The translations under genes were made by a program, and so were the position numbers. The notes under the pieces were generated by a model. It saw only the letters and a program-made list of their open reading frames with translations, was not told the DNA's origin and ran no database searches. From Streptomyces hyderabadensis (GTDB taxonomy: Bacteria > Actinomycetota > Actinomycetes > Streptomycetales > Streptomycetaceae), in NCBI RefSeq assembly GCF_020404845.1, contig NZ_JAIOJZ010000036.1, positions 1 to 64,000 of the forward strand: a DNA stretch of 64,000 nucleotides, in the 5' to 3' direction. Positions 1-64,000 of the stretch are shown here, piece by piece (the stretch's first letter is position 1; each line of letters opens with the position of its first letter).

Positions 1-880
1 TGCCGAACATCGCCGCGGCCAGGCTCAGCATGATCACGTAGGTGCCGGAGCGGTTGCGGTCGGCGAACATCTTCAGCGGCGTGATCGGTTCCTTGGCCCG
101 CGACTCGATGAGGACGAAGGCCAGCAGCAGGACCGCGGCGGCCGCGAAGGAACCGATGGTCAGATTGTCCCGCCAGCCCTCGTCGGCGGCGCGGATGAAG
201 CCGTAGACGAGCGATGCCATGCCCGCCGTCGAGGTCACCGCACCGGCGATGTCGAAGCGGCCGGTGTGCCGTTCGGACTCGCTGATGTAGAGCGGCGCCA
301 GCACGGCGATCAGCACGCCTATCGGCACGTTGACGAAGAGCACCCAGCGCCAGTCCAGCCATTCGGTGAGCATGCCGCCCGCCAGCAGGCCGATGGCGCC
401 GCCACCCGCGGAGACGGCGGCGAAGACGCCGAAGGCCCGGTTGCGCTCCGGCCCCTCGGGGAAGGTGGTGGTGATGAGCGCCAGCGACGTGGGCGAGGCG
501 ATGGCGCCGCCCATGCCCTGCAGGACGCGTGCCGCGAGCAGCTGCCAGGGTTCCTGGGCGAAGCCGCCGAGCAGCGAGGCGAGGGTGAAGAGCAGGATGC
601 CGGTCATGAAGACCCGGCGCCTGCCGAGGATGTCACCGGCCCGGCCGCCGAGCAGGAGCAGGCCGCCGAAGGTGAGCGTGTAGGCGCTGACGACCCAGGT
701 GAGGTCGGTGGTGCTGAAGTCGAGCGCGTTCTGGATGTGCGGGAGCGCGATGTTCACAATCGTCGCGTCGAGTACGACCATGAGTTGGCAGGCCGCGATG
801 ACGGCGAGTGCGATGCCGGGATGCCCCTCCCGGCGGGCCGCTCCCGGCTTCTGGTCTTTGAGCAGAGAAGAGGTTGTCAC
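1..880 (-). CDS. MFS drug-efflux transporter, DHA2 (EmrB/QacA) type, 3' end cut by window
   Basis: The minus strand has an open frame from a GTG start at 880 to the window edge (about 293 codons). The N-terminus reads VTTSSLLKDQKPG, then a first membrane segment ending in MVVLDATIVNIALP, the signature of helix 1 in 14-helix drug:H+ antiporters. A following GGRAGDILGRRRVF stretch is the loop 2-3 motif A. Full members are usually near 480-520 residues, so roughly the N-terminal 60 percent is present. A GGGGGA ribosome site lies about 8 nt before the GTG. It is divergent from a TetR-family gene and an inverted repeat sits between them, so drug- or metabolite-induced efflux is the likely role. 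The substrate cannot be deduced. Confidence 0.85.
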   Translation of the reverse strand, partial: MTTSSLLKDQKPGAARREGHPGIALAVIAACQLMVVLDATIVNIALPHIQNALDFSTTDLTWVVSAYTLTFGGLLLLGGRAGDILGRRRVFMTGILLFTLASLLGGFAQEPWQLLAARVLQGMGGAIASPTSLALITTTFPEGPERNRAFGVFAAVSAGGGAIGLLAGGMLTEWLDWRWVLFVNVPIGVLIAVLAPLYISESERHTGRFDIAGAVTSTAGMASLVYGFIRAADEGWRDNLTIGSFAAAAVLLLAFVLIESRAKEPITPLKMFADRNRSGTYVIMLSLAAAMFG

Positions 881-903
881 TATGTGTCCCCCACGAATGA
901 CTT

Positions 904-923
904 AGTGAACGCTCGCGTTCACT
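904..923. promoter_or_regulatory. TetR-type operator between efflux gene and its regulator
   Basis: Perfect inverted repeat AGTGAACGC-TC-GCGTTCACT, 9-bp arms with a 2-bp centre, 24 bp upstream of the efflux GTG and in the shared divergent promoter region. Its size and symmetry suit a TetR-family dimer. A further GTTCACT half-site is present at about 969-975. Assignment to the adjacent regulator is inference from position. Confidence 0.7.
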
Positions 924-1067
924 GTTGCTTCAACGTTAGTGACCCGGAGACAGTGGACGCAACCGTTCACTTGTCGTGTCGTCGCGTGTCCGGTCCCCCG
1001 TTGCGGCCGCGCGATGCACGCCTTATCCCCGAATACCCGTTTTCACCGCTTTCTGGAGATCCCCGAC

Positions 1068-1688
1068 ATGGTTGCTTCGCACTGGGCGGCCGCCTCCGCC
1101 CAGACGCCCTCCCGCCGGCGAGGCGCGGTCCTGGAGCGCGCGATCCTGGAGGCCGCGCTGGACCAGCTCGGCACCGTCGGCTGGAACGGCCTGACGATGG
1201 AGGGAGTGGCCGCGGGCGCGCAGACCGGCAAGGCGGCCGTCTACCGGCGCTGGCCGTCCAAGGAAGACCTCGTCGCGGACGCGCTGCGGTCCGGCCTGCC
1301 GGACTTCGAGACGGTCCCCGACCTGGGAAGCGTGCGCGACGATCTGCTGGAGCTCTGCCGCAGAGCACGTGACGCGATGTACTCCCGCCCCGGATTCGCT
1401 CTGCGCTCGGTGATTCACGAATGCGACACCGTGCAGGCCGAGCGCTTCCATGCGGTGATCATCAAGGGTGTGGTCGAGCCAACGCTCAAGGTGCTGCGTG
1501 AGGTCATCCACCGCGGAATGGAGCGGGGAGAGGTGCGGGACGACGCGGCCAACGGCTACGTCTTCGACGCCATCCCGGCGATGATGATGTACCGCTCGAA
1601 GATTTGTGCAAGTGAATGGACGGACTGCGAGCTGGAGGAAATGATCGACCAGTTGATGCTCCCGCTGCTGCGGCCCGGCAAGTCCTGA
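1068..1688 (+). CDS. TetR-family transcriptional regulator
   Basis: 206 residues starting MVASHWAAASAQT. The upstream in-frame extension is rejected because a GGAG site lies 9 nt before this ATG and the extension would run through the operator. The helix-turn-helix is at about residues 25-70 (ILEAALDQLGTVGWNGLTME followed by TGKAAVYRRWPSKEDLV), typical of TetR DNA-binding domains. The C-terminal half has no recognisable ligand motif beyond a TetR_C-like helical fold. It is divergent from the MFS efflux gene with a 20-bp palindrome between them, so local repression of the transporter is the most economical role. Confidence 0.88.
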   Translation: MVASHWAAASAQTPSRRRGAVLERAILEAALDQLGTVGWNGLTMEGVAAGAQTGKAAVYRRWPSKEDLVADALRSGLPDFETVPDLGSVRDDLLELCRRARDAMYSRPGFALRSVIHECDTVQAERFHAVIIKGVVEPTLKVLREVIHRGMERGEVRDDAANGYVFDAIPAMMMYRSKICASEWTDCELEEMIDQLMLPLLRPGKS

Positions 1689-1769
1689 ACCCGGCCGGCG
1701 CGAAGACCGGTCCCGTTCGGGCAACCGGGGTGTCGCCCGGGGATCGCAGCGGCGTAGGCTGGGGGCGCC

Positions 1770-2471
1770 ATGCCGTACGAACCACCTACTCACACCGTCG
1801 AGCGCTCTCTTCGCGCCACGACCGGAGCGAAGATCATTGCCGGTGTCGACGAGGTGGGGCGCGGCGCGTGGGCCGGTCCCGTCACCGTCTGTGCGGCGAT
1901 CACCGGACTGCGCCGGCCGCCGGTCGGCCTGACCGACTCCAAGCTGCTCACCGTCAAGCGACGCACCGAACTCGCCGTGGAGTTGCGGACCTGGGTCACC
2001 TCCTACGCCCTGGGGCACGCCTCTCCGGAGGAGATCGACGAGCTGGGCATGACCGCCGCGCTGCGCCTGGCGGCGGTGCGTGCCCTGGAGACCCTGCCGG
2101 TCCGCCCCGACGCGGTCATCCTCGACGGCAAGCACGACTACCTCGGCGCCCCTTGGCGGGTCCGTACGGTGATCAAGGGTGATCAGTCCTGCGTCGCCGT
2201 CGCGGCGGCCTCGGTGCTCGCCAAGGTCCAGCGCGACAAAATGATGGCCGAACTGGGTGTCGACCATGCAGACTTCGGTTTTGCGGACAACGCCGGGTAT
2301 CCGTCGCCCGTGCACAAGGCCGCACTGGAGGAGCGGGGCCCCACCCCGCACCACCGGTTGTCGTGGGCGTATCTTGATGCGCTGCCCCAGTGGCGGCACC
2401 TCAAGAAGGTCCGCAGTTGGGTGGACGGAAGCGTTCCGGAAATCGAGGGTCAGCTCGGATTCGATTTCTGA
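1770..2471 (+). CDS. rnhB: Ribonuclease HII
   Basis: 233 residues. It removes the RNA strand of RNA/DNA hybrids and single ribonucleotides misincorporated in DNA. The diagnostic [16 protein letters not shown] block gives catalytic Asp27 and Glu28; [10 protein letters not shown] supplies Asp119 and [19 protein letters not shown] supplies Asp138, completing a DEDD set at the usual spacing. The [13 protein letters not shown] and [10 protein letters not shown] segments typical of the family C-terminus follow. Length is normal. A TAGGCT -10-like box lies 9 nt before the ATG, so the leader is very short. Confidence 0.95.
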
Positions 2472-2539
2472 CGGTTCCGCTCGCAGGCATGTGCCACCCG
2501 CCGACGCGAGCCGCACCAACGTTTGATAAATATCAGCTC

Positions 2540-3172
2540 ATGCCTCTCATTCCCGAGGAGCCTCAGATTCACGAGAAGGCCCAGGGTCCCCGCGCCACTC
2601 CGGCCAGCGGCCGCACCGCGCCGACCCCCCGCCCCGTACCCGGCCCCCGTCCCGCGGCTCCGCCGCGCCCCGGCCGTCCCGGCCCGGTGCGGCCGGCCCC
2701 GCCGGCGCAACGCGCGTCGCGTGACACGGCCGCGGCCAAACCCGGACCGCCCGGTCCGGCCACTCCGGCAGCCACCCCGGCCGCCCCGCAGATCCAGTTG
2801 ATCCCGGCCACCCCCGACGGTGCGCTCGACGCCGCCGAAGAGGCGGTGGACCTGCTGCTGGACTCGGGCCGAACCCCCGGTGACGTGCTGGTGATCACCA
2901 CCGGCGAACCCCACCCGTGGGCGGCCCACGAACTGTCCTTCGGCGAGGCCGCCTACTGGGCGCAGCACGACGCGGGCGACGACGTCTTCTACGCCGACGC
3001 CGCCGTCGCGGACCGTGCCGCGTCGCGGGCCGTGGTCGTGGTCGCGCTCAACGGCGGCCCCGAGGCCGCCGCTGCGACCGCCCTGACCGTGGCCCACTCG
3101 CGGGCCGGCGCCCTGCTGATCGTCTGCGGCGACCCGCAGCGGATCAACTCGGTGCTGGGCGCGGGCGTCTGA
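2540..3172 (+). CDS. Conserved unknown: Pro/Ala-rich N-terminus with a UvrD-C-like C-terminal fragment
   Basis: 210 residues from ATG 2540 (MPLIPEEPQIHEKAQ). Residues 1-90 are a low-complexity Pro/Ala/Arg-rich tail. From about residue 95 a folded segment begins (LIPATPDGALDAAEEAVDLL). It contains GDVLVITTGEPHPWAAHE, AVVVVALNGGPEA and LTVAHSRAGALLIVCGD. The last two strings resemble the motif V/VI end of superfamily I helicases (UvrD_C_2), where VVV...LYVALSRAR...LVVVGD is common. No Walker A or other helicase motifs exist, so it cannot be an active helicase. A role linked to the nearby RecQ is speculation. Confidence 0.6.
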   Translation: MPLIPEEPQIHEKAQGPRATPASGRTAPTPRPVPGPRPAAPPRPGRPGPVRPAPPAQRASRDTAAAKPGPPGPATPAATPAAPQIQLIPATPDGALDAAEEAVDLLLDSGRTPGDVLVITTGEPHPWAAHELSFGEAAYWAQHDAGDDVFYADAAVADRAASRAVVVVALNGGPEAAAATALTVAHSRAGALLIVCGDPQRINSVLGAGV

Positions 3173-3363
3173 GTCCGTTCCGCCGAGTGCGGCGGACGCC
3201 GGGTGCGCCCCCCCCGGGCCCCGGTCCGGAAGCCCCGCACGGAGGCGGCTTCGGCGTGCCCCGGCACGGCGACACAGCCCGGCCGGGCAGCTGATCGGAC
3301 CCGACGGCGGCGCGCCCGCCGGGTCACGGCCACGCCGTGGCACCGTACGGGGCGCGGCGGAAA

Positions 3364-3492
3364 CGGGTCATCGCGCGGTCACAGGGGCATCGGGTCACCG
3401 CTCGGGTCCCAGTCGAGTCGAGTCACCGCGCGGGTCGCGGAACGAGGCGGGGCACCGCTCGGGTCGTGGACGAGTCGGGGCACCGTGCGGGC
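3364..3492. repeat. Degenerate tandem repeat, about 28-nt unit, five copies
   Basis: The motif CACCGCTCGGGTC and variants recur with CA(C/T)CG starts at 3369, 3396, 3424, 3453 and 3481, giving spacings of 27, 28, 29 and 28 nt. It lies in the gap (3173-3534) between two convergent conserved-unknown genes. No gene is evident in the rest of that gap. Confidence 0.65.
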
Positions 3493-3534
3493 AGGCCGCC
3501 CGCCCTGGTTTCCGGGCCCGGCCTCACCCGGGGC

Positions 3535-4149
3535 TCAGCGGGCCGCGGCGCGGCGCAGCACGTCCGAGGCGACCCCGCCGGTGCGCGGGGGCGGGGGCGG
3601 CGCCTCCGCCGTGGCGAAGGGCTCCGGCGCCGACGCCGCATTGGGCCGGCGCCCGCCGCGGCCCTCGCCGAGGACCTGCCAGCCGTCCCGGGTCAGCGTG
3701 ATGTACGCGCCGCAGCGCAGCCCGTGCAGCGTGCACGCGTCCCGCAGCCCCCACATCCACGCGCCGTCCTCCTGCGTCCAACGCGCGTCGCCGTCACGGC
3801 AGTAGAGCAGCACGGCGGTGCGCACCGGGGTGCGGCGTCGCAGGTCGTGCGGGATGACACGGCGCAGCTGGGAGAGCAGTGCGTTGCGGAACATCCATCC
3901 GTCCGCGGGGGAGCGGCGGCTGGTGAACGAGGCGCTGGCGCGCAGTCGTTCGTCCGGGTCGAGTACGGCCACCACCGCCGTCGCCGGTTCGGGGCGGTGC
4001 CGCGCGTGCAGTCCGGTCACGACCTCGCGCGGATTGCGCAGCAACGGGATGCCGGCGGCGGCCCACTCCGCCGGTTCGAGCATGCGGGTGGCGGAAACGG
4101 CGGACGACGAAAACGAGGCCGCCGAGGACGGAGCGAATCCGAAGGTCAC
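3535..4149 (-). CDS. Conserved hypothetical protein
   Basis: 204 residues from a GTG at 4149 with a GGGAGGA site immediately upstream; the in-frame extension to 4209 has no better site. The body reads MLEPAEWAAAGIPLLRNPREVV, then AVVAVLDPDERLRASASF, a region WMFRNALLSQLRRVIPHDLR, and AVLLYCRDGD, ending in an Ala/Pro-rich tail. The order (PREVV - hydrophobic strand - loop - helix) is faintly like the RadC/JAB fold, but no metal-binding HxH motif is present. I do not recognise a function. It is divergent from the RecQ gene. Confidence 0.55.
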   Translation of the reverse strand: MTFGFAPSSAASFSSSAVSATRMLEPAEWAAAGIPLLRNPREVVTGLHARHRPEPATAVVAVLDPDERLRASASFTSRRSPADGWMFRNALLSQLRRVIPHDLRRRTPVRTAVLLYCRDGDARWTQEDGAWMWGLRDACTLHGLRCGAYITLTRDGWQVLGEGRGGRRPNAASAPEPFATAEAPPPPPRTGGVASDVLRRAAAR

Positions 4150-4439
4150 GTTCCTCCCTTCGGCTACGCGCCCACACTGCGGGCAGGGTCGGATTCGGGG
4201 AGCGCGCACCGCAGCGAAGCCCTGCCGGGGTCACGGATGGGCCGTGCGGGGAGCGGACTTCAATTCTTCCTGTCGAACTTGGATGCGGCAACGAGCAATT
4301 GAGACCGAGGACCCATATCGGCCGATGTGCGTTCTATATCCCTACCCGGAGCGTCACGGGGCGACGCATGGGGCACGGCATGCGCCGCGGTCCGTTCCGG
4401 ATTCGCCGATTGTCAGTGCCATCGGGTTGCATGGGGAAC

Positions 4440-6599
<2,160 letters not shown>

Positions 6600-6667
6600 A
6601 GCCTCCGGAGAGGGCGGGGGCGGGGAAGGTCCAAGGCAGGACGAAGGTGACGTGTCCCTGTCGGGAG

Positions 6668-6676
6668 TTATCCACA
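6668..6676 (+). other. Isolated DnaA-box match
   Basis: TTATCCACA, an exact match to the E. coli consensus DnaA box (TTATNCACA), in the 117-nt gap between recQ and the DUF4192 gene. No cluster of further boxes is visible nearby, so this is not an origin. It could act in transcriptional control or DnaA titration. Confidence 0.4.
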
Positions 6677-6716
6677 GGGCAAAACGGAACGTCCCGATTC
6701 GCGAGATCGTCGAGCC

Positions 6717-8465
6717 ATGACGAACCACAGCGAAACGCCTGGATCCGCCGAGAACGGCGACATCTCGCAGGCCGCACAGCCGGACCGGGCGCACCGAGCC
6801 CCGCACGAGAGCCCCGGAGACGAACACCAGGTCACCCTGCGCACCCCCGCAGAACTCGCCGACGCCCTGCCGTACCTGCTCGGATACCACCCCGAGGACA
6901 GCATCGTCCTGGCCGCCCTGCGGGACAGGGACGGGCGGGGCCGGTTCGGCGGCCGCGCACGGCTCGGCATCCCGGCGAGCCCGGACGACTGGGCGGGCGC
7001 GGCCGGACAACTGGTGCACGGACTGGTGACCGGAAGCGAGCGCCGAGGGGTGCGGCCCGAGCAGATGGTCGCCTACCTCTGCCAGGAACCGGGCCGGGGC
7101 GAGACCGGCCGGGACGTGATGGAGCGGTTGCGGCCGCTGGCCCAGAGGCTGCGCGTCGAGTGCGGCGCCCTCGACATCCCGGTCGTCGAAGCACTGTGCA
7201 TCTCGGACGGGCGCTTCTGGTCGTACTGCTGCGACGAGGAGGCCTGCTGCCCGGCCGAGGGCCTGCCGATGGGACCGCCGGGGACGTCGGTGCTGGCCGC
7301 GGCGGCCACCTACGCCGGTATCCAGGTGCGCGGCTCGCTCAGCGAGCTGCGGGCCAGGATGCTCCCCAGGGAGGACGTGGTCGCGGTCGAGCAGGCGGCG
7401 GCCCTGGACGCGGCCTGCTCGACGCTCGTCTCCCGGATCCTGGACGCCGAAGGGCGTGCGGAGGTGGCCGAGGAGACGCTGGAGTCGGCGGAGCGGATCA
7501 TGCGACGCCTCGCCGAGGCCCCGTCCGCGTCCGGCGTAGCGGCCGAGGACCTGCGTGACGACCGGTTGCTGGGGCACGACGAGGCGGCGGCGTTGATCCT
7601 CGGACTCCAGGACCGTACGACGCGCGACCGGGCGGCCGCCTGGATGGAGGGCGACGAGGCGGCCCCCGCGATGCGCCTCTGGCGGGCCCTGGCCCGACGC
7701 TGCGTCGGGCCGTACGCGGAACACGCGGCCGCGCCCCTCACCCTCGCGGGTTGGGTCGCCTGGTCCACCGGTGACGAACTGGAGGCGCGGGAGGCACTGG
7801 CCATGGCCCTCGGCGCGGATCCCGACTACCTCTTCGCCCGGCTGCTGCACCAGGCGTGCAACGAGGGCCTCGACCCCGAGTCGATCCGCCGCTGCCTGCG
7901 CGGGGGCGGGAAAGGCGGCCAGGGCGCGGGGGAGACGACTGCGGACGAGGACGCACCCGGCGCTCCGTCCGCGGAGCCGGAACCCGCCCGGCCCGTCGCG
8001 GCGACCCCCTCCGGCGGCCGGCGCCGCACACGCTCTCCCGCCCCGCCCCGTGCCGTCCGTGGCCGGGCGAGGACACGGGGCGGCGAATCCGGCACCGAGG
8101 CCGGCCGCCCCCGCACGTCCTCCGGGGCCGGGCGCCCCGGGACCGCACGGACCGACCGGTCCCGCCCGCACGCCTTGGGGACGCCGGTCACGGGCCGGCG
8201 GGGAGCCTGCCCGGAGGGGGGCGGGTACGGCAGAGCGCGGGAGCCGAGGCGGGAGCGAGCGCCCGTGAGGCGGATGGTCGCGGCACCGGAGCCGTACGCG
8301 GAGGCCTCGGGACGGCCGCCTCGCCGACGCGGTGGGTCTGACCTGGTACGACGTGTACCGGCGGGGCACGCGGGGACGGGCGGCGGGACGCGGGCCGGGA
8401 AGAAGTGGATCAGTACCCGGAGCGGTGGGCGAAGGGAGTGTTTATCGTCAGGCAGACGACTATGA
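6717..8465 (+). CDS. DUF4192-family protein
   Basis: 582 residues. The conserved part is residues 38-400, opening VTLRTPAELADALPYLLGYHP, the characteristic DUF4192 start, followed by EDSIVLAALRD and a Cys-rich YCCDEEACCPAEG segment. The domain ends with RLWRALARRC...FARLLHQACNEGL. Function is unknown; the family is restricted to actinobacteria. From about residue 400 onward the sequence is Arg/Gly/Pro-rich and lacks any fold signal, and other frames are open there too. A frameshift or an over-extended C-terminus between 7900 and 8465 is possible. It ends 7 nt before the Nudix gene start. Confidence 0.75.
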   Translation: MTNHSETPGSAENGDISQAAQPDRAHRAPHESPGDEHQVTLRTPAELADALPYLLGYHPEDSIVLAALRDRDGRGRFGGRARLGIPASPDDWAGAAGQLVHGLVTGSERRGVRPEQMVAYLCQEPGRGETGRDVMERLRPLAQRLRVECGALDIPVVEALCISDGRFWSYCCDEEACCPAEGLPMGPPGTSVLAAAATYAGIQVRGSLSELRARMLPREDVVAVEQAAALDAACSTLVSRILDAEGRAEVAEETLESAERIMRRLAEAPSASGVAAEDLRDDRLLGHDEAAALILGLQDRTTRDRAAAWMEGDEAAPAMRLWRALARRCVGPYAEHAAAPLTLAGWVAWSTGDELEAREALAMALGADPDYLFARLLHQACNEGLDPESIRRCLRGGGKGGQGAGETTADEDAPGAPSAEPEPARPVAATPSGGRRRTRSPAPPRAVRGRARTRGGESGTEAGRPRTSSGAGRPGTARTDRSRPHALGTPVTGRRGACPEGGGYGRAREPRRERAPVRRMVAAPEPYAEASGRPPRRRGGSDLVRRVPAGHAGTGGGTRAGKKWISTRSGGRRECLSSGRRL

Positions 8466-8466
8466 T
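8445..8466 (+). promoter_or_regulatory. Inverted repeat plus leaderless -10 box before the NrtR-like gene
   Basis: TCGTC-AGGCA-GACGA (8445-8459) is followed directly by TATGAT (8461-8466), and the ATG is 6 nt further on at 8473. There is no purine-rich ribosome site, so a leaderless transcript is likely. A repressor on the palindrome would cover the -10 box. Autoregulation by the Nudix/winged-helix protein is inferred. Confidence 0.5.
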
Positions 8467-8472
8467 CGCCGC

Positions 8473-9231
8473 ATGCCCTACGACCCGTCAGCCTTTCCGC
8501 CCTTCGCCGTCACTGTGGACCTGGTCGTGCTGACCGTGCGTCGTCACTCCCTGTGCGCGCTGGCGGTGCGCCGGGGCGAGCCTCCGTTCCAGGGGCGGTG
8601 GGCCCTGCCCGGCGGGTTCGTGCGGGCGGACGAGGACCTGGCGCAGGCGGCGGCGCGGGAGCTGGCCGAGGAGACCGGGCTGTGCGTCCACGACCCTGCC
8701 GCGCCCACCCAGGACCACGGCGCCCACCTGGAGCAGCTCGCGACCTACGGTGATCCCGATCGCGACCCCCGCATGCGGGTGGTCAGTGTCGCCCACCTCG
8801 CGCTCGCCCCCGACCTGCCCGCGCCGCGGGCGGGCGGCGACGCCAGCAACGCCCGCTGGGCCCCGGTCGAGGAGCTGCTGGAACAGAGCGGCTACGGCCG
8901 GGCCGGCGAGGCGGTGGCGCCGCTCGCCTTCGATCATGCCCGGATTCTGGCGGACGGGGTGGAGCGAGCCCGTTCCAAGATCGAGTACTCGTCCCTGGCC
9001 ACCGCCTTCTGCCCGCCCGAGTTCACCGTCGGCGAGCTGCGCCGGGTCTACGAGGCGGTGTGGAGCGTCGCGCTCGACCCCCGCAACTTCCACCGCAAGG
9101 TGACCGGCACCCCGGGTTTCCTCGTCCCCACCGGCGGGACCACCACCCGCCAGGGCGGCCGTCCCGCCCAGCTCTTCCGGGCGGGCGGCGCGACCCTCCT
9201 GAACCCCCCGATGCTCCGTCCCGAGGTGTGA
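8473..9231 (+). CDS. Nudix hydrolase with C-terminal winged helix (NrtR-like)
   Basis: 252 residues from ATG 8473. Residues 47-70 hold an intact Nudix box (GGFVRADEDL then RELAEETGL), so ADP-ribose or related pyrophosphate hydrolysis is possible. Residues about 165-250 form the NrtR-type winged helix (KIEYSSLATAFCPPEFTVGE, YEAVWSVALDPRNFHRKV). In known NrtR proteins the Nudix part senses ADP-ribose and the winged helix represses NAD-metabolism genes; some members keep catalysis. The neighbouring genes are not obvious NAD genes, so the regulon is unknown. The inverted repeat just upstream suggests autoregulation. Confidence 0.82.
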   Translation: MPYDPSAFPPFAVTVDLVVLTVRRHSLCALAVRRGEPPFQGRWALPGGFVRADEDLAQAAARELAEETGLCVHDPAAPTQDHGAHLEQLATYGDPDRDPRMRVVSVAHLALAPDLPAPRAGGDASNARWAPVEELLEQSGYGRAGEAVAPLAFDHARILADGVERARSKIEYSSLATAFCPPEFTVGELRRVYEAVWSVALDPRNFHRKVTGTPGFLVPTGGTTTRQGGRPAQLFRAGGATLLNPPMLRPEV

Positions 9232-9273
9232 CGCCGGGCCTGCGTGATGCCCGAAAAACCGGATATCGCACGC

Positions 9274-9279
9274 TATTCT
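9274..9279 (+). promoter_or_regulatory. Probable leaderless -10 box (TATTCT)
   Basis: TATTCT lies 7 nt before the GTG at 9287. No Shine-Dalgarno sequence is visible, and this spacing would place the transcription start at the initiation codon. Confidence 0.45.
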
Positions 9280-9286
9280 GCTACAG

Positions 9287-11281
9287 GTGATCCAGGCCTT
9301 CGGACTGACCAGCAACCCCCGCAAGGAGCTTCCGCCCGCCGTCGACGACGTCTCGTTCGAGGCGCGCGCGGGCCGCGTCACCGCACTGCTCGGAGCATCG
9401 GGCGCCGGCAAGACGACGGCACTCAGACTCATGCTCGAACTCCAACGGGGCCGGGGTCTCACCTACTTCAGAGGCCGCCCCCTGCACCGCATCGCCCACC
9501 CCGCACACGAGGTGGGTGTGCTGCTGGGAGACGTTCCGGGCCACCCCGCGCGTACGGTGCGCGGCCATCTCCGCATGCTGTGCGCGGCCGCCGGCGTTCC
9601 CGTCGGCCGGGCGGACGAGGTCCTGGAGTCGCTCGGCCTGCTGAACCTGCGCGACGAACGCCTCGGCACCCTCTCGCGCGGCATGGACCGACGCCTCGGG
9701 CTGGCCTGCGCGCTGGTCCCCGACCCGCACACCCTGGTTCTCGACGACCCCGCCGGCGCCCTCTCCGTCCAGGACGCCCGACGGCTGCACGACGCACTGC
9801 GGGCGCATGCCGCCCAGGGCGGCACGGTCCTGTTCAGCACGGCGGACCCCAAGGAGGCGGCGCGCAGCGCCGACCACGTCGTCACCCTGGAGCGGGGCAG
9901 AGTCGTCGCCGACCAGGCGGCGGCGGAGTTCTCCCGCACCCGGCTGCGACCCCGCGTCGCCGTCCGCAGTCCGCACGCCGCCCGCCTCGCCGCCCTGGTG
10001 ACGAAGGAGGCACGCACGGCCCGCCGTTCCGTCGAGGTGGTGCGCGAGGGCGGCAACCGGCTCGCCGTCTACGGCAGTACGTGCGCCGACATCGGTGAGA
10101 CGGCCTTCCGGCACGGGATCCTCGTACACCAACTGGCCGACGAGGTGGGCGACATGGGACCCGGGGCTGACGGCATCCCCGCGGCGCGGCAGCAGGAGCG
10201 ACCGGAGGCGGACGGCGATCGCGCGCCCGCCGCCGGGACGCCGCGCCCGCCGTGCCCGTCCCCCGGCACGGAGGAAGACCCGGCCGAGGCCGCCGCCGGA
10301 GCCTCGGACCGCCCGGCGTCCGGGACCGCCCTGCACCGGACTCCCGGCCCCCGCCGAGCCCTCGTCCCCGCCCGCCTCCCCGGGCCTCCCGGGCCCTGCG
10401 CACCCGGCGCCGACCCGCACCGCACCGCGCGTCCGCCCGACAGCCTCACACCCGGCCGAGCGACGGCCCGGGAACAGGCCGCCACCCTTCCGCCCGCCAT
10501 CTCCGTCCGCTCCGCCCCCAGCCCCCTCCGTCCGCTGCGCTACGAACTGCGACGCGCGGTGGGTGTCCGCACCGGATTCGTCACCGGCGCGGTCGTGCTC
10601 CTCGTGTCCGCCGTCACCGCCGTGGTCCTGGCCCGGATCGGACACACCCCGCAGCCGCGGCTGCTGGCCGCGTGGCCGCGTGAGTTCCCGCTGCCGCCCG
10701 CCGCGCTCGGTGCGGGGCTGCTCGGCGCCCTCGCCTTCGGCGACGAATTCCGCCACCCCGCCCTGGCCGCGGACCGCGGCACCGTGCCCCGCCGCCTGGG
10801 GCTGCTGAGCGCCAAACTCCTCGTCTCCGCGGCCGCCGCGCTGTTGCTGGCCGCCCTGACGGTGGGGTGCGACGCCGAGGTGCTCCGTCTCCTCTACGGC
10901 CAGGAGCTCGCGCGGGTGCCCGCCGACTGGCCCGCGCTGAGCGCCGGTTGGCTGGGACTCGTGGTCGGCTGCGCCTGGGCCGGAGTGCTCGCCGCGGGTG
11001 TCTTCCGTTCCACCACCGCGGGGCTGGCGGCAGTGGTCGCCGTCCCGGTCGTCGTCGTACCGCTCGTACAGAAGGTCTGGGCGGGTCCGTCCGTGCGGAC
11101 GGCCGCGGGGTTCCCGATGCGGGTGCGCGAGGTCCTGTTGAGCCAGTGGCCGTTCGGTGGTGAGCGGTACGTGGCCGAGATGCTGCGAGTGATCGCTCAA
11201 CCGGTGGGCGGTGCAATGACGTTGTCGCTGACCGCTCTGCTCTGCGCCTATCTGCTCACGACCCTGCGCAGCAGGGTTTGA
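9287..11281 (+). CDS. ABC transporter: ATPase fused to ABC-2-type membrane domain, degenerate motifs
   Basis: 664 residues. Residues 1-220 are an ABC ATPase: Walker A GASGAGKTT (36-44), signature LSRGM (128-132, canonical LSGGQ), Walker B LVLDDP (150-154) with Asp in place of the catalytic Glu, and no His in the switch region (TVLFSTADPKEA). A Pro-rich linker spans about 290-410. Residues about 420-664 carry about six hydrophobic segments, starting AVGVRTGFVTGAVVLLVSAV. These changes suggest slow or regulatory ATP turnover. Substrate unknown. It lies directly upstream of whiH on the same strand with a 164-nt gap. Confidence 0.75.
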   Translation: MIQAFGLTSNPRKELPPAVDDVSFEARAGRVTALLGASGAGKTTALRLMLELQRGRGLTYFRGRPLHRIAHPAHEVGVLLGDVPGHPARTVRGHLRMLCAAAGVPVGRADEVLESLGLLNLRDERLGTLSRGMDRRLGLACALVPDPHTLVLDDPAGALSVQDARRLHDALRAHAAQGGTVLFSTADPKEAARSADHVVTLERGRVVADQAAAEFSRTRLRPRVAVRSPHAARLAALVTKEARTARRSVEVVREGGNRLAVYGSTCADIGETAFRHGILVHQLADEVGDMGPGADGIPAARQQERPEADGDRAPAAGTPRPPCPSPGTEEDPAEAAAGASDRPASGTALHRTPGPRRALVPARLPGPPGPCAPGADPHRTARPPDSLTPGRATAREQAATLPPAISVRSAPSPLRPLRYELRRAVGVRTGFVTGAVVLLVSAVTAVVLARIGHTPQPRLLAAWPREFPLPPAALGAGLLGALAFGDEFRHPALAADRGTVPRRLGLLSAKLLVSAAAALLLAALTVGCDAEVLRLLYGQELARVPADWPALSAGWLGLVVGCAWAGVLAAGVFRSTTAGLAAVVAVPVVVVPLVQKVWAGPSVRTAAGFPMRVREVLLSQWPFGGERYVAEMLRVIAQPVGGAMTLSLTALLCAYLLTTLRSRV

Positions 11282-11345
11282 CGACGGGTGTCTCGCCCTT
11301 CCGTTCCGACCGTGTGCGCAACTCCCCGGGGAAAGCCCATTTCTT

Positions 11346-11353
11346 TCCGATAA
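11346..11353 (+). promoter_or_regulatory. Candidate sigma-WhiG -10 element upstream of whiH
   Basis: TCCGATAA matches 7 of 8 bases of the sigma-WhiG -10 consensus GCCGATAA, about 93 nt before the whiH start. S. coelicolor whiH is known to depend on sigma-WhiG. A clear TAAA -35 box at the usual 15-16 nt spacing is not visible, so the call rests on the -10 match and the gene's known control. Confidence 0.5.
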
Positions 11354-11369
11354 GGCGTCAATTGCGACG

Positions 11370-11385
11370 GGGTGAGCGATCACCC
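11370..11385. promoter_or_regulatory. Inverted repeat just downstream of the whiH promoter
   Basis: GGGTGA-GCGA-TCACCC, 6-bp arms and a 4-bp centre, lies about 17 nt after the candidate WhiG -10 box, close to the expected transcription start. A GntR-family dimer such as WhiH could bind here to repress its own gene. Binding is inferred. Confidence 0.45.
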
Positions 11386-11445
11386 TTTCGTGTGCTTTTC
11401 ACCAAAGACCTCAAGGGAGTTGGGGCCAGCGCCGACAAAGGATGC

Positions 11446-12333
11446 GTGAGTACCCTTGCGCACACCATGATGACCGCCGCCCGCTCCGCCGACTCCGGCC
11501 TCGCGAACCCGGGCGAACTCGACCGCTACCCGTACGCGGAGACGCCCGCCGTCGACCGCGTCGGAGCGCCCTCCTGGGAAGGGGTGGAGCCCGAGCTGGG
11601 CCGCGTGGGCCGGCGCACCGCGGGCAACCGTGGCCGCGGACTGCACGGGCAACTCGTCCAGCAGCTGGGCCAGATGATCGTTTCGGGCGACCTGGGTGCC
11701 GACCGTCCCCTGGTGCCCGAGGAGATCGGGCAGCGTTTCGAGGTCTCCCGCACCGTGGTGCGGGAGTCCCTGCGCGTGCTGGAGGCGAAGGGACTGGTCA
11801 GCGCCCGCCCCAACGTCGGCACCCGGGTGCGCCCCGTCAGTGACTGGAATCTCCTGGATCCGGACATCATCGAATGGCGTGCCTTCGGCCCGCAGCGCGA
11901 CGACCAGCGCCGCGAGCTGAGCGAGCTGCGCTGGACGATCGAGCCGCTCGCCGCGCGCCTGGCCGCCGGGCACGGACGCGAGGACGTCCAGCAGCGGCTC
12001 TCCGACATGGTCGGGATCATGGGCCACGCCATGGGGCAGGGCGACGCGCTCACCTTCTCGCGCGCCGACGCCGAGTTCCACACCCTGCTCATCCAGGTCG
12101 CGGGCAACCGGATGCTGGACCACCTCTCCGGCATCGTCTCCGCCGCCCTCCAGGTCTCCGGCGGCCCGGTCACCGGCTGTGACCGGCCGAACGACGTGTC
12201 GCTCGCGCAGCACGGCAGGATCGTCGACGCGCTCGCCACCGGCGACGGCGCGGCGGCCGAGGCGGCCATGCGTCAACTGCTGACCGTCCACCCCGAGGTG
12301 GAGCGCGTGGTGCCCGCCCCTCGCGAGCACTGA
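11446..12333 (+). CDS. whiH: WhiH, GntR-family sporulation regulator
   Basis: 295 residues from GTG 11446 (AAAGGA site upstream). Residues about 65-135 are a GntR winged helix (LHGQLVQQLGQMIVSGDLGA, VSRTVVRESLRVLEAKGLVS). The rest is an FCD-type all-helical effector domain with metal-site-like residues in DAEFHTLLIQVAGN and AQHGRIVDAL. In S. coelicolor WhiH controls sporulation septation in aerial hyphae. Identification rests on the family plus the position immediately upstream of hrdB, as in S. coelicolor. FCD domains often bind carboxylic acids; the WhiH ligand is not established to my knowledge. Confidence 0.92.
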   Translation: MSTLAHTMMTAARSADSGLANPGELDRYPYAETPAVDRVGAPSWEGVEPELGRVGRRTAGNRGRGLHGQLVQQLGQMIVSGDLGADRPLVPEEIGQRFEVSRTVVRESLRVLEAKGLVSARPNVGTRVRPVSDWNLLDPDIIEWRAFGPQRDDQRRELSELRWTIEPLAARLAAGHGREDVQQRLSDMVGIMGHAMGQGDALTFSRADAEFHTLLIQVAGNRMLDHLSGIVSAALQVSGGPVTGCDRPNDVSLAQHGRIVDALATGDGAAAEAAMRQLLTVHPEVERVVPAPREH

Positions 12334-12413
12334 CCGCTTCCGCCGGAACGGCACGGTCCGGACACGCCAAACCCCTCCTGTGGCTGTGGCCGGCCGCCGC
12401 CGTCGCCGCCGGG

Positions 12414-12441
12414 CCCCGCGGACGCCCATGGCTCCGCGGGG
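12414..12441 (+). terminator. Stem-loop downstream of whiH
   Basis: CCCCGCGGA (12414-12422) pairs with TCCGCGGGG (12433-12441), a 9-bp GC stem with a 10-nt loop, 80 nt after the whiH stop. No T-run follows, as is usual in this genus. Confidence 0.55.
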
Positions 12442-12568
12442 TCCGACGGTGTGATGAGAGGCTGAGCTTCCCGGTGTGGTCGGGACGCATGGGTTGGTGA
12501 CCTTGTTCATCCGCTTTCGACCGGTTTTGATCGCTTACGGGGTGTGACTCGGGCCACGCGGATTGGGC

Positions 12569-12595
12569 GTAACGCTCTTGGGAACAACACGATGA
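12569..12595 (+). promoter_or_regulatory. ECF-type promoter for hrdB (candidate ShbA target)
   Basis: GTAAC (12569-12573) and CGATGA (12590-12595) are separated by 16 nt, the layout of an ECF sigma promoter. In S. griseus the ECF factor ShbA drives most hrdB transcription; I recall a similar promoter there but cannot check it. Transcription from here gives a leader of about 155 nt before the hrdB GTG. Confidence 0.5.
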
Positions 12596-12756
12596 CCTAA
12601 GAGGTGACAGCCGCGGAGGGAATACGGACGCCGTTCACGGCGCTGTGCATCTCCCCGGCCCGCCCGTACCGTCGGCCCATTCCCAAGCCGGTGGTCGGCC
12701 CCTGTCCGCCGTGGACGGGGCCGGAAGCCGTTTTTCAACGTTCCGAGAGGTTGTTC

Positions 12757-14292
<1,536 letters not shown>

Positions 14293-14343
14293 GTAGCCGC
14301 AGGCCGTACGAGCGGACGGAACGAGAAGACGGTACGAGCGACG

Positions 14344-14378
14344 AGGGCCCGGTCCCGCCAGGTGCGGAACCGGGCCTT
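14344..14378 (+). terminator. Terminator of hrdB
   Basis: GGCCCGGT (14346-14353) pairs with ACCGGGCC (14369-14376), extended by an outer A-T pair, with a 15-nt loop and a short TT tail. It sits 52 nt after the hrdB stop. Confidence 0.75.
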
Positions 14379-14458
14379 CGCGCTGGGCAGCGGGTGCGCG
14401 ACACGGCGTACTGGATCACTCTGGGTGTCCCATGACCACCTAGGAGTGAGGAGCCCGC

Positions 14459-15316
14459 ATGCGTCGTCTCTTTGCCCGGACACTGGCCCGGCCGCTCGTG
14501 CTGGCGGCCGCGGCGACCGCGATACCGCTGGGGTCCGCCGCCCCCGCGGCCGCCGACAGCATCGTCGTCGGAGGTTTCCCGGTCGAAGTGTCCGACAGTC
14601 CGTGGACCGTCGCCCTGTCCAGCCGTGACCGGTTCGGGGGTACGCGCGCGGGACAGTTCTGCGGGGGTGTGGCCGTCGGCCGGACCACCGTGCTCACGGC
14701 GGCCCACTGCCTGGGGGAGGAGGTGCTCGGGTCGCCGCCGGAGCGGGTGGACGACCTGAAGGTCATCGCCGGCCGGACCGACCTGCTGTCGGACCAGGGC
14801 CAGGAGATCCCCGTTCGCTCCGTGTGGGTGAATCCGGGGCACGACGACAGCAGCAACGCCGGCGACTTCGCGGTGCTTACCCTCTCCGAGGCCCTTCCGG
14901 CCGGCTCCGTCATAGGGATGGCGGCGGAAGGCGACCCCGCGTACACGCCGGACACGGGCGCCCTCGTCTACGGCTGGGGGGACACCTCAGGGGCCGGTGA
15001 CTACGCGAACGGCCTGCACGCGGCCCGGGTGCGTGTGCTTCCCGACGCGTCCTGCGAGCGGGCGTATCCGGGGAACGACGACGGGCGGTACCTGCCGAGC
15101 ACCATGCTCTGTGCCGGGGAGGATGCCGGGGGCCGCGACGCCTGCCAGGGGGACAGCGGAGGCCCGCTCGTCGGCCAGGGGAGGCTCATCGGTCTGGTGT
15201 CGTGGGGGAATGGCTGCGGGCGCCCGGGCAGCCCCGGGGTGTACACACGCGTCTCCTCGGTACTGCGGACGCTGGGCTGGGACGGCACGGCCGCGCAGCA
15301 GCGCGGGGGCGTCTGA
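14459..15316 (+). CDS. Secreted trypsin-like serine protease (S1A)
   Basis: 285 residues. A Sec signal (MRRLFARTLARPLVLAAAAT, cleavage near AAPAAADS) precedes an IVVGG mature start, so removal of a very short propeptide or direct maturation is likely. Catalytic triad: His83 in LTAAHC, Asp136 in GDFAVL, Ser233 in GDSGGPL. An Asp six residues before the Ser (RDACQGDSGG) predicts cleavage after Lys/Arg. Cysteine pairs around His83 and Ser233 are conserved. AGGAG lies upstream. It follows hrdB but has its own spacing and terminators on both sides. Confidence 0.93.
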   Translation: MRRLFARTLARPLVLAAAATAIPLGSAAPAAADSIVVGGFPVEVSDSPWTVALSSRDRFGGTRAGQFCGGVAVGRTTVLTAAHCLGEEVLGSPPERVDDLKVIAGRTDLLSDQGQEIPVRSVWVNPGHDDSSNAGDFAVLTLSEALPAGSVIGMAAEGDPAYTPDTGALVYGWGDTSGAGDYANGLHAARVRVLPDASCERAYPGNDDGRYLPSTMLCAGEDAGGRDACQGDSGGPLVGQGRLIGLVSWGNGCGRPGSPGVYTRVSSVLRTLGWDGTAAQQRGGV

Positions 15317-15345
15317 CGGCCGCCGAGAGCCGCTTGGACACGAGC

Positions 15346-15384
15346 ACGGGCGGCCGCCTCCGGTTTCCGGAGACGGCCGCCCGT
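15346..15384. terminator. Strong bidirectional hairpin between protease and DUF7455 gene
   Basis: An 18-bp stem (15346-15363 with 15367-15384, one G-T pair) closes a TTT loop. It serves the protease on the + strand and the small convergent gene on the - strand. Confidence 0.8.
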
Positions 15385-15427
15385 TCATCGGCCTGTGCCG
15401 ATTCGGCTCGTCGTCGGGCGCGTTGGG

Positions 15428-15658
15428 TCAGCGCTCTTCCTCGGGGGAAGAAGCCGGAACGGCCGTCAGCCGCTCCGTCTCGTCCTGTATCTCAGCGGCG
15501 ATCTTCTTGAGTTCCGGCTCGAACTTGCGGCCGTGGTGGGCGCAGAAGAGCAGTTCTCCGCCGCTCAGCAGGACGACGCGCAGATATGCCTGGGCGCCGC
15601 AGCGGTCGCAGCGATCGGCGGCCGTCAGCGGGCTTGCGGAAGTCAGAACAGTAGTCAC
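15428..15658 (-). CDS. Small zinc-ribbon-like protein (DUF7455 type)
   Basis: 76 residues from GTG 15658, AGAGG upstream. RCDRCGAQAYLRV supplies a CxxC pair and FCAHHGRK a CxHH group, together a plausible zinc site. The C-terminal half is a charged helix (FEPELKKIAAEIQDETERL). The protein is widely conserved in actinobacteria near the sigma-factor/topoisomerase genes. Function is unknown; a nucleic-acid or RNA-polymerase partner role would fit a zinc ribbon but is not shown. Confidence 0.8.
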   Translation of the reverse strand: MTTVLTSASPLTAADRCDRCGAQAYLRVVLLSGGELLFCAHHGRKFEPELKKIAAEIQDETERLTAVPASSPEEER

Positions 15659-16098
15659 GTCGCCTCTTCTCTAGCTCGACGAGCTGTCGTACCAGGGTCA
15701 ACATCCAACCAGCCCCAAAACGTTCCCGCTCGTGGCTTTTCCTCGAAAAAAGTTTCCGAGGGGCCGGCTGTTGCCGATTGGCGGCGAATGTGCCGTATTG
15801 CGTGTCTCTGTGTCGTACGGGTTCGCGCAGTCGGTCAGTGTCGGTCCCGCCGGCTGGGTTGCCGGTTTGTTCATGAGGACGTGCCCGGAGCCTAAATGGT
15901 TCATGCCTCGAAGGGAACGTGATGTGTACTTCACCCCATCGAGGGATCGAACAAGCATGCGACCCTGGACTAGGGTGAGTGCGTGACGAGGGTGGCGTTA
16001 CAACGGCTCTACCAGGCCTCGGTACCCTCTGACCGGTGAACCGAGCCACGCCCTTACCCAGCGGGGCCCCATCTGAAATTCAGCGAGGAGCGAACCGC
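15659..16098. other. Intergenic region between the DUF7455 gene and parE
   Basis: 440 nt with no convincing gene. It must hold the divergent promoters of the small zinc-ribbon gene and parE. A TAGGGT -10-like hexamer at 15971-15976 lies 123 nt before the parE GTG; no good -35 is evident. Confidence 0.5.
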
Positions 16099-18222
16099 GT
16101 GACCGCCGATACATCCGTGCCGTCCACTGCGCTGCTGGCAGGAGCAGACCGGGACGGATCCAACTACACCGCGCGGCACCTGCTCGTCCTCGAGGGGCTC
16201 GAGGCCGTGCGCAAGCGTCCGGGCATGTATATCGGATCCACCGACAGCCGCGGCCTGATGCACTGCCTGTGGGAGATCATCGACAACTCCGTCGACGAGG
16301 CCCTGGGCGGTTACTGCGACCGCATCGAAGTGATCCTCCACGACGACGCCTCGGTGGAGGTCCGGGACAACGGGCGTGGCATCCCGGTCGACGTCGAGCC
16401 GAAGACCGGCCTGTCCGGCGTCGAGGTCGTCATGACCAAGCTGCACGCCGGCGGCAAGTTCGGCGGTGGCGCCTACGCCGCCTCCGGTGGTCTGCACGGT
16501 GTGGGCGCCTCCGTGGTGAACGCCCTCTCCGCCCGCCTGGACATCGAGGTCGACCTCGGCGGGCACACCCACGCCATCAGCTTCCGCCGCGGGGTCCCGG
16601 GCGCGTTCGCGGGAGCCGGCCCGGACGCCAAGTTCGACGCCGGGAACGGACTGCGCAAGACCAAGAAGATCCCCAAGAGCCGCCGCGGTACGCGGGTGCG
16701 GTACTGGGCGGACCGGCAGATCTTCCTCAGGGACGCGAAGCTCTCCCTGGACACCCTGCACCAGCGGGCCCGCCAGACCGCGTTCCTGGTGCCCGGGCTG
16801 ACCATCGTCGTACGGGACGAGTTCGGCCTCGGCGACGGCGGCAGCAAGGGTGAGGAGTCGTTCCGCTTCGACGGCGGCATCAGCGAGTTCTGCGAGTACC
16901 TGGCCAGTGACCGGCCCGTCTGCGACACCCTCCGCTTCAGCGGGCAGGGCAGCTTCAAGGAGACGGTCCCCGTGCTGGACGAGGACGGGCAGATGACACC
17001 GACGGAGGTCACCCGCGACCTGGGTGTCGACGTCGCGCTGCGCTGGGGCACCGGTTACGACACCACGATCAGGTCGTTCGTCAACATCATCGCCACCCCC
17101 AAGGGCGGCACCCACGTCGCCGGCTTCGAGCAGGCGGTGGCGAAGACGATGAACGAGGTGCTGCGCGCCAAGAAGATGCTGCGCGTCGCCGAGGACGACA
17201 TCGTCAAGGACGACGCCCTGGAGGGCCTGACGGCGGTCGTCACCGTCCGGCTCGCCGAGCCCCAGTTCGAGGGCCAGACCAAGGAGGTCCTCGGCACCTC
17301 GGCCGCCCGCCGCATCGTGAACAACGTGATCACCAAGGAACTCAAGGCGTTCCTGACCTCCACCAAGCGCGACGCGGCCCAGCAGGCGCGGGTGGTCATG
17401 GAGAAGGCCGTCGCCGCGGCCCGCACCCGTATCGCGGCCCGCCAGCACAAGGACGCCCAGCGCCGCAAGACGGCACTGGAGTCGTCGTCGCTGCCCGCGA
17501 AGCTCGCGGACTGCCGCAGCGACGACGTCGACCGCAGCGAGCTGTTCATCGTCGAGGGCGACTCCGCGCTGGGCACGGCCAAGCTCGCCCGGAACTCCGA
17601 GTTCCAGGCGCTGCTGCCGATCCGGGGCAAGATCCTCAACGTGCAGAAGTCGTCCGTCACGGACATGCTGAAGAACGCCGAGTGCGGGGCGATCATCCAG
17701 GTCATAGGAGCCGGTTCGGGCCGCACCTTCGACATCGACGCGGCCCGCTACGGCAAGATCATCATGATGACCGACGCCGATGTGGACGGCTCCCACATCC
17801 GCACCCTGCTGCTGACCCTCTTCCACCGCTACATGCGGCCCATGGTCGAGGCGGGCCGGGTCTTCGCCGCGGTGCCGCCGCTGCACCGCATCGAGCTGGT
17901 CCAGCCGAAGAAGGGCCAGGACAAGTACGTCTACACGTACTCGGACCGGGAGCTGCGCGACAAGCTCATGGAGTTCCAGAGCAAGAACATCCGGTACAAG
18001 GACTCGATCCAGCGGTACAAGGGCCTCGGTGAGATGGACGCCGACCAGCTGGCGGAGACCACCATGGACCCGCGCCGCCGCACCCTGCGCCGGATCAACC
18101 TGACCGACCTGGACTCCGCCGAGCAGGTCTTCGACCTGCTGATGGGCAACGACGTCGCGCCCCGCAAGGAGTTCATCTCCAGCTCGGCGGCCACCCTGGA
18201 CAGGTCGCGCATCGACGCGTGA
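16099..18222 (+). CDS. parE: DNA topoisomerase IV subunit B (ParE)
   Basis: 707 residues from GTG 16099, with GAGGAG 8 nt upstream deciding against the longer frame. GHKL ATPase: EIIDNSVDEALGG (Glu/Asn Mg site), VRDNGRGIPVD, and GGLHGVGASVVNALS ATP lid. TOPRIM: LFIVEGDSALGTAK, and MMTDADVDGSHIRTLLL for metal binding. The C-terminus IQRYKGLGEM is shared by GyrB and ParE. Its length lacks the GyrB-specific insertion, and the ParC partner is at 31.6-34.1 kb, so ParE rather than GyrB. It decatenates chromosomes with ParC. Confidence 0.93.
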   Translation: MTADTSVPSTALLAGADRDGSNYTARHLLVLEGLEAVRKRPGMYIGSTDSRGLMHCLWEIIDNSVDEALGGYCDRIEVILHDDASVEVRDNGRGIPVDVEPKTGLSGVEVVMTKLHAGGKFGGGAYAASGGLHGVGASVVNALSARLDIEVDLGGHTHAISFRRGVPGAFAGAGPDAKFDAGNGLRKTKKIPKSRRGTRVRYWADRQIFLRDAKLSLDTLHQRARQTAFLVPGLTIVVRDEFGLGDGGSKGEESFRFDGGISEFCEYLASDRPVCDTLRFSGQGSFKETVPVLDEDGQMTPTEVTRDLGVDVALRWGTGYDTTIRSFVNIIATPKGGTHVAGFEQAVAKTMNEVLRAKKMLRVAEDDIVKDDALEGLTAVVTVRLAEPQFEGQTKEVLGTSAARRIVNNVITKELKAFLTSTKRDAAQQARVVMEKAVAAARTRIAARQHKDAQRRKTALESSSLPAKLADCRSDDVDRSELFIVEGDSALGTAKLARNSEFQALLPIRGKILNVQKSSVTDMLKNAECGAIIQVIGAGSGRTFDIDAARYGKIIMMTDADVDGSHIRTLLLTLFHRYMRPMVEAGRVFAAVPPLHRIELVQPKKGQDKYVYTYSDRELRDKLMEFQSKNIRYKDSIQRYKGLGEMDADQLAETTMDPRRRTLRRINLTDLDSAEQVFDLLMGNDVAPRKEFISSSAATLDRSRIDA

Positions 18223-18235
18223 CCAGGCGCAGTCC

Positions 18236-18274
18236 TCGGACCGGGCCCGGAAGCGAGAACCGGGCCCGGTCCGA
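18236..18274 (+). terminator. Terminator of parE
   Basis: A 15-bp perfect stem (18236-18250 with 18260-18274) around a 9-nt loop, starting 13 nt after the parE stop. Confidence 0.8.
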
Positions 18275-18482
18275 CGCGTGCGGACGGTTCGCGGGCGGTC
18301 CGCGTACCGCGTCGCCGTCGCGGGCCACCGGTCCCTCCACCCCTGGGTGGAGTGCCGTGCCGGGCGCGGCTCCACCCATGATCCACCCGGGCTCCGATCC
18401 CACGGCCTCGCGCTTTCCGTAACGTCGAAGGCGTCGGCGGGACCGCCGCCGGCATCCCCCTTCTTCCGCTCACGGAGGCACG

Positions 18483-19007
18483 ATGTCCGGGCTCCTCGAC
18501 GCACTGGTCGTCACGGCGGTGGCCGGTCTGGTGATCAGCCGGCAGCTGCGCCCAAGCCGGATCGACACCGACCGCCGCTGGTGGGTGCTGCCCGTGGTGC
18601 TCGGCGTCGTTGCACTGCGCGAACCGGGCATGATCGACGCCCACCACCAGACCACTGCCGTGCTGCTGCTCGCCGTCGAGCTGATCGTCGGCCTGGCCAT
18701 GGGGGCCGGCTGGGCCTGGACCACCCGGATATGGGTCGAGGCCGACGGCGCCGTGTGGAGCAGGGGCACCCGGGCGAGCATCGCGGTGTGGGGTGCCGGC
18801 CTCGCACTGCGCGCCGGGCTCTACGGGGTCGGTGCGGTCCTGGGGGTGCGGCAGGACAGCTCGGCCCTGCTGCTCGCCCTCGCGGCGACCCTGCTGGTCC
18901 GGTCCGGCGTCCTGGCCTGGCGCGTCCAGACCCGGCGTCCGGCCGCGGCACCCGGCCCCGCGTACCGTGACGCCGTGGCCAGGCCCGCCTGGAAGGAGCC
19001 CGCGTGA
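18483..19007 (+). CDS. Membrane protein, DUF1453/CcdC-like
   Basis: 174 residues with about four or five hydrophobic segments (LLDALVVTAVAGLVIS, WVLPVVLGVVAL, TAVLLLAVELIVGLAMGAGW, and others) and a cytosolic Pro-rich tail. It is the first gene of an operon: its TGA overlaps the GTG of the histidine kinase by 4 nt. Translational coupling implies it works with, or is sensed by, the kinase. DUF1453 membership is from memory of the RxxRP...D...WW pattern in the first loop. Confidence 0.7.
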   Translation: MSGLLDALVVTAVAGLVISRQLRPSRIDTDRRWWVLPVVLGVVALREPGMIDAHHQTTAVLLLAVELIVGLAMGAGWAWTTRIWVEADGAVWSRGTRASIAVWGAGLALRAGLYGVGAVLGVRQDSSALLLALAATLLVRSGVLAWRVQTRRPAAAPGPAYRDAVARPAWKEPA

Positions 19008-20158
19008 CGGAGAACGTGTGGACGAGGTGGCCCTCCAGGGAGGCGCTCCTGCCCGAGAGCGTGTCCCGGCCCCGCCGGCTGCTCACCCTGACGGTGCGGC
19101 TGGTGGTGTTCGGGATGCTGCTGTGGGGCGCGCTCACCAGCAGCCGTCTGCACGGGTGGGGCTCGGCCGCCGCGGCTGTCGGCCTGGTGGGCGCCGTGTG
19201 CGCGGCATGGGGCTTCTTCCGGACCACGCTCGCGCACCGGTTGCGGCCGTCCCTGGCCCTCGTCGCCGTGCTGCTCGCGATCGCGGCCGCCGCCCAGTCC
19301 GTCGGCTTCGCGGTCCCCGCACTGGTCGTCTGGTGCGGCTGCGCCGTCGTGGCCCTGGAACGGATGCCCCTCGCGGCCGCGCTGCCCGTGACCTCGGCCG
19401 CGCTGGCCTCCTACGCCGTGGTCAGCGACGACGCCTGGCTGACCACGGCGGCCACGGCGGGCGGGCTGGTTCTCGCCGGATACGTCCTGCGCCTCGACGC
19501 CGAGGCGCGGGGGAGCGCCCAGCGGCTGCTGGACCAGGAGCGTGCCGCCCGGGCGGCCGAGGCGGAGTCCGCGGCACTCGCGGAGCGGGCCCGTATCGCG
19601 CGTGAGATCCACGACGTGCTGGCGCACAGCCTCTCGGCGCAGATGGTGCACCTGGAGGCGGCCCGGTTGCTGATCGAGCGGGACGCGGACCGGCAGCAGA
19701 TCCTGGACCGGGTCGTGGCGGCACGGGGGATGGCCCGCGACGGGCTTGCCGAAACCCGGCAGGCGCTGTCCGCGTTGCGCGGCGACCTGACGCCGCTGGA
19801 GGACTTCCTGAGCCAGCTCGTCGAGACGGCTCAGGGCGCGGCGGAGATCACCATTACGGGGGAACGCAGACCGCTGCCGGCCGAGGCGTCGCAGGCCGTG
19901 CGCAGAGTGGCCCAGGAGGCGCTGACCAACGCCCGCAGACACGCCCCCGGCGCGGGGGTGCGGGTCCGGCTGGACTACGGCGCCCGCGAAGTGACGCTGG
20001 ACGTGCGTGATTCGGGAGGTCCGCCGGGCGAGGCCACCGGCAGCGGAGGCGGGTACGGTCTGCTGGGCATGCGGGAGCGTGCCGAGTTGCTGGGCGGCTC
20101 GCTGCGGGCAGGCCCGGGCGAGGAGGGGTTCGTGGTGACGTTGAAGGTGCCCGTATGA
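19004..20158 (+). CDS. Sensor histidine kinase, NarL/DesK type
   Basis: 384 residues. Four to six membrane helices fill residues 30-165 with little extracytoplasmic domain, suggesting membrane or intramembrane sensing. A coiled dimerisation helix (LDQERAARAAEAESAALAER) leads to the HisKA_3 box RIAREIHDVLAHSL with His203. ATPase: N box QEALTNARRH (305-314), DVRDSGG (334-340), and G box GYGLLGMRERAELLGG. It phosphorylates the next gene's product, whose start overlaps its stop (ATGA). The signal is unknown. Confidence 0.92.
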   Translation: MTENVWTRWPSREALLPESVSRPRRLLTLTVRLVVFGMLLWGALTSSRLHGWGSAAAAVGLVGAVCAAWGFFRTTLAHRLRPSLALVAVLLAIAAAAQSVGFAVPALVVWCGCAVVALERMPLAAALPVTSAALASYAVVSDDAWLTTAATAGGLVLAGYVLRLDAEARGSAQRLLDQERAARAAEAESAALAERARIAREIHDVLAHSLSAQMVHLEAARLLIERDADRQQILDRVVAARGMARDGLAETRQALSALRGDLTPLEDFLSQLVETAQGAAEITITGERRPLPAEASQAVRRVAQEALTNARRHAPGAGVRVRLDYGAREVTLDVRDSGGPPGEATGSGGGYGLLGMRERAELLGGSLRAGPGEEGFVVTLKVPV

Positions 20159-20844
20159 CGGAGGAGCCCGGAAAGGCGCCCGCGCGGGTCGTGGTCGCGG
20201 ACGACCAGACCGTGGTGCGCGAGGGGATCGTGATGCTGCTCGGTCTCCTGCCCGGCGTCGAGGTCGTGGGCGCGGCCGGTGACGGCGAGGAGGCGGTCCG
20301 GCTCGTCGCCGAGCTGGCTCCGGACGTGGTGCTGATGGACCTGCGCATGCCCCGGTGCGACGGGGTGGAGGCCACCCGCCGGATCCGGGCCGAGCACCCG
20401 GGCACCCAGGTCGTCGTGCTCACGACGTACGCGGACGACGCGTCGGTGTTCCCCGCGTTGCGGGCCGGGGCGCGCGGCTACCTCACCAAGGACGCGGGCG
20501 GGGACGAGATCGTCCGGGCGGTGCACGGCGTCCTGTCCGGAGAGGCCGGGCTGGCGCCGAGCATCCAGAGACGACTTCTGGAGCGCCTGTCCGAGCCCGA
20601 GCCCGAGCCGCCGCGTGCGGGACCGCCCGAACCGCCGGACGGGCTCACCGCCCGGGAGACCGAGGTGCTGGTCCTCATCGCCGAGGGGCTCAACAACCAG
20701 CAGATCGCGAGGCGGCTGCGGGTCTCCACGGCGACGGTGAAGACCCACATCAACAACCTGTTCGCCAAGACGGGCATCAAGGACCGGGCGCAGGCGGTCC
20801 GTTACGCCTATGGCAAGGGGCTGGTGCGGCCACCATCGGGATGA
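20155..20844 (+). CDS. NarL-family response regulator
   Basis: 229 residues. Receiver: Asp16/Asp17, phospho-acceptor Asp62 in VVLMDLRMP, Thr90, Lys112 in YLTKDAG. A Glu/Pro-rich linker (about 142-160) leads to a LuxR-type HTH (LTARETEVLVLIAEGLNNQQ, then VSTATVKTHINNLFAKTGI). Translationally coupled to the kinase by an ATGA overlap. DNA targets are unknown; the adjacent DUF485/symporter operon is an obvious candidate by position only. Confidence 0.94.
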   Translation: MTEEPGKAPARVVVADDQTVVREGIVMLLGLLPGVEVVGAAGDGEEAVRLVAELAPDVVLMDLRMPRCDGVEATRRIRAEHPGTQVVVLTTYADDASVFPALRAGARGYLTKDAGGDEIVRAVHGVLSGEAGLAPSIQRRLLERLSEPEPEPPRAGPPEPPDGLTARETEVLVLIAEGLNNQQIARRLRVSTATVKTHINNLFAKTGIKDRAQAVRYAYGKGLVRPPSG

Positions 20845-20913
20845 ATCACCTGATGGGGTGAAGTGCCTGGGGAAGAAGAGTCGGGGATCTTCCCGTTCTG
20901 TCCATCCTTGGGC

Positions 20914-21492
20914 ATGCAGTCAAGCAACGATCGGCCCCGAGGTTCCGGGGGCGGTCCCGAAAGCGCGGCCGACCACCGCGCCGTGCCGGGCAGGGCCTAC
21001 GTCGAGACGGTGCCCGGCGCGCCGTACGACGTCCCGCGGTACGAGGACCCGTGGTACGACGCCCTCGCCTCCGGATGGGGGGAGTCGGCCGGCCTCGCAG
21101 CCGCCGGGCCGGCGTTGCCGCCGGTGCGTCGGGAAGCCCCGGCGGAGCCGCCCCGGGCCGCGGGCGACGTGTATCTGGAGGTCCAGCGCAGTGCGGCCTT
21201 CCAGGAGGTCCGCAGCCGGTACCGGAGGTTCGTGGGGCCGGCCGTCGCCGCCTTCTTCCTCTGGTACGTCGCCTACGTGGTGACCGCCACGACGGCGCCC
21301 ACCCTGATGGCCCGGCCGGTGGCCGGGGCGGTGAACGTGGCGATGCTCGCCGGGCTCGGGCAGTTCCTCACCACGTTCCTGCTCACCTGGGCCTATGCCC
21401 GGCACGCCCGGCTGCGCCGGGACCGGGCCGCGCTCGAACTGCGCTGGGACACCCAGGAGCTGACGCGCGGGGCACGGGGCGGTGCGTCGTGA
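20914..21492 (+). CDS. DUF485 membrane protein
   Basis: 192 residues from ATG 20914 (MQSSNDRPRG); a GTG at 20863 would add 17 residues and cannot be excluded. A long disordered N-terminus is followed by VYLEVQRSAAFQEVRSRYRR, the usual DUF485 opening, and two membrane helices (FVGPAVAAFFLWYVAYVV, AGLGQFLTTFLLTWAYA). DUF485 proteins are almost always encoded next to sodium:solute symporters and are thought to be small partner subunits. Its TGA overlaps the symporter GTG by 4 nt. Confidence 0.85.
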   Translation: MQSSNDRPRGSGGGPESAADHRAVPGRAYVETVPGAPYDVPRYEDPWYDALASGWGESAGLAAAGPALPPVRREAPAEPPRAAGDVYLEVQRSAAFQEVRSRYRRFVGPAVAAFFLWYVAYVVTATTAPTLMARPVAGAVNVAMLAGLGQFLTTFLLTWAYARHARLRRDRAALELRWDTQELTRGARGGAS

Positions 21493-23081
21493 CGGGTGAT
21501 CACCAGACCGCGGCCCTCGTGCTGTTCAGCACGTTCGTCGCGGTGACGCTCGGGATCACCACCTGGGTGGGACGCCACCGGCAGGGATCCGCGGAGGAGT
21601 TCTACGCGGGCGGCCGCCTCTTCTCGCCTATGGAGAATGGTTTTGCCATCTCCGGCGACTACATGTCGGCCGCGTCCTTCCTCGGCATCTCGGGGCTCAT
21701 CGCGCTCTACGGCTACGACGGCATGCTCTACTCGGTGGGCTTCCTGGTGGCATGGCTGGTGGTCCTGTTCCTCGTCGCCGAACTGGTCCGCAACTGCGGG
21801 CGGTTCACCCTCGCCGACGTCGTCGCCGCCCGGATGAGGGAGCGGCCGGTGCGGATCGCGGCCGGGACCTCCTCGGTCACCGTCTCCGTCCTGTACCTGG
21901 TGGCGCAGATGGTGGGCGCGGGCAGCCTGGTCGCGCTGCTGCTGGGCGGGACCACCGAGGCGGCGCGGACCTGGACCGTCATCGGCGTCGGAGCCCTGAT
22001 GGTGATCTACGTGTCGCTGGGCGGGATGCGTGCCACCACCTGGATCCAGATCGTGAAGGCGGTCCTGCTGCTCGGCGGCACCGTGGCGCTGACCACGCTC
22101 GTCCTGGTGCGCTTCCACGGCGACGTCGACCGGCTGCTGCGCACGGCGGCCGAGCGCAGCGGCCACGGCGAGGCGTTCCTCGCGCCCGGCCTGGCGTACG
22201 GCGGGGACTGGGTCTCCCGCTTCGACTTCATCAGTCTGGGGCTCGCCCTGGTCCTGGGCACGGCCGGGCTGCCGCACATCCTGTCCCGCTTCTACACCGT
22301 GCCCACCGCACGGGCGGCGAGGCGGTCCGTGGTCTGGTCGATCGGCCTCATCGGCGGCTTCTACCTGATGACGATCGTGCTCGGGTTCGGCGCCGCCGCC
22401 CTGGTCGGGCCGGACGCCGTACGCGCGTCGAACGCCGCCGGGAACACGGCGGTGCCGCTGCTCGCCCTCGACCTGGGCGGCGGTGCCGAGTCCACCGGCG
22501 GGACGGTCCTGTTCGCGGTCGTCGCCGCCGTCGCGTTCGCCACCATCCTCGCGGTGGTCGCCGGCATCACCCTGGCCTCCTCGGCGTCCGTGGCCCACGA
22601 CCTGTACGCGTCCCTGCGGCGCCGTCACTCCGAGCCGCGCAGCGAGGTCGCCGTGGCCCGGGTCGCCGCCGTCGGCATCGGTGCCGTGGCGATCGGGCTC
22701 GGTCTGCTCGCCCGCGACCTCAACGTCGCCTTCCTGGTGGGCCTGGCCTTCGCCGTGGCCGCCTCCGCCAACCTGCCGGTGCTGCTCTACTCGCTGTTCT
22801 GGCGCGGCTTCACCACGCGCGGCGCGGTGTGGGCGGTCTACGGCGGCCTGGTGCCGTCCGTGCTGCTCGTGCTGCTGTCCCCGGTGGTCTCCGGCAGCCC
22901 GCAGTCGCTCTTCCCGGACCTCGACTTCCAGTACTTCCCGCTGCAGAACCCGGGGCTCGTCTCGATCCCGCTGGGCTTCGTCGCCGGCTGGCTGGGCACG
23001 GTCACCTCCCCGGAGGTCCCGGACGAGGCCAGGCATGCCGAGACCGAGGTGCGGTCGCTGACCGGAGCGGGGGCCGTGTAG
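21489..23081 (+). CDS. Sodium:solute symporter, ActP/acetate-permease-like
   Basis: 530 residues from GTG 21489, coupled to the DUF485 gene. Thirteen or so hydrophobic segments; the family signature GISGDYMSAASFLGISG-like block occurs at about residues 53-70, with YYAGG-like FYAGGRLFSPMENGF just before it. Sequence features (GLPHILSRFYTVPTARAARR, VGLAFAVAASANLPVLLYSLFW) are those of the acetate/monocarboxylate subgroup. It most likely imports short-chain monocarboxylates with Na+ or H+. The convergent CitA/CitB-type two-component pair next door may control it. Confidence 0.88.
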   Translation: MTGDHQTAALVLFSTFVAVTLGITTWVGRHRQGSAEEFYAGGRLFSPMENGFAISGDYMSAASFLGISGLIALYGYDGMLYSVGFLVAWLVVLFLVAELVRNCGRFTLADVVAARMRERPVRIAAGTSSVTVSVLYLVAQMVGAGSLVALLLGGTTEAARTWTVIGVGALMVIYVSLGGMRATTWIQIVKAVLLLGGTVALTTLVLVRFHGDVDRLLRTAAERSGHGEAFLAPGLAYGGDWVSRFDFISLGLALVLGTAGLPHILSRFYTVPTARAARRSVVWSIGLIGGFYLMTIVLGFGAAALVGPDAVRASNAAGNTAVPLLALDLGGGAESTGGTVLFAVVAAVAFATILAVVAGITLASSASVAHDLYASLRRRHSEPRSEVAVARVAAVGIGAVAIGLGLLARDLNVAFLVGLAFAVAASANLPVLLYSLFWRGFTTRGAVWAVYGGLVPSVLLVLLSPVVSGSPQSLFPDLDFQYFPLQNPGLVSIPLGFVAGWLGTVTSPEVPDEARHAETEVRSLTGAGAV

Positions 23082-23096
23082 GGACGGCGGCCCCCG
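23068..23096. terminator. Hairpin at the symporter stop
   Basis: CGGGGGCC (23068-23075) pairs with GGCCCCCG (23089-23096); the stop codon lies in the loop. It separates the convergent symporter and response-regulator genes. Confidence 0.5.
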
Positions 23097-23127
23097 GTCC
23101 CGTGCGCCCCGGTGTCCGGCGGTCGCC

Positions 23128-23808
23128 TCAGGGGCGGGTCGCCCACGCGTAACGGTGCTCGGGGCGGCCCGCCTCGCCGTACTTGAGGGTCAGGACGGCC
23201 CGTCCGGTGCGTTCCAGCAGCTTCAGATAGCGCTGTGCGGTCTGGCGGCTGACGCCGGTCCGTTCGGCGATCTCCTGGGCGGAGAGCGGTCCGTCGGCCT
23301 TCAGCAGGCACTGGCGCACCAGCTCGGCGGTGGTGGGGGAGTGGCCCTTGGGCAGCCCGGGGTCGGAGGGTGCCGACAGGGCGCCGAAGATCCGGTCGAC
23401 CTCGGCCTGTTCCGCCTCACCGCCCCCGTCGAGGGTGCGGCGCAGTTCGGCGTACGCCTCCAGCTTGGCGCGCAGACCGGCGAAGGCGAACGGTTTCACC
23501 AGGTACTGCAGTGCCCCCTGGCGCATCGCCGCCTGCACGGTCGACACGTCCCGGGCCGCCGTCACCATGATCACGTCGGTCTGGAGCCCCCGTCGCCGCA
23601 TCTCCCGGACCACCTCCAGACCGGTCCGGTCGGGCAGGTAGTGGTCCAGCAGGATCAGGTCCAGGCGGGGCAGCCTCTCCACCGCCGCCAGCGCCTCCAG
23701 CGCGCTGTGTGCCTCGGCGGCGACGTGGAAGCCCGGCACCTTCTCGACGTAGGCGGCGTTGACCCGCGCGACCCGCGTGTCGTCGTCCACGACCAGGACC
23801 TCGATCAT
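23128..23808 (-). CDS. CitB/DcuR-type response regulator
   Basis: 226 residues. Receiver with Asp8-Asp10, phospho-acceptor Asp55 in LILLDHYLPD, and Lys105 in YLVKPFAF. The C-terminal domain (LVRQCLLKADGPLSAQEIAE, VSRQTAQRYLKLLERTG) is the HTH of the citrate/C4-dicarboxylate regulators (DpiA/CitB/DcuR). Its start overlaps the stop of the kinase gene by 4 nt. Probable target: organic-acid transport or metabolism genes, such as the symporter facing it. Confidence 0.92.
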   Translation of the reverse strand: MIEVLVVDDDTRVARVNAAYVEKVPGFHVAAEAHSALEALAAVERLPRLDLILLDHYLPDRTGLEVVREMRRRGLQTDVIMVTAARDVSTVQAAMRQGALQYLVKPFAFAGLRAKLEAYAELRRTLDGGGEAEQAEVDRIFGALSAPSDPGLPKGHSPTTAELVRQCLLKADGPLSAQEIAERTGVSRQTAQRYLKLLERTGRAVLTLKYGEAGRPEHRYAWATRP

Positions 23809-25475
23809 CGGGACTCCTCCTCGGCGGTGGTGGTCACAGGGGCGGTGAGGGCGGGTTCAGGGGCCGGTTCGGTCAGTGCCTCCGGGAGGACGACGACGAC
23901 CTCGGCGCCGCCGCCGTACGCCTCCCCGACGGTCGCGCCGCCGCCCTGCCGTTCGGCCAGGCGGCGCACCAGAGGCAGTCCGATGCCGCGCTCGCGGTGG
24001 GCCGGCGGCTCCTTGGTGGACCAGCCCTCGGTGAACACCAGCTCCCGGTGGTCCACCGGAATCCCGGGTCCGGTGTCGCGCACCGTGAGCGTGGCGGCCC
24101 GCCCCTCGGCCCGCAGTTCGACCTCCACGCGCGCGTGCGGTGTCCCCGCGGCGGCGTCGAGGGCGTTGTCGACCAGGTTGCCCACGATCGTGACCAGCCC
24201 CCGGGGATCGACCAGGCGGTCCGGCAGCCGGGTGCGGTCCGAGACCCACAGGGCGACCCCGCGCTCGGCCGCGACGGTGGCCTTGCCGACCAGCAGCGCG
24301 GCCAGCAGGGGGTCCTGGATCCGCTCGGTGATCTGCTCCGCGGTGACCCGGTGGTCGCCGACCACCTCGCCGACGAACTCCACGGCGTCGTCGTACATCT
24401 CCAGCTCCAGCAGCCCCAGCAGGGTGTGCATGCGGTTGGCGTGCTCGTGGTCCTGCGCGCGCAGCGCGTCGATCAGGCCGCGGGTGGAGTCCAGCTCCCG
24501 GCCCAGCTGCTCCAGCTCGGTGCGGTCGCGCAGCGTGGCGACCGCACCGCCGTCGTCGGTGGGCATCCGGTTGGCGACCAGGACCCGCCGGCCGCGCACG
24601 GTCAGCAGGTCGGTGCCGGTCACCCGGCCGGCCAGCACGTCGGCGGTGCGTCCCGCCCCGAGCGCCTCGTCGGGGGAGCGGCCGACGGCCTCGCCGCCGA
24701 TGCCCAGCAGCCGCTGCGCCTCGTCGTTGAGCAGCCGTACCCGGCCGCCGCGGTCGAGGGCGACGACACCCTCCCGGATGCCGTGCAGCATGGCCTCGCG
24801 TTCCGCGAGCAGCCCCGCGATGTCCGAGAACGCCAGGTCCCGGGTCTGCCGCTGCACCCGGCGCGAGATGATCCAGGAGGCCAGGGCGCCGACGGCCAGC
24901 GCGCCACCGGCGTACGCGAACAGGCCGGGGATGGCGTGGATCAGGCGTGCCCGGACGCTGTCGTACGCGATGCCCACCGAGACCGCCCCGACGATCTCGC
25001 CGTCGCCGTCGCGCAACGGCACCTTCCCGCGGGCCGAGCGGCCCAGGGTGCCGTCGTCGATCTCCATGACCTCGCGGCCGGACAGCGCCTGGCCGGGGTC
25101 GGTCGAGACGACCTGCCCGATCCGCCGCGGGTCGGTGTGCGACCAGCGCACGCCCTCGCGGTCCATCACGACGACGTACTCCGCCTTGGTGGCCTCGCGG
25201 ACCCGTTCCGCCGCCCGCTGCACCGGGCCGTCCGGGGTCGGCCGGGTGGTCCGCAGGTCCCGTACGACCTGCGGCTGCTGCGCGGTGGTCTGCGCGATCG
25301 CCAGCGCCCGGCGCATCGCCTGGTCGTCCAGCTGGTCGCCGAGCGGCGCCAGGAACAGCCCGGTCGCCAGCACGGCTACGCCCGCGGCGATCGCCAGCTG
25401 CATCAGCAGCACCTGGGAGAACACCCGCCGCGGCAGGCCCAGGCGCAGTCGGCGGACGGGGGGAGTGGTGCTCAT
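23805..25475 (-). CDS. CitA/DcuS-type sensor histidine kinase
   Basis: 556 residues. Helix 1 (QLAIAAGVAVLATGLFL), a periplasmic PAS/Cache domain of about 130 residues with the family DREGVRWSHTDPRRIGQ and GKVPLRDGDGEIVGAVSVG, helix 2 (FAYAGGALAVGALASWII), a cytosolic PAS (GIREGVVALDRGGRVRLLN), a CitA-type dimerisation region LRAQDHEHANRMHTLLGLLE, and an ATPase with NLVDNALDAA and DTGPGIP...GIGLPLVRRL. The family senses citrate, fumarate or similar acids. TACCGT lies 7 nt before the ATG, so the message is probably leaderless. Confidence 0.94.
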   Translation of the reverse strand: MSTTPPVRRLRLGLPRRVFSQVLLMQLAIAAGVAVLATGLFLAPLGDQLDDQAMRRALAIAQTTAQQPQVVRDLRTTRPTPDGPVQRAAERVREATKAEYVVVMDREGVRWSHTDPRRIGQVVSTDPGQALSGREVMEIDDGTLGRSARGKVPLRDGDGEIVGAVSVGIAYDSVRARLIHAIPGLFAYAGGALAVGALASWIISRRVQRQTRDLAFSDIAGLLAEREAMLHGIREGVVALDRGGRVRLLNDEAQRLLGIGGEAVGRSPDEALGAGRTADVLAGRVTGTDLLTVRGRRVLVANRMPTDDGGAVATLRDRTELEQLGRELDSTRGLIDALRAQDHEHANRMHTLLGLLELEMYDDAVEFVGEVVGDHRVTAEQITERIQDPLLAALLVGKATVAAERGVALWVSDRTRLPDRLVDPRGLVTIVGNLVDNALDAAAGTPHARVEVELRAEGRAATLTVRDTGPGIPVDHRELVFTEGWSTKEPPAHRERGIGLPLVRRLAERQGGGATVGEAYGGGAEVVVVLPEALTEPAPEPALTAPVTTTAEEESR

Positions 25476-25482
25476 GGCCTTG

Positions 25483-25488
25483 ACGGTA
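25483..25488 (-). promoter_or_regulatory. Probable leaderless -10 box (TACCGT) of the CitA-type kinase
   Basis: On the minus strand TACCGT is followed by 7 nt and the ATG at 25475, with no Shine-Dalgarno sequence. Confidence 0.45.
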
Positions 25489-25520
25489 CGTGGGGCCGGT
25501 GGCGTGCCGTAGCGGGGTGT

Positions 25521-25625
25521 GGCGTGTATCTCCCGCGGGACGGCCCGTGCCTCCTGTGGGGCGGCCCGTGCCTGCCGCGAGGTGGCCCGTGTCTCCCGTG
25601 GGGCGGCCCGTGCCTGCCGCAGGCC
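25521..25625. repeat. Five tandem 21-bp repeats
   Basis: Units beginning GGCCCGTG occur at 25542, 25563, 25584 and 25605, exactly 21 bp apart, with a divergent first copy at 25521. The array ends at the stop codon of the sucrase/ferredoxin-like gene and fills most of the gap to the CitA-type kinase. The 21-bp period keeps any frame through it open (7-residue repeat), but no gene is called in it. Confidence 0.8.
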
Positions 25626-25626
25626 G

Positions 25627-26571
25627 TCAGCTCGCCAGTGCCGCCGCCACCGGCAGCGCGCGCACCGCGGTGACCTCCATCCGCGCCGGCGAACCCAGCA
25701 CCGACGCCCCGCAGCTCTCCGGCCGTGGTGGCACCGACGCCGCCTGTACGACGGTGACGCGCCAGTGCCGGCCGTCGCGGTGGGCCAGGGTCACCTCCCA
25801 GCGCGGTGCGGCGCCGTCCGTCCGTACGACGGTCAGTGCCTGGGCGGTGTCCTCGCCGACGGCCGACCGCAGGGCCAGCTCGGCGGCCTGGCCCGGGCGC
25901 TCCCACGCGGAGTTCCCGCGGCAGCCCCCGACGACGATCCGGCCCTCCCGCGCGCTGTGCAGCACTTCCTTGACGGCGTGGGCCTGGACCCGGCCGTAGA
26001 CGTATCCGTGGGGCAGAACGAGGACGGTCGGCGAGAAGCGGTGACCGCCCAGGTGGGTGACCTCCCACACGCCGTCGGCGCCGGACGCGGCGAGTTCGGC
26101 CGCGAGGGGTCTGCCGAGCAGGGCGCAGCACCGGTCCCGCTTCCCGTTGGTGCACACCAGGGCGAGTGGACCGCCGGTGTGGGGACGGCCGTCCAGGAGT
26201 GAGTCGAAGGTGTGGTGGTCGCCCCGGCCGAGTGCCGCGAAGTCGAGGCCGAGCAGCCGGCCAGCGTCCTTGATCGTGGTGCCGTGCAGCCACACGTTTC
26301 CCGGCACGGTGTGGGCCGCGTACACGGTGCGTTCGGCGGGCGTGCCCTGGTCCGCGTGGCGGCCGGGGCGGCGCACGAGCGCGACGCGTACGCCGGTCCC
26401 CTTCGCCGCCGCTTCGAGGGCACGCCCCAGCGCGGGGTCCAGATGGCTGGACGTGAGCGCCTTGGCGCCCCACGGGCCGGGCTGTTCGAGCAGCAACCAG
26501 GTCCTCGCGACGGGTGCGGTGCCCGAAACGGGCTCGTCGAGGTCCCAGGAGACGGTTGAGCACGTACTCAC
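25627..26571 (-). CDS. Sucrase/ferredoxin-like Fe-S protein
   Basis: 314 residues from GTG 26571. The fold is thioredoxin-like ferredoxin: CTNGKRDRCCALLGRPLA and, later, VGGCRGNSAWERPGQAAEL provide the cysteines of a probable [2Fe-2S] cluster. The block LLLEQPGPWGAKAL near residue 30 is characteristic. Members are found near iron-uptake or organic-acid genes and are proposed to act in electron transfer. A DtxR-type iron box overlaps the start, supporting iron-repressed expression. It is the last gene before the 21-bp repeat array. Confidence 0.82.
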   Translation of the reverse strand: MSTCSTVSWDLDEPVSGTAPVARTWLLLEQPGPWGAKALTSSHLDPALGRALEAAAKGTGVRVALVRRPGRHADQGTPAERTVYAAHTVPGNVWLHGTTIKDAGRLLGLDFAALGRGDHHTFDSLLDGRPHTGGPLALVCTNGKRDRCCALLGRPLAAELAASGADGVWEVTHLGGHRFSPTVLVLPHGYVYGRVQAHAVKEVLHSAREGRIVVGGCRGNSAWERPGQAAELALRSAVGEDTAQALTVVRTDGAAPRWEVTLAHRDGRHWRVTVVQAASVPPRPESCGASVLGSPARMEVTAVRALPVAAALAS

Positions 26572-26590
26572 AGAGGTGAGCCTAACCTGA
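26572..26590 (-). promoter_or_regulatory. Iron box (DmdR/IdeR-type operator)
   Basis: Minus-strand TCAGGTTAGGCTCACCTCT matches the actinobacterial iron box TTAGGTTAGGCTAACCTAA at 15 of 19 positions, including the central GGTTAGGCT. It abuts the GTG start of the sucrase/ferredoxin-like gene, so Fe-loaded DmdR1-type repressor would block initiation. Confidence 0.7.
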
Positions 26591-26623
26591 CTTGGTCCGG
26601 GGCGACTTCCAGCCGCGCCCGTG

Positions 26624-27895
26624 CTACTCCGGCAGTGCTCGCGGCGGCCTCGGACCCGAGTACAGCCCGCTCGGCCGCATCCGCAGCGGGCGCTCCCCGT
26701 ACTCCTCCAGGGCGTGCGCGATCCAGCCCGCCGTACGGGCCACGGCGAAGATCGTCTCGGCCGCGGTGGGGGCCATGCCGGAGGACGCGGTGAGCACGGC
26801 GAGCGCCAGGTCGACGTTGGCGTGCAGCGGGGTGTGACGGGCGGCGGTGGCCTGGACGTCCCGGGCCGCCGCGAGTGCGGGCGCCGCCCGGGGGATGTCC
26901 TCCAGGAGAGCGAACAGGGCACGCGCGCGCGGGTCCTCGCCGGGGTAGAGCCGGTGGCCCAGGCCCGGGATGCGTCGGCCGGCCCGCAGCTCCTCCGCGA
27001 CCACCGGCGCCGCGCTGCCCAGGTCGAGGACCTCCAGCAGCATCCGGTGCGCGAGTCCTCCGGCGGCACCGTGCAGCGGTCCCTCGATCACGCCCAGTCC
27101 CGCGGACACGGCCGCGTAGGCGTGCGCACGTGCCGACGCGGCGACCCGCACGGCCAGCGTCGAGGCCGCCAGGTCGTGGTCGGCGAGGAGGCTCAGCGCC
27201 GTGTCGAGGGCGCGCAGGGAGGGCTCGTCGGCGTCCTGCCCGCTGAGCCGGGTCCACAGCTGGTGGGCGATCGGGTCCTGGTCGTCTCCGTCGCGCAGGA
27301 CGGGGGGCAGCGCGGCGACGAGGGTGGGGATGAGGACGCGCGCCGTGCCCAGCACCGCGTCCTCGGCCAGGCCGAAGCGGAGCGGGTCCGCGACCGCCGC
27401 GGCGATGGCCGCCACACGGAGCCGGTCGGCGGGGCCCGCGTGTTCGGGCAGGGCGTCGACGGCGCGGCGGGCGACGGACACGGAGGCTGCGGGGGCCCGG
27501 AAGACGGTGCCGGGGCGCATTCGCCCCGTCCAGAGCCACTCGGCCACCTCCTCGTAGGTGTGGCGAGCGGCGAGTTCCACCGCGTCGACGCCCCGGTAGT
27601 AGTACCGGTCGCTCTCGATGAGCGTGAGGCGGGTGCGCACGGTCAGCTCCTGCCCGGTGGCCGGGGTCGCGGCCGTGGTCGTGCCGCCGTCACGCCGGTT
27701 GCGCCGGGCGAGGGCCCGCACCTCGTCGGCGTCGAAGGTGCTGCCCCGGGAGCCGGGCGTGCGCCGGCTGTCGAGCTGGCCGCGGCTGACGTACGCGTAC
27801 ACGGTCTCGGGCTTCACCCCGAGCAGTTCGGCCGCCTCCCTGGTGGTCAGGCGCCGCTCGCTGTCGGCGGGGTGGTCGGGCTGTTGATCGCGCAT
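26624..27895 (-). CDS. Citrate synthase-family enzyme with N-terminal helix-turn-helix
   Basis: 423 residues. Residues 16-65 are an excisionase/MerR-type HTH (LTTREAAELLGVKPETVYAY, VSRGQLDSRR). From about 85 a citrate-synthase fold follows with His240, His275 (GPLHG), His314 (GHRLYPGEDPR) and Asp362 (NVDLALAVL), so the catalytic triad is intact. The small domain is short for a citrate synthase. The fusion suggests an enzyme that also binds DNA, or a metabolite-sensing repressor using the synthase fold. It is divergent from a second citrate synthase across a perfect palindrome. Confidence 0.85.
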   Translation of the reverse strand: MRDQQPDHPADSERRLTTREAAELLGVKPETVYAYVSRGQLDSRRTPGSRGSTFDADEVRALARRNRRDGGTTTAATPATGQELTVRTRLTLIESDRYYYRGVDAVELAARHTYEEVAEWLWTGRMRPGTVFRAPAASVSVARRAVDALPEHAGPADRLRVAAIAAAVADPLRFGLAEDAVLGTARVLIPTLVAALPPVLRDGDDQDPIAHQLWTRLSGQDADEPSLRALDTALSLLADHDLAASTLAVRVAASARAHAYAAVSAGLGVIEGPLHGAAGGLAHRMLLEVLDLGSAAPVVAEELRAGRRIPGLGHRLYPGEDPRARALFALLEDIPRAAPALAAARDVQATAARHTPLHANVDLALAVLTASSGMAPTAAETIFAVARTAGWIAHALEEYGERPLRMRPSGLYSGPRPPRALPE

Positions 27896-27948
27896 GAGGT
27901 CACCGTATCGATCGAAGGCGGTCTGTGTTGAGCCGTCGGGTCGTCATG

Positions 27949-27965
27949 TATTGATTTAATCAATA
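27949..27965. promoter_or_regulatory. AT-rich perfect palindrome between the two citrate-synthase genes
   Basis: TATTGATTTAATCAATA, 8-bp arms around a central T, in an otherwise GC-rich genome. It is followed by TTGACA (27966-27971), a possible -35 for the rightward gene, and by repeated GTCAAGT motifs. The site is a strong candidate operator for the HTH-citrate synthase protein. Both genes start within 75 bp of it. Confidence 0.65.
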
Positions 27966-28019
27966 TTGACAGAAGTGCAGTCAAGTATGGACAGTTGAGT
28001 CAAGTTCAAGGAGGTAATC

Positions 28020-29192
28020 ATGTCCGTCAACAAAACCGCAGCCGCCGCACCGACCGTCGAGGTGCCGCGCGGGCTCGCCGGTGTCGTGGTGGCCGAGACC
28101 GAGGTCGGCGACGTACGAGGGCTGGAGGGCTTCTACCACTACCGCCAGTACTCGGCCGTCGAACTCGCCCAGAGCCGCAGCTTCGAGGACGTCTGGCACC
28201 TCCTGATCCACGGGGAGCTCCCCGACGCGCGGCGCGGCGCCGCCTTCGCCGCCGAGACCGCGGCGCTGCGGCGACTTCCCGCTGCGGTGCGCGCCGCCCT
28301 GCCCGCCATCGCCGAGGCCGGCAGCCGCTCGGGACCGCTCGCCGGAATGCGTACCGGCCTGTCCCTGCTGGGCGCCGCCCTGGGCTTCGGGCCGGTGTAC
28401 GACCTCTCGGCCGACCGGCGCAGGCAGGACACCCTGGTCGCCGCCGCGGCCGTACCGACGCTGCTGACGGCGCTGCACCGGCTGGGGCGCGGACTGGAAC
28501 CGGTGGAGCCCCGCGAGGATCTGTCGTACGCGGCGAACTACCTCTACATGCTGACCGGTGAGGAGCCGGACGAGGCTCGCACCCGGGCGATCGAGCAGTA
28601 CCTGATCTCCACCATCGACCACGGGTTCAACGCGTCGACCTTCACCGCGCGGGTCATCGCGTCGACGGGTGCGGACGTCGCGGCCTGCCTGGCCGGTGCG
28701 GTGTCGGCGTTGTCCGGCCCGCTGCACGGCGGCGCGCCCAGCAGGGCGCTGGACACCCTGGACGCGATCGGTACGCCCGACCGCATCGACGCCTGGATCC
28801 GGGAGCGGGTGCTCGCGGGTGACCGCATCATGGGTTTCGGCCACGCGGTGTACCGCACGGAGGACCCGCGCTCCCGGATGCTGCGTGAGGTGGCGCGGCG
28901 GTTCGGCGGCCCGCGCGTGGAGTTCGCGGTCGAGGTGGAGCGGCAGGTCGAGGCGATCCTCGCGGAGCTGAAGCCGGGGCGCGAACTGCACACCAACGTC
29001 GAGTTCTACGCCGGCGTGGTCATGGAACTGTGCGGCCTGCCCCGCGAGATGTTCACGCCCACCTTCGCGGCGGCGCGGGTGGTGGGCTGGAGCGCGAACA
29101 TCCTGGAACAGGCGTCCGACTCGAAGATCATCCGGCCGGTGGCCAGGTATGTGGGGCCGGGGGCGCCGGTAGGGGTGCCGGCGGTGGCCTGA
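28020..29192 (+). CDS. Citrate/2-methylcitrate synthase-family enzyme
   Basis: 390 residues; AGGAGG 6 nt before the ATG. Condenses acetyl-CoA or propionyl-CoA with oxaloacetate. TIDHGFNASTFTAR (His201), GPLHGGAP (His236) and MGFGHAVYRTEDPR (His275) give the substrate and catalytic histidines. The usual catalytic Asp (NVDFY) is Glu328 here (NVEFYAGVV), which is unusual. The end FTPTFAAARVVGWSANILEQ is typical of the CitA/PrpC-like group. Substrate cannot be fixed from sequence. Divergent from the HTH-fused homologue, which probably regulates it. Confidence 0.88.
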   Translation: MSVNKTAAAAPTVEVPRGLAGVVVAETEVGDVRGLEGFYHYRQYSAVELAQSRSFEDVWHLLIHGELPDARRGAAFAAETAALRRLPAAVRAALPAIAEAGSRSGPLAGMRTGLSLLGAALGFGPVYDLSADRRRQDTLVAAAAVPTLLTALHRLGRGLEPVEPREDLSYAANYLYMLTGEEPDEARTRAIEQYLISTIDHGFNASTFTARVIASTGADVAACLAGAVSALSGPLHGGAPSRALDTLDAIGTPDRIDAWIRERVLAGDRIMGFGHAVYRTEDPRSRMLREVARRFGGPRVEFAVEVERQVEAILAELKPGRELHTNVEFYAGVVMELCGLPREMFTPTFAAARVVGWSANILEQASDSKIIRPVARYVGPGAPVGVPAVA

Positions 29193-29203
29193 GCAGCACG
29201 AGC

Positions 29204-29230
29204 GGCCTGGTGCCGTTCGGGCGCCAGGCC
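29204..29230 (+). terminator. Terminator of the citrate synthase gene
   Basis: An 11-bp stem GGCCTGGTGCC / GGCGCCAGGCC (one G-T pair) closes a 5-nt loop, 11 nt after the stop codon. Confidence 0.75.
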
Positions 29231-29330
29231 TGGTCGGGGGAGCGTCGAGCAAGGACGGGGTGCCGGGTTGCTCGCCGGTGGTGGCTCCGTGCGCCGTCGT
29301 CGGTGGGTACGGCCGGAGACACGGTTGACG

Positions 29331-29567
29331 TCAGGCGTCCGGGATGTCCGCCTTGGCCCGGATGAGGGTCTCCCGGCTGACGACCACGATGCGCTCGTAG
29401 TCCGCACGGGAAGCATCGGCGGGGAGTTCACCCTCCAGGGTCTCGGTCGCCTCGGTGCCGATAACGGCGAAATTGCCGTCGCTCAGCTCGAAGAGGTCCG
29501 GACAGCTGGCTCCCGAGGTACTGCCGCGCGAGCTTGGAGGCACACCGATGCGGCGCACGATTTTCAA
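29331..29567 (-). CDS. Small conserved streptomycete protein
   Basis: 78 residues if TTG 29567 is used (LKIVRRIGVPP), with AGAAGGA upstream; other starts a few codons away are possible. The core (STSGASCPDLFELSDGNFAV, then IGTEATETLEGELP and YERIVVVSRETL) is common in Streptomyces. It has no signal peptide or membrane helix. Such genes are repeatedly paired with DUF6082-type genes, as here (116 nt downstream of one on the same strand). The two may form a two-gene unit. Function unknown. Confidence 0.6.
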   Translation of the reverse strand: MKIVRRIGVPPSSRGSTSGASCPDLFELSDGNFAVIGTEATETLEGELPADASRADYERIVVVSRETLIRAKADIPDA

Positions 29568-29683
29568 GGGGTACCGGTCCTTCTGGGTTGGCCATTGTAC
29601 GGGGAGCACGTTACTGAAAACGCGGCCCGGGCGTGCTCTCCGGGGCGAAGACACTCCCGGAAGCGTGATCGGTCCGGCGAGCC

Positions 29684-30214
29684 TCAGTCGGACGGAGGCG
29701 TGCCCACCACCCACCACTCGTCCGTGTCGGCTTCGTCCAGGTCCTTGAGGAGTCCGTCCACCATCGTGCCGACGCGCGACTCCACCGACGTGGCCTTGAA
29801 CGAGGCCCGCTGCTGCCTCGAAGCCTCCCAGTACTCCCGCATCAGCGGGGTCTGGAAGAGTTCGCGCAGGTGCCCGAACAACTCCTCCTGGTCCAGGATC
29901 TCCGCTTGGTGCAGGTGGAAGAGGTTGATGTACCAGGCGTTGGCGAAGAAGAACTGTCGCCGCTTCTGCGCCGGGATGCTCTTGTCGTACGTGTCGATGA
30001 CCTCCGCCAGCGAGGGGTCGTCGAGCGCCCTGTTCAGCAACTCCCAGTGCATGCGCTGCTGGTGCCGCAGGGTCTCGCGCCGCAGCGCCAGCTCCTCCAG
30101 CCGCAGCCGGCGCTCGTGCAGCCGGATCCGGTCCAGCCGCCGCTGCCGCGCGGCCAGCAGCATTCCGGCCGCGGCGGAGCCGAACCTCCCCGTGATCTTC
30201 TTCCGAGTGACCAT
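29684..30214 (-). CDS. DUF6082-family protein
   Basis: 176 residues from ATG 30214 (GGGGG upstream). The N-terminal 40 residues are basic and helical (RQRRLDRIRLHERRLRLEEL, probable coiled coil). They are followed by MHWELLNRALDDPSLAEVID, NAWYINLFHLHQAEIL and LRELFQTPLMREYWE. These blocks match the DUF6082 pattern as I remember it. Most DUF6082 genes neighbour a small acidic protein, as this one does. No catalytic motif is visible. Confidence 0.65.
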   Translation of the reverse strand: MVTRKKITGRFGSAAAGMLLAARQRRLDRIRLHERRLRLEELALRRETLRHQQRMHWELLNRALDDPSLAEVIDTYDKSIPAQKRRQFFFANAWYINLFHLHQAEILDQEELFGHLRELFQTPLMREYWEASRQQRASFKATSVESRVGTMVDGLLKDLDEADTDEWWVVGTPPSD

Positions 30215-30500
30215 GTCAACCCCCGAATCAGGCGGCCGCCCGCCGGTCGTCGAGTGCGGGTCGGCTGACGGGGACCGGCGAGCGATGGCGGCGCTTGCCG
30301 CCTCCAGGGTGCCGAGCGGCGCTGATCGACGGGGAGGCGGAGAACGGGCGCACGGAGGGAAGCGAGGGTCGCACGGTCCGGCGCCTTGGAAAACGTCTGC
30401 CCCGCGCACGCTGCTAACAATCGTTCACTTCGTGCCGACTGCCGTGGACCGTATCCTGAGCAGGCAATTCCGCATGCGTGGGTGAGAGAGAGGTCGCACG

Positions 30501-31634
30501 GTGGGGCAGCGCCCGACTCCGCAGCAGATTCCGGTCGTCGTGCTCGCCGGGTTCCTCGGCTCCGGGAAGACCACTTTGCTCAACCACCTTCTGCACCGCA
30601 GCGGAGGCAGCCGTATCGGCGCCGTCGTCAACGACTTCGGTTCGATCGAGATCGACGCGATGGCCGTCGCGGGCGCCCTCGGCGACTCCACGGTGTCCCT
30701 CGGCAACGGATGCCTGTGCTGCGCCGTCGACGCGAGTGAACTCGACGGATACCTGGCCCGGCTCGCCCGCCCCGAGGCCGGCATCGACGTGATCGTCATC
30801 GAGGCCAGCGGCCTGGCCGAACCGGAGGAGCTGGTGCGCATGCTGCTCGCCAGCGAGGAACCCGGGGTCGTCTACGGCGGGCTCGTCGAGGTCGTCGACG
30901 CCGCCGAGTTCGACGGCACCCGCGCGAGGCATCCCGAGATCGACCGGCACCTGGCCCTCGCCGATCTCGTCGTGGTCAACAAGACGGACCGGGCGCCGGA
31001 CGCCGAGCGCGTCCTCGCCCTCGTGCGGTCGCTCGCCGACGGCGCCGCCGTCGTGCCCGCCGCCTACGGCCGCATCGACCCCGAATTCCTCTACGACTGC
31101 CGGCCCAGTGAGGAGCGGGTGGGGCAGCTGTCCTTCGACGACCTGCACGACCACGCGGAGAGCGGCGAGAGCGGGGCGTGCGGCGAGGGCGGCGCCCGCC
31201 CCGGGCACCTGCACGCCGCCTACGACACCCTGTCGTTCGTCTCCGACCTCCCGCTCGACCCGCGCCGGCTCATGCGCTTCCTCGACAGCCGGCCCGAGGG
31301 CCTCTACCGGATCAAGGGGTACGTCGACTTCGGCCCGTACGACACGCGGAACCGGTACGCCGTCCACGCCGTCGGCCGCTTCCTGCGCTTCTACCCCGAG
31401 CCCTGGACCGGCCCCGGGGCCACGGACACCGCCGACGCCACCGGCGTCCGCCGTACCCAGCTCGTCCTGATCGGCACCGGCATCGACACGGCGGCGCTGC
31501 GCGAGGGCCTCGACGCGTGCCGCCGGGACACCGACGCCCCGCCCGCCGACGAGCACGGCATGTGGGGCGTCCTGCGCTACGTGCCCGACGGAGAGGAGCC
31601 CGACGGCGCGGAGCCGCCGGACACCACCTCCTAG
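30501..31634 (+). CDS. COG0523 (CobW/YjiA-type) metal-chaperone GTPase
   Basis: 377 residues from GTG 30501, GAGAGAGG upstream. Walker A GFLGSGKTT (17-25), metal-binding CLCC at Cys71, Cys73, Cys74 (family GCICC), Walker B region DVIVIEASGLAEPEEL, and guanine specificity NKTD. A His/Asp/Glu-rich insertion follows (FDDLHDHAESGE, GHLHAAYD), then the CobW C-terminal domain (LYRIKGYVDFG). Members insert Zn or Co into target proteins, often under zinc limitation. I found no convincing Zur box upstream. Tail-to-tail with parC, 6 nt apart. Confidence 0.88.
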   Translation: MGQRPTPQQIPVVVLAGFLGSGKTTLLNHLLHRSGGSRIGAVVNDFGSIEIDAMAVAGALGDSTVSLGNGCLCCAVDASELDGYLARLARPEAGIDVIVIEASGLAEPEELVRMLLASEEPGVVYGGLVEVVDAAEFDGTRARHPEIDRHLALADLVVVNKTDRAPDAERVLALVRSLADGAAVVPAAYGRIDPEFLYDCRPSEERVGQLSFDDLHDHAESGESGACGEGGARPGHLHAAYDTLSFVSDLPLDPRRLMRFLDSRPEGLYRIKGYVDFGPYDTRNRYAVHAVGRFLRFYPEPWTGPGATDTADATGVRRTQLVLIGTGIDTAALREGLDACRRDTDAPPADEHGMWGVLRYVPDGEEPDGAEPPDTTS

Positions 31635-31640
31635 GCCTTC

Positions 31641-34097
<2,457 letters not shown>

Positions 34098-34423
34098 CGC
34101 TGCCGGCTCCTTGCTGAAGCGTGAACGGTGATCTGACGCCGTCCATTGTGGACTGCGGCACTGACAGCGACCGACCAGGACCCGTCACGGGCTGCCCGGC
34201 CCGGCGCTGCCCGCAGGGTACGCCCTCGCCACCGCCCGCCGTCCCCGGCGGCCCGTCAACCGCGTTCTCGCTCTCGGCGTACGGGGCCCGGGAACTCCAC
34301 CGGCGGCCCGCACGCTTGCATACAGTGGCAGGACCGGCGGAATTCCGCAGTTCCGCCCACTGATTTCCACCCGGTGGTCCACCCAGTGGTCCCACCGAGT
34401 ACTCCGCGATCGAAGGGACGTAC
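34098..34423. other. Divergent promoter region of parC and the M16 operon
   Basis: 326 nt without a gene. It contains a perfect 12-bp palindrome GCGGAATTCCGC at 34337-34348 and two GTGGTCC(C)ACC-like copies at about 34371-34397, close to the M16 start. Regulators are unknown. Confidence 0.45.
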
Positions 34424-35776
34424 ATGCCCATGGGTCACACGGCCACAGCCCAGGCAGGCTCCGGCGGCCTGACAGCGACCGAGCACCGCCTGGCCAACGG
34501 CCTGCGCGTGGTGCTCTCCGAGGACCACCTGACCCCGGTCGCGGCGGTGTGCCTCTGGTACGACGTCGGCTCGCGCCACGAGGTCAAGGGGCGCACCGGC
34601 CTGGCTCACCTTTTCGAGCACCTCATGTTCCAGGGCTCCGCCCAGGTCAAGGGCAACGGCCACTTCGAGCTGGTGCAGGGCGCGGGCGGCTCGCTCAACG
34701 GCACCACCAGCTTCGAGCGGACCAACTACTTCGAGACCATGCCCGCCCACCAGCTGGAGCTCGCCCTCTGGCTGGAGGCCGACCGCATGGGCTCCCTGCT
34801 GGCCGCCCTGGACGACGAGTCCATGGAGAACCAGCGGGACGTCGTCAAGAACGAACGCCGCCAGCGTTACGACAACGTCCCCTACGGCACCGCGTTCGAG
34901 AAGCTGACCGCCCTCGCCTACCCGGAGGGCCACCCGTACCACCACACGCCGATCGGTTCGATGGCGGACCTGGACGCGGCGACCCTGGAGGACGCCCGCG
35001 CCTTCTTCCGCACCTACTACGCGCCGAACAACGCGGTGCTGTCGGTCGTCGGCGACATCGACCCCGAGCAGACGCTGGCCTGGATCGAGAAGTACTTCGG
35101 CTCCATCGCCTCGCACGACGGCAAGCAGCCTCCCCGGGACGGTTCGCTGCCGGACGTCATGGGCGGGGAACTGCGCGAGATCGTCGAGGAGGAGGTCCCG
35201 GCCCGCGCCCTGATGGCGGCCTACCGCCTGCCGGAGGACGGCACGCGCGCGTGCGACGCGGCCGACCTGGCCCTGACCGTCCTGGGCGGCGGCGAGTCGT
35301 CCCGCCTGTACAACCGGCTCGTACGCCGCGACCGCACGGCCGTCGCCGCCGGGTTCGGCCTGCTGCGGCTCGCCGGGGCGCCGTCCCTGGGGTGGCTGGA
35401 CGTGAAGACGTCCGGCGACGTGGAGGTGCCGGTCATCGAGACGGCCATCGACGAGGAGCTGGCCCGGTTCGCCGAGGAGGGCCCCACGGCCGAGGAGATG
35501 GAGCGCGCCCAGGCCCAGCTGGAGCGCGAGTGGCTGGACCGCCTGGGCACGGTCGCCGGCCGCGCGGACGAACTGTGCCGGTACGCCGTCCTGTTCGGCG
35601 ACCCGCAGCTCGCCCTCACCGCCGTGCAGCGGGTCCTGGAGGTGACCGCGCAGGAGGTCCAGGAGGTCGCCAAGGCCCGCCTGCGCCCCGACAACCGCGC
35701 GGTGCTCGTCTACGAGCCCACCGCCCCCGCCGACGAGACCGACGCCACCGACGAGAACGAGGAGGCGGCCAAGTGA
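34424..35776 (+). CDS. M16-family zinc metallopeptidase, catalytic subunit
   Basis: 450 residues, AAGGGA upstream. The inverted zinc motif HLFEH (His62, Glu65, His66) and a third ligand near Glu144 (VVKNERRQ) mark an active pitrilysin/mitochondrial-processing-peptidase-like enzyme. No signal peptide, so cytosolic. The next gene codes for a second M16 protein lacking the motif and overlaps by 4 nt, the usual arrangement for an active/inactive pair that closes around peptide substrates. Substrates unknown; the family degrades or trims short peptides. Confidence 0.92.
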   Translation: MPMGHTATAQAGSGGLTATEHRLANGLRVVLSEDHLTPVAAVCLWYDVGSRHEVKGRTGLAHLFEHLMFQGSAQVKGNGHFELVQGAGGSLNGTTSFERTNYFETMPAHQLELALWLEADRMGSLLAALDDESMENQRDVVKNERRQRYDNVPYGTAFEKLTALAYPEGHPYHHTPIGSMADLDAATLEDARAFFRTYYAPNNAVLSVVGDIDPEQTLAWIEKYFGSIASHDGKQPPRDGSLPDVMGGELREIVEEEVPARALMAAYRLPEDGTRACDAADLALTVLGGGESSRLYNRLVRRDRTAVAAGFGLLRLAGAPSLGWLDVKTSGDVEVPVIETAIDEELARFAEEGPTAEEMERAQAQLEREWLDRLGTVAGRADELCRYAVLFGDPQLALTAVQRVLEVTAQEVQEVAKARLRPDNRAVLVYEPTAPADETDATDENEEAAK

Positions 35777-37161
35777 CCGAGCTCGCCACCATGGAATTCC
35801 ACGCCCAGCCGCAGGCCGGCGACCCCAAGCCGTGGGCCTTCCCCGCCCCCGAGCGCGGCAGCCTCGACAACGGCCTCACCGTGCTGCGCTGCCACCGCCC
35901 CGGCCAGCAGGTCGTCGCCGTCGAGGTGCTCCTCGACGCCCCCCTGGACGCCGAGCCGGCCGGCCTCGACGGCGTGGCCACGATCATGGCGCGCGCCTTC
36001 TCCGAGGGCACCGACAAGCACTCCGCCGAGGAGTTCGCCGCCGAGCTGGAGCGCTGCGGCGCCACCCTGGACGCGCACGCCGACCACCCCGGCGTGCGGC
36101 TGAGCCTGGAGGTGCCCGCCTCGCGTCTCGCCAAGGCCCTTGGCCTGCTCGCCGACGCCCTCAGGGCGCCCGCCTTCGCGGACGGCGAGGTCGAGCGGCT
36201 GGTGCGCAACCGGCTCGACGAGATCCCGCACGAGCTGGCCAACCCCTCCCGGCGCGCCGCCAAGGAACTCTCCAAGGAGCTGTTCCCGGCCGACTCGCGC
36301 ATGTCGCGCCCGCGCCAGGGCACCGAGGAGACGGTCGCGGCCATCGACTCGGCGGCCGTACGCGCCTTCTACGAGCGGCACGTGCGCCCCGCCACGGCCA
36401 CCGCGGTGGTCGTCGGCGACCTCACCGGCGTCGACCTGGACGCGCTGCTCGGCGACACCCTGGGTGCCTGGACCGGCTCGGCCGCCGAGCCGCGTCCCGT
36501 GCCCCCGGTGACCGCCGACGACCGCGGCCGGGTCGTCATCGTGGACCGTCCCGGCGCCGTCCAGACGCAGCTGCTGATCGGCCGCACCGGCGCCGACCGG
36601 CACGACCGGGTGTGGCCCGCGCAGGTGCTCGGCACCTACTGCCTCGGCGGCACCCTCACCTCGCGCCTGGACCGCGTCCTGCGCGAGGAGAAGGGCTACA
36701 CCTACGGCGTCCGGGCGTTCGGCCAGGTCCTGCGTTCGGCGCCGGACGGCACGGGCGCCGCGATGCTCGCCATCAGCGGCTCCGTCGACACCCCCAACAC
36801 CGGTCCCGCACTGGAGGACCTGTGGACGGTGCTGCGCACGCTCGCCGCTGAGGGGCTCACCGACGCCGAGCGCGACGTGGCCGTGCAGAACCTGGTGGGC
36901 GTGGCGCCGCTGAAGTACGAGACGGCGGCGGCTGTGGCGGACACGCTCGCCGACCAGGTCGAGCAGCACCTGCCCGACGACTTCCAGGCGACGCTCTACC
37001 GTCAACTGGCCGCCACGGGCACCGTGGAGGCCACGGCGGCGGTCGTGAACGCCTTCCCGGTGGACCGCCTCGTGACGGTCCTGGTCGGCGACGCGGCGCA
37101 GATCAAGGAGCCCGTGGAGGCCCTCGGGATCGGCGAAGTCACCGTGGTGGCGGCCGAGTAG
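35773..37161 (+). CDS. M16-family protein, non-catalytic partner
   Basis: 462 residues from GTG 35773, coupled by GTGA overlap to the active subunit. It has the M16 fold (LDNGLTVLRCHRPGQQVVAV, LEVPASRLAKALGLLADALR, TLTSRLDRVLREEKGYTYGV), but the first helix reads GLDGVATIMARAF where HxxEH should be. It keeps the RxxxY substrate-binding pair (REEKGYTYG) typical of the partner subunit. Probably forms a heterodimer with the upstream peptidase. Confidence 0.9.
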   Translation: MTELATMEFHAQPQAGDPKPWAFPAPERGSLDNGLTVLRCHRPGQQVVAVEVLLDAPLDAEPAGLDGVATIMARAFSEGTDKHSAEEFAAELERCGATLDAHADHPGVRLSLEVPASRLAKALGLLADALRAPAFADGEVERLVRNRLDEIPHELANPSRRAAKELSKELFPADSRMSRPRQGTEETVAAIDSAAVRAFYERHVRPATATAVVVGDLTGVDLDALLGDTLGAWTGSAAEPRPVPPVTADDRGRVVIVDRPGAVQTQLLIGRTGADRHDRVWPAQVLGTYCLGGTLTSRLDRVLREEKGYTYGVRAFGQVLRSAPDGTGAAMLAISGSVDTPNTGPALEDLWTVLRTLAAEGLTDAERDVAVQNLVGVAPLKYETAAAVADTLADQVEQHLPDDFQATLYRQLAATGTVEATAAVVNAFPVDRLVTVLVGDAAQIKEPVEALGIGEVTVVAAE

Positions 37162-37178
37162 CGGCACGCGCGTGTGAG

Positions 37179-37208
37179 AGCCCTGGTGACCGGAGTGTCA
37201 CCAGGGCT
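37179..37208 (+). terminator. Terminator of the M16 operon
   Basis: Perfect 12-bp stem AGCCCTGGTGAC / GTCACCAGGGCT with a 6-nt loop, 17 nt after the stop. Confidence 0.85.
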
Positions 37209-37360
37209 GCCGTTTGTCCGAATTGAGGGAGTGGCTGCCCCTCTGCCCTGTGGCGTGCGCTACAAAAAGCCTGTTGCGTTTGAGGATTGAACACAGCCGC
37301 GTTTAGCGTCTTCCGGGCTGTTCGTCAGGCAGTGCGCCGCACCCGCGGCACCGGACAGTC

Positions 37361-37515
37361 ATCGCCGAGTCCCCGTACGGCGCGAGCCAGGGGAGCCGGG
37401 GACCCACCGCAGTCCCTGGGGTGAATCGGACGCCCGCGCGCACCGCGAGGGGGTCCGTAGGAGACCTTCCACCTCCGAACCCGTCAGCTAACCCGGTAGG
37501 CGAGAGGGAAGGAAA
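37361..37515 (+). ncRNA. c-di-AMP riboswitch (ydaO/yuaA class) in the leader of the M23 peptidase gene
   Basis: Conserved elements occur in order: GCCGAGTCCCCG, AGCCAGGGGAGCCGGGGACC, GGGGTGAATCGGAC, GGTCCGTAGGAGACCTTCC, CCGAACCCGTCAGCTAACC, and GGTAGGCGAGAGGGAAGG. These are the hallmark strings of the ydaO class, which binds cyclic di-AMP. Boundaries are approximate. The aptamer ends 15 nt before the ATG and its last helix runs into the purine-rich ribosome site (37509-37519), so control of translation is possible. Known streptomycete members sit upstream of cell-wall hydrolase genes. Confidence 0.88.
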
Positions 37516-37529
37516 GGACAAGCCTCTAC

Positions 37530-38294
37530 ATGGCGTTCACGCGCGCCACCGGGAAGCACCGCCGTCCCAGCCGGGTGCACCGCACCACCGCCCGCGCGGC
37601 GGGAGTCGCGGCCCTCGCCACCACCGGCGTCGTCGGCACCCTCGCGGCTCCGGCGCTCGCCGCCGAGCCCGAGGTCGAGCAGAGCGGACTCACCCCGGTC
37701 GTCACCATCGGCGACTCCATAGCCGACGAGATCGACGCCCAGGCCGTCGCCCAGAAGCAGGCGGCCGTGGACGCCGCCGCCCGCGAGGCGGCCCGGGAGG
37801 CGGCCCGCGAGCGGGCGGCCGAGGCGGCCAAGGAGGCGCGCGAGGCCAAGGAGCGCGCCGCGCGGGAGGCGGAGCGCAAGCGCCTCAACACCTTCGTCGC
37901 GCCGATCACCGCCTCCTACGTCTCCACCGGGTACCAGGCCGGCAGCTCCCTGTGGTCCTCCGGCAGCCACACCGGCATCGACTTCCACGCCTCCAGCGGC
38001 ACGACCGTGCACGCCGTGGGCGTCGGCACCGTCGTCGAGGCCGGCTGGGGCGGGGCGTACGGCAACCAGGTCGTGATCAAGATGCACGACGGCACGTACA
38101 CGCAGTACGGACACCTGTCGTCCATCGGTGTCTCGGTCGGCCAGTCGGTCGAGCCCGGACAGCAGATCGGCCTCTCCGGCGCCACCGGCAACGTCACCGG
38201 ACCGCACCTGCACTTCGAGGCCCGTACGAGCCCCGAGTACGGCTCCGACATGGACCCCGTCGCCTACCTCCGCTCCCACGGCGTGAACGTCTGA
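37530..38294 (+). CDS. Secreted M23-family (LytM) cell-wall peptidase
   Basis: 254 residues. Basic N-terminus and Sec signal cleaved near ALAAEP (residue 45), an Ala/Glu-rich coiled coil (78-118), then a LytM domain: His147 and Asp151 (HTGIDFHA), His195 (QYGHLS), and His228 in GPHLHFE. These residues bind zinc and the water that cleaves peptide cross-links in peptidoglycan. Control by a c-di-AMP riboswitch links expression to turgor and osmotic state. A strong terminator follows. Length is normal for the class. Confidence 0.93.
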   Translation: MAFTRATGKHRRPSRVHRTTARAAGVAALATTGVVGTLAAPALAAEPEVEQSGLTPVVTIGDSIADEIDAQAVAQKQAAVDAAAREAAREAARERAAEAAKEAREAKERAAREAERKRLNTFVAPITASYVSTGYQAGSSLWSSGSHTGIDFHASSGTTVHAVGVGTVVEAGWGGAYGNQVVIKMHDGTYTQYGHLSSIGVSVGQSVEPGQQIGLSGATGNVTGPHLHFEARTSPEYGSDMDPVAYLRSHGVNV

Positions 38295-38318
38295 CGGAAG
38301 ACGACGGAGAACGTCGCG

Positions 38319-38352
38319 AAAAAAGCCCCGGCTTCCCGAGCCGGGGCTTTTT
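38319..38352 (+). terminator. Canonical intrinsic terminator of the M23 gene
   Basis: A-run, 9-bp GCCCCGGCT / AGCCGGGGC stem extended by five A-T pairs, 5-nt loop, then a T5 run. One of the few textbook rho-independent terminators in the window. Confidence 0.95.
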
Positions 38353-38438
38353 CGCATTTAATGTCGCATGATTGGCCCGAGGTGACTCAACGCGCGTCAA
38401 TCGTCGACGTTTCACGGGGACCAAAACGGAGGTCGGTC

Positions 38439-39134
38439 ATGCGTATTCCGGCGCATTCGGTGTGCACGGCGATCCGGGACGACATCGTCGCGGGCGTCCA
38501 CGGCCGCGGCAGCCGGCTCACCGAGGAACTCCTCGCCCGCCGCTACGGAGTCTCCCGCGTCCCCGTCCGCGAGGCGCTGCGCACCCTGGAGGCCGAGGGC
38601 TTCGTGGTGACCCGGCGGCACGCGGGCGCATGCGTGGCGGAGCCGACCGAGCGGGAGGCCGCCGACCTGCTGGAGACGCGCACGCTGCTGGAGCCGCTCG
38701 GTGCCTCCCGGGCCGCCGGGCGGCGCACCGAGGCCCACCTCAAAGTGCTGCGCGGCCTGGTCAGGCTGGGGCAGGAGCGGGCCAGGCAGGGGGCGGGCGA
38801 GGAGCTGCGCTCACTGGGCGGCTGGTTCCACGAGACCCTCGCCCGGGCGGCGGACAGCCCCTCCCTGACGGCGCTGCTGACCCAGCTCCGCCAGAAGATC
38901 GACTGGATGTACGTCGTGGAGGCCCCGGCCGGTCCGCTGGAGTACTGGGCGGAGCACGGGGCGATCACCGACGCGGTGGCCCGGGGCGACGGCGAACGCG
39001 CACGGGCGCTCATGACCCTGCACGTCGAGCGGTCGGCGTCGGCGCACCGGCTGCGGTTCGCCTCCGGCGGGGGGCGGAAGGAGCGTGTGAGGAATGCGCA
39101 ACATCCCGTAAACACGGCGGGCCCGCAGCGGTAA
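38439..39134 (+). CDS. GntR-family regulator (FCD type)
   Basis: 231 residues from ATG 38439, GGAGG 6 nt upstream; the longer frame from 38361 has no site. Winged helix: VCTAIRDDIVAGVHGRGSRL, VSRVPVREALRTLEAEGFVV. The FCD effector domain follows with FHETLARAADSPSLTALL and EHGAITDAVARGDGERA, keeping several metal-site His/Glu positions. No adjacent metabolic gene on its strand indicates a target; it faces ptsH tail to tail. Its ligand is unknown. Confidence 0.85.
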   Translation: MRIPAHSVCTAIRDDIVAGVHGRGSRLTEELLARRYGVSRVPVREALRTLEAEGFVVTRRHAGACVAEPTEREAADLLETRTLLEPLGASRAAGRRTEAHLKVLRGLVRLGQERARQGAGEELRSLGGWFHETLARAADSPSLTALLTQLRQKIDWMYVVEAPAGPLEYWAEHGAITDAVARGDGERARALMTLHVERSASAHRLRFASGGGRKERVRNAQHPVNTAGPQR

Positions 39135-39245
39135 CGCGGCTGCCGTATAAAAAGGGCGGGGAATTGCACTCGAAGTTTTCTGCTGCCCGTAAACAGAATG
39201 CATGCAAGCGGAATGCATGGGCGGGCGAGGCGGAGCGGAAAAGGT

Positions 39246-39280
39246 GAAAGGCCCGCACGGAGGTTCCGGGCGGGCCTTTC
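39246..39280. terminator. Bidirectional terminator between GntR gene and ptsH
   Basis: 11-bp perfect stem GAAAGGCCCGC / GCGGGCCTTTC with a 13-nt loop, giving a T-run in both directions. Just upstream (about 39198-39222) GAATGCATG occurs twice, 17 nt apart, with no assigned role. Confidence 0.85.
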
Positions 39281-39300
39281 GGTGCTGCTGTCCGTGGGGC

Positions 39301-39582
39301 TCAGACGGTCTCGGGGAGCTCCTCGAGCCCCTCGGCGACCAGCTTCGCCAGCCGGTCCAGGGCGGCCTCCGCACCCTCGGCGTCGGAGGCGAGGACGATT
39401 TCCTCGCCGCCCTGGGCGCCGAGGCCGAGGACGGCCAGCATGGAGGCCGCGTTGACGGGGGACCCGTCGGCCTTGGCGATCGTCACCGGGACGCCTGTGG
39501 CCGTGGCGGCTCGGACGAAGATGGAGGCGGGGCGGGCGTGGAGGCCCTCGGCCCAGCCGACGTTGACGCGGCGCTCAGCCAT
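39301..39582 (-). CDS. ptsH: HPr phosphocarrier of the PTS
   Basis: 93 residues, GAAGGG upstream. Phosphorylated by enzyme I on His15 (GLHARPAS) and passes phosphate to IIA domains of sugar permeases. Ser47 sits at the HPr-kinase position (AASMLAV), though actinobacteria usually lack that kinase. Two DasR-like operators lie 42-72 nt upstream of its start. In S. coelicolor ptsH is a known DasR target, tying PTS activity to N-acetylglucosamine supply. Confidence 0.96.
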   Translation of the reverse strand: MAERRVNVGWAEGLHARPASIFVRAATATGVPVTIAKADGSPVNAASMLAVLGLGAQGGEEIVLASDAEGAEAALDRLAKLVAEGLEELPETV

Positions 39583-39623
39583 GTGATGCTGCCCTTCAGG
39601 TGTTCATGTTCAGAGGGGTTTGA

Positions 39624-39654
39624 AGTTGTCTAGACCAGTCTTGTCTAGACCAGT
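39624..39654. promoter_or_regulatory. Tandem DasR-responsive elements (dre)
   Basis: AGTTGTCTAGACCAGT (39624-39639) and TCTTGTCTAGACCAGT (39639-39654) lie 15 bp apart, each matching the core TGGTCTAGACCA at 11 of 12 positions. They are in the gap between ptsH and the divergent Pat-type gene, so DasR could control both. DasR is released by glucosamine-6-phosphate. Confidence 0.85.
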
Positions 39655-39793
39655 TTCCCACATCGTGAAGCGGGGTCGGGACGACCGCGTGCGCCGTCCC
39701 GCGCGGGGCCCGGACCGCGGCCTCGGTCCGGGCTTTCCGTCCCCCACAGACTGCCCCGCGCCGTTGTCGTACGCGAGCCGTACTCTGGGGCCC

Positions 39794-42700
39794 ATGCAGA
39801 CCTCGTCGGACCGGCACGAGTATCCCGCCCACTGGGAAGCCGACGTGGTGCTGCGCGACGGCGGCACCGCGCGCGTCCGCCCCATCACCGTTGATGACGC
39901 CGAGCGCCTGGTCAGCTTCTACGAGCAGGTGTCCGACGAGTCGAAGTACTACCGCTTCTTCGCGCCGTATCCTCGCCTGTCCGCCAAGGACGTCCACCGC
40001 TTCACGCACCACGACTTTGTGGACCGGGTGGGACTCGCGGCCACCGTCGGCGGCGAGTTCATCGCCACCGTACGCTACGACCGGATCGGGGCCGGCGGAA
40101 CACCCGCCACCGGCCCGTCCGACGAGGCCGAGGTCGCCTTCCTCGTCCAGGACGCCCACCAGGGGCGGGGCGTCGCCTCGGCCCTCCTGGAGCACATCGC
40201 CGCCGTCGCGCGCGAGCGCGGCATCCGCCGGTTCGCCGCCGAGGTGCTGCCCGCCAACAACAAGATGATCAAAGTCTTCATGGACGCCGGGTACACCCAG
40301 AAGCGGAGCTTCGAGGACGGGGTGGTCCGCCTGGAGTTCGATCTCGAACCCACCGACCGCTCGCTCGCCGTGCAGTACGCGCGCGAGCACCGTGCCGAGG
40401 CCCGTTCCGTGCAGCGGCTGCTGCAGCCCGGCTCGGTCGCGGTGGTCGGCACCGGACGCACCCCGGGCGGCGTCGGGCGCAGCATCCTCGGCAACATCCG
40501 GGACGCGGGGTACACGGGTCGCCTGTACGCCGTGAACAGGGCCTTTCCCGAGGGGCAGAAGGACGTCGACGGGGTTCCGGCGTGCCGCTCCGTGCGCGAC
40601 ATCGACGGGCCCGTCGACCTCGCCGTCGTGACCGTGCCCGCCGAGCACGTCCCCGACGTCGTCACCGAGTGCGGCGAGCACGGGGTGCAGGGGCTGGTGG
40701 TGATCTCCGCCGGTTACGCCGACAGCGGGCCCGAGGGACGCGAACGCCAGCGCGCCCTGGTGCGGCAGGCGCGCACGTACGGCATGCGCATCATCGGGCC
40801 CAACGCCTTCGGGATCATCAACACCTCCCCGGACGTGCGGCTCAACGCTTCCCTCGCCCCCGAGATGCCGCGCCCCGGCCGGATCGGCCTGTTCGCCCAG
40901 TCCGGCGCCATCGGCATCGCCCTGCTCTCCCGGCTGCACCGGCGCGGCGGCGGGGTCACCGGTGTCACCGGCGTGTCCACCTTCGTCTCCTCCGGCAACC
41001 GCGCCGACGTCTCCGGCAACGACGTCCTCCAGTACTGGTACGACGACCCGGAGACCGACGTCGCGCTGATGTACCTGGAGTCCATCGGCAACCCGCGCAA
41101 GTTCACCCGCCTGGCCCGGCGCACCGCCGCCGCCAAGCCCCTGGTCGTGGTCCAGGGAGCCCGGCACGGCGGTGTGGCACCCCAGGGGCACGCGGTACGG
41201 GCGACCCGGCTGCCGCACGCGACGGTCTCCGCGCTGCTGCGGCAGGCCGGCGTGATCCGGGTCGACACCATCACCGACCTGGTCGACGCGGGGCTGCTGC
41301 TCGCCCGCCAGCCGCTGCCGGCCGGACCGCGGGTGGCCATCCTGGGCAACTCGGAGTCACTGGGGCTGCTCACGTACGACGCGTGCCTCGCCGAGGGCCT
41401 GCGCCCGCAGCCCCCGCTGGACCTGACGACGGCCGCCTCGGCCGGCGACTTCCACGCGGCCCTGGCCAGGGCCCTGGCCGACGACACGTGCGACGCGGTC
41501 GTGGTGACCGCCATCCCCACGGTGGGGGAGGGGGCGGCCGGGGACGCCGCGCTGGCGGAGGCGCTGCGCTCGGCGGCGGCCGCGGTCCCCACCAAGCCGG
41601 TCCTCGTGGTCCACGTGGAGCTGGGCGGCCTGGCGGAAGCCCTCTCCGCGGCGGCAAGCACCGCCCCGCACCCGTCCCCGGGCACCGCCTCGCAGGCGGC
41701 TCCGGGCACCGCTTCCCCGGCGGCTCCGGGCACCGCCCCGCAAGGCGGCACCCCGGACACCGCACCGCAGGCGGCTCCGGGCGCCGCACCGCGCCCGTCC
41801 CCACGGCTTGCTTCCCCGGCGGCCCCGGGCACCGCCCCGCAGCCCGTCCCGGGTGCCGGCTCCCGAGTGGCTTCGAGTACGGGCTCCCCGGGCTCCCCGG
41901 GCGGTCCTGGCGCCGGGCCGCAGGCCACCCCGGGCGGCGCCCCTCAACCGGAGCCGGGCGCCGCCTCCCGCGGCACCCCGGGTGTCGCCCCCGGCGTGCC
42001 CGGCGCCGTCGGGGAGGCCCCGTCCGGCGCGGGCCGTTCGGCCGCTGCCCCGGCAGGGGCCCACCTGATCCCCGCCTATCCCGCCGCCGAGCGCGCCGTC
42101 CGTGCCCTCGGCGAGGCCGTCGCCTACGCGCAGTGGCGGCGCGATGCCGCCGACCCCGGCAAGGTGCCCGAGTACGAGGACATCGACGAGAAGGGCGCCG
42201 CCGAGCAGATCGCGGGCCACCTCGCGCGCGGGCAGGGGCTCACCCTCGGCAGCCGGGAGACCTGCGACCTGCTCGGCAGCTACGGCGTCCACGTCCACCG
42301 CGCCCTGCCCGCCCCCACCCCCGACGAGGCCGCGTCCGCCGCCCGGACCATCGGCTACCCCGTGGCCCTCAAGGCCACCGCCCCGCACCTGCGGCACCGC
42401 GCGGACCTGGGCGGCGTACGCCTGGATCTCGCGGACGAGGAGCAACTGCGCCGGGCCTACGCCGAGTTGACCGAGCTGTTCGGGACGCCCGCGGAGCTGC
42501 GCCCGGTGGTGCAGGGCATGGCCCCGCGCGGCGTCGACACCGTCGTACGCGCGGTCATCGACCCGGCCGCCGGCGCGGTGCTCTCCTTCGGCCTCGCCGG
42601 CGCCGCCACCCAGCTGCTCGGCGACATGGCGCACCGGTTGATCCCGGTCACCGACCGGGACGCCACCTCGCTCATCCGCTCCATCCGCACGGCGCCGCTG

Positions 42701-42922
42701 CTCTTCGGCTGGCGCGGCTCCGCCCCCGTCGACGCCGCCGCCCTGGAAGAGCTGCTGCTGCGGGTGTCCCGGCTGGTGGACGACCACCCGGAGGTCGTCG
42801 CGGTCACCCTGGAACCGGTCGTGGTCGCACCGCACGGCCTCAGCGTCCTCGGCGCGTCCGTCCGCCTCGCGCCCCCGCCCGCCCGCGACGACCTCGGCCC
42901 ACGCACCCTGCCGGCCTACTGA
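39794..42922 (+). CDS. GNAT acetyltransferase fused to NDP-forming acyl-CoA synthetase domains (Pat type)
   Basis: 1042 residues from ATG 39794. Residues about 20-190 are a GNAT acetyltransferase (acetyl-CoA loop QGRGVAS). Residues about 200-620 are the CoA-binding and ligase subdomains of ADP-forming acyl-CoA synthetase (SVAVVGTGRTPGGVGRSILG, FAQSGAIGIALL). A low-complexity linker (622-756) precedes the ATP-grasp domain (EQIAGHLARGQGLTLGSRET, GYPVALKATAPHLRHRAD). GNAT-first order matches S. lividans PatA, which acetylates and inactivates acetyl-CoA synthetases. TACTCT lies 7 nt before the ATG (probably leaderless). Shares its upstream region with the dre sites. Confidence 0.88.
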   Translation: MQTSSDRHEYPAHWEADVVLRDGGTARVRPITVDDAERLVSFYEQVSDESKYYRFFAPYPRLSAKDVHRFTHHDFVDRVGLAATVGGEFIATVRYDRIGAGGTPATGPSDEAEVAFLVQDAHQGRGVASALLEHIAAVARERGIRRFAAEVLPANNKMIKVFMDAGYTQKRSFEDGVVRLEFDLEPTDRSLAVQYAREHRAEARSVQRLLQPGSVAVVGTGRTPGGVGRSILGNIRDAGYTGRLYAVNRAFPEGQKDVDGVPACRSVRDIDGPVDLAVVTVPAEHVPDVVTECGEHGVQGLVVISAGYADSGPEGRERQRALVRQARTYGMRIIGPNAFGIINTSPDVRLNASLAPEMPRPGRIGLFAQSGAIGIALLSRLHRRGGGVTGVTGVSTFVSSGNRADVSGNDVLQYWYDDPETDVALMYLESIGNPRKFTRLARRTAAAKPLVVVQGARHGGVAPQGHAVRATRLPHATVSALLRQAGVIRVDTITDLVDAGLLLARQPLPAGPRVAILGNSESLGLLTYDACLAEGLRPQPPLDLTTAASAGDFHAALARALADDTCDAVVVTAIPTVGEGAAGDAALAEALRSAAAAVPTKPVLVVHVELGGLAEALSAAASTAPHPSPGTASQAAPGTASPAAPGTAPQGGTPDTAPQAAPGAAPRPSPRLASPAAPGTAPQPVPGAGSRVASSTGSPGSPGGPGAGPQATPGGAPQPEPGAASRGTPGVAPGVPGAVGEAPSGAGRSAAAPAGAHLIPAYPAAERAVRALGEAVAYAQWRRDAADPGKVPEYEDIDEKGAAEQIAGHLARGQGLTLGSRETCDLLGSYGVHVHRALPAPTPDEAASAARTIGYPVALKATAPHLRHRADLGGVRLDLADEEQLRRAYAELTELFGTPAELRPVVQGMAPRGVDTVVRAVIDPAAGAVLSFGLAGAATQLLGDMAHRLIPVTDRDATSLIRSIRTAPLLFGWRGSAPVDAAALEELLLRVSRLVDDHPEVVAVTLEPVVVAPHGLSVLGASVRLAPPPARDDLGPRTLPAY
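41657..42060 (+). repeat. Coding Ala/Pro/Gly-rich repeat inside the Pat-type gene
   Basis: About 135 codons of near-repeats of the type AAPGTAxx (APGTASQ, APGTASP, APGTAPQ and so on), separating the CoA-ligase part from the ATP-grasp domain. Reading frame stays open. The underlying GCxCCGGGCACC units are of roughly 24-30 nt and vary in length. Confidence 0.85.
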
Positions 42923-43010
42923 ACGCCAGGCCGCGTGCCCGGCCCTGCCCGCCCCGCGCACGGCCGGGACGGGTACCGCGGGAGCGTCCCTCGCAGTCAG
43001 TGGGTCCCCG

Positions 43011-43016
43011 TAGGAT
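43011..43016 (+). promoter_or_regulatory. Probable leaderless -10 box (TAGGAT)
   Basis: TAGGAT lies 7 nt before the ATG at 43024, and no ribosome site is present. Confidence 0.5.
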
Positions 43017-43023
43017 GGACGGC

Positions 43024-43611
43024 ATGGCCAAGACCAGTACGACGACCCAGGGGCTGCGAGCGGCGATCGAGCGCAGCGGCTACTACCCGGCCCTCGTGGC
43101 CGAGGCGGTGGAAGCCGCCGTGGGCGGCGAGCCCGTGCGGTCGTACCTGGTCCATCAGGAGACGACGTTCGACCAGAACGAGGTGCGCCGGCACGTGACC
43201 GTGCTGGTCCTCACCGGCAACCGCTTCATCGTGAGCCACACCGACGAGCAGGCCGCCGACGACACCTCCCCGACGCCGTACGCCACCACGTCCACCGAGT
43301 CCGTCAAGCTCGGCCGGATCTCGTCCATCGTCGTCAGCCGCGTCGTCGCCAACCCGGAGCAGTACAAGCCGGGCACGCTGCCCCGCGAGATCGTGCTGAC
43401 CATCGGCTGGGGCGCCGTCTCCCGCCTCGACCTGGAACCGGCGGCCTGCGGCGACCCCAACTGCGAGGCCGACCACGGCTACACGGGCAGCTCGACGGCC
43501 GACGACCTCAGCCTGCGCGTCAGCGAGGCCGGGGACGGTCCCGAGACGGTGCGCCAGGCGCTCGCCTTCGCCCAGGCCCTGTCCGAGGCGACCGCGGACT
43601 CCACCCGCTGA
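43024..43611 (+). CDS. DUF5998-family protein
   Basis: 195 residues. Core: TTQGLRAAIERSGYYPALVA, YLVHQETTFDQNEVRRHVTV, then TGNRFIVSHTDE and a C-terminal CGDPNCEADHGYTG that could bind a metal (two Cys, one His). The fold resembles the LURP/PH-like stress proteins only loosely. Conserved in streptomycetes next to the same phosphodiesterase and thymidine kinase. Its stop codon overlaps the next start (TGATG), so the two are translationally coupled. Function unknown. Confidence 0.75.
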   Translation: MAKTSTTTQGLRAAIERSGYYPALVAEAVEAAVGGEPVRSYLVHQETTFDQNEVRRHVTVLVLTGNRFIVSHTDEQAADDTSPTPYATTSTESVKLGRISSIVVSRVVANPEQYKPGTLPREIVLTIGWGAVSRLDLEPAACGDPNCEADHGYTGSSTADDLSLRVSEAGDGPETVRQALAFAQALSEATADSTR

Positions 43612-44804
43612 TGGTGCAGCACACCGCCTGGGACGCCCACCCGGAACCGCTCCCCGTCGACTCCGCGCCCGTACCCCAGTACGGCACCGGCTCCCTCGCC
43701 GATCTGCTGCCCACCCTGGCCGCCGGCCTCGGCGTCCCCGGCATGAGGGCGGGGATCACCGAACTGACCCCCGCCGACCGCAACTGCGTCTTCCTGATCG
43801 ACGGCCTCGGCTGGGAGCAGCTGCGCGCGCACCCCGAGGACGCCCCGTTCATGAGTTCCCTCCTGGGCAGCTCGCGCGGCGGCACCGGACGCCCGATCAC
43901 CGCCGGTTACCCGGCGACCACGGCGACCTCCCTCGCCTCCGTCGGCACCGGTCTGCCGCCGGGCGCCCACGGCCTGCCCGGCTACACGGTGCGCGACCCC
44001 GCCACCGGCGCGCTGATGAACCAGCTGCGCTGGCAGCCGTGGACCGCGCCGGGCCCCTGGCAGCCGTACCCGACCGTCTTCGCCCTCGCCCACGAGGCCG
44101 GTGTGCACGCCGCCCAGGTCTCCTCGCCCACCTTCGCGAACACCCCGCTGACCAAGGTCGCGCTGAGCGGCGGCGAGTTCCACGGACGGCTGTCCGGCGA
44201 GGACCGGATGGACTGCGCCGCCGAGCAGCTGGCCCGCGCCGACCGCGCCCTCGTCTACACCTACTACGCCGAGGTCGACGGCGCGGGCCACCGCTTCGGC
44301 GTCGACTCCGACACCTGGCGCGGCCAGCTCGGGCACGTCGACCGCCTCGTCCAGCGCCTCGCCGAGCAGCTGCCGCCGCGCAGCGCCCTGTACGTCACCG
44401 CCGACCACGGCATGGTCGACGTGCCCTTCGACGAGGACCACCGCATCGACTTCGACGAGGACTGGGAGCTGAAGGCGGGCGTCGCCCTCCTCGGCGGCGA
44501 GGGCCGGGCCCGCCACGTCTACGCCGTCCCCGGCGCCCACAACGACGTGCTGACCTGCTGGCGCGAGGTGCTCGGCGAGCAGTTCTGGGTGGCCTCCCGG
44601 GACGAGGCGATCGAGGCGGGCTGGTTCGGCCCCCGTGTCGACGACCGGGTGTACGGCCGCATCGGCGACGTCGTGGCCGCGGCGCGCGACGACGTCCTGC
44701 TCATCGCGTCCGAGCGTGAGCCCAAGGAGTCGGCGATGGTCGGCAACCACGGCTCGATGACCCCTGCCGAACAGCTCGTCCCGCTGCTCGAAGTACGCTC
44801 CTGA
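43611..44804 (+). CDS. Alkaline-phosphatase-superfamily phosphodiesterase (nucleotide pyrophosphatase-like)
   Basis: 397 residues, ATG overlapping the previous stop. Metal ligands and nucleophile of the superfamily are visible: FLIDGLGW (Asp), GYPATTATSL (Thr nucleophile), EVDGAGHRFG (Asp and His), TADHGMVDV (Asp, His) and VGNHGS (His). The pattern is that of type I phosphodiesterase/NPP enzymes acting on nucleotide or sugar-nucleotide pyrophosphates. No signal peptide, so cytosolic. Substrate unknown; followed at 52 nt by thymidine kinase. Confidence 0.88.
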   Translation: MVQHTAWDAHPEPLPVDSAPVPQYGTGSLADLLPTLAAGLGVPGMRAGITELTPADRNCVFLIDGLGWEQLRAHPEDAPFMSSLLGSSRGGTGRPITAGYPATTATSLASVGTGLPPGAHGLPGYTVRDPATGALMNQLRWQPWTAPGPWQPYPTVFALAHEAGVHAAQVSSPTFANTPLTKVALSGGEFHGRLSGEDRMDCAAEQLARADRALVYTYYAEVDGAGHRFGVDSDTWRGQLGHVDRLVQRLAEQLPPRSALYVTADHGMVDVPFDEDHRIDFDEDWELKAGVALLGGEGRARHVYAVPGAHNDVLTCWREVLGEQFWVASRDEAIEAGWFGPRVDDRVYGRIGDVVAAARDDVLLIASEREPKESAMVGNHGSMTPAEQLVPLLEVRS

Positions 44805-44856
44805 CGCCCCGCCCCCGCCCCGCCCGCCCCCGATGCCGAAAGGTGCTCAACTCCTC

Positions 44857-45507
44857 ATGCCCGAGCTGGTGTTCTTCTCCGGAACGATGGACTGCGGGAA
44901 GTCGACACTGGCTCTCCAGATCGAGCACAACCGCTCGGCACGCGGACTGGCCGGCATGATCTTCACCCGTGACGACCGCGCGGGCGAGGGCAAACTCTCC
45001 TCCCGCCTCGGTCTCGTCACCGACGCGGTCGAGGTCGGGGACGGTCAGGACCTGTACGCCCACGTCGTCGACCACCTCTCGCAGGGCGGCCGCGTGGACT
45101 ACGTGATCGCCGACGAGGCGCAGTTCCTCGCGCCCGACCAGATCGACCAGCTCGCGCGGGTGGTCGACGACCTCGACGTCGACGTGTACGCCTTCGGCAT
45201 CACCACCGACTTCCGCTCCAAGCTCTTCCCCGGCTCCCAGCGGCTGGTGGAACTCGCCGACCGCGTCGAGGTGCTCCAGGTCGAGGCCCTGTGCTGGTGC
45301 GGTGCCCGCGCCACGCACAACGCCCGCACCGTCGGCGGCGTCATGGTCGTCGAGGGCGCCCAGGTGGTCGTCGGCGACGTCGCCCAGTCACCGGACGAGA
45401 TCGGCTACGAGGTGCTGTGCCGCCGCCACCACCGCAGGCGGATGACGAGCGCCACGGCGCGGGCGGCGGCGCTGTCGCCGGACGTGCTGCCGGTCACCGC
45501 CACCTGA
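44857..45507 (+). CDS. tdk: Thymidine kinase
   Basis: 216 residues from ATG 44857 (MPELVFFSGT). An ATG 24 nt upstream is in frame; the GAAAGG site is nearer to suiting 44857 but the spacing is long. Walker A SGTMDCGKST, Walker B-like IADEAQFLAPDQ with catalytic Glu, and the zinc lasso CWCGARATHN...CRRHH define type II thymidine kinases. Salvages deoxythymidine to dTMP. Convergent with the glycoside hydrolase gene 34 nt away. Confidence 0.93.
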   Translation: MPELVFFSGTMDCGKSTLALQIEHNRSARGLAGMIFTRDDRAGEGKLSSRLGLVTDAVEVGDGQDLYAHVVDHLSQGGRVDYVIADEAQFLAPDQIDQLARVVDDLDVDVYAFGITTDFRSKLFPGSQRLVELADRVEVLQVEALCWCGARATHNARTVGGVMVVEGAQVVVGDVAQSPDEIGYEVLCRRHHRRRMTSATARAAALSPDVLPVTAT

Positions 45508-45541
45508 GTGCCGGGACCGGCGTTCCGTCCCTCGCGTCCGA

Positions 45542-47611
45542 TCAGCCGACGGGCTCGGCCACGACGAGCTGGAACCGCTCGAAGGCCAGCTTCACGGTGT
45601 TGTGCCGGGCGTCGGCAGTCCCGAGCGAGCGGCCCTCGAAGGGGTCGGTCAGGCGGTACCTGCCGTGGCCCAGACCACGCAGCTCGACCGTCCCGTCCCA
45701 CCGCTCGGCGTAGAAGGCGTAGTGCAGCACCGCTCCCTTGGCCACCACATGGGCCTCGGGCTTGTCGAAACCGATGTCGTACAGCTCGCCCCGGTACTCG
45801 CCGGTGGTCAGCATGTTCTCCTCGTACAGGTCCAGCCACCGGCGCCAGAGAACCTCTCTTTCCGGCGTGAGCACGATCGTCTCGTCCGGGCCGGCGGGGT
45901 AGGTGAACTTCGTCGACAGGACCGCCCCCACGCCGTAAGCCGAGGCGAAGTCGTCGCCGCCGTCGCTCAGTTCGACGTGGTCGCCGGAGTAGCTGCTGCC
46001 CCGGCCCATCAGCGCCTTCATCGTCTTGCCCTTCGTCCGCACCTGGTAGGACGAGAGCGGGTCCGAGCTGGGGTACTGGTCGACGTAGGGCAGGTTGTGG
46101 AAGGCGAAGGCGGTGCCGCAGGGGCACAGCTCGACCACGGCGTCGCGGTTCGCCTCGTGGGCGGCCTCGTACACCGCCTTCCAGAACCGCGCGAGCCCCT
46201 CGGTCGACTCTTCGGGGCGGGCATGCCCGTGTGCCGGGTTGTAGCAGGGGGCGACGGCGTTGAGGTGCTGCCCGTCGATCTTGAGCCCTTCGTAACCCCA
46301 GTCGCCGATGAACTCCTTCACCTGGGCGACGAAGTAGTCCACCGTGGGCCGGTACGCGGGGCACAGCGTCCAGGCGTCCCACCAGCTCACCCGCTGCTTG
46401 TTGCCCTCGCGGTCCAGCAGGAGCATGTCGGGGCGCTCCTCGTACAGCCTGCTCCCCGGGTCCGCCGCCAGCGGGGCCCACCACAGGCGCGGCCGCAGTC
46501 CCGCGTCCCGGATCCGCCGGGTGAAGGCCCGCATGTCCGCCGCGCCCCTGGGGAACTTCCGCGGGTCGAGCTCCCAGTCGCCCTCGTTGGTCTGCCAGCC
46601 GTCGTCGAGGACCGCCCACTTCAGGCCGACCTCCCGCACCTTGGGGAGTGTTGCGACCACCTCATCGACGGTGAAGTCGCGCTCGTACCCCCAGGCGCAC
46701 CACATGGGCTCCAGGGCCGACGCGGGTGTCTCGGGGGCACGCTGGCCTACGTCACCCATGTAGTCGCGGTAGCGCTGGAGCGGCACGAAGTGGTCGCCCG
46801 GCAGGGCGGTCAGGAACGTGGTGTCGGTGGTCAGGCGCCGGCCCGGCCTCAGCGTGACGGGGCTGTCCCCCTCGACGGCGATACCTGCTCCGCGGGCCGT
46901 CCGGCGAACCGGCAGGCGCAGCATCCTCGCCACGGGTTCGACATGCCCGACGGAGAGACCGGCGCCCGGCCGCCACACGGATGCCAGGGGGGTGCCGCCG
47001 CCGTAGTCGGAGGCGTCCATCCCCAGCGAGTTCTCCTGGACGAACCCGTCCGTCATCGGCTGCACCCAGTCGCGGCGGTCCTCGTACGTCGTACCCGAGA
47101 AGGTGAAGAAGCCGCCGGGAACCTCAAGGAGTTCATGGGCCCCGCTGCGCCACCCGGTGACCGCGAGCGGGCTGCCGGTCCCGTTGGTGTAGGTCACCTT
47201 CATCACGATCATCCCGGTCAGGCGCCGGTAGGAGGTCAGCTCCACCGTCTTGCGAACGCCGGACGCGGACCTGCCCCAGACGGTCACCCGCACACCCGCG
47301 CCATGCCGGGAATGCCTGGTCCTGCGGGTCTGGTGACCGCCGTAGGCGAACTCGTCGATCACCTCGTCGCCCAGGAGCAGCGCCTCACCGGCGTCGAAGC
47401 GCGTGACGGCCTCGCCGTTCAACGCCACCCGGCTGCGCAGCCGGTCGTCGAACTCCAGGGTGATGGAGGTGTCGCCGACCCCGACGAGGTCGGGTTCGCG
47501 GTGCGGTGCGGCGGCCGCCGGTGCGGCGCCCGCTGCCACCGTGGGCAAGGCGGCCAGGCCGGCACCCCCCAGCGCCACCTTCAGTACGGTTCGCCGGTTC
47601 ACATCCGTCAT
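45542..47611 (-). CDS. Exported alpha-galactosidase-like glycoside hydrolase (GH36/clan GH-D)
   Basis: 689 residues from ATG 47611, GAGAGAG upstream. Twin-arginine signal NRRTVLKVALGG with cleavage near residue 35. An N-terminal beta-sandwich (40-290) precedes a TIM barrel: WAVLDDGWQ (332-340), nucleophile candidate Asp446 in LKIDG, acid/base candidate Asp517 in YPSSDPLSSYQVR, and a C-terminal beta domain from about 605. This layout is that of melibiase-type enzymes releasing galactose or GalNAc from alpha-linked ends. Placement beside an aga-like cluster favours GalNAc or galactosamine release. Folded export via Tat is expected. Confidence 0.85.
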   Translation of the reverse strand: MTDVNRRTVLKVALGGAGLAALPTVAAGAAPAAAAPHREPDLVGVGDTSITLEFDDRLRSRVALNGEAVTRFDAGEALLLGDEVIDEFAYGGHQTRRTRHSRHGAGVRVTVWGRSASGVRKTVELTSYRRLTGMIVMKVTYTNGTGSPLAVTGWRSGAHELLEVPGGFFTFSGTTYEDRRDWVQPMTDGFVQENSLGMDASDYGGGTPLASVWRPGAGLSVGHVEPVARMLRLPVRRTARGAGIAVEGDSPVTLRPGRRLTTDTTFLTALPGDHFVPLQRYRDYMGDVGQRAPETPASALEPMWCAWGYERDFTVDEVVATLPKVREVGLKWAVLDDGWQTNEGDWELDPRKFPRGAADMRAFTRRIRDAGLRPRLWWAPLAADPGSRLYEERPDMLLLDREGNKQRVSWWDAWTLCPAYRPTVDYFVAQVKEFIGDWGYEGLKIDGQHLNAVAPCYNPAHGHARPEESTEGLARFWKAVYEAAHEANRDAVVELCPCGTAFAFHNLPYVDQYPSSDPLSSYQVRTKGKTMKALMGRGSSYSGDHVELSDGGDDFASAYGVGAVLSTKFTYPAGPDETIVLTPEREVLWRRWLDLYEENMLTTGEYRGELYDIGFDKPEAHVVAKGAVLHYAFYAERWDGTVELRGLGHGRYRLTDPFEGRSLGTADARHNTVKLAFERFQLVVAEPVG

Positions 47612-47852
47612 GTCGGTCTCTCTCTCGGCGCGGGGTCTGGTACAGGGTGGACTGGTTCGAGAACGTAAGTGGTCTTTGATTGGCCTGTCAATGGTCCAAG
47701 AGGCCGCCGCGGCTCGGGAGTTCACCCCCCGTACCAGGAGGACCAGGCGGGGAGCAGTGGGATCGGATGCCTGCGCGGGGCGATCGGACCGGTATCCGCA
47801 TGGGCGGTCGAACCGGTATCTGTACGGGCGGCCGAACCGGTATGCTTCTGGT
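47612..47852. promoter_or_regulatory. Divergent control region of the hydrolase and GntR genes
   Basis: Three copies of ACCGGTAT at 47788, 47812 and 47836 are exactly 24 bp apart (direct repeats, two and a bit helical turns). A fourth, inverted-type copy TCTGGTAT lies at 47847-47854, and its reverse complement ATACCAGA recurs at 48746 before the gatZ-like gene. Nearer the hydrolase an AGTGGTCT (47668-47675) equals one half of a dre. TATGCT at 47841-47846 is 6 nt before the GntR ATG. Confidence 0.6.
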
Positions 47853-48641
47853 ATGACCGAAGCGAGTACGCCGATGCCCAGGGGCCTCTTCGCCGACGAC
47901 GCCCTCCCCCTGTACGAGCGCACGGCCGCGCGGCTCCTCGACGATCTGCGCGCCGCCGCCGCCCGCCCCGGCGACCGGCTGCCCTCCGAGCGTGCCCTGG
48001 TCACCCGCTACGCCGTTTCGCGCGTGACCCTGCGGGCCGCCCTCGCCCAGCTGGAGGCGCGGGGCATCGTGCGGCCGTCGTCGTCGCGCGGATGGTTCGT
48101 CGCCGAGCCCGGCCTGTTCCCGGACGCGGAGCCGGCGCCCGCCTCGGCCGTTCCCCAGGTCCAGGGGTTCGCCGACTACGCCGAGGCCAACGGCCTGACG
48201 ACGGCCAGCAAGGTGCTCTCGGCCACCGTCCGTCCGGCCACGGTGGCGGAGGCGGAGCAGCTGCGCATGGCCCCGGGCGCCGATCTCTTCGACCTCCACC
48301 GGCTGCGCTTCCTGGACGGCCTGCTGGTCGTGCTGGAGCACAACCGGCTCCCGCTGTCGGCCTGCCCGGCCCTGGCCGAAGCCGACTTCAACACCGCCTC
48401 GCTCTACGCCACCCTGCGCGCCGCCGACCCGCCGCAACTGCCCCGGGTCGCCGACTACTCGGTCGAGGCCCGCCACCCGACGGCGCGGGAGATCGAGCTG
48501 TTCGAGATCGGCGCCACCATGCCGATGCTCGTCGCCACCCAGCTGACCTCGAACCAGGACGCCCGCCCGATCGAACTGACCGTGCAGGTCTACCGGGGGG
48601 ACCGGTACCGGTTCCGGGCCTCCATCACCAACCAGACCTGA
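47853..48641 (+). CDS. GntR-family regulator with UTRA domain (HutC type)
   Basis: 262 residues. Winged helix at about 20-85 (LPLYERTAARLLDDLRAAAA, VSRVTLRAALAQLEARGIVR), then a UTRA ligand domain (SAVPQVQGFADYAEANGLTT, LFDLHRLRFLDGLLVVLEHN). The UTRA fold binds sugar phosphates in DasR, NagR and AgaR-like proteins, so a phosphorylated amino sugar is the expected inducer. Divergent from the hydrolase and upstream of the catabolic genes. The ATG follows a TATGCT box by 6 nt, so the mRNA is probably leaderless. Confidence 0.9.
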   Translation: MTEASTPMPRGLFADDALPLYERTAARLLDDLRAAAARPGDRLPSERALVTRYAVSRVTLRAALAQLEARGIVRPSSSRGWFVAEPGLFPDAEPAPASAVPQVQGFADYAEANGLTTASKVLSATVRPATVAEAEQLRMAPGADLFDLHRLRFLDGLLVVLEHNRLPLSACPALAEADFNTASLYATLRAADPPQLPRVADYSVEARHPTAREIELFEIGATMPMLVATQLTSNQDARPIELTVQVYRGDRYRFRASITNQT

Positions 48642-48866
48642 CCCGAACGGTCGCGTGCAAACCCTGCCCGAGCCGGGCGTCGGAGTGGCCGACGCCCGGC
48701 TCGTCGCCATTGCGCGCACTGGTCACCATGAGACGACAGTGAGAGATACCAGAAGCAGACCAAGAAAGACCTATTGACGGCCGAAAATAAGACCAGTAAC
48801 GTTCCGCATGAGCTTCGGGCCATCGCGGCAAACGGGCTCAAACCGCACTTCAGTGAGGGGTTGGCG
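48642..48866 (+). promoter_or_regulatory. Promoter region of the gatZ-like operon
   Basis: 225 nt. ATACCAGA (48746-48753) is the reverse complement of TCTGGTAT found before the GntR gene. Further on AGACCA motifs recur (48756, 48786 region). No gene; the open frame from TTG 48774 into the gatZ-like gene is not used because GAGGGG precedes the ATG at 48867. Confidence 0.5.
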
Positions 48867-50198
48867 ATGCAGAGCCCGTTGGACGAGGTCGTCCGGAGCC
48901 AGAAGGCCGGACGGCCACAGGGCATCACCTCCGTGTGCTCCGCCCATCCGCTGGTCATCGAAGCGGCCGTACTGCAGGCACGGGAGACCGGTGGCCCCCT
49001 GCTGGTGGAGGCGACCTCGAACCAGGTCGACCAGTACGGCGGATACACGGGCATGCGGCCCGGCGACTTCCGCGACCTGGTGCACGGCATCGCGACGGCC
49101 TGTGGTCTGCCGCTGGACCGGGTGATCCTCGGCGGCGACCATCTCGGACCGAACCGGTGGCAGTCCCTGCCGCCCGAGGAGGCGATGGAGCAGGCCGAAG
49201 CCCTGGTCGCGGCCTACGCGGGGGCGGGCTTCACCAAGATCCACCTGGACTGCAGCTTCGCCTGCGCAGGCGACCCCGTACCGCTGACCGACGACGTGGT
49301 CGCCGAACGCGCCGCACGGCTGATCCGGGTGGCCGAGGACACGGTGGGCCCCGAGCGGGCGGACCGGATCCGGTATGTGATCGGTACCGAGGTGCCCACG
49401 CCCGGCGGCGCGCACGAGACGCTCGGCGCCCTCGTGCCCACCACGCCCTCGGCCGCGCGCACGACGCTGGAGCAGCATCGCAAGGCGTTCGCCCGGCACG
49501 GCATCGACGGTGTCTGGCCACGCGTCATGGCCCTGGTGGTGCAGCCGGCCGTGGAGTTCGACCACCTGCGCGTCGTCGACTACCGGCGGGAGCCGGCCCA
49601 GGAGCTGCGCAAGGTCCTCGACGACGAGCCCACCATGGTCTACGAGGCCCACTCGACCGACTACCAGACCGCCGAGGCGCTCACCGCCCTGGTCGAGGAC
49701 CACTGGGCGGTCCTCAAGGTGGGGCCCGGGCTGACCTTCGCCCTGCGCGAGGCACTGTTCGCCCTCGCCGCGATCGAGGACGAGCTGGTGCCGCCCGGTG
49801 AGCGGTCGCGGCTTCCCGAGGTCGTCGAGCGGCGGATGCTCGCCGAACCCGCCAAGTGGGAGGGCTACTACCCCGGCGGTGCGGACGAGCAGCGCCTCGC
49901 ACGCCGCTACAGCTACAGCGACCGGATGCGCTACTACTGGCCCGACCCCGAGATCGAAGCGGCCCAGGCCAGGCTGTTGGCCAACCTCTCGGCCGCGGCC
50001 GTCCCGCTGCCGCTGCTCAGCGCCCATCTGCCGCTCCAGTACGCCCGCGTCCGCCGCGGTGAGCTGGCCGCCCGCCCGCGCGACCTGGCCGTGGACCACG
50101 TCCGCGACGTGCTGCGCGACTACGCCCGCGCCGCCGACCCCGGCGGCACCCCGGAGCAGAACCAGAACCAGAAGCCGAGCCAGAAGGAGTACGTGTGA
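48867..50198 (+). CDS. Tagatose-1,6-bisphosphate aldolase non-catalytic subunit (GatZ/KbaZ-like)
   Basis: 443 residues from ATG 48867 (MQSPLDEVVRSQKAG). Family signatures include GITSVCSAHPLVIEAA, LVEATSNQVDQYGGYTGM and ILGGDHLGPNRWQSLPPEEA, plus VIGTEVPTPGGAHE. In enteric bacteria KbaZ/GatZ stabilises and activates the class II aldolase KbaY/GatY. Here it starts the operon, coupled by GTGTGA to the SIS-domain gene, while its partner aldolase is the last gene. The Gln/Asn-rich C-terminal tail (QNQNQKPSQKE) is unusual. Confidence 0.88.
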   Translation: MQSPLDEVVRSQKAGRPQGITSVCSAHPLVIEAAVLQARETGGPLLVEATSNQVDQYGGYTGMRPGDFRDLVHGIATACGLPLDRVILGGDHLGPNRWQSLPPEEAMEQAEALVAAYAGAGFTKIHLDCSFACAGDPVPLTDDVVAERAARLIRVAEDTVGPERADRIRYVIGTEVPTPGGAHETLGALVPTTPSAARTTLEQHRKAFARHGIDGVWPRVMALVVQPAVEFDHLRVVDYRREPAQELRKVLDDEPTMVYEAHSTDYQTAEALTALVEDHWAVLKVGPGLTFALREALFALAAIEDELVPPGERSRLPEVVERRMLAEPAKWEGYYPGGADEQRLARRYSYSDRMRYYWPDPEIEAAQARLLANLSAAAVPLPLLSAHLPLQYARVRRGELAARPRDLAVDHVRDVLRDYARAADPGGTPEQNQNQKPSQKEYV

Positions 50199-51355
50199 CC
50201 ACGCCCTCCGGCACGCTGCCCCTCGACGACAGCGCTGTCCACACCGTCCGCGAGATCGCCCAGCAGCCCGCCCTGTGGCGGGAGGTCGAGCAGATCGTCG
50301 CCGCCTGCCGGGACTCGCTGGACGCGTTCCTCAGTCCCCTCCTGGCCCGCGGCGACCTGCGCGTGGTCCTCACCGGCGCCGGCACCTCCGCGTTCGCCGG
50401 CCAGGTGCTCGCGCCGGCCCTGTCCCGGCGCCTGGGACGGCGCGTCGACGCGGTCGCCACCACGGACCTCGTCGCCGATCCCCGCGGTTGCCTCGCCGAG
50501 GACCTGCCCACGCTGCTGGTCTCCTTCGCGCGGTCGGGCGACAGCCCCGAGTCCGTGGCCGCCACCGCCCTGGCCGACCAGGTCCTCTCCGAGGCGCACC
50601 ACCTCGTGATCACCTGCAACGAGCAGGGCCGCCTGGCGCGCGAACACGCCGAGCGGCCCCGGTCCCAGGTGCTGCTGATGCCCGCCGCGTCCAACGACCG
50701 CGGCTTCGCCATGACGTCGAGCTTCACCTGCATGACGCTCGCGGCGCTGCTCGCGCTGGGCGCAGACGCCTACGACGGGATCGCCGAACGCCTGGCCCGG
50801 GCGGCGGAGTCGGTCATCGAGGAGGGCGCCGCCGACCGCACCGCCGGCGCCCTGGTGGACCGCGCGCCCGAGCGCATCGTCTTCCTGGGCAGCGGCCCGC
50901 TGAAGGGCCTCGCCGAGGAGTCGGCGCTGAAGGTGCTGGAACTCACCGGCGGGACGCTCATGGCGGTCGCGGAATCCTCGCTGGGATTCCGGCACGGTCC
51001 CAAGGCGGTGCTCAACGAGCGTTCGGTCGCGGTGGTGTACGTGTCGAACGACCCCTACACCCGCCGGTACGACCACGACATCGTCGCGGAGCTGCGCGGA
51101 AACCTGCCCGACGGCAGTGTCTTCGCGGTCTCGGCACAGACCGGTGCCGCGGCGGAGGACGCGGCCGACGCCTGGCCCCTGCCGGGCCTCGACGACGTCG
51201 ACGACGCCGCCCTGGCCCTGCCCGCGGTGGTGTACGCCCAGCTCATCGCCCTGCGCGCCTCCCGGGCGCGGGGCCTGCGGCCCGACAACCCGTTCCCCTC
51301 GGGTGAGGTCAACCGCGTGGTGCAGGGCGTGATCCTGCACTCCCTGAACAACTGA
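50195..51355 (+). CDS. SIS-domain sugar-phosphate isomerase/deaminase (AgaS-like)
   Basis: 386 residues from GTG 50195, AAGGAG upstream. Two SIS domains: LTGAGTSAFAGQ and SFARSGDSPESVA in the first, FLGSGPLKGLAEESALKVLE in the second, then GFRHGPKAVL with the catalytic Glu/His region. AgaS is the galactosamine-6-phosphate deaminase/isomerase of the aga pathway, giving tagatose-6-phosphate. The N-terminal TVREIAQQPALWREV matches AgaS/GlmS-like starts. Substrate identity is inferred from the cluster. Confidence 0.85.
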   Translation: MTTPSGTLPLDDSAVHTVREIAQQPALWREVEQIVAACRDSLDAFLSPLLARGDLRVVLTGAGTSAFAGQVLAPALSRRLGRRVDAVATTDLVADPRGCLAEDLPTLLVSFARSGDSPESVAATALADQVLSEAHHLVITCNEQGRLAREHAERPRSQVLLMPAASNDRGFAMTSSFTCMTLAALLALGADAYDGIAERLARAAESVIEEGAADRTAGALVDRAPERIVFLGSGPLKGLAEESALKVLELTGGTLMAVAESSLGFRHGPKAVLNERSVAVVYVSNDPYTRRYDHDIVAELRGNLPDGSVFAVSAQTGAAAEDAADAWPLPGLDDVDDAALALPAVVYAQLIALRASRARGLRPDNPFPSGEVNRVVQGVILHSLNN

Positions 51356-51404
51356 TCGAAGGCGGCGACGGCGCGCACCGAGGGCGCCGGACGGAGGTAC
51401 AACG

Positions 51405-52397
51405 ATGTTCCTGGGTGTCGACGGCGGCGGTACGAAAACCGCCTTCTGCCTGGTCGACCGGTCCGGGCACGTGGTGTCGCGAGCACAGGCGGCGAGTTCG
51501 TACTACTTCTCGCACGGCATCGAGCTGGTCGAGCGGGTGCTGAGGGAAGGCGTCGACGCCGTCTGCGCGGCGGCCGGAGCGGCCCCGGCCGACATCGAGT
51601 ACGCCTTCTTCGGCCTGCCCGGTTACGGGGAGGCGGCCCACGACCTGCCCGTCCTCGACGCGACCCCGCGAGCGGTGCTCGGCCACGACCGCTACGCCTG
51701 CGACAACGACATGGTCTGCGGCTGGGCGGGCTCCCTGGGCGCGGTCGACGGCGTCAACGTCATCAGCGGCACCGGTTCGATGACGTACGGCGAACGGCTG
51801 GGCCGGGGCGTGCGGGTCGGCGGCTGGAGCGAGACGTTCGGCGACGAGGGATCGGCGTACTGGATCGCGGTCCGCGGCCTCAACGCCTTCTCGCGGATGA
51901 GCGACGGACGGCTCGCCGAAGGCCCCCTGGCCGGGGTGTTCCGCGGCCGGCTCGCCCTCGGGTCCGACCTCGACGTGATCGACGTCGTCCACAACCGGTG
52001 GCAGGGCGACCGGGGGCGGATCGCCTCGCTCAGCCGCGCGGTGGCCGAGGCGGCCGCGGCGGGCGACGCGACCGCGGCGTCGATCCTCGCGGCGGCCGGC
52101 CGCGAACTCGCCCTGCTCGTGGACGTCACCCGCGAACGCCTGGGGTTCGGCCCGGACGAGACCGTGCCCGTCTCCTACTCCGGCGGCACCTTCGGCGCCG
52201 CCCCCGTCCTGGAGGCGTTCACCTCCGGGCTGAAGAGCCGCTTCACCGGCTACGAGTTGCGGCACCCCCTGTACGAACCCGTCGTGGGCGCCGCCCTGTA
52301 CGCGGCGAAACTCGCCGGAACCCCGCTCGACCGGCCGGCGCTCGACGCGCTGCGCGGGACCTCCGGGGCCCCTGCCTCAGGAGAGGACGAACAATGA
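51405..52397 (+). CDS. BadF/BadG-family amino-sugar kinase
   Basis: 330 residues; GGAGG before the ATG. ASKHA ATPase motifs: DGGGTKTAF (phosphate 1), VISGTGSMTYG (phosphate 2), GDEGSAYWI and SYSGGTFGAAPV (adenosine). This family includes N-acetylglucosamine and N-acetylgalactosamine kinases. In this cluster it would phosphorylate free GalNAc or galactosamine in the cytosol, replacing PTS phosphorylation. Followed by the EamA gene with a 4-nt overlap. Confidence 0.85.
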   Translation: MFLGVDGGGTKTAFCLVDRSGHVVSRAQAASSYYFSHGIELVERVLREGVDAVCAAAGAAPADIEYAFFGLPGYGEAAHDLPVLDATPRAVLGHDRYACDNDMVCGWAGSLGAVDGVNVISGTGSMTYGERLGRGVRVGGWSETFGDEGSAYWIAVRGLNAFSRMSDGRLAEGPLAGVFRGRLALGSDLDVIDVVHNRWQGDRGRIASLSRAVAEAAAAGDATAASILAAAGRELALLVDVTRERLGFGPDETVPVSYSGGTFGAAPVLEAFTSGLKSRFTGYELRHPLYEPVVGAALYAAKLAGTPLDRPALDALRGTSGAPASGEDEQ

Positions 52398-53332
52398 AGA
52401 ACGGCACGAGAAGCTGGATCCTGTACGCGTCGCTGCTGGTCCTGTTCTGGGGTGTGTGGGGCGCCTTCTCCAGCGAGCCGAACAGCAGGTACGGCTACCC
52501 CAACGAGATGATCTACGTCATCTGGGCCTTCACGATGATCATCCCCGCGTACTTCGCGATGCGCGGCAACACGTTCGACCGCAGGCCGGTCGCCGCGATG
52601 TACGGACTGATCGCCGGACTGACCGGAGCCGGCGGACAACTGCTGCTGTTCCAGGCGCTCTCCGACGGTCCGGCGTACCTGATCTTCCCGCTGGTGTCGC
52701 TCTCCCCGGTGATCACCGTGCTCATGGCGACGGTGCTGCTGCGCGAGCGGATCACCCGGCTCGCGGTCGTCGGTGTGGTCGCGGCGCTGGTGGCGATCGT
52801 GCTGCTCAGCATTCCCAGCGGCTCGGACGACTCGGACTCGCACGGCCCGTGGCTGGTGATGGCCGTCCTGGTCTGCGTCGCCTGGGGCGTGCAGGCGTTC
52901 TGCATGCGCAAGGCCGCACTCGTCGGCGTCAACGACGCGACGACCTTCGGGTGGATGACCATCAGCGGACTGCTGCTGGTGCCGGTGGCGTTCGCGCTCA
53001 TGGGCGGCCTCCCGGACGGGGCTCCCTGGCAGGCGCCGGCGCTCACCGCGGTGACCCAGATCCTCAACGCGGTCGGCGCGCTGTTCCTGGTCATGGCGTT
53101 CAGCCGGGGCAAGGCCACGGTGGTCGCCCCCGTCACCAACGCGCTCGCCCCGGTCCTGACCATCGTGCTGTCCCTGGCGGTGTACCAGACGCTGCCCAGC
53201 GTGTGGGGCACCCTGGGCATCGTGCTGGCCCTCGCGGGCTCGACCCTGATGGTCTACAGCGACGAGAAGAGCGGCGAGACGTCCGTGGCACCGGGGGCCG
53301 CGGAGAGCGACGTGAGTCCGGTCGGCCGGTAG
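52394..53332 (+). CDS. EamA/DMT-family transporter
   Basis: 312 residues and ten hydrophobic helices (two five-helix EamA repeats): WILYASLLVLFWGVWGAF, AGLTGAGGQLLLFQALSDG, VSLSPVITVLMATVLLRERI in the first; VAWGVQAFCMRKAALVGVND, NALAPVLTIVLSLAVYQTLP in the second. The FQALSDGPAYLIFPLVSL arrangement resembles sugar-uptake DMT members (GlcU-like). Its ATG overlaps the kinase stop, which suggests delivery of free sugar to that kinase. The substrate is inferred only. Confidence 0.82.
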   Translation: MKNGTRSWILYASLLVLFWGVWGAFSSEPNSRYGYPNEMIYVIWAFTMIIPAYFAMRGNTFDRRPVAAMYGLIAGLTGAGGQLLLFQALSDGPAYLIFPLVSLSPVITVLMATVLLRERITRLAVVGVVAALVAIVLLSIPSGSDDSDSHGPWLVMAVLVCVAWGVQAFCMRKAALVGVNDATTFGWMTISGLLLVPVAFALMGGLPDGAPWQAPALTAVTQILNAVGALFLVMAFSRGKATVVAPVTNALAPVLTIVLSLAVYQTLPSVWGTLGIVLALAGSTLMVYSDEKSGETSVAPGAAESDVSPVGR

Positions 53333-53414
53333 TCCCGGCCGCTCGTACCGGCCAAGCCCCGAACCGAACGACCGTCGAAGCAACCGCAACACGAAAGCGA
53401 GGGGAAACACCCCC

Positions 53415-54263
53415 ATGCCCCTGGTTCCCACGCAGGACCTCGTCCAGGCGGCGGCCGCCGCCGGCCGGGCCGTCGCGGCGTTCAACGTGATCACGCTGGA
53501 GCACGCCGAGGCGATCACCTCGGGCGCGGCGGCCGCGGGCGCCCCGGTGATCCTGCAGATCAGCGAGAACGCCGTGCGGTTCCACGGCGGCCGCGTCGAG
53601 CCGATCGCCCGGGCCGCGGCCGAGGTCGGCAAGGCCAGTGACGTCGACGTCGCACTGCACCTGGACCACGTGACGGACATGCGGCTGCTGCGCACGGCGG
53701 CCGACGCCGGGTTCTCCTCCGCGATGTTCGACGCCGGGGCGCAGCCCTACGCCGAGAATCTGGCCGCCACCCGTGCCGCCGCGCAGTGGGCCCACGGCGC
53801 GGGCCTGTGGCTGGAGGCCGAACTCGGCTACGTGGGCGGCAAACCCGACGCGCCCGCGAGCGCCCACGCGGCCGGGGTGCGCACCGACCCGGAGGAGGCG
53901 GCGCGATATGTGGCGGACACCGGCGTGGACGCGCTGGCCGTCGCCGTCGGCAGCAGTCACGCGATGACCGAACGCTCCGCGTCCCTGGACCACGCGCTGA
54001 TCGGCCGACTGCGGGAGGCCGTGCCCGTTCCCCTGGTCCTGCACGGTTCGTCGGGCGTCGGCGACGACGAACTGCGGCGAGCCGTCCGGGCCGGCATCGT
54101 GAAGATCAACGTCGGTACCGCCCTCAACATCGCCTTCACGGGCGCGGTCCGCGAGACACTGGCGGAGCGCCCCGACCTCACCGACCCCCGCCCCTACGTC
54201 GCCCGGGGCCGGGAAGCGATGGCGGAGACGGTACGCGCCCTGCTCGCAGTGGTGGGCGGCTGA
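53415..54263 (+). CDS. Class II bisphosphate aldolase, tagatose type (GatY/KbaY-like)
   Basis: 282 residues; GAGGGG about 11 nt upstream. Zinc ligands and catalysis: LHLDHVTD (Asp/His), EAELGYVGG (Glu), and LVLHGSSGVGDDE (His), with substrate loop KINVGTALN. It cleaves tagatose-1,6-bisphosphate (or fructose-1,6-bisphosphate) to DHAP and glyceraldehyde-3-phosphate. Co-occurrence with a GatZ-like subunit supports the tagatose assignment. No tagatose-6-phosphate kinase (PfkB) is present in the cluster, so that step must be supplied elsewhere. Confidence 0.87.
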   Translation: MPLVPTQDLVQAAAAAGRAVAAFNVITLEHAEAITSGAAAAGAPVILQISENAVRFHGGRVEPIARAAAEVGKASDVDVALHLDHVTDMRLLRTAADAGFSSAMFDAGAQPYAENLAATRAAAQWAHGAGLWLEAELGYVGGKPDAPASAHAAGVRTDPEEAARYVADTGVDALAVAVGSSHAMTERSASLDHALIGRLREAVPVPLVLHGSSGVGDDELRRAVRAGIVKINVGTALNIAFTGAVRETLAERPDLTDPRPYVARGREAMAETVRALLAVVGG

Positions 54264-54314
54264 GCGTCGCCGAGGAGACGGCCGACGGCACCTGTACGGC
54301 TGCTCAGCGCCGCC

Positions 54315-55118
54315 TCACCGCTGAGCGTGCAGCAGCGTGAACCGCGCGCCCTCGGGATCCGCCACCGTCGCCGCCCGGCCGTGCGGTGTGTCCCGGGCCG
54401 GCACGAGGACGTGCCCGCCCAACTCGACGAGACGCGCCACGGACGCGTCCGTGTCGGCCACCTCGAAGTGCGTCATCCAGTGCGGACCCCGGTCACGGGG
54501 CAGGGCGTCACCGACGCCGTGGATGCCGGCGACGGGGCGGCCGTCGAGGCGCAGCGTGACGCGATCGTGGTCGGTGGAGGGCTCCGGGTCCGGCTCGAAG
54601 CCGAACACCCTCTCGTAGAACTTGGCGACGCCCGCCGTCTCGTAGGTCAGCAGCTCGTTCCAGGCCGGCGTGCCGGGTACCCCGGTGACGGCCGTGCCCA
54701 GGTGCGCGGCCGCCTGCCAGACGCCGAAGACCGCCCCGGCGGGGTCGGAGCCGAGGGCCATGCGCCCCGCCTCGCCCGCGTCCAGGGGGCCCACGCCGAC
54801 GGTGCCACCGCACAGACGCACCGTCTCGGCCGTCCGGTCGACGTCGTCCGAGGCGAAGTACGGCGTCCAGGCGGTGGGCAGTTGCCGGTCCGGGGGCAGC
54901 TGCCCGATCCCGGCCACCTCCCGCCCGTCGAGCAGGGCCCGCGCGTACGGGCCCAGTTGCTGGGGGCCGGGCCGGAACTCCCAGCCGAACAGGGCACCGT
55001 AGAAGTCGTGGGTGGCGGCCGGTCCGTGCACCATCAGACTCACCCAGCAGGGTGTGCCGGGCGCGCGCCGGGCGTTCGTCTCGCCGATCCGGCTGTCCGA
55101 TCCCCGTGCGTCGGTCAT
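54315..55118 (-). CDS. Two-domain VOC (glyoxalase/bleomycin-resistance) protein
   Basis: 267 residues from ATG 55118 (AGAGGG upstream). Two vicinal-oxygen-chelate repeats: WVSLMVHGPAATHDFYGALF (first) and WNELLTYETAGVAKFYERVF (second), each followed by a beta core with a candidate metal residue (HFEVADTD in the second). Such streptomycete proteins are linked to hydroxylation or resistance and often lack a defined substrate. It is convergent with the aldolase gene and shares no operon partner. Confidence 0.85.
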   Translation of the reverse strand: MTDARGSDSRIGETNARRAPGTPCWVSLMVHGPAATHDFYGALFGWEFRPGPQQLGPYARALLDGREVAGIGQLPPDRQLPTAWTPYFASDDVDRTAETVRLCGGTVGVGPLDAGEAGRMALGSDPAGAVFGVWQAAAHLGTAVTGVPGTPAWNELLTYETAGVAKFYERVFGFEPDPEPSTDHDRVTLRLDGRPVAGIHGVGDALPRDRGPHWMTHFEVADTDASVARLVELGGHVLVPARDTPHGRAATVADPEGARFTLLHAQR

Positions 55119-55359
55119 CGTCACCCTCTTCTCGGCCCTCCGCGGGCCGTGCGTCCGCTTCCGCTCCGACGGGCCTCGGCACCGATTCCGGCACCGGGTT
55201 CCGGTGCGTGGTTCGGCCGAGCGCGCGCTCGTGGGGCAGCCCGCCTGCCCGGGCAGTACAGCATGTGCCCGAACCCGTACGCCTCGTGATCGGTACTGTC
55301 CGGCGGGCAGAGTAGCCCGACATCGACGCCTCGGCCACTCGGTACGCCAGGATGGGGCC

Positions 55360-56211
55360 ATGAACGCCATCATCTCCGCATCCGAACTCGTCGACGAACT
55401 GGCGGGCGGCGACCCGCCCGTGCTGCTCGACGTCCGCTGGCAACTGAGCACGGCGAAGGCGGCCGGGGCCCCGCCGTTCGACGGCCGGGCCGAGTACGCG
55501 GCCGGGCATCTTCCCGGTGCGGTCTACGTCGACCTGGACAAGGAGCTGGCCTCGGCGCCCGGTGCGCACGGCCGGCACCCGCTGCCCGACGTCGGGGAGT
55601 TCGGAGCGGCGATGCGCCGGGCGGGCGTGTCGCAGCGGCGGCCGGTCGTCGTCTACGACGGCGGGCAGGGGTGGGCGGCGGCCCGCGCCTGGTGGCTGCT
55701 GCGCTGGACGGGTCACCCGAACGTGCGGGTCCTCGACGGCGGGTTGCCGTCCTGGGCGGCGCCGCTGTCGACGGACGTTCCGACGCCCCCGCCGGGCGAC
55801 TTCACGCCGGTGCCGGATGCCCCGGGGCTGCTGGACGCGGACGGGGCCGCCGCGCTGGCGCGGTCCGGGGTGCTGTTCGACGCCCGTGCGGGGGAGCGGT
55901 ACCGGGGCGAGGTGGAGCCGATCGATCCGGTCGGCGGCCACATCCCGGGTGCCGTGTCCGCGCCGACGACCGACAACGTGGCCCCGGACGGGCGCTTCCG
56001 GTCCGCCGAGGAACTCCGGGCCCGCTTCGAGACCCTGGGCGCCACGGAGGACCGGGCGGTCGGCGTCTACTGCGGCTCGGGCGTGTCGGGCGCCCACGAG
56101 GTGCTGGCGCTGGCGGTGGCGGGTATCCCGGCGGCGCTGTACGTGGGCTCGTGGTCCGAGTGGTCGTCGGACCCGGCCCGGCCGGTCGCGGTGGGGCCCG
56201 ACCCGCAGTAG
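55360..56211 (+). CDS. Rhodanese-type sulfurtransferase
   Basis: 283 residues from ATG 55360. Two rhodanese domains: the first (LLDVRWQLSTAKAAG) is inactive, the second carries the active Cys238 in YCGSGVSGA. The CGSGVS loop matches 3-mercaptopyruvate/thiosulfate sulfurtransferases. It moves sulfane sulfur to cyanide or thiols. CAGGAT ends 6 nt before the ATG, so it is probably leaderless. A 30-bp tandem repeat begins inside its last codons. Confidence 0.9.
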   Translation: MNAIISASELVDELAGGDPPVLLDVRWQLSTAKAAGAPPFDGRAEYAAGHLPGAVYVDLDKELASAPGAHGRHPLPDVGEFGAAMRRAGVSQRRPVVVYDGGQGWAAARAWWLLRWTGHPNVRVLDGGLPSWAAPLSTDVPTPPPGDFTPVPDAPGLLDADGAAALARSGVLFDARAGERYRGEVEPIDPVGGHIPGAVSAPTTDNVAPDGRFRSAEELRARFETLGATEDRAVGVYCGSGVSGAHEVLALAVAGIPAALYVGSWSEWSSDPARPVAVGPDPQ

Positions 56212-56309
56212 GGCGGAGGCGCGGGACCGGACCCGCAGCGGGGAAGAGCCCGGGGCCGCGCCCGCAGGAGGGCTGGAGCACGGGGCCCGGCCCGCGGCAG
56301 GAAGGAGTT
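56191..56309. repeat. Four tandem 30-bp repeats overlapping the end of the sulfurtransferase gene
   Basis: Degenerate units start at 56191, 56221, 56251 and 56281 (exact 30-nt period) with core CCGGACCCGCAG; a fifth partial unit at 56310 forms the left arm of the following hairpin. The first copy contains the stop codon (CGCAGTAGGG), and later copies read CAGCGGG or CAGGAGG there. Confidence 0.8.
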
Positions 56310-56348
56310 CGGGGCCGCACCCACTTGGGTGCGGCCCCGAACTCCTTC
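56301..56348. terminator. Perfect 23-bp inverted repeat, bidirectional terminator
   Basis: Arms 56301-56323 and 56326-56348 are perfectly complementary with a 2-nt centre. It separates the convergent sulfurtransferase and sepH genes and is the longest perfect hairpin in the window. Confidence 0.9.
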
Positions 56349-56370
56349 ACGTCGTCCGGCGAGGACTCGG

Positions 56371-57429
56371 CTACTCCTGCTTCTTGCGCCGGGTCCCGAA
56401 CACGATCTCGTCCCAGCTCGGCACCGCAGCGCGGCGGCCCGGCCGGACGCCGTCGGCCTCGGCCTGCCGGTCGGTGGAGCCGGTGAGACGGTCGCGGTGG
56501 CTGGCCACCGAGCGCGGCATCAGCACGTCGGCGTAGGCGGAACCGGCCGACGCGGCGGGCGCGGGTGGCTCCTCCACCTCGGGTTCCTCGACGGGCTCCT
56601 CCACCGGCTCCGGAGCGCGCTCCGGCACCACCAGATCGCCGCGGAAGCTCGGCACGGCCTCCAGCAGGCTGGTGAGCGAGTCGCGTTCCCGCTCGGCCGA
56701 GGCGGTGGCCGCGGTGTCCTCGGCGGGCTCGGCCGGCGGCGGGGGCAGGCTCGGCCGCTCCCGCTGCTCCCGGTCGAGGGTGCGGTCCAGCGGCCGGTCG
56801 CGGGGCAGCCGGGCGATGCGCGGCACGAACGGGAAGCTGGGCTCGGGCGCGGCGAGGTCGTCGGACTCGCCGATCAGCGCGCGTGCCTCCGCGTCCACGG
56901 CCTGGACGAGCCGCCGGGGCGGGTCGTACGTCCAGCTCGCCGAGTGCGGCTCACCCGCGACCAGGTAGACCAGCAGCACTTCCCAGGTGCCGTCGTCGCG
57001 GCGCCAGGAGTCCCACTGGACGGTGTCCTTGTCGGCGCCGCGCAGCAGCAGCCGCTCCTGGACGGCCTCGCCGAGGGGCGGTCCGGAGTTCTCGCCGGGG
57101 CGGCGGACGGGGGTCTTGCGGGCCCGCTCCGCCATGAAGGCGCGCTCGGCCAGCACCGGGCCCTCGAAGCGCCGTACGCGGTCGACGGGGATGCCGGCCA
57201 TCTGGGCGACCTCTTCCGCGGTCGCGCCGGCCCGTATACGTGCCTGGATGTCGCGGGGGCGGAGATGGCTCTCCACCTCGATCTCGATCTGGCCGAGGCG
57301 GGGACGGTCGCCGCGCACGGCGGCCCGGAGCCGCTCGTCGATCGGAAGCGTGTACTCCGTGCTGTCCGCAGCCTTCAGCACCAGCCGTGTGCCGTCATTC
57401 GAGACGGCCACGACACGCAGTTCGGGCAT
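56371..57429 (-). CDS. sepH: SepH cell-division regulator (DUF3071)
   Basis: 352 residues from ATG 57429 with GGGAGG upstream; the open frame further upstream lacks a site. The N-terminal DUF3071 domain starts MPELRVVAVSNDGTRLVLKA and contains a helix-turn-helix (RPRDIQARIRAGATAEEVAQ, MAGIPVDRVRRFEGPVLAER). A Pro/Glu-rich linker and a short conserved C-terminus (VPSWDEIVFGTRRKKQE) follow. SepH binds FtsZ and stimulates Z-ring assembly in Streptomyces and mycobacteria. The identification rests on those end motifs. Confidence 0.92.
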   Translation of the reverse strand: MPELRVVAVSNDGTRLVLKAADSTEYTLPIDERLRAAVRGDRPRLGQIEIEVESHLRPRDIQARIRAGATAEEVAQMAGIPVDRVRRFEGPVLAERAFMAERARKTPVRRPGENSGPPLGEAVQERLLLRGADKDTVQWDSWRRDDGTWEVLLVYLVAGEPHSASWTYDPPRRLVQAVDAEARALIGESDDLAAPEPSFPFVPRIARLPRDRPLDRTLDREQRERPSLPPPPAEPAEDTAATASAERERDSLTSLLEAVPSFRGDLVVPERAPEPVEEPVEEPEVEEPPAPAASAGSAYADVLMPRSVASHRDRLTGSTDRQAEADGVRPGRRAAVPSWDEIVFGTRRKKQE

Positions 57430-57901
57430 GGGGACCTCCCGGGTGGTGCCTGCCGACGTCACGTGCGTCGCTGCTTCCGCTCTGTCGAGTGTGGCCTGCC
57501 CGGGTGCAGCCTGCCACAACCTTGCCGAGTTGCCCGGCGTGTCGGGCGCGGGCCCTGGATCGCCGTTATGGCACGGTTACCTGTTCGCAACGCTAAGTGA
57601 CCAACTCCGTCACCCTGTGCAACTGTCCCCCTCGTGGCGGTCCTTCACGGTGTCGGACCCCCTCTCGGGAGACCGGCTCCAGGGCTCGCAACAGTACTCC
57701 ATTCGGGCCACGTGCGTGGATTGGCACGCCGCCCAACTTCTGGCAAGAGGTGGCGCCCGGCCGTCCCCGGCGCGATTTCCGCGATCTTGGACGTGGCGTA
57801 CTTCACGCAATCACCAGAAACGGAACTAATGGTTTCGGTCGCACGTCCCTTTCTCGTGCAGTTGATCGCTCCCGTGCGGGAAAGGCAGGCAAGGTCCGAC
57901 G
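57430..57901. other. Intergenic region between sepH and the membrane-protein gene
   Basis: 472 nt without a gene that I can support. It must contain the divergent promoters of sepH and the following membrane protein. Codon use and frame preference are lost throughout. Confidence 0.5.
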
Positions 57902-58801
57902 ATGCGTGAAAGGTCCGATGACGCAGACCAGGCGGACGTGCGTTCGGAGGGGGAATCCAGGCGGATCGACCTGAGCGTGCCCCAGGTCGCGGGCAGCGCC
58001 CTGGCCGCGGTGGTGGCTGCCAAACTCGCCTCCTCCTTCGGGGTCTACGGCACCATCGCCGGCGCGGGTCTGATCAGTGTCGTCGCCACCTGCGGGGGAT
58101 CGGTGCTGCAGCACTTCTTCAAGCGCACCGGGGAGCAGATCCGGGGCAGCCGCACCGCCGCCGCCGTGCGGATCGGCGGGCGGACCGCGTCGGTTCCGGC
58201 CGCGGTCACGGAGCCCTCGGCCCCGGTCTCCGCTCCGGGCGAGTTCACCGAGGGCACCGTCTACCGGGCGCGGACCAGGGGATGGCGCCGCCCGCTGCTC
58301 GCCGCCGCCCTCGTCTTCGGCATCACCATGGCCGGGATCACCGTGTACGAGGTCGCCTCCGGCCAGAACCTGAGCGGCGGCCACAGCACCACCGTCGGCA
58401 GCGCCTTCACCGGCCACAACAAGTCGGCCGCCGATTCGGGCGGGTCCGGCGACTCCGGCGACTCCGGCGGCTCCGAGGACGGGCGAAACGGCCGGGACCC
58501 GGGTGGCTCCGGCGACCCGGACGACGCGACGGACTCCGGTACGGGGAACGACGCCCCGGCCGCCACCCCCTCCGGGAGCCCGGACGGCGCCGCTGAGAGC
58601 CCGTCGTCCGGCGCCGGTTCCGGGACAGGGGACGGTACGGCGTCCAGCCCGGCGCCCACCCCGGACGCCACCGGTGACGAGGGAGCCGGGGACACCGGGA
58701 CGACCCCCGGCCCGGACGCCTCGGCTACGGCCCCAGAACCCGGCGCAAGTAGTCGTTCTGGAACAGACGCCCAGGGTCAAGACGGTCCCGCAGCGCCGTG
58801 A
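57902..58801 (+). CDS. Membrane protein with Gly/Ser/Asp-rich external tail
   Basis: 299 residues. A first hydrophobic hairpin (PQVAGSALAAVVAAKLASSF, YGTIAGAGLISVVATCGGSV; about 27-70), a cytosolic loop, a third helix (LLAAALVFGITMAGITVYEV; about 131-152), then some 145 low-complexity Gly/Ser/Asp/Pro residues. Similar streptomycete proteins are of unknown function. The last 77 nt overlap the convergent flavoenzyme gene on the other strand, so the C-terminal end may be overpredicted or the genes genuinely overlap. Confidence 0.7.
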   Translation: MRERSDDADQADVRSEGESRRIDLSVPQVAGSALAAVVAAKLASSFGVYGTIAGAGLISVVATCGGSVLQHFFKRTGEQIRGSRTAAAVRIGGRTASVPAAVTEPSAPVSAPGEFTEGTVYRARTRGWRRPLLAAALVFGITMAGITVYEVASGQNLSGGHSTTVGSAFTGHNKSAADSGGSGDSGDSGGSEDGRNGRDPGGSGDPDDATDSGTGNDAPAATPSGSPDGAAESPSSGAGSGTGDGTASSPAPTPDATGDEGAGDTGTTPGPDASATAPEPGASSRSGTDAQGQDGPAAP

Positions 58802-60074
58802 ACTCGCCGAAGCGCGGGTACACCCGGGAGAAGTACTCGGCGTCCCGGGTGTGCACCTTGCCCCAGTGCGGCCGGCCCTCGTAGGCCGTGAAGATGCGCT
58901 CGGCGGCGGTGAAGTACGCCTGGTAGGGCGTGCCCCGGAACATGTGCACGGCGATGTACGCGCTGTCGCGGCCCGACGCGGTGGACAGCGCGATGTCGTC
59001 GGCCGGGGCGGTGCGCACCTCGACCGGGAAGCTGATCCGCAGCCGGGACCGGTCGACCATCGTCCGCAACTCGCGCAGCGCCTCGACGACGGCCTCGCGC
59101 GGAACGGCGTACTCCATCTCCACGAACCGCACCCGGCGCGGAGATGTGAAGACCTTGTAGGGAGTGTCCGTGTACGTCCGCGCGGAGAGCGCCCTGCTGG
59201 AGATCCGGGCGATCGACGGGATGGTGGCGGGCGCCGCGCGGCCGACCCAGTTGACCGCCTGGAAGAGGCCGTTGGAGAGGAACTCGTCGTCCAGCCAGCC
59301 CTGGAACCGGCCCACCGGCCGCTGAGGACCGGCGCTGCGGTTGTTGCGCTTGGTGTTGGTGCTGCCGGTGTGCGGGAACCAGTAGAACTCGAAGTGCTCG
59401 TTCTCGGACCACAGCGCGTCGAAGTCGGCCAGGACCCGGTCGAACGGCATCGGCTCCTCGCGGGCCGTCAGCAGGAAGATCGGCTCCACGGCGAAGGTGA
59501 TCGCGGTGACGACGCCCAGCGCGCCGAGACCGATCCGGGCGGCGGCGAACACCTCGGGATTCTCGTCCGCGGAGCAGTTCAGCACCGAGCCGTCCGCCGT
59601 GACCAGCTCCAGCCCCCGGATCTGGGCGGCGATCGAGGCGGAGTCGCGGCCCGTGCCGTGGGTGCCGGTACTGGTGGCCCCGGAGACGGTCTGCTCCATG
59701 ATGTCGCCCATGTTGGTCAGCGACAGGCCCTCGCGCGCGAGCGCCATGTTGAGCCTCTTGAGCGGGGTGCCGGCCTCGACCGTGACCGTCATGGCGTCGC
59801 GGTCGACGGCGCGGATGCCCGTCAACAGTTGAGGGCGGATCAACACTCCGTCCGTCGCGGCTATCGACGTGAACGAGTGCCCGGTGCCGACCGCCTTGAC
59901 CCGCAGCCCGTCCTCGGCCGCCCGGCGAACGGCGTCGGCCAGTTCGTCGACGGAGGCGGGCGCGACCTCCCGCGCGGGGCGCGCCGTGATGTTGCCGCCC
60001 CAGTTACGCCATGTGCCGTTCCGGCCCTTCGGCCGTCCGCTCGCCCTGCCGTTCGCCGTGCGTGTGCTGCTCAA
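58725..60074 (-). CDS. FAD-linked lactone oxidase-like flavoenzyme (D-arabinono-1,4-lactone oxidase family)
   Basis: 449 residues from TTG 60074 with GGGAGGG 4 nt upstream. FAD-binding PCMH domain: RPAREVAPASVDELADAVRR, VKAVGTGHSFTSIAATDGV, GATSTGTHGTGRDSASIAAQ. The His of GTGHSF is the position of covalent FAD attachment in alditol and lactone oxidases. The C-terminal ALO domain ends RPHWGKVHTRDAEYFSRVYP, FTALRDRLDPGRLFQNDYL. It oxidises an aldonolactone or sugar alcohol, using oxygen or another acceptor. Its start overlaps the upstream MFS gene by 71 nt. Confidence 0.85.
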   Translation of the reverse strand: MSSTRTANGRASGRPKGRNGTWRNWGGNITARPAREVAPASVDELADAVRRAAEDGLRVKAVGTGHSFTSIAATDGVLIRPQLLTGIRAVDRDAMTVTVEAGTPLKRLNMALAREGLSLTNMGDIMEQTVSGATSTGTHGTGRDSASIAAQIRGLELVTADGSVLNCSADENPEVFAAARIGLGALGVVTAITFAVEPIFLLTAREEPMPFDRVLADFDALWSENEHFEFYWFPHTGSTNTKRNNRSAGPQRPVGRFQGWLDDEFLSNGLFQAVNWVGRAAPATIPSIARISSRALSARTYTDTPYKVFTSPRRVRFVEMEYAVPREAVVEALRELRTMVDRSRLRISFPVEVRTAPADDIALSTASGRDSAYIAVHMFRGTPYQAYFTAAERIFTAYEGRPHWGKVHTRDAEYFSRVYPRFGEFTALRDRLDPGRLFQNDYLRRVLGP

Positions 60075-61272
60075 CGGTCCCTCCCCGACGCGCTTCCGGC
60101 CGCTTGAGCCGGCGGTACCCGAGGAAACCGACCGCGACCGCGACGGCCCCGGCCACCGCCGGAACCCCGTACCCGGCCCGCGCCCCGGAGGCGTCGATCA
60201 CCCAGCCGCCCGCGGAGGAGCCGAGCGCGACCCCGACCGCGAGTCCGGTGCTCACCCAGGTCATCCCCTCGGTGAGCTGCGTGCGTGGTACGTGCTCTTC
60301 GATGAGGGACATGGTCGTGATCATCGTGGGAGCGATGGACAGACCCGCAACGAACAGCGCCGCGGCCAGAAACGGCAAGTTTCCGACCAGTAGGAGGGGG
60401 ATCATACTCACGGCCATCGCACACACGCCCAGGAGCCAGCGGCGTTCCGGCGGCCCGGCGAAGCGCAGCAGCCCGAAGATCATGGCCGCCGTGCACGAGC
60501 CCGCCGCGTAGAGGGCGAGGACGAGGCTGGCGGCGGCCTTGTGCCCCTCCTCCTCGGCGAACGCCACCGTGACGACGTCGATGGCCCCGAAGATCGTCCC
60601 CGTGGCCACGAAGGTGCCGACCAGGACCTGGAGCCCGCGGGAGCGCAGCGCCGTGCCGCCGCCCTTGTGCTCGCGCGGGTGCGGCTCCGGCTCGGTGGCG
60701 CGCTGCGAGGTCAGCCAGAAGACGCCCGTCGCCAGGAAGCAGGCGGCGAGCAGCGGGCCGGCCTCCGGGAACCAGGCCGTGGACAGGCCGATGGAGATGA
60801 TCGGCCCGAAGATGAAGCAGATCTCGTCCACCACGGACTCGAAGGAGTACGCGGTGTGCAGCTGCGGCGTCCCCCGGTACAGGGCCGCCCAGCGGGCCCG
60901 GACCATCGCCCCGAGGCTCGGCACGCAGCCGATGCCGACGCAGGCCACGAACAGCACCCAGTCCGGCCACCCGTAGTGCGCGGCGGGCAGAAGCACCGCC
61001 GCCGCGGTCAGCGACACCAGCGTCGCCGGGCGCAGCACCCGGCGCTGCCCGTACCGGTCGACCAGGCGGGAGACCTGCGGTCCGGCCACGGCGGCGGCGA
61101 GCGCGATGGTGGCCGACAGCGCACCGGCCAGTCCGTACCGCCCGGTGAGCTGCGAGATCATCGTCACCACGCCGATGCCCATCATCGACAGCGGCATCCG
61201 GCCGAGGAAGCCCGCGGCGGAGAAGCCCTTGGTGCCGGGGAGGGCGAACAGGGCGCGGTAGGGGCTGGCCAA
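60004..61272 (-). CDS. MFS transporter, 12 helices
   Basis: 422 residues from TTG 61272 (GGAGA upstream). Twelve hydrophobic helices; motif A LVDRYGQRRVLRPATL between helices 2 and 3; VRARWAALYRGTPQLHTAYS and FESVVDEICFIFGPI are shared by streptomycete MFS proteins of this position. Substrate unknown. The reading frame runs 71 nt into the flavoenzyme gene downstream, so the two are co-transcribed and probably translationally coupled; transport of the flavoenzyme's substrate or product would fit. Confidence 0.85.
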   Translation of the reverse strand: MASPYRALFALPGTKGFSAAGFLGRMPLSMMGIGVVTMISQLTGRYGLAGALSATIALAAAVAGPQVSRLVDRYGQRRVLRPATLVSLTAAAVLLPAAHYGWPDWVLFVACVGIGCVPSLGAMVRARWAALYRGTPQLHTAYSFESVVDEICFIFGPIISIGLSTAWFPEAGPLLAACFLATGVFWLTSQRATEPEPHPREHKGGGTALRSRGLQVLVGTFVATGTIFGAIDVVTVAFAEEEGHKAAASLVLALYAAGSCTAAMIFGLLRFAGPPERRWLLGVCAMAVSMIPLLLVGNLPFLAAALFVAGLSIAPTMITTMSLIEEHVPRTQLTEGMTWVSTGLAVGVALGSSAGGWVIDASGARAGYGVPAVAGAVAVAVGFLGYRRLKRPEARRGGTVEQHTHGERQGERTAEGPERHMA

Positions 61273-61445
61273 CGAGGTCTCCGAAGCGGCTCAGTGACGG
61301 TGGGGTGACGGCTGGGTAAGGTGCGAACGCAGCCGATACAGCTTACTCGCCCTCACGTTCGGAAACACCCCCTCGGAGCTGGTGAAACGCACGGTCGGTA
61401 CCCCACCGTTTCCCCGCTGTCAGTGCCGGGTGGCAGGATCGGGGC

Positions 61446-62573
61446 ATGCCAGACGTGCTCGATGCCAGCCCCTACGACGCCCTGCTCCTGCTCTCGTTCG
61501 GCGGCCCGGAGGGCCCGGACGACGTGGTCCCGTTCCTGGAGAACGTGACACGGGGACGCGGCATCCCCAAGGAACGCCTCAAGGAAGTCGGACAGCACTA
61601 CTTCCTCTTCGGCGGCGTCAGCCCCATCAACGACCAGAACCGCGCCCTGCTGGACGCCCTGCGCAAGGACTTCGCCGAGCACGGCCTGGACCTCCCGGTC
61701 TACTGGGGCAACCGCAACTGGGCGCCGTACCTGACGGACACCCTGCGCGAGATGGTCCGCGACGGCCGCCGCCGCATCCTGGTCCTCGCCACCAGCGCCT
61801 ACGCCTCCTACTCGGGCTGCCGCCAGTACCGCGAGAACCTCGCGGACGCCCTCGCCGCCCTGGAGTCCGAGGGGCTGGAGCTGCCGAAGATCGACAAGCT
61901 CCGGCACTACTTCAACCACCCGGGCTTCGTGGAGCCCATGGTCGAGGGGGTCGTGCGGTCCCTCGCCGAGCTGCCCGACGAGGTCAGGGACGGCGCGCAC
62001 ATCGCGTTCTGCACCCACTCGATCCCCACCTCCGCCGCCGACACCTCCGGACCGGTCGAGGAGCACGGCGACGGCGGGGCGTACGTGCGCCAGCACCTGG
62101 ACGTGGCGCAGCTGATCGCCGACGCCGTCCGCGAACGCACCGGCGTCGACCACCCCTGGCAGCTCGTCTACCAGTCGCGCTCCGGCGCCCCGCACATCCC
62201 GTGGCTGGAGCCCGACATCTGCGACCACCTGGAGGAGCGACAGGCGGCCGGCGCCCCCGCGGTCGTGATGGCGCCCATCGGGTTCGTCTCCGACCACATG
62301 GAGGTCCTGTACGACCTCGACACGGAGGCCACCGCCAAGGCCGAGGAGCTGGGGCTGCCGGTGCGCCGCTCGGCCACCGTGGGCGCCGACCCGCGCTTCG
62401 CCGCGGCCGTGCGCGACCTGGTCCTGGAGCGGGCGGGCGACGAGCGCGGCCAGGAGGTCACGCCCTGCGCCCTCGGCAGACTCGGGGCGAGCCACAACCT
62501 GTGCCCGGTCGGCTGCTGCCCCGCCCGTGCCCCCCGGCCCGCCGCCGCGGGCGCCGACAGCCCCTACGCGTGA
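61446..62573 (+). CDS. hemH: Ferrochelatase (coproporphyrin type)
   Basis: 375 residues. Inserts Fe2+ into coproporphyrin III in the actinobacterial haem pathway. Motifs: [15 protein letters not shown] near the start, catalytic His191 in [27 protein letters not shown], and [20 protein letters not shown] with Glu. A Cys cluster near the C-terminus (Cys341, Cys353, Cys357, Cys358) is in the place of the [2Fe-2S] ligands of actinobacterial enzymes. CAGGAT ends 6 nt before the ATG (probably leaderless). Eight nt upstream of the IMPase gene. Confidence 0.94.
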
Positions 62574-62581
62574 GGACCCCC

Positions 62582-63400
62582 GTGACCGACGTGACGCCCG
62601 ATCCGCTCCACGCCGAGCTGCTGAAGATCGCCCAGGAGGCCGCCCACCGCGCGGGCGAGCTGCTGCGGGACGGCCGCCCGGCCGACCTGGCGGTCGCCGC
62701 CACCAAGTCCAGCCCCATCGACGTGGTCACCGAGATGGACATCGCGGCGGAGAAGCTGATCACCGGGCTGATCGCCGACCGCCGCCCCGACGACGGCTTC
62801 CTGGGCGAGGAGGGCGCCGCCACGGAGGGCACCAGCGGCATCCGCTGGGTCGTCGACCCGCTGGACGGCACGGTCAACTACCTCTACGGCCTGCCCACCT
62901 GGGCGGTCTCCATCTGCGCCGAGCAGGACGGCGAGCGGGTGGCGGGCGTGGTCGTCGCCCCGATGCGCGGCGAGACGTATCACGCGCTGCTGGGCGGCGG
63001 AGCGTGGGCGACGGGCGCCTGGGAGGGCGAGCGCAGGCTCACCTGCCGGTCCGCCGCCCCCCTGGACCAGGCGCTGGTCTCCACGGGCTTCAACTACGTC
63101 GCCGACGTCCGCGCGGAGCAGGCCGAGATCGCGCGACGGCTGATTCCGCTGGTGCGGGACATCCGGCGCGGCGGCTCGGCCGCGATCGACCTGTGCGACG
63201 TGGCCGCGGGGCGTCTCGACGGCTACTACGAGCGCGGGCTGCATCCCTGGGACCTCGCCGCGGGCGACCTGATCGCCCGTGAGGCGGGCGCGGTGACCGG
63301 TGGACGCCCCGGTGAGCCCCCCACCGGCGCCCTGACCATCGCCGCCACCCCGGCCGTCTTCGAGCCCCTCCAGCGACTCCTGACGGACTTCGGAGCGTAG
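62582..63400 (+). CDS. Inositol-monophosphatase-family phosphatase
   Basis: 272 residues from GTG 62582, GAGGA upstream. Metal and substrate motifs: DVVTEMDIAAEKLI (Asp), FLGEEGAA (Glu), WVVDPLDGTVNYLYGLP (Asp-Pro-Leu-Asp-Gly-Thr) and HPWDLAAGDLIAREAGA (Asp). The family includes inositol-1-phosphatase, histidinol-phosphatase and related Mg2+/Li+-sensitive enzymes; the exact substrate cannot be read. Likely co-transcribed with hemH. Its last codons are duplicated 203 bp downstream. Confidence 0.9.
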   Translation: MTDVTPDPLHAELLKIAQEAAHRAGELLRDGRPADLAVAATKSSPIDVVTEMDIAAEKLITGLIADRRPDDGFLGEEGAATEGTSGIRWVVDPLDGTVNYLYGLPTWAVSICAEQDGERVAGVVVAPMRGETYHALLGGGAWATGAWEGERRLTCRSAAPLDQALVSTGFNYVADVRAEQAEIARRLIPLVRDIRRGGSAAIDLCDVAAGRLDGYYERGLHPWDLAAGDLIAREAGAVTGGRPGEPPTGALTIAATPAVFEPLQRLLTDFGA

Positions 63401-64000
63401 GCCTCCGGCGGTCGGGCGGGGGACGGCACCGGTCGGCACGGGGAGCGCCGCCGCTCGCTGTCGGGCCGGGGTGCCCCCCCTAGGGGTGTCTCGGGCGCGC
63501 GGCGCCCGGGCGCGGGCCCGGCTCAGCCGCGTGACCTGCCGCCTGCCCTTCCCCGGTTGTCTTCCGGCTTCCCCAGCGGTTTCTGACGGTTTCGGGGCGT
63601 GGGCCTTCGGCGGTCGGGCGGGGGACGGTGTCGGTCGGCTCGGGGAGTGCCGTCGCTCGGTGTCGGGCCCGGGCGCGTGACTCCGTGCACGGGGCCCGTG
63701 CCGCCGGGCGCACCGGCGGCCGCGGGGTCAGGTGCGGCCTCCTCCGCCCGAGTGGGCAAGGCGTCGGTTCGTTTGGGCGGTCGGTTCTGTGTGCGGTCGC
63801 CCCGGGGGCCGTACGGCCAGGTGCGTCGGTCCGGGCCGGTCCTCCGTGTGTGAGGTCGGGTTCGGCCGCGTCCGGTCGGTGCGTGTGCCCCCTCGGGGCC
63901 GATCGGGCAGACACTCTGCCCGGTGCTGCCAACCGGCCTGCCCGAGCCGCCCACCCGTGCCGCACCGCGGCACGGCACCGGTACCGGCGCCGCGCACGAC
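63401..64000. other. Gene-free right end of the window
   Basis: 600 nt with no credible gene; open frames here are GC-rich shadows without start signals. It holds the duplicated IMPase tail and, from about 63700, Arg/Gly/Pro-type low-complexity sequence. Confidence 0.6.
63561..63672 (+). repeat. Degenerate direct duplication of the IMPase gene 3' end
   Basis: 63358-63470 (last 14 codons, stop and 70 nt beyond) aligns with 63561-63672 at roughly 80 percent by eye, including the long identical run CGGCGGTCGGGCGGGGGACG. The stop TAG of the first copy is TGG in the second. The second copy codes for nothing. Confidence 0.75.

Follow-up and report, generated by a model that had tools for sequence, protein, structure and literature searches.

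How can a cluster of amino-sugar and tagatose genes work with neither a PTS, nor a deacetylase, nor a tagatose-6-phosphate kinase of its own? The question is raised by a locus of Streptomyces hyderabadensis, within a stretch of 64,000 nucleotides that was analyzed as a whole and is called the window here. A sequence-only reading of this DNA had proposed that two activities must be borrowed from elsewhere in the genome or, as a second option, that the cluster acts on galactosamine (GalN) instead of GalNAc. Our analysis supports the second option: the cluster probably serves dedicated GalN catabolism without PTS, deacetylase or dedicated tagatose-6-phosphate kinase, by way of predicted enzyme activities.

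Gene content and relation to known aga systems

Profile searches with Pfam and NCBIfam recovered all genes named in the sequence-only reading (GatZ, AgaS, BadF-type kinase, EamA, GatY, hydrolase and UTRA regulator). Five of them form a single operon, 48867-54263, which is adjoined by the GntR/UTRA regulator and the Tat-type GH36 hydrolase:

45542..47611, minus strand: HYD, Tat-type GH36 hydrolase, probable alpha-galactosaminidase, FpGalNase-like (Melibiase/GH36-type Pfam match, solved relatives, active-site residues)
47853..48641, plus strand: REG, GntR/UTRA regulator of the type that travels with HYD (GntR and UTRA domains)
48867..50198, plus strand: GatZ/KbaZ family protein, probable tagatose-6-phosphate 4-epimerase (TIGR02810, seven active-site residues, 57% identity to E. 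coli KbaZ)
50195..51355, plus strand: AgaS, predicted galactosamine-6-phosphate deaminase/isomerase (TIGR02815, 45% identity to E. coli AgaS)
51405..52397, plus strand: BadF-type sugar kinase, probable galactosamine 6-kinase (BcrAD_BadFG PF01869, solved relative, motif positions)
52394..53332, plus strand: EamA (DMT) membrane transporter, probable galactosamine importer (PF00892, kinase overlap, co-occurrence)
53415..54263, plus strand: GatY/Fba-like class II ketose-bisphosphate aldolase (PF01116, 38% identity to E. coli KbaY)

GatZ and AgaS overlap by 4 bp (GTGA), as do the kinase and EamA genes (ATGA). Because the order GatZ-AgaS-kinase-EamA-GatY is the same in seven other Streptomycetaceae genomes, with the regulator divergent beside GatZ (cut by a contig end in one of them, L059), and because 77 of the 80 named actinobacterial loci have AgaS and the kinase as neighbours, the gene set is not a chance assembly. 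AgaS was found in 8 of 200 Streptomycetaceae genomes (E 1e-50), and the same eight have the in-cluster kinase.

Queries for PTS IIB, IIC and IID (E. coli AgaV, AgaC and AgaD), for AgaI and for this genome's NagA gave no match at E 1e-6 anywhere in the 64-kb window, and no PfkB gene lies in the cluster. The AgaV, AgaC and AgaD queries likewise found nothing in 80 kinase loci, and they matched 20 of 20 PTS clusters. With regard to Aga/Gam membership, the AgaS-family deaminase/isomerase is present, and PTS IIB/IIC/IID, an in-cluster AgaA/NagA and an in-cluster LacC/PfkB tagatose-6-phosphate kinase are absent. The cluster is a variant of the Aga/Gam pathway; the pathway is known, the variant with its predicted enzymes is new, and a search of open-licence papers returned no paper on such a cluster.

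With the GalNAc/GalN PTS system aga/kba of E. coli, the cluster shares homologues of AgaS, KbaZ and KbaY (45, 57 and 38% identity). That system has PTS genes and agaA (both agaA and agaW being pseudogenes in strain K-12), whereas the window cluster has a kinase and EamA and lacks a deacetylase. Replacement of the PTS by a permease and a cytosolic kinase had been suggested for the window and is supported; the AgaP-AgaK-AgaAII-AgaS system of Shewanella shares this arrangement, with a GGP-family permease and the deacetylase AgaAII (PMC2996990) instead of EamA and no deacetylase. In the agaS clusters of Firmicutes and Proteobacteria that lack agaA, as the window cluster does, the missing gene is read as a mark of GalN use; the transporter named for them is GamPTS (PMC5583593), in contrast to EamA and the BadF-type kinase here.

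Substrate and secreted hydrolase

The most likely substrate is free galactosamine. In a sample of clusters drawn by AgaS, a NagA-like gene was present in 20 of 20 PTS clusters versus 0 of 5 kinase/EamA clusters. Among the kinase loci the figure was 1 of 80, counted without an identity floor, a floor of 35% being too strict for the NagA-like proteins of PTS clusters (29-36%). With galactosamine as substrate, a deacetylase would be unnecessary.

Of the 77 related clusters, 8 have a gene of the polygalactosaminidase family GH114 nearby, and another kinase immediately follows such a gene. Mere presence of GH114 in a genome was discarded as a marker because PF03537 is too common (164 of 200 family genomes, including all 8 operon genomes) to be informative, so nearness alone was used. 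Counting against our reading, 34 of the 77 clusters have no HYD, GH114 or GH4 within reach. As a side observation, this genome carries a GH114-ABC-GH4 operon on contig C117 and a GH109-type gene near a GH114 operon.

The substrate could alternatively be GalNAc, or GalNAc together with GalN, so that the kinase would yield GalNAc-6-phosphate for deacetylation by the genome's NagA ahead of AgaS. The genome does hold one NagA above cut-off, which has a PfkB and, judged by eye, a ROK-like kinase beside it, and this single NagA could serve GalNAc too; the GH109-type gene points the same way. In addition, NagA is able to take the place of AgaA in E. coli, according to a review, and Shewanella handles GalNAc with a permease and a kinase. 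The distribution of NagA-like genes over PTS clusters and kinase loci speaks against this alternative, as do the neighbouring hydrolases, which are of galactosaminidase type, and we consider it improbable.

HYD had been described as alpha-galactosidase-like. This stands insofar as Pfam places it as Melibiase/GH36-type; judged by sequence, however, it is nearer to alpha-galactosaminidase than to other GH36 alpha-galactosidases of known structure. Its closest solved structures are 8x1b (E 1e-72) and FpGalNase, the GH36 alpha-galactosaminidase of Flavonifractor plautii (9awt, 1.8e-72), the closest one whose activity is known; the next, 6lcj, follows at 1.5e-16. Homology with FpGalNase is full-length (about 595 residues), and 8 of 9 active-site residues are kept. 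D463, C513 and D532, the loss of which leaves FpGalNase almost inactive, are retained in the window HYD and in 24 of 24 relatives. Against the galactosaminidase reading, Tyr464 is Gly in the same proteins (window HYD and 24 of 24 relatives); this residue is one of three separating FpGalNase from alpha-galactosidases, and its change to Ala cut activity. HYD also differs from FpGalNase in lacking an adjoining deacetylase in the window and in bearing a Tat-type signal, recognized by eye. The open reading frame start at 48004 is very likely spurious, with the Tat-like start MTDVNRRTVLK located at 47611.

At 24 of the 77 loci HYD is a direct neighbour of the operon. It is rare, occurring in 2 of 396 phylum genomes (one being this genome) and 7 of 394 family genomes, and in all seven of the latter (the window and six others) it lies beside the operon. 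The idea that HYD is an unrelated neighbour confined to the window, based on its absence in the first seven relatives, was overturned by the named loci and the family search.

It would be compatible with the Pfam name Melibiase, and with the naming of one of the two best solved relatives as an alpha-galactosidase, that HYD acts as an ordinary alpha-galactosidase in a cluster for galactitol, tagatose or galactose; moreover, 18 of the 77 clusters have GH4 neighbours resembling the GH4 of an alpha-galactosidase model. We regard this as highly improbable: AgaS, of the amino-sugar phosphate deaminase family, is present at 77 of the 80 loci, HYD has much weaker matches to other alpha-galactosidases, and a Pfam scan of ten genes around the cluster detected no dehydrogenase gene.

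Uptake, phosphorylation and entry into glycolysis

EamA matches PF00892 in two stretches (107.7 bits versus 28.2) and had no match among solved structures. From its gene neighbourhood, it is a likely candidate for amino-sugar uptake. The sequence-only reading had assigned uptake to EamA and asked whether it always accompanies the kinase. It does so in 69 of 77 AgaS-bearing kinase clusters, not in all: Plantibacter and two Cryobacterium loci lack EamA and have ABC genes nearby, in L143 neither was found, and in L153 EamA is only partly covered. The proposed uptake receives qualified support, its direction being putative. EamA might instead export GalN or another amine, leaving uptake to an ABC system elsewhere such as that of the GH114-ABC-GH4 operon on contig C117. 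In 16 of the 77 clusters an ABC binding protein is found nearby in addition to EamA. The NCBIfam models closest to EamA, one for an amino-acid exporter and one for a carboxylate/amino-acid/amine carrier, are matched far under cut-off. Export is nevertheless unlikely, given that EamA overlaps the kinase gene and is absent where ABC genes adjoin the cluster (in Plantibacter and two Cryobacterium loci).

The kinase, a protein of 330 aa, matches PF01869 with 242 bits (cut-off 31.5), and its nearest solved relative is a MurNAc/GlcNAc kinase (2.2e-23). Of 17 motif positions checked, 16 are invariant in 80 loci and one is T or S. It does not pass the equivalog NagK_SO3507 for BadF-type N-acetylglucosamine kinases (63 versus 370 bits), and our search of open-licence papers found no bacterial galactosamine 6-kinase. 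AgaS passes TIGR02815 (577 bits, cut-off 529).

GatZ passes TIGR02810 (671 bits, cut-off 569) and scores below threshold with the models specific to KbaZ and to GatZ. It belongs to the family of E. coli GatZ and KbaZ, which are proven C4 epimerases of tagatose-6-phosphate and fructose-6-phosphate, and it keeps seven of seven epimerase active-site residues of E. coli GatZ (C20, E44, D87, H88, E171, H257 and K279). Unlike these, the window protein sits with AgaS and a kinase and without PTS, and its activity is predicted. If GatZ is a tagatose-6-phosphate 4-epimerase like its E. coli relatives, a tagatose-6-phosphate kinase is unnecessary. The earlier inference that two activities must be borrowed is probably wrong, with NagA-like genes tracking PTS clusters and GatZ keeping its epimerase residues; a genome search yielded one NagA and 12 PfkB matches, so that borrowing is possible while nothing requires it.

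GatZ and PfkB occur in 55 and 7 of 77 kinase clusters, respectively, and never together; the same exclusion was seen in the AgaS-drawn sample (4 and 17 of 24). It cannot be counted as many independent events. A quick tree of the kinase loci shows just two PfkB changes, in one clade and so amounting to one replacement, compared with 11 changes for GatZ, 8 for GatY, 5 for EamA and 4 for HYD. Two observations run against the epimerase route: GatZ and PfkB are both missing from 15 of the 77 clusters, 8 of which lack GatY as well (L176 lies near a contig end), and 49 of 55 GatZ clusters keep GatY, superfluous for a pure epimerase route.

GatY passes only the broad cbbA model (231.8 versus 215.6 bits) and fails the tagatose-bisphosphate equivalog TIGR01858 (219 versus 443.55 bits), and five Zn/catalytic positions are kept in 63 of 63 loci. 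Its company with GatZ in those 49 clusters would suit a scheme in which GalN is the substrate and tagatose-6-phosphate receives its second phosphate from a borrowed kinase or from GatZ itself, the bisphosphate being cut by a GatY-GatZ aldolase. PfkB proteins are available in the genome, and AgaZ was once proposed as a tagatose-6-phosphate kinase, according to a review. Yet 6 of the 77 clusters have GatZ but no GatY (L170, on a short contig, among them), and 14 show the reverse; of 22 genomes without in-cluster GatZ, 21 have none elsewhere (E 1e-20) and one has a remnant; and published work describes the E. coli GatZ/KbaZ proteins as active epimerases. We hold this scheme to be somewhat unlikely.

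In the preferred galactosamine route, the secreted GH36 hydrolase would free terminal alpha-linked GalN from a polymer, possibly fungal galactosaminogalactan or bacterial Pel. Free GalN would enter through EamA and be converted to GalN-6-phosphate by the BadF-type kinase. AgaS, by its family membership, would turn this into tagatose-6-phosphate by deamination and isomerisation, and GatZ would epimerise the product at C4 to fructose-6-phosphate for glycolysis, with GatY as a possible bisphosphate branch. The GntR/UTRA regulator would act on the direct repeat ATACCRG-N4-ATACCRG, both in its own promoter and in that of the operon. Release outside the cell and a mid-route position for AgaS, both suggested before, fit this scheme.

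An apparently incomplete pathway would so become complete and testable, and two apparent gaps would be explained. If true, galactosamine would be assigned as substrate to one branch of BadF-type kinases and one of EamA proteins, and the epimerase activity of E. coli GatZ/KbaZ would gain a natural pathway. The split among the sampled Actinobacteria would give a simple annotation rule: PTS with deacetylase, or kinase with EamA and no deacetylase. More tentatively, and with somewhat less than even confidence, we propose a complete actinobacterial GalN scavenging system, free of PTS and deacetylase, of secreted alpha-galactosaminidases, EamA importer, galactosamine 6-kinase, AgaS and GatZ as physiological epimerase, living on galactosaminogalactan or Pel and bypassing GalNAc and tagatose bisphosphate. 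Such clusters would offer a genomic route to new alpha-galactosaminidases, few of which are in the literature, for use against galactosamine-rich biofilm polymers or in blood-group conversion.

Predicted operators of the GntR/UTRA regulator

The following elements were located around the regulator and upstream of GatZ:

47837..47854, minus strand: predicted regulator operator ATACCAG-N4-ATACCGG over the regulator's start (sole 0-mismatch match in the genome; motif kept in relatives)
47789..47843, plus strand: CCGGTAT half-site in triplicate, spaced 24 bp apart (47789, 47813, 47837), within the promoter of the regulator
48669..48703, plus strand: strong hairpin separating the operon from the regulator, possibly a terminator, T run absent (15-bp stem within a 65-base fold, -38.7 kcal/mol)
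48746..48763, plus strand: predicted GatZ operon operator ATACCAG-N4-AGACCAA, 2 mismatches (placement conserved among relatives)
48774..48802, plus strand: predicted operon promoter, -35 TTGACG, 17 bp, -10 TAACGT (similar -35/-10 boxes in seven relatives)

ATG 48867 is the likely start of GatZ, because the TTG start at 48774 falls on the conserved promoter's -35 hexamer, TTGACG. The triple half-site array was absent in the 8 relatives compared.

At the operon promoter, the operator ATACCRG-N4-ATACCRG was found in 45 of 54 loci with the regulator (5 of the 54 being genomes from which the motif was read) and in 0 of 23 without it. Counts were taken upstream of GatZ or AgaS and remained unchanged when GatY was allowed as first gene. 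This co-occurrence supports the prediction that the regulator binds an 11-bp direct repeat at its own and the operon promoter. A genome scan with up to 2 mismatches gave 23 sites versus 7 for a reversed control, with the single 0-mismatch site at the regulator. The site at the GatZ promoter belongs to a group of 22 with two mismatches and is distinguished only by its place and conservation; a genome-wide regulon was not upheld, and further targets may exist.

The closest solved relative of the regulator is DasR (1.4e-19), which is likewise of GntR/UTRA type and has a role in the control of amino sugars in Streptomyces. Unlike DasR, the cluster regulator has an 11-bp direct repeat as its predicted operator, and its detectable regulon is local.

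Composition and conservation of the cluster

Family-model searches of the window recovered the whole gene set named by the sequence-only reading, each gene as described there, in a genome of 8.18 Mb and 169 contigs:

45542–47611, minus strand: GH36 hydrolase (HYD)
47853–48641, plus strand: GntR/UTRA regulator
48669–48703: strong hairpin without a T run, between regulator and operon
48867–54263, plus strand: operon GatZ-AgaS-kinase-EamA-GatY

HYD probably begins at 47611, and the N-terminus read from there carries what we take to be a twin-arginine motif. GatZ probably starts at 48867, since the TTG at 48774 that looks like its start codon lies in the -35 hexamer of a promoter kept in seven relatives. 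GatZ and AgaS overlap by 4 bp, as do kinase and EamA.

The computed results are the gene content and its conservation, the split in the sample between clusters with PTS and deacetylase and those without, the kept residues and the co-occurrence of operator and regulator; we infer all cluster substrates and enzyme activities, the direction of EamA transport and the identity of the source polymer. The canonical Aga cluster is defined by a PTS, a deacetylase and a tagatose-6-phosphate kinase, whereas the window cluster lacks these three, as the sequence-only reading had stated, and lies outside the canonical definition. We class it as a variant form of the AgaS pathway.

The kinase was found at ≥65% identity in 9 of 200 Streptomycetaceae genomes and AgaS (E 1e-50) in 8 of 200. 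All eight AgaS genomes, including the one under study, share the order GatZ-AgaS-kinase-EamA-GatY, with the regulator beside GatZ. The ninth kinase (L061:10198-11190, on the same contig of Streptomyces sp. H39-S7 as comparison locus L180) stands on its own, with a GH114 gene in the same orientation roughly 200 bp upstream, and no AgaS was found in that genome at E 1e-50.

The 80 named actinobacterial loci are the best 80 of 342 in the kinase alignment. Closest by kinase among these is Streptomyces tendae (L135), with 91–97% identity over the ten proteins compared. AgaS adjoins the kinase in 77 of these best 80 of 342, the exceptions being L163 (contig start), L168 and L180. Presence required coverage of at least half the query and a per-family identity floor within the fetched stretch, which reached at most 10 kb to either side; no correction was made for contig ends. 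By this measure, the 77 clusters (best 80 of 342 loci) hold EamA in 69, GatY in 63, GatZ in 55 and PfkB in 7, and HYD in 24, GH114 in 8, GH4 in 18 and any of these hydrolases in 43. The kinase 200-genome set and the HYD family set overlap with the named loci, because loci such as L129, L144, L145, L147, L161 and L180 are the same genomes. In one Streptomyces, a GH78-like protein (rhamnosidase fold) with a Tat-like start adjoins GatY (L060:8781-11426).

Uptake, deacetylation and substrate

The co-occurrence of EamA with the kinase holds in 69 of the 77 clusters, but EamA is absent or less than half covered in 8 (best 80 of 342). Of these eight, L195 lies at a contig end; EamA is partial in L153 and L167, and in L143 it is absent and no ABC genes were found. 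In L173, L175, L178 and L184, which belong to two genera, it is missing or under half covered and ABC permease genes lie upstream; the tree is compatible with one EamA loss or two. EamA and an ABC binding protein occur together in 16 of the 77 clusters (best 80 of 342 loci). We favour EamA as the uptake system, its transport direction being presumed. The permease-plus-kinase route is not new, since passages of PMC2996990 describe a permease and a kinase replacing the PTS in Shewanella.

An AgaS-based search at E ≤1e-40 returned 25 of 396 actinobacterial genomes, and the gene surroundings of all 25 were examined, one being the window itself and the rest 24 fetched stretches. Of these, five, the window counted, show at least 51% identity and carry kinase and EamA, and no PTS or NagA-like gene was found in the surroundings of these five clusters. 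Each of the other 20 (39–45% identity) has PTS IIB, IIC and IID together with a NagA-like gene; kinase and EamA were both absent from their clusters. NagA-like here denotes similarity, 29–36% identity to the NagA of the window's genome, rather than a family test. With the same queries, a NagA-like gene appeared in 1 and a PTS gene in 0 of the 80 kinase loci (best 80 of 342).

Against solved structures, HYD matched 8x1b (E 1e-72, named an alpha-galactosidase), 9awt (1.8e-72), which is the Flavonifractor plautii GH36 alpha-galactosaminidase FpGalNase, and then 6lcj (1.5e-16); 8x1b and 9awt are almost identical in sequence. According to sections of PMC11762096, FpGalNase together with a deacetylase takes off the blood-group A sugar; nine active-site residues are listed there, and Y464, C513 and D532 distinguish it from alpha-galactosidases. 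W317, D346, D347, W387, K461, D463, C513 and D532 are kept in the window's HYD and in 24 of 24 relatives. Thus, two of the three distinguishing residues (C513, D532) are retained, whereas Tyr464 is Gly in HYD.

HYD is rare: across the phylum it was found in 2 of 396 genomes (the window's and one contig-edge fragment), and within the family in 7 of 394. It adjoins the kinase operon in every one of these seven family genomes, the window's included; of the remaining six, four appear to correspond to L123, L124, L136 and L137, and the counterpart of L137 lacks GatZ. GH114, a family that includes alpha-1,4-galactosaminidases (PMC12054363, in the portion consulted), lies near 8 of the 77 clusters (best 80 of 342 loci); as it is present in 164 of 200 family genomes, its presence alone is uninformative.

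Taken together, HYD relatedness, the hydrolase neighbours, the PTS/deacetylase split and published reconstructions, which in the excerpts of PMC5583593 read agaS without agaA as galactosamine-specific, make free galactosamine the likeliest substrate. The cluster would operate like the galactosamine branch of the AgaS pathway. The sequence-only reading had offered galactosamine as its alternative, and the kinase/EamA clusters without a NagA-like gene favour it. It had also thought of a NagA borrowed from elsewhere, and GalNAc may still be the substrate, though less probably, since the genome holds one NagA over the cut-off, in another cluster.

On another contig of the genome, C117 (L100:5238-10650), one run of genes encodes GH114, a sugar-binding protein, what look by eye like two ABC permeases, and a GH4 enzyme matching the alpha-galactosidase model. 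A GntR/UTRA regulator gene and one of GH109 type lie close by. The GH114-ABC-GH4 genes are likely an oligosaccharide-uptake arm for galactosamine polymers.

GatZ, PfkB and GatY

Passages of PMC11907403 report that E. coli GatZ and KbaZ, named aldolase chaperones, turn fructose-6-phosphate into tagatose-6-phosphate, and that E. coli GatZ also catalyzes the reverse conversion. The seven GatZ residues discussed in those passages are all present in the window's GatZ and kept in relatives wherever covered (53 or 54 of 54; best 80 of 342 loci).

GatZ and PfkB never occur together in the 77 clusters (GatZ alone 55, PfkB alone 7, neither 15; best 80 of 342), nor in the 24 AgaS-drawn clusters (GatZ 4, PfkB 17, both 0). 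PfkB changes only twice on the tree of kinase loci, and therefore one replacement is counted there, not seven.

From its distribution, GatZ behaves as a separable enzyme, because GatZ occurs without GatY in 6 of the 77 clusters and GatY without GatZ in 14 (best 80 of 342 loci), and because a search at E 1e-20 of 22 genomes without clustered GatZ found none elsewhere in 21 and a remnant in one. Counting against this, GatY is kept in 49 of the 55 GatZ clusters, and 8 clusters are without GatZ, PfkB and GatY (both best 80 of 342 loci). These eight, with AgaS and kinase, are L146, L148, L173, L176 (near a contig end), L178, L184, L198 and L200. GatZ remnants of 15–22% of the length adjoin AgaS in L125, L158 and L167, where GatZ appears to be lost repeatedly while GatY stays.

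Regulator and operator

The relatives' promoters have an 11-bp direct repeat in common, ATACCRG-N4-ATACCRG. With ≤2 mismatches allowed, the 300 bp preceding the start of an operon gene (GatY, GatZ or AgaS) contain this operator in 45 of 54 regulator-bearing loci, five of which are genomes used to derive the motif, and in 0 of 23 without the regulator (best 80 of 342). Outside the tested promoters there were 8 sites in ~1.0 Mb (54 loci) and 4 in 0.46 Mb (23 loci). In 15 of the 24 loci with HYD, a site lies ≤300 bp from where that gene starts, and some of these sites are also near the regulator. The sole perfect match in the window's genome is at the regulator (47837-47854); the operon's copy has 2 mismatches, as do 22 sites genome-wide, itself included.

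The window's regulator is of the type accompanying HYD (79–96% identity in HYD loci; other type 54–64%). L162 and L200 carry both types near each other, the first accompanying HYD and the second belonging to the operon itself. This suggests a HYD-regulator cassette, which looks like an addition to an older cluster.

Ahead of the window's regulator (47789-47843) lie three CCGGTAT half-sites at exact 24-bp spacing, an array not seen in the eight relatives compared. Upstream of HYD, HYD-bearing loci share a conserved block, GAGAACGTAAGTGGT...TGTCAA (window 47612-47720); reversed, it resembles by eye a -35/-10 promoter with operator-like half-sites, and it is degenerate in the window.
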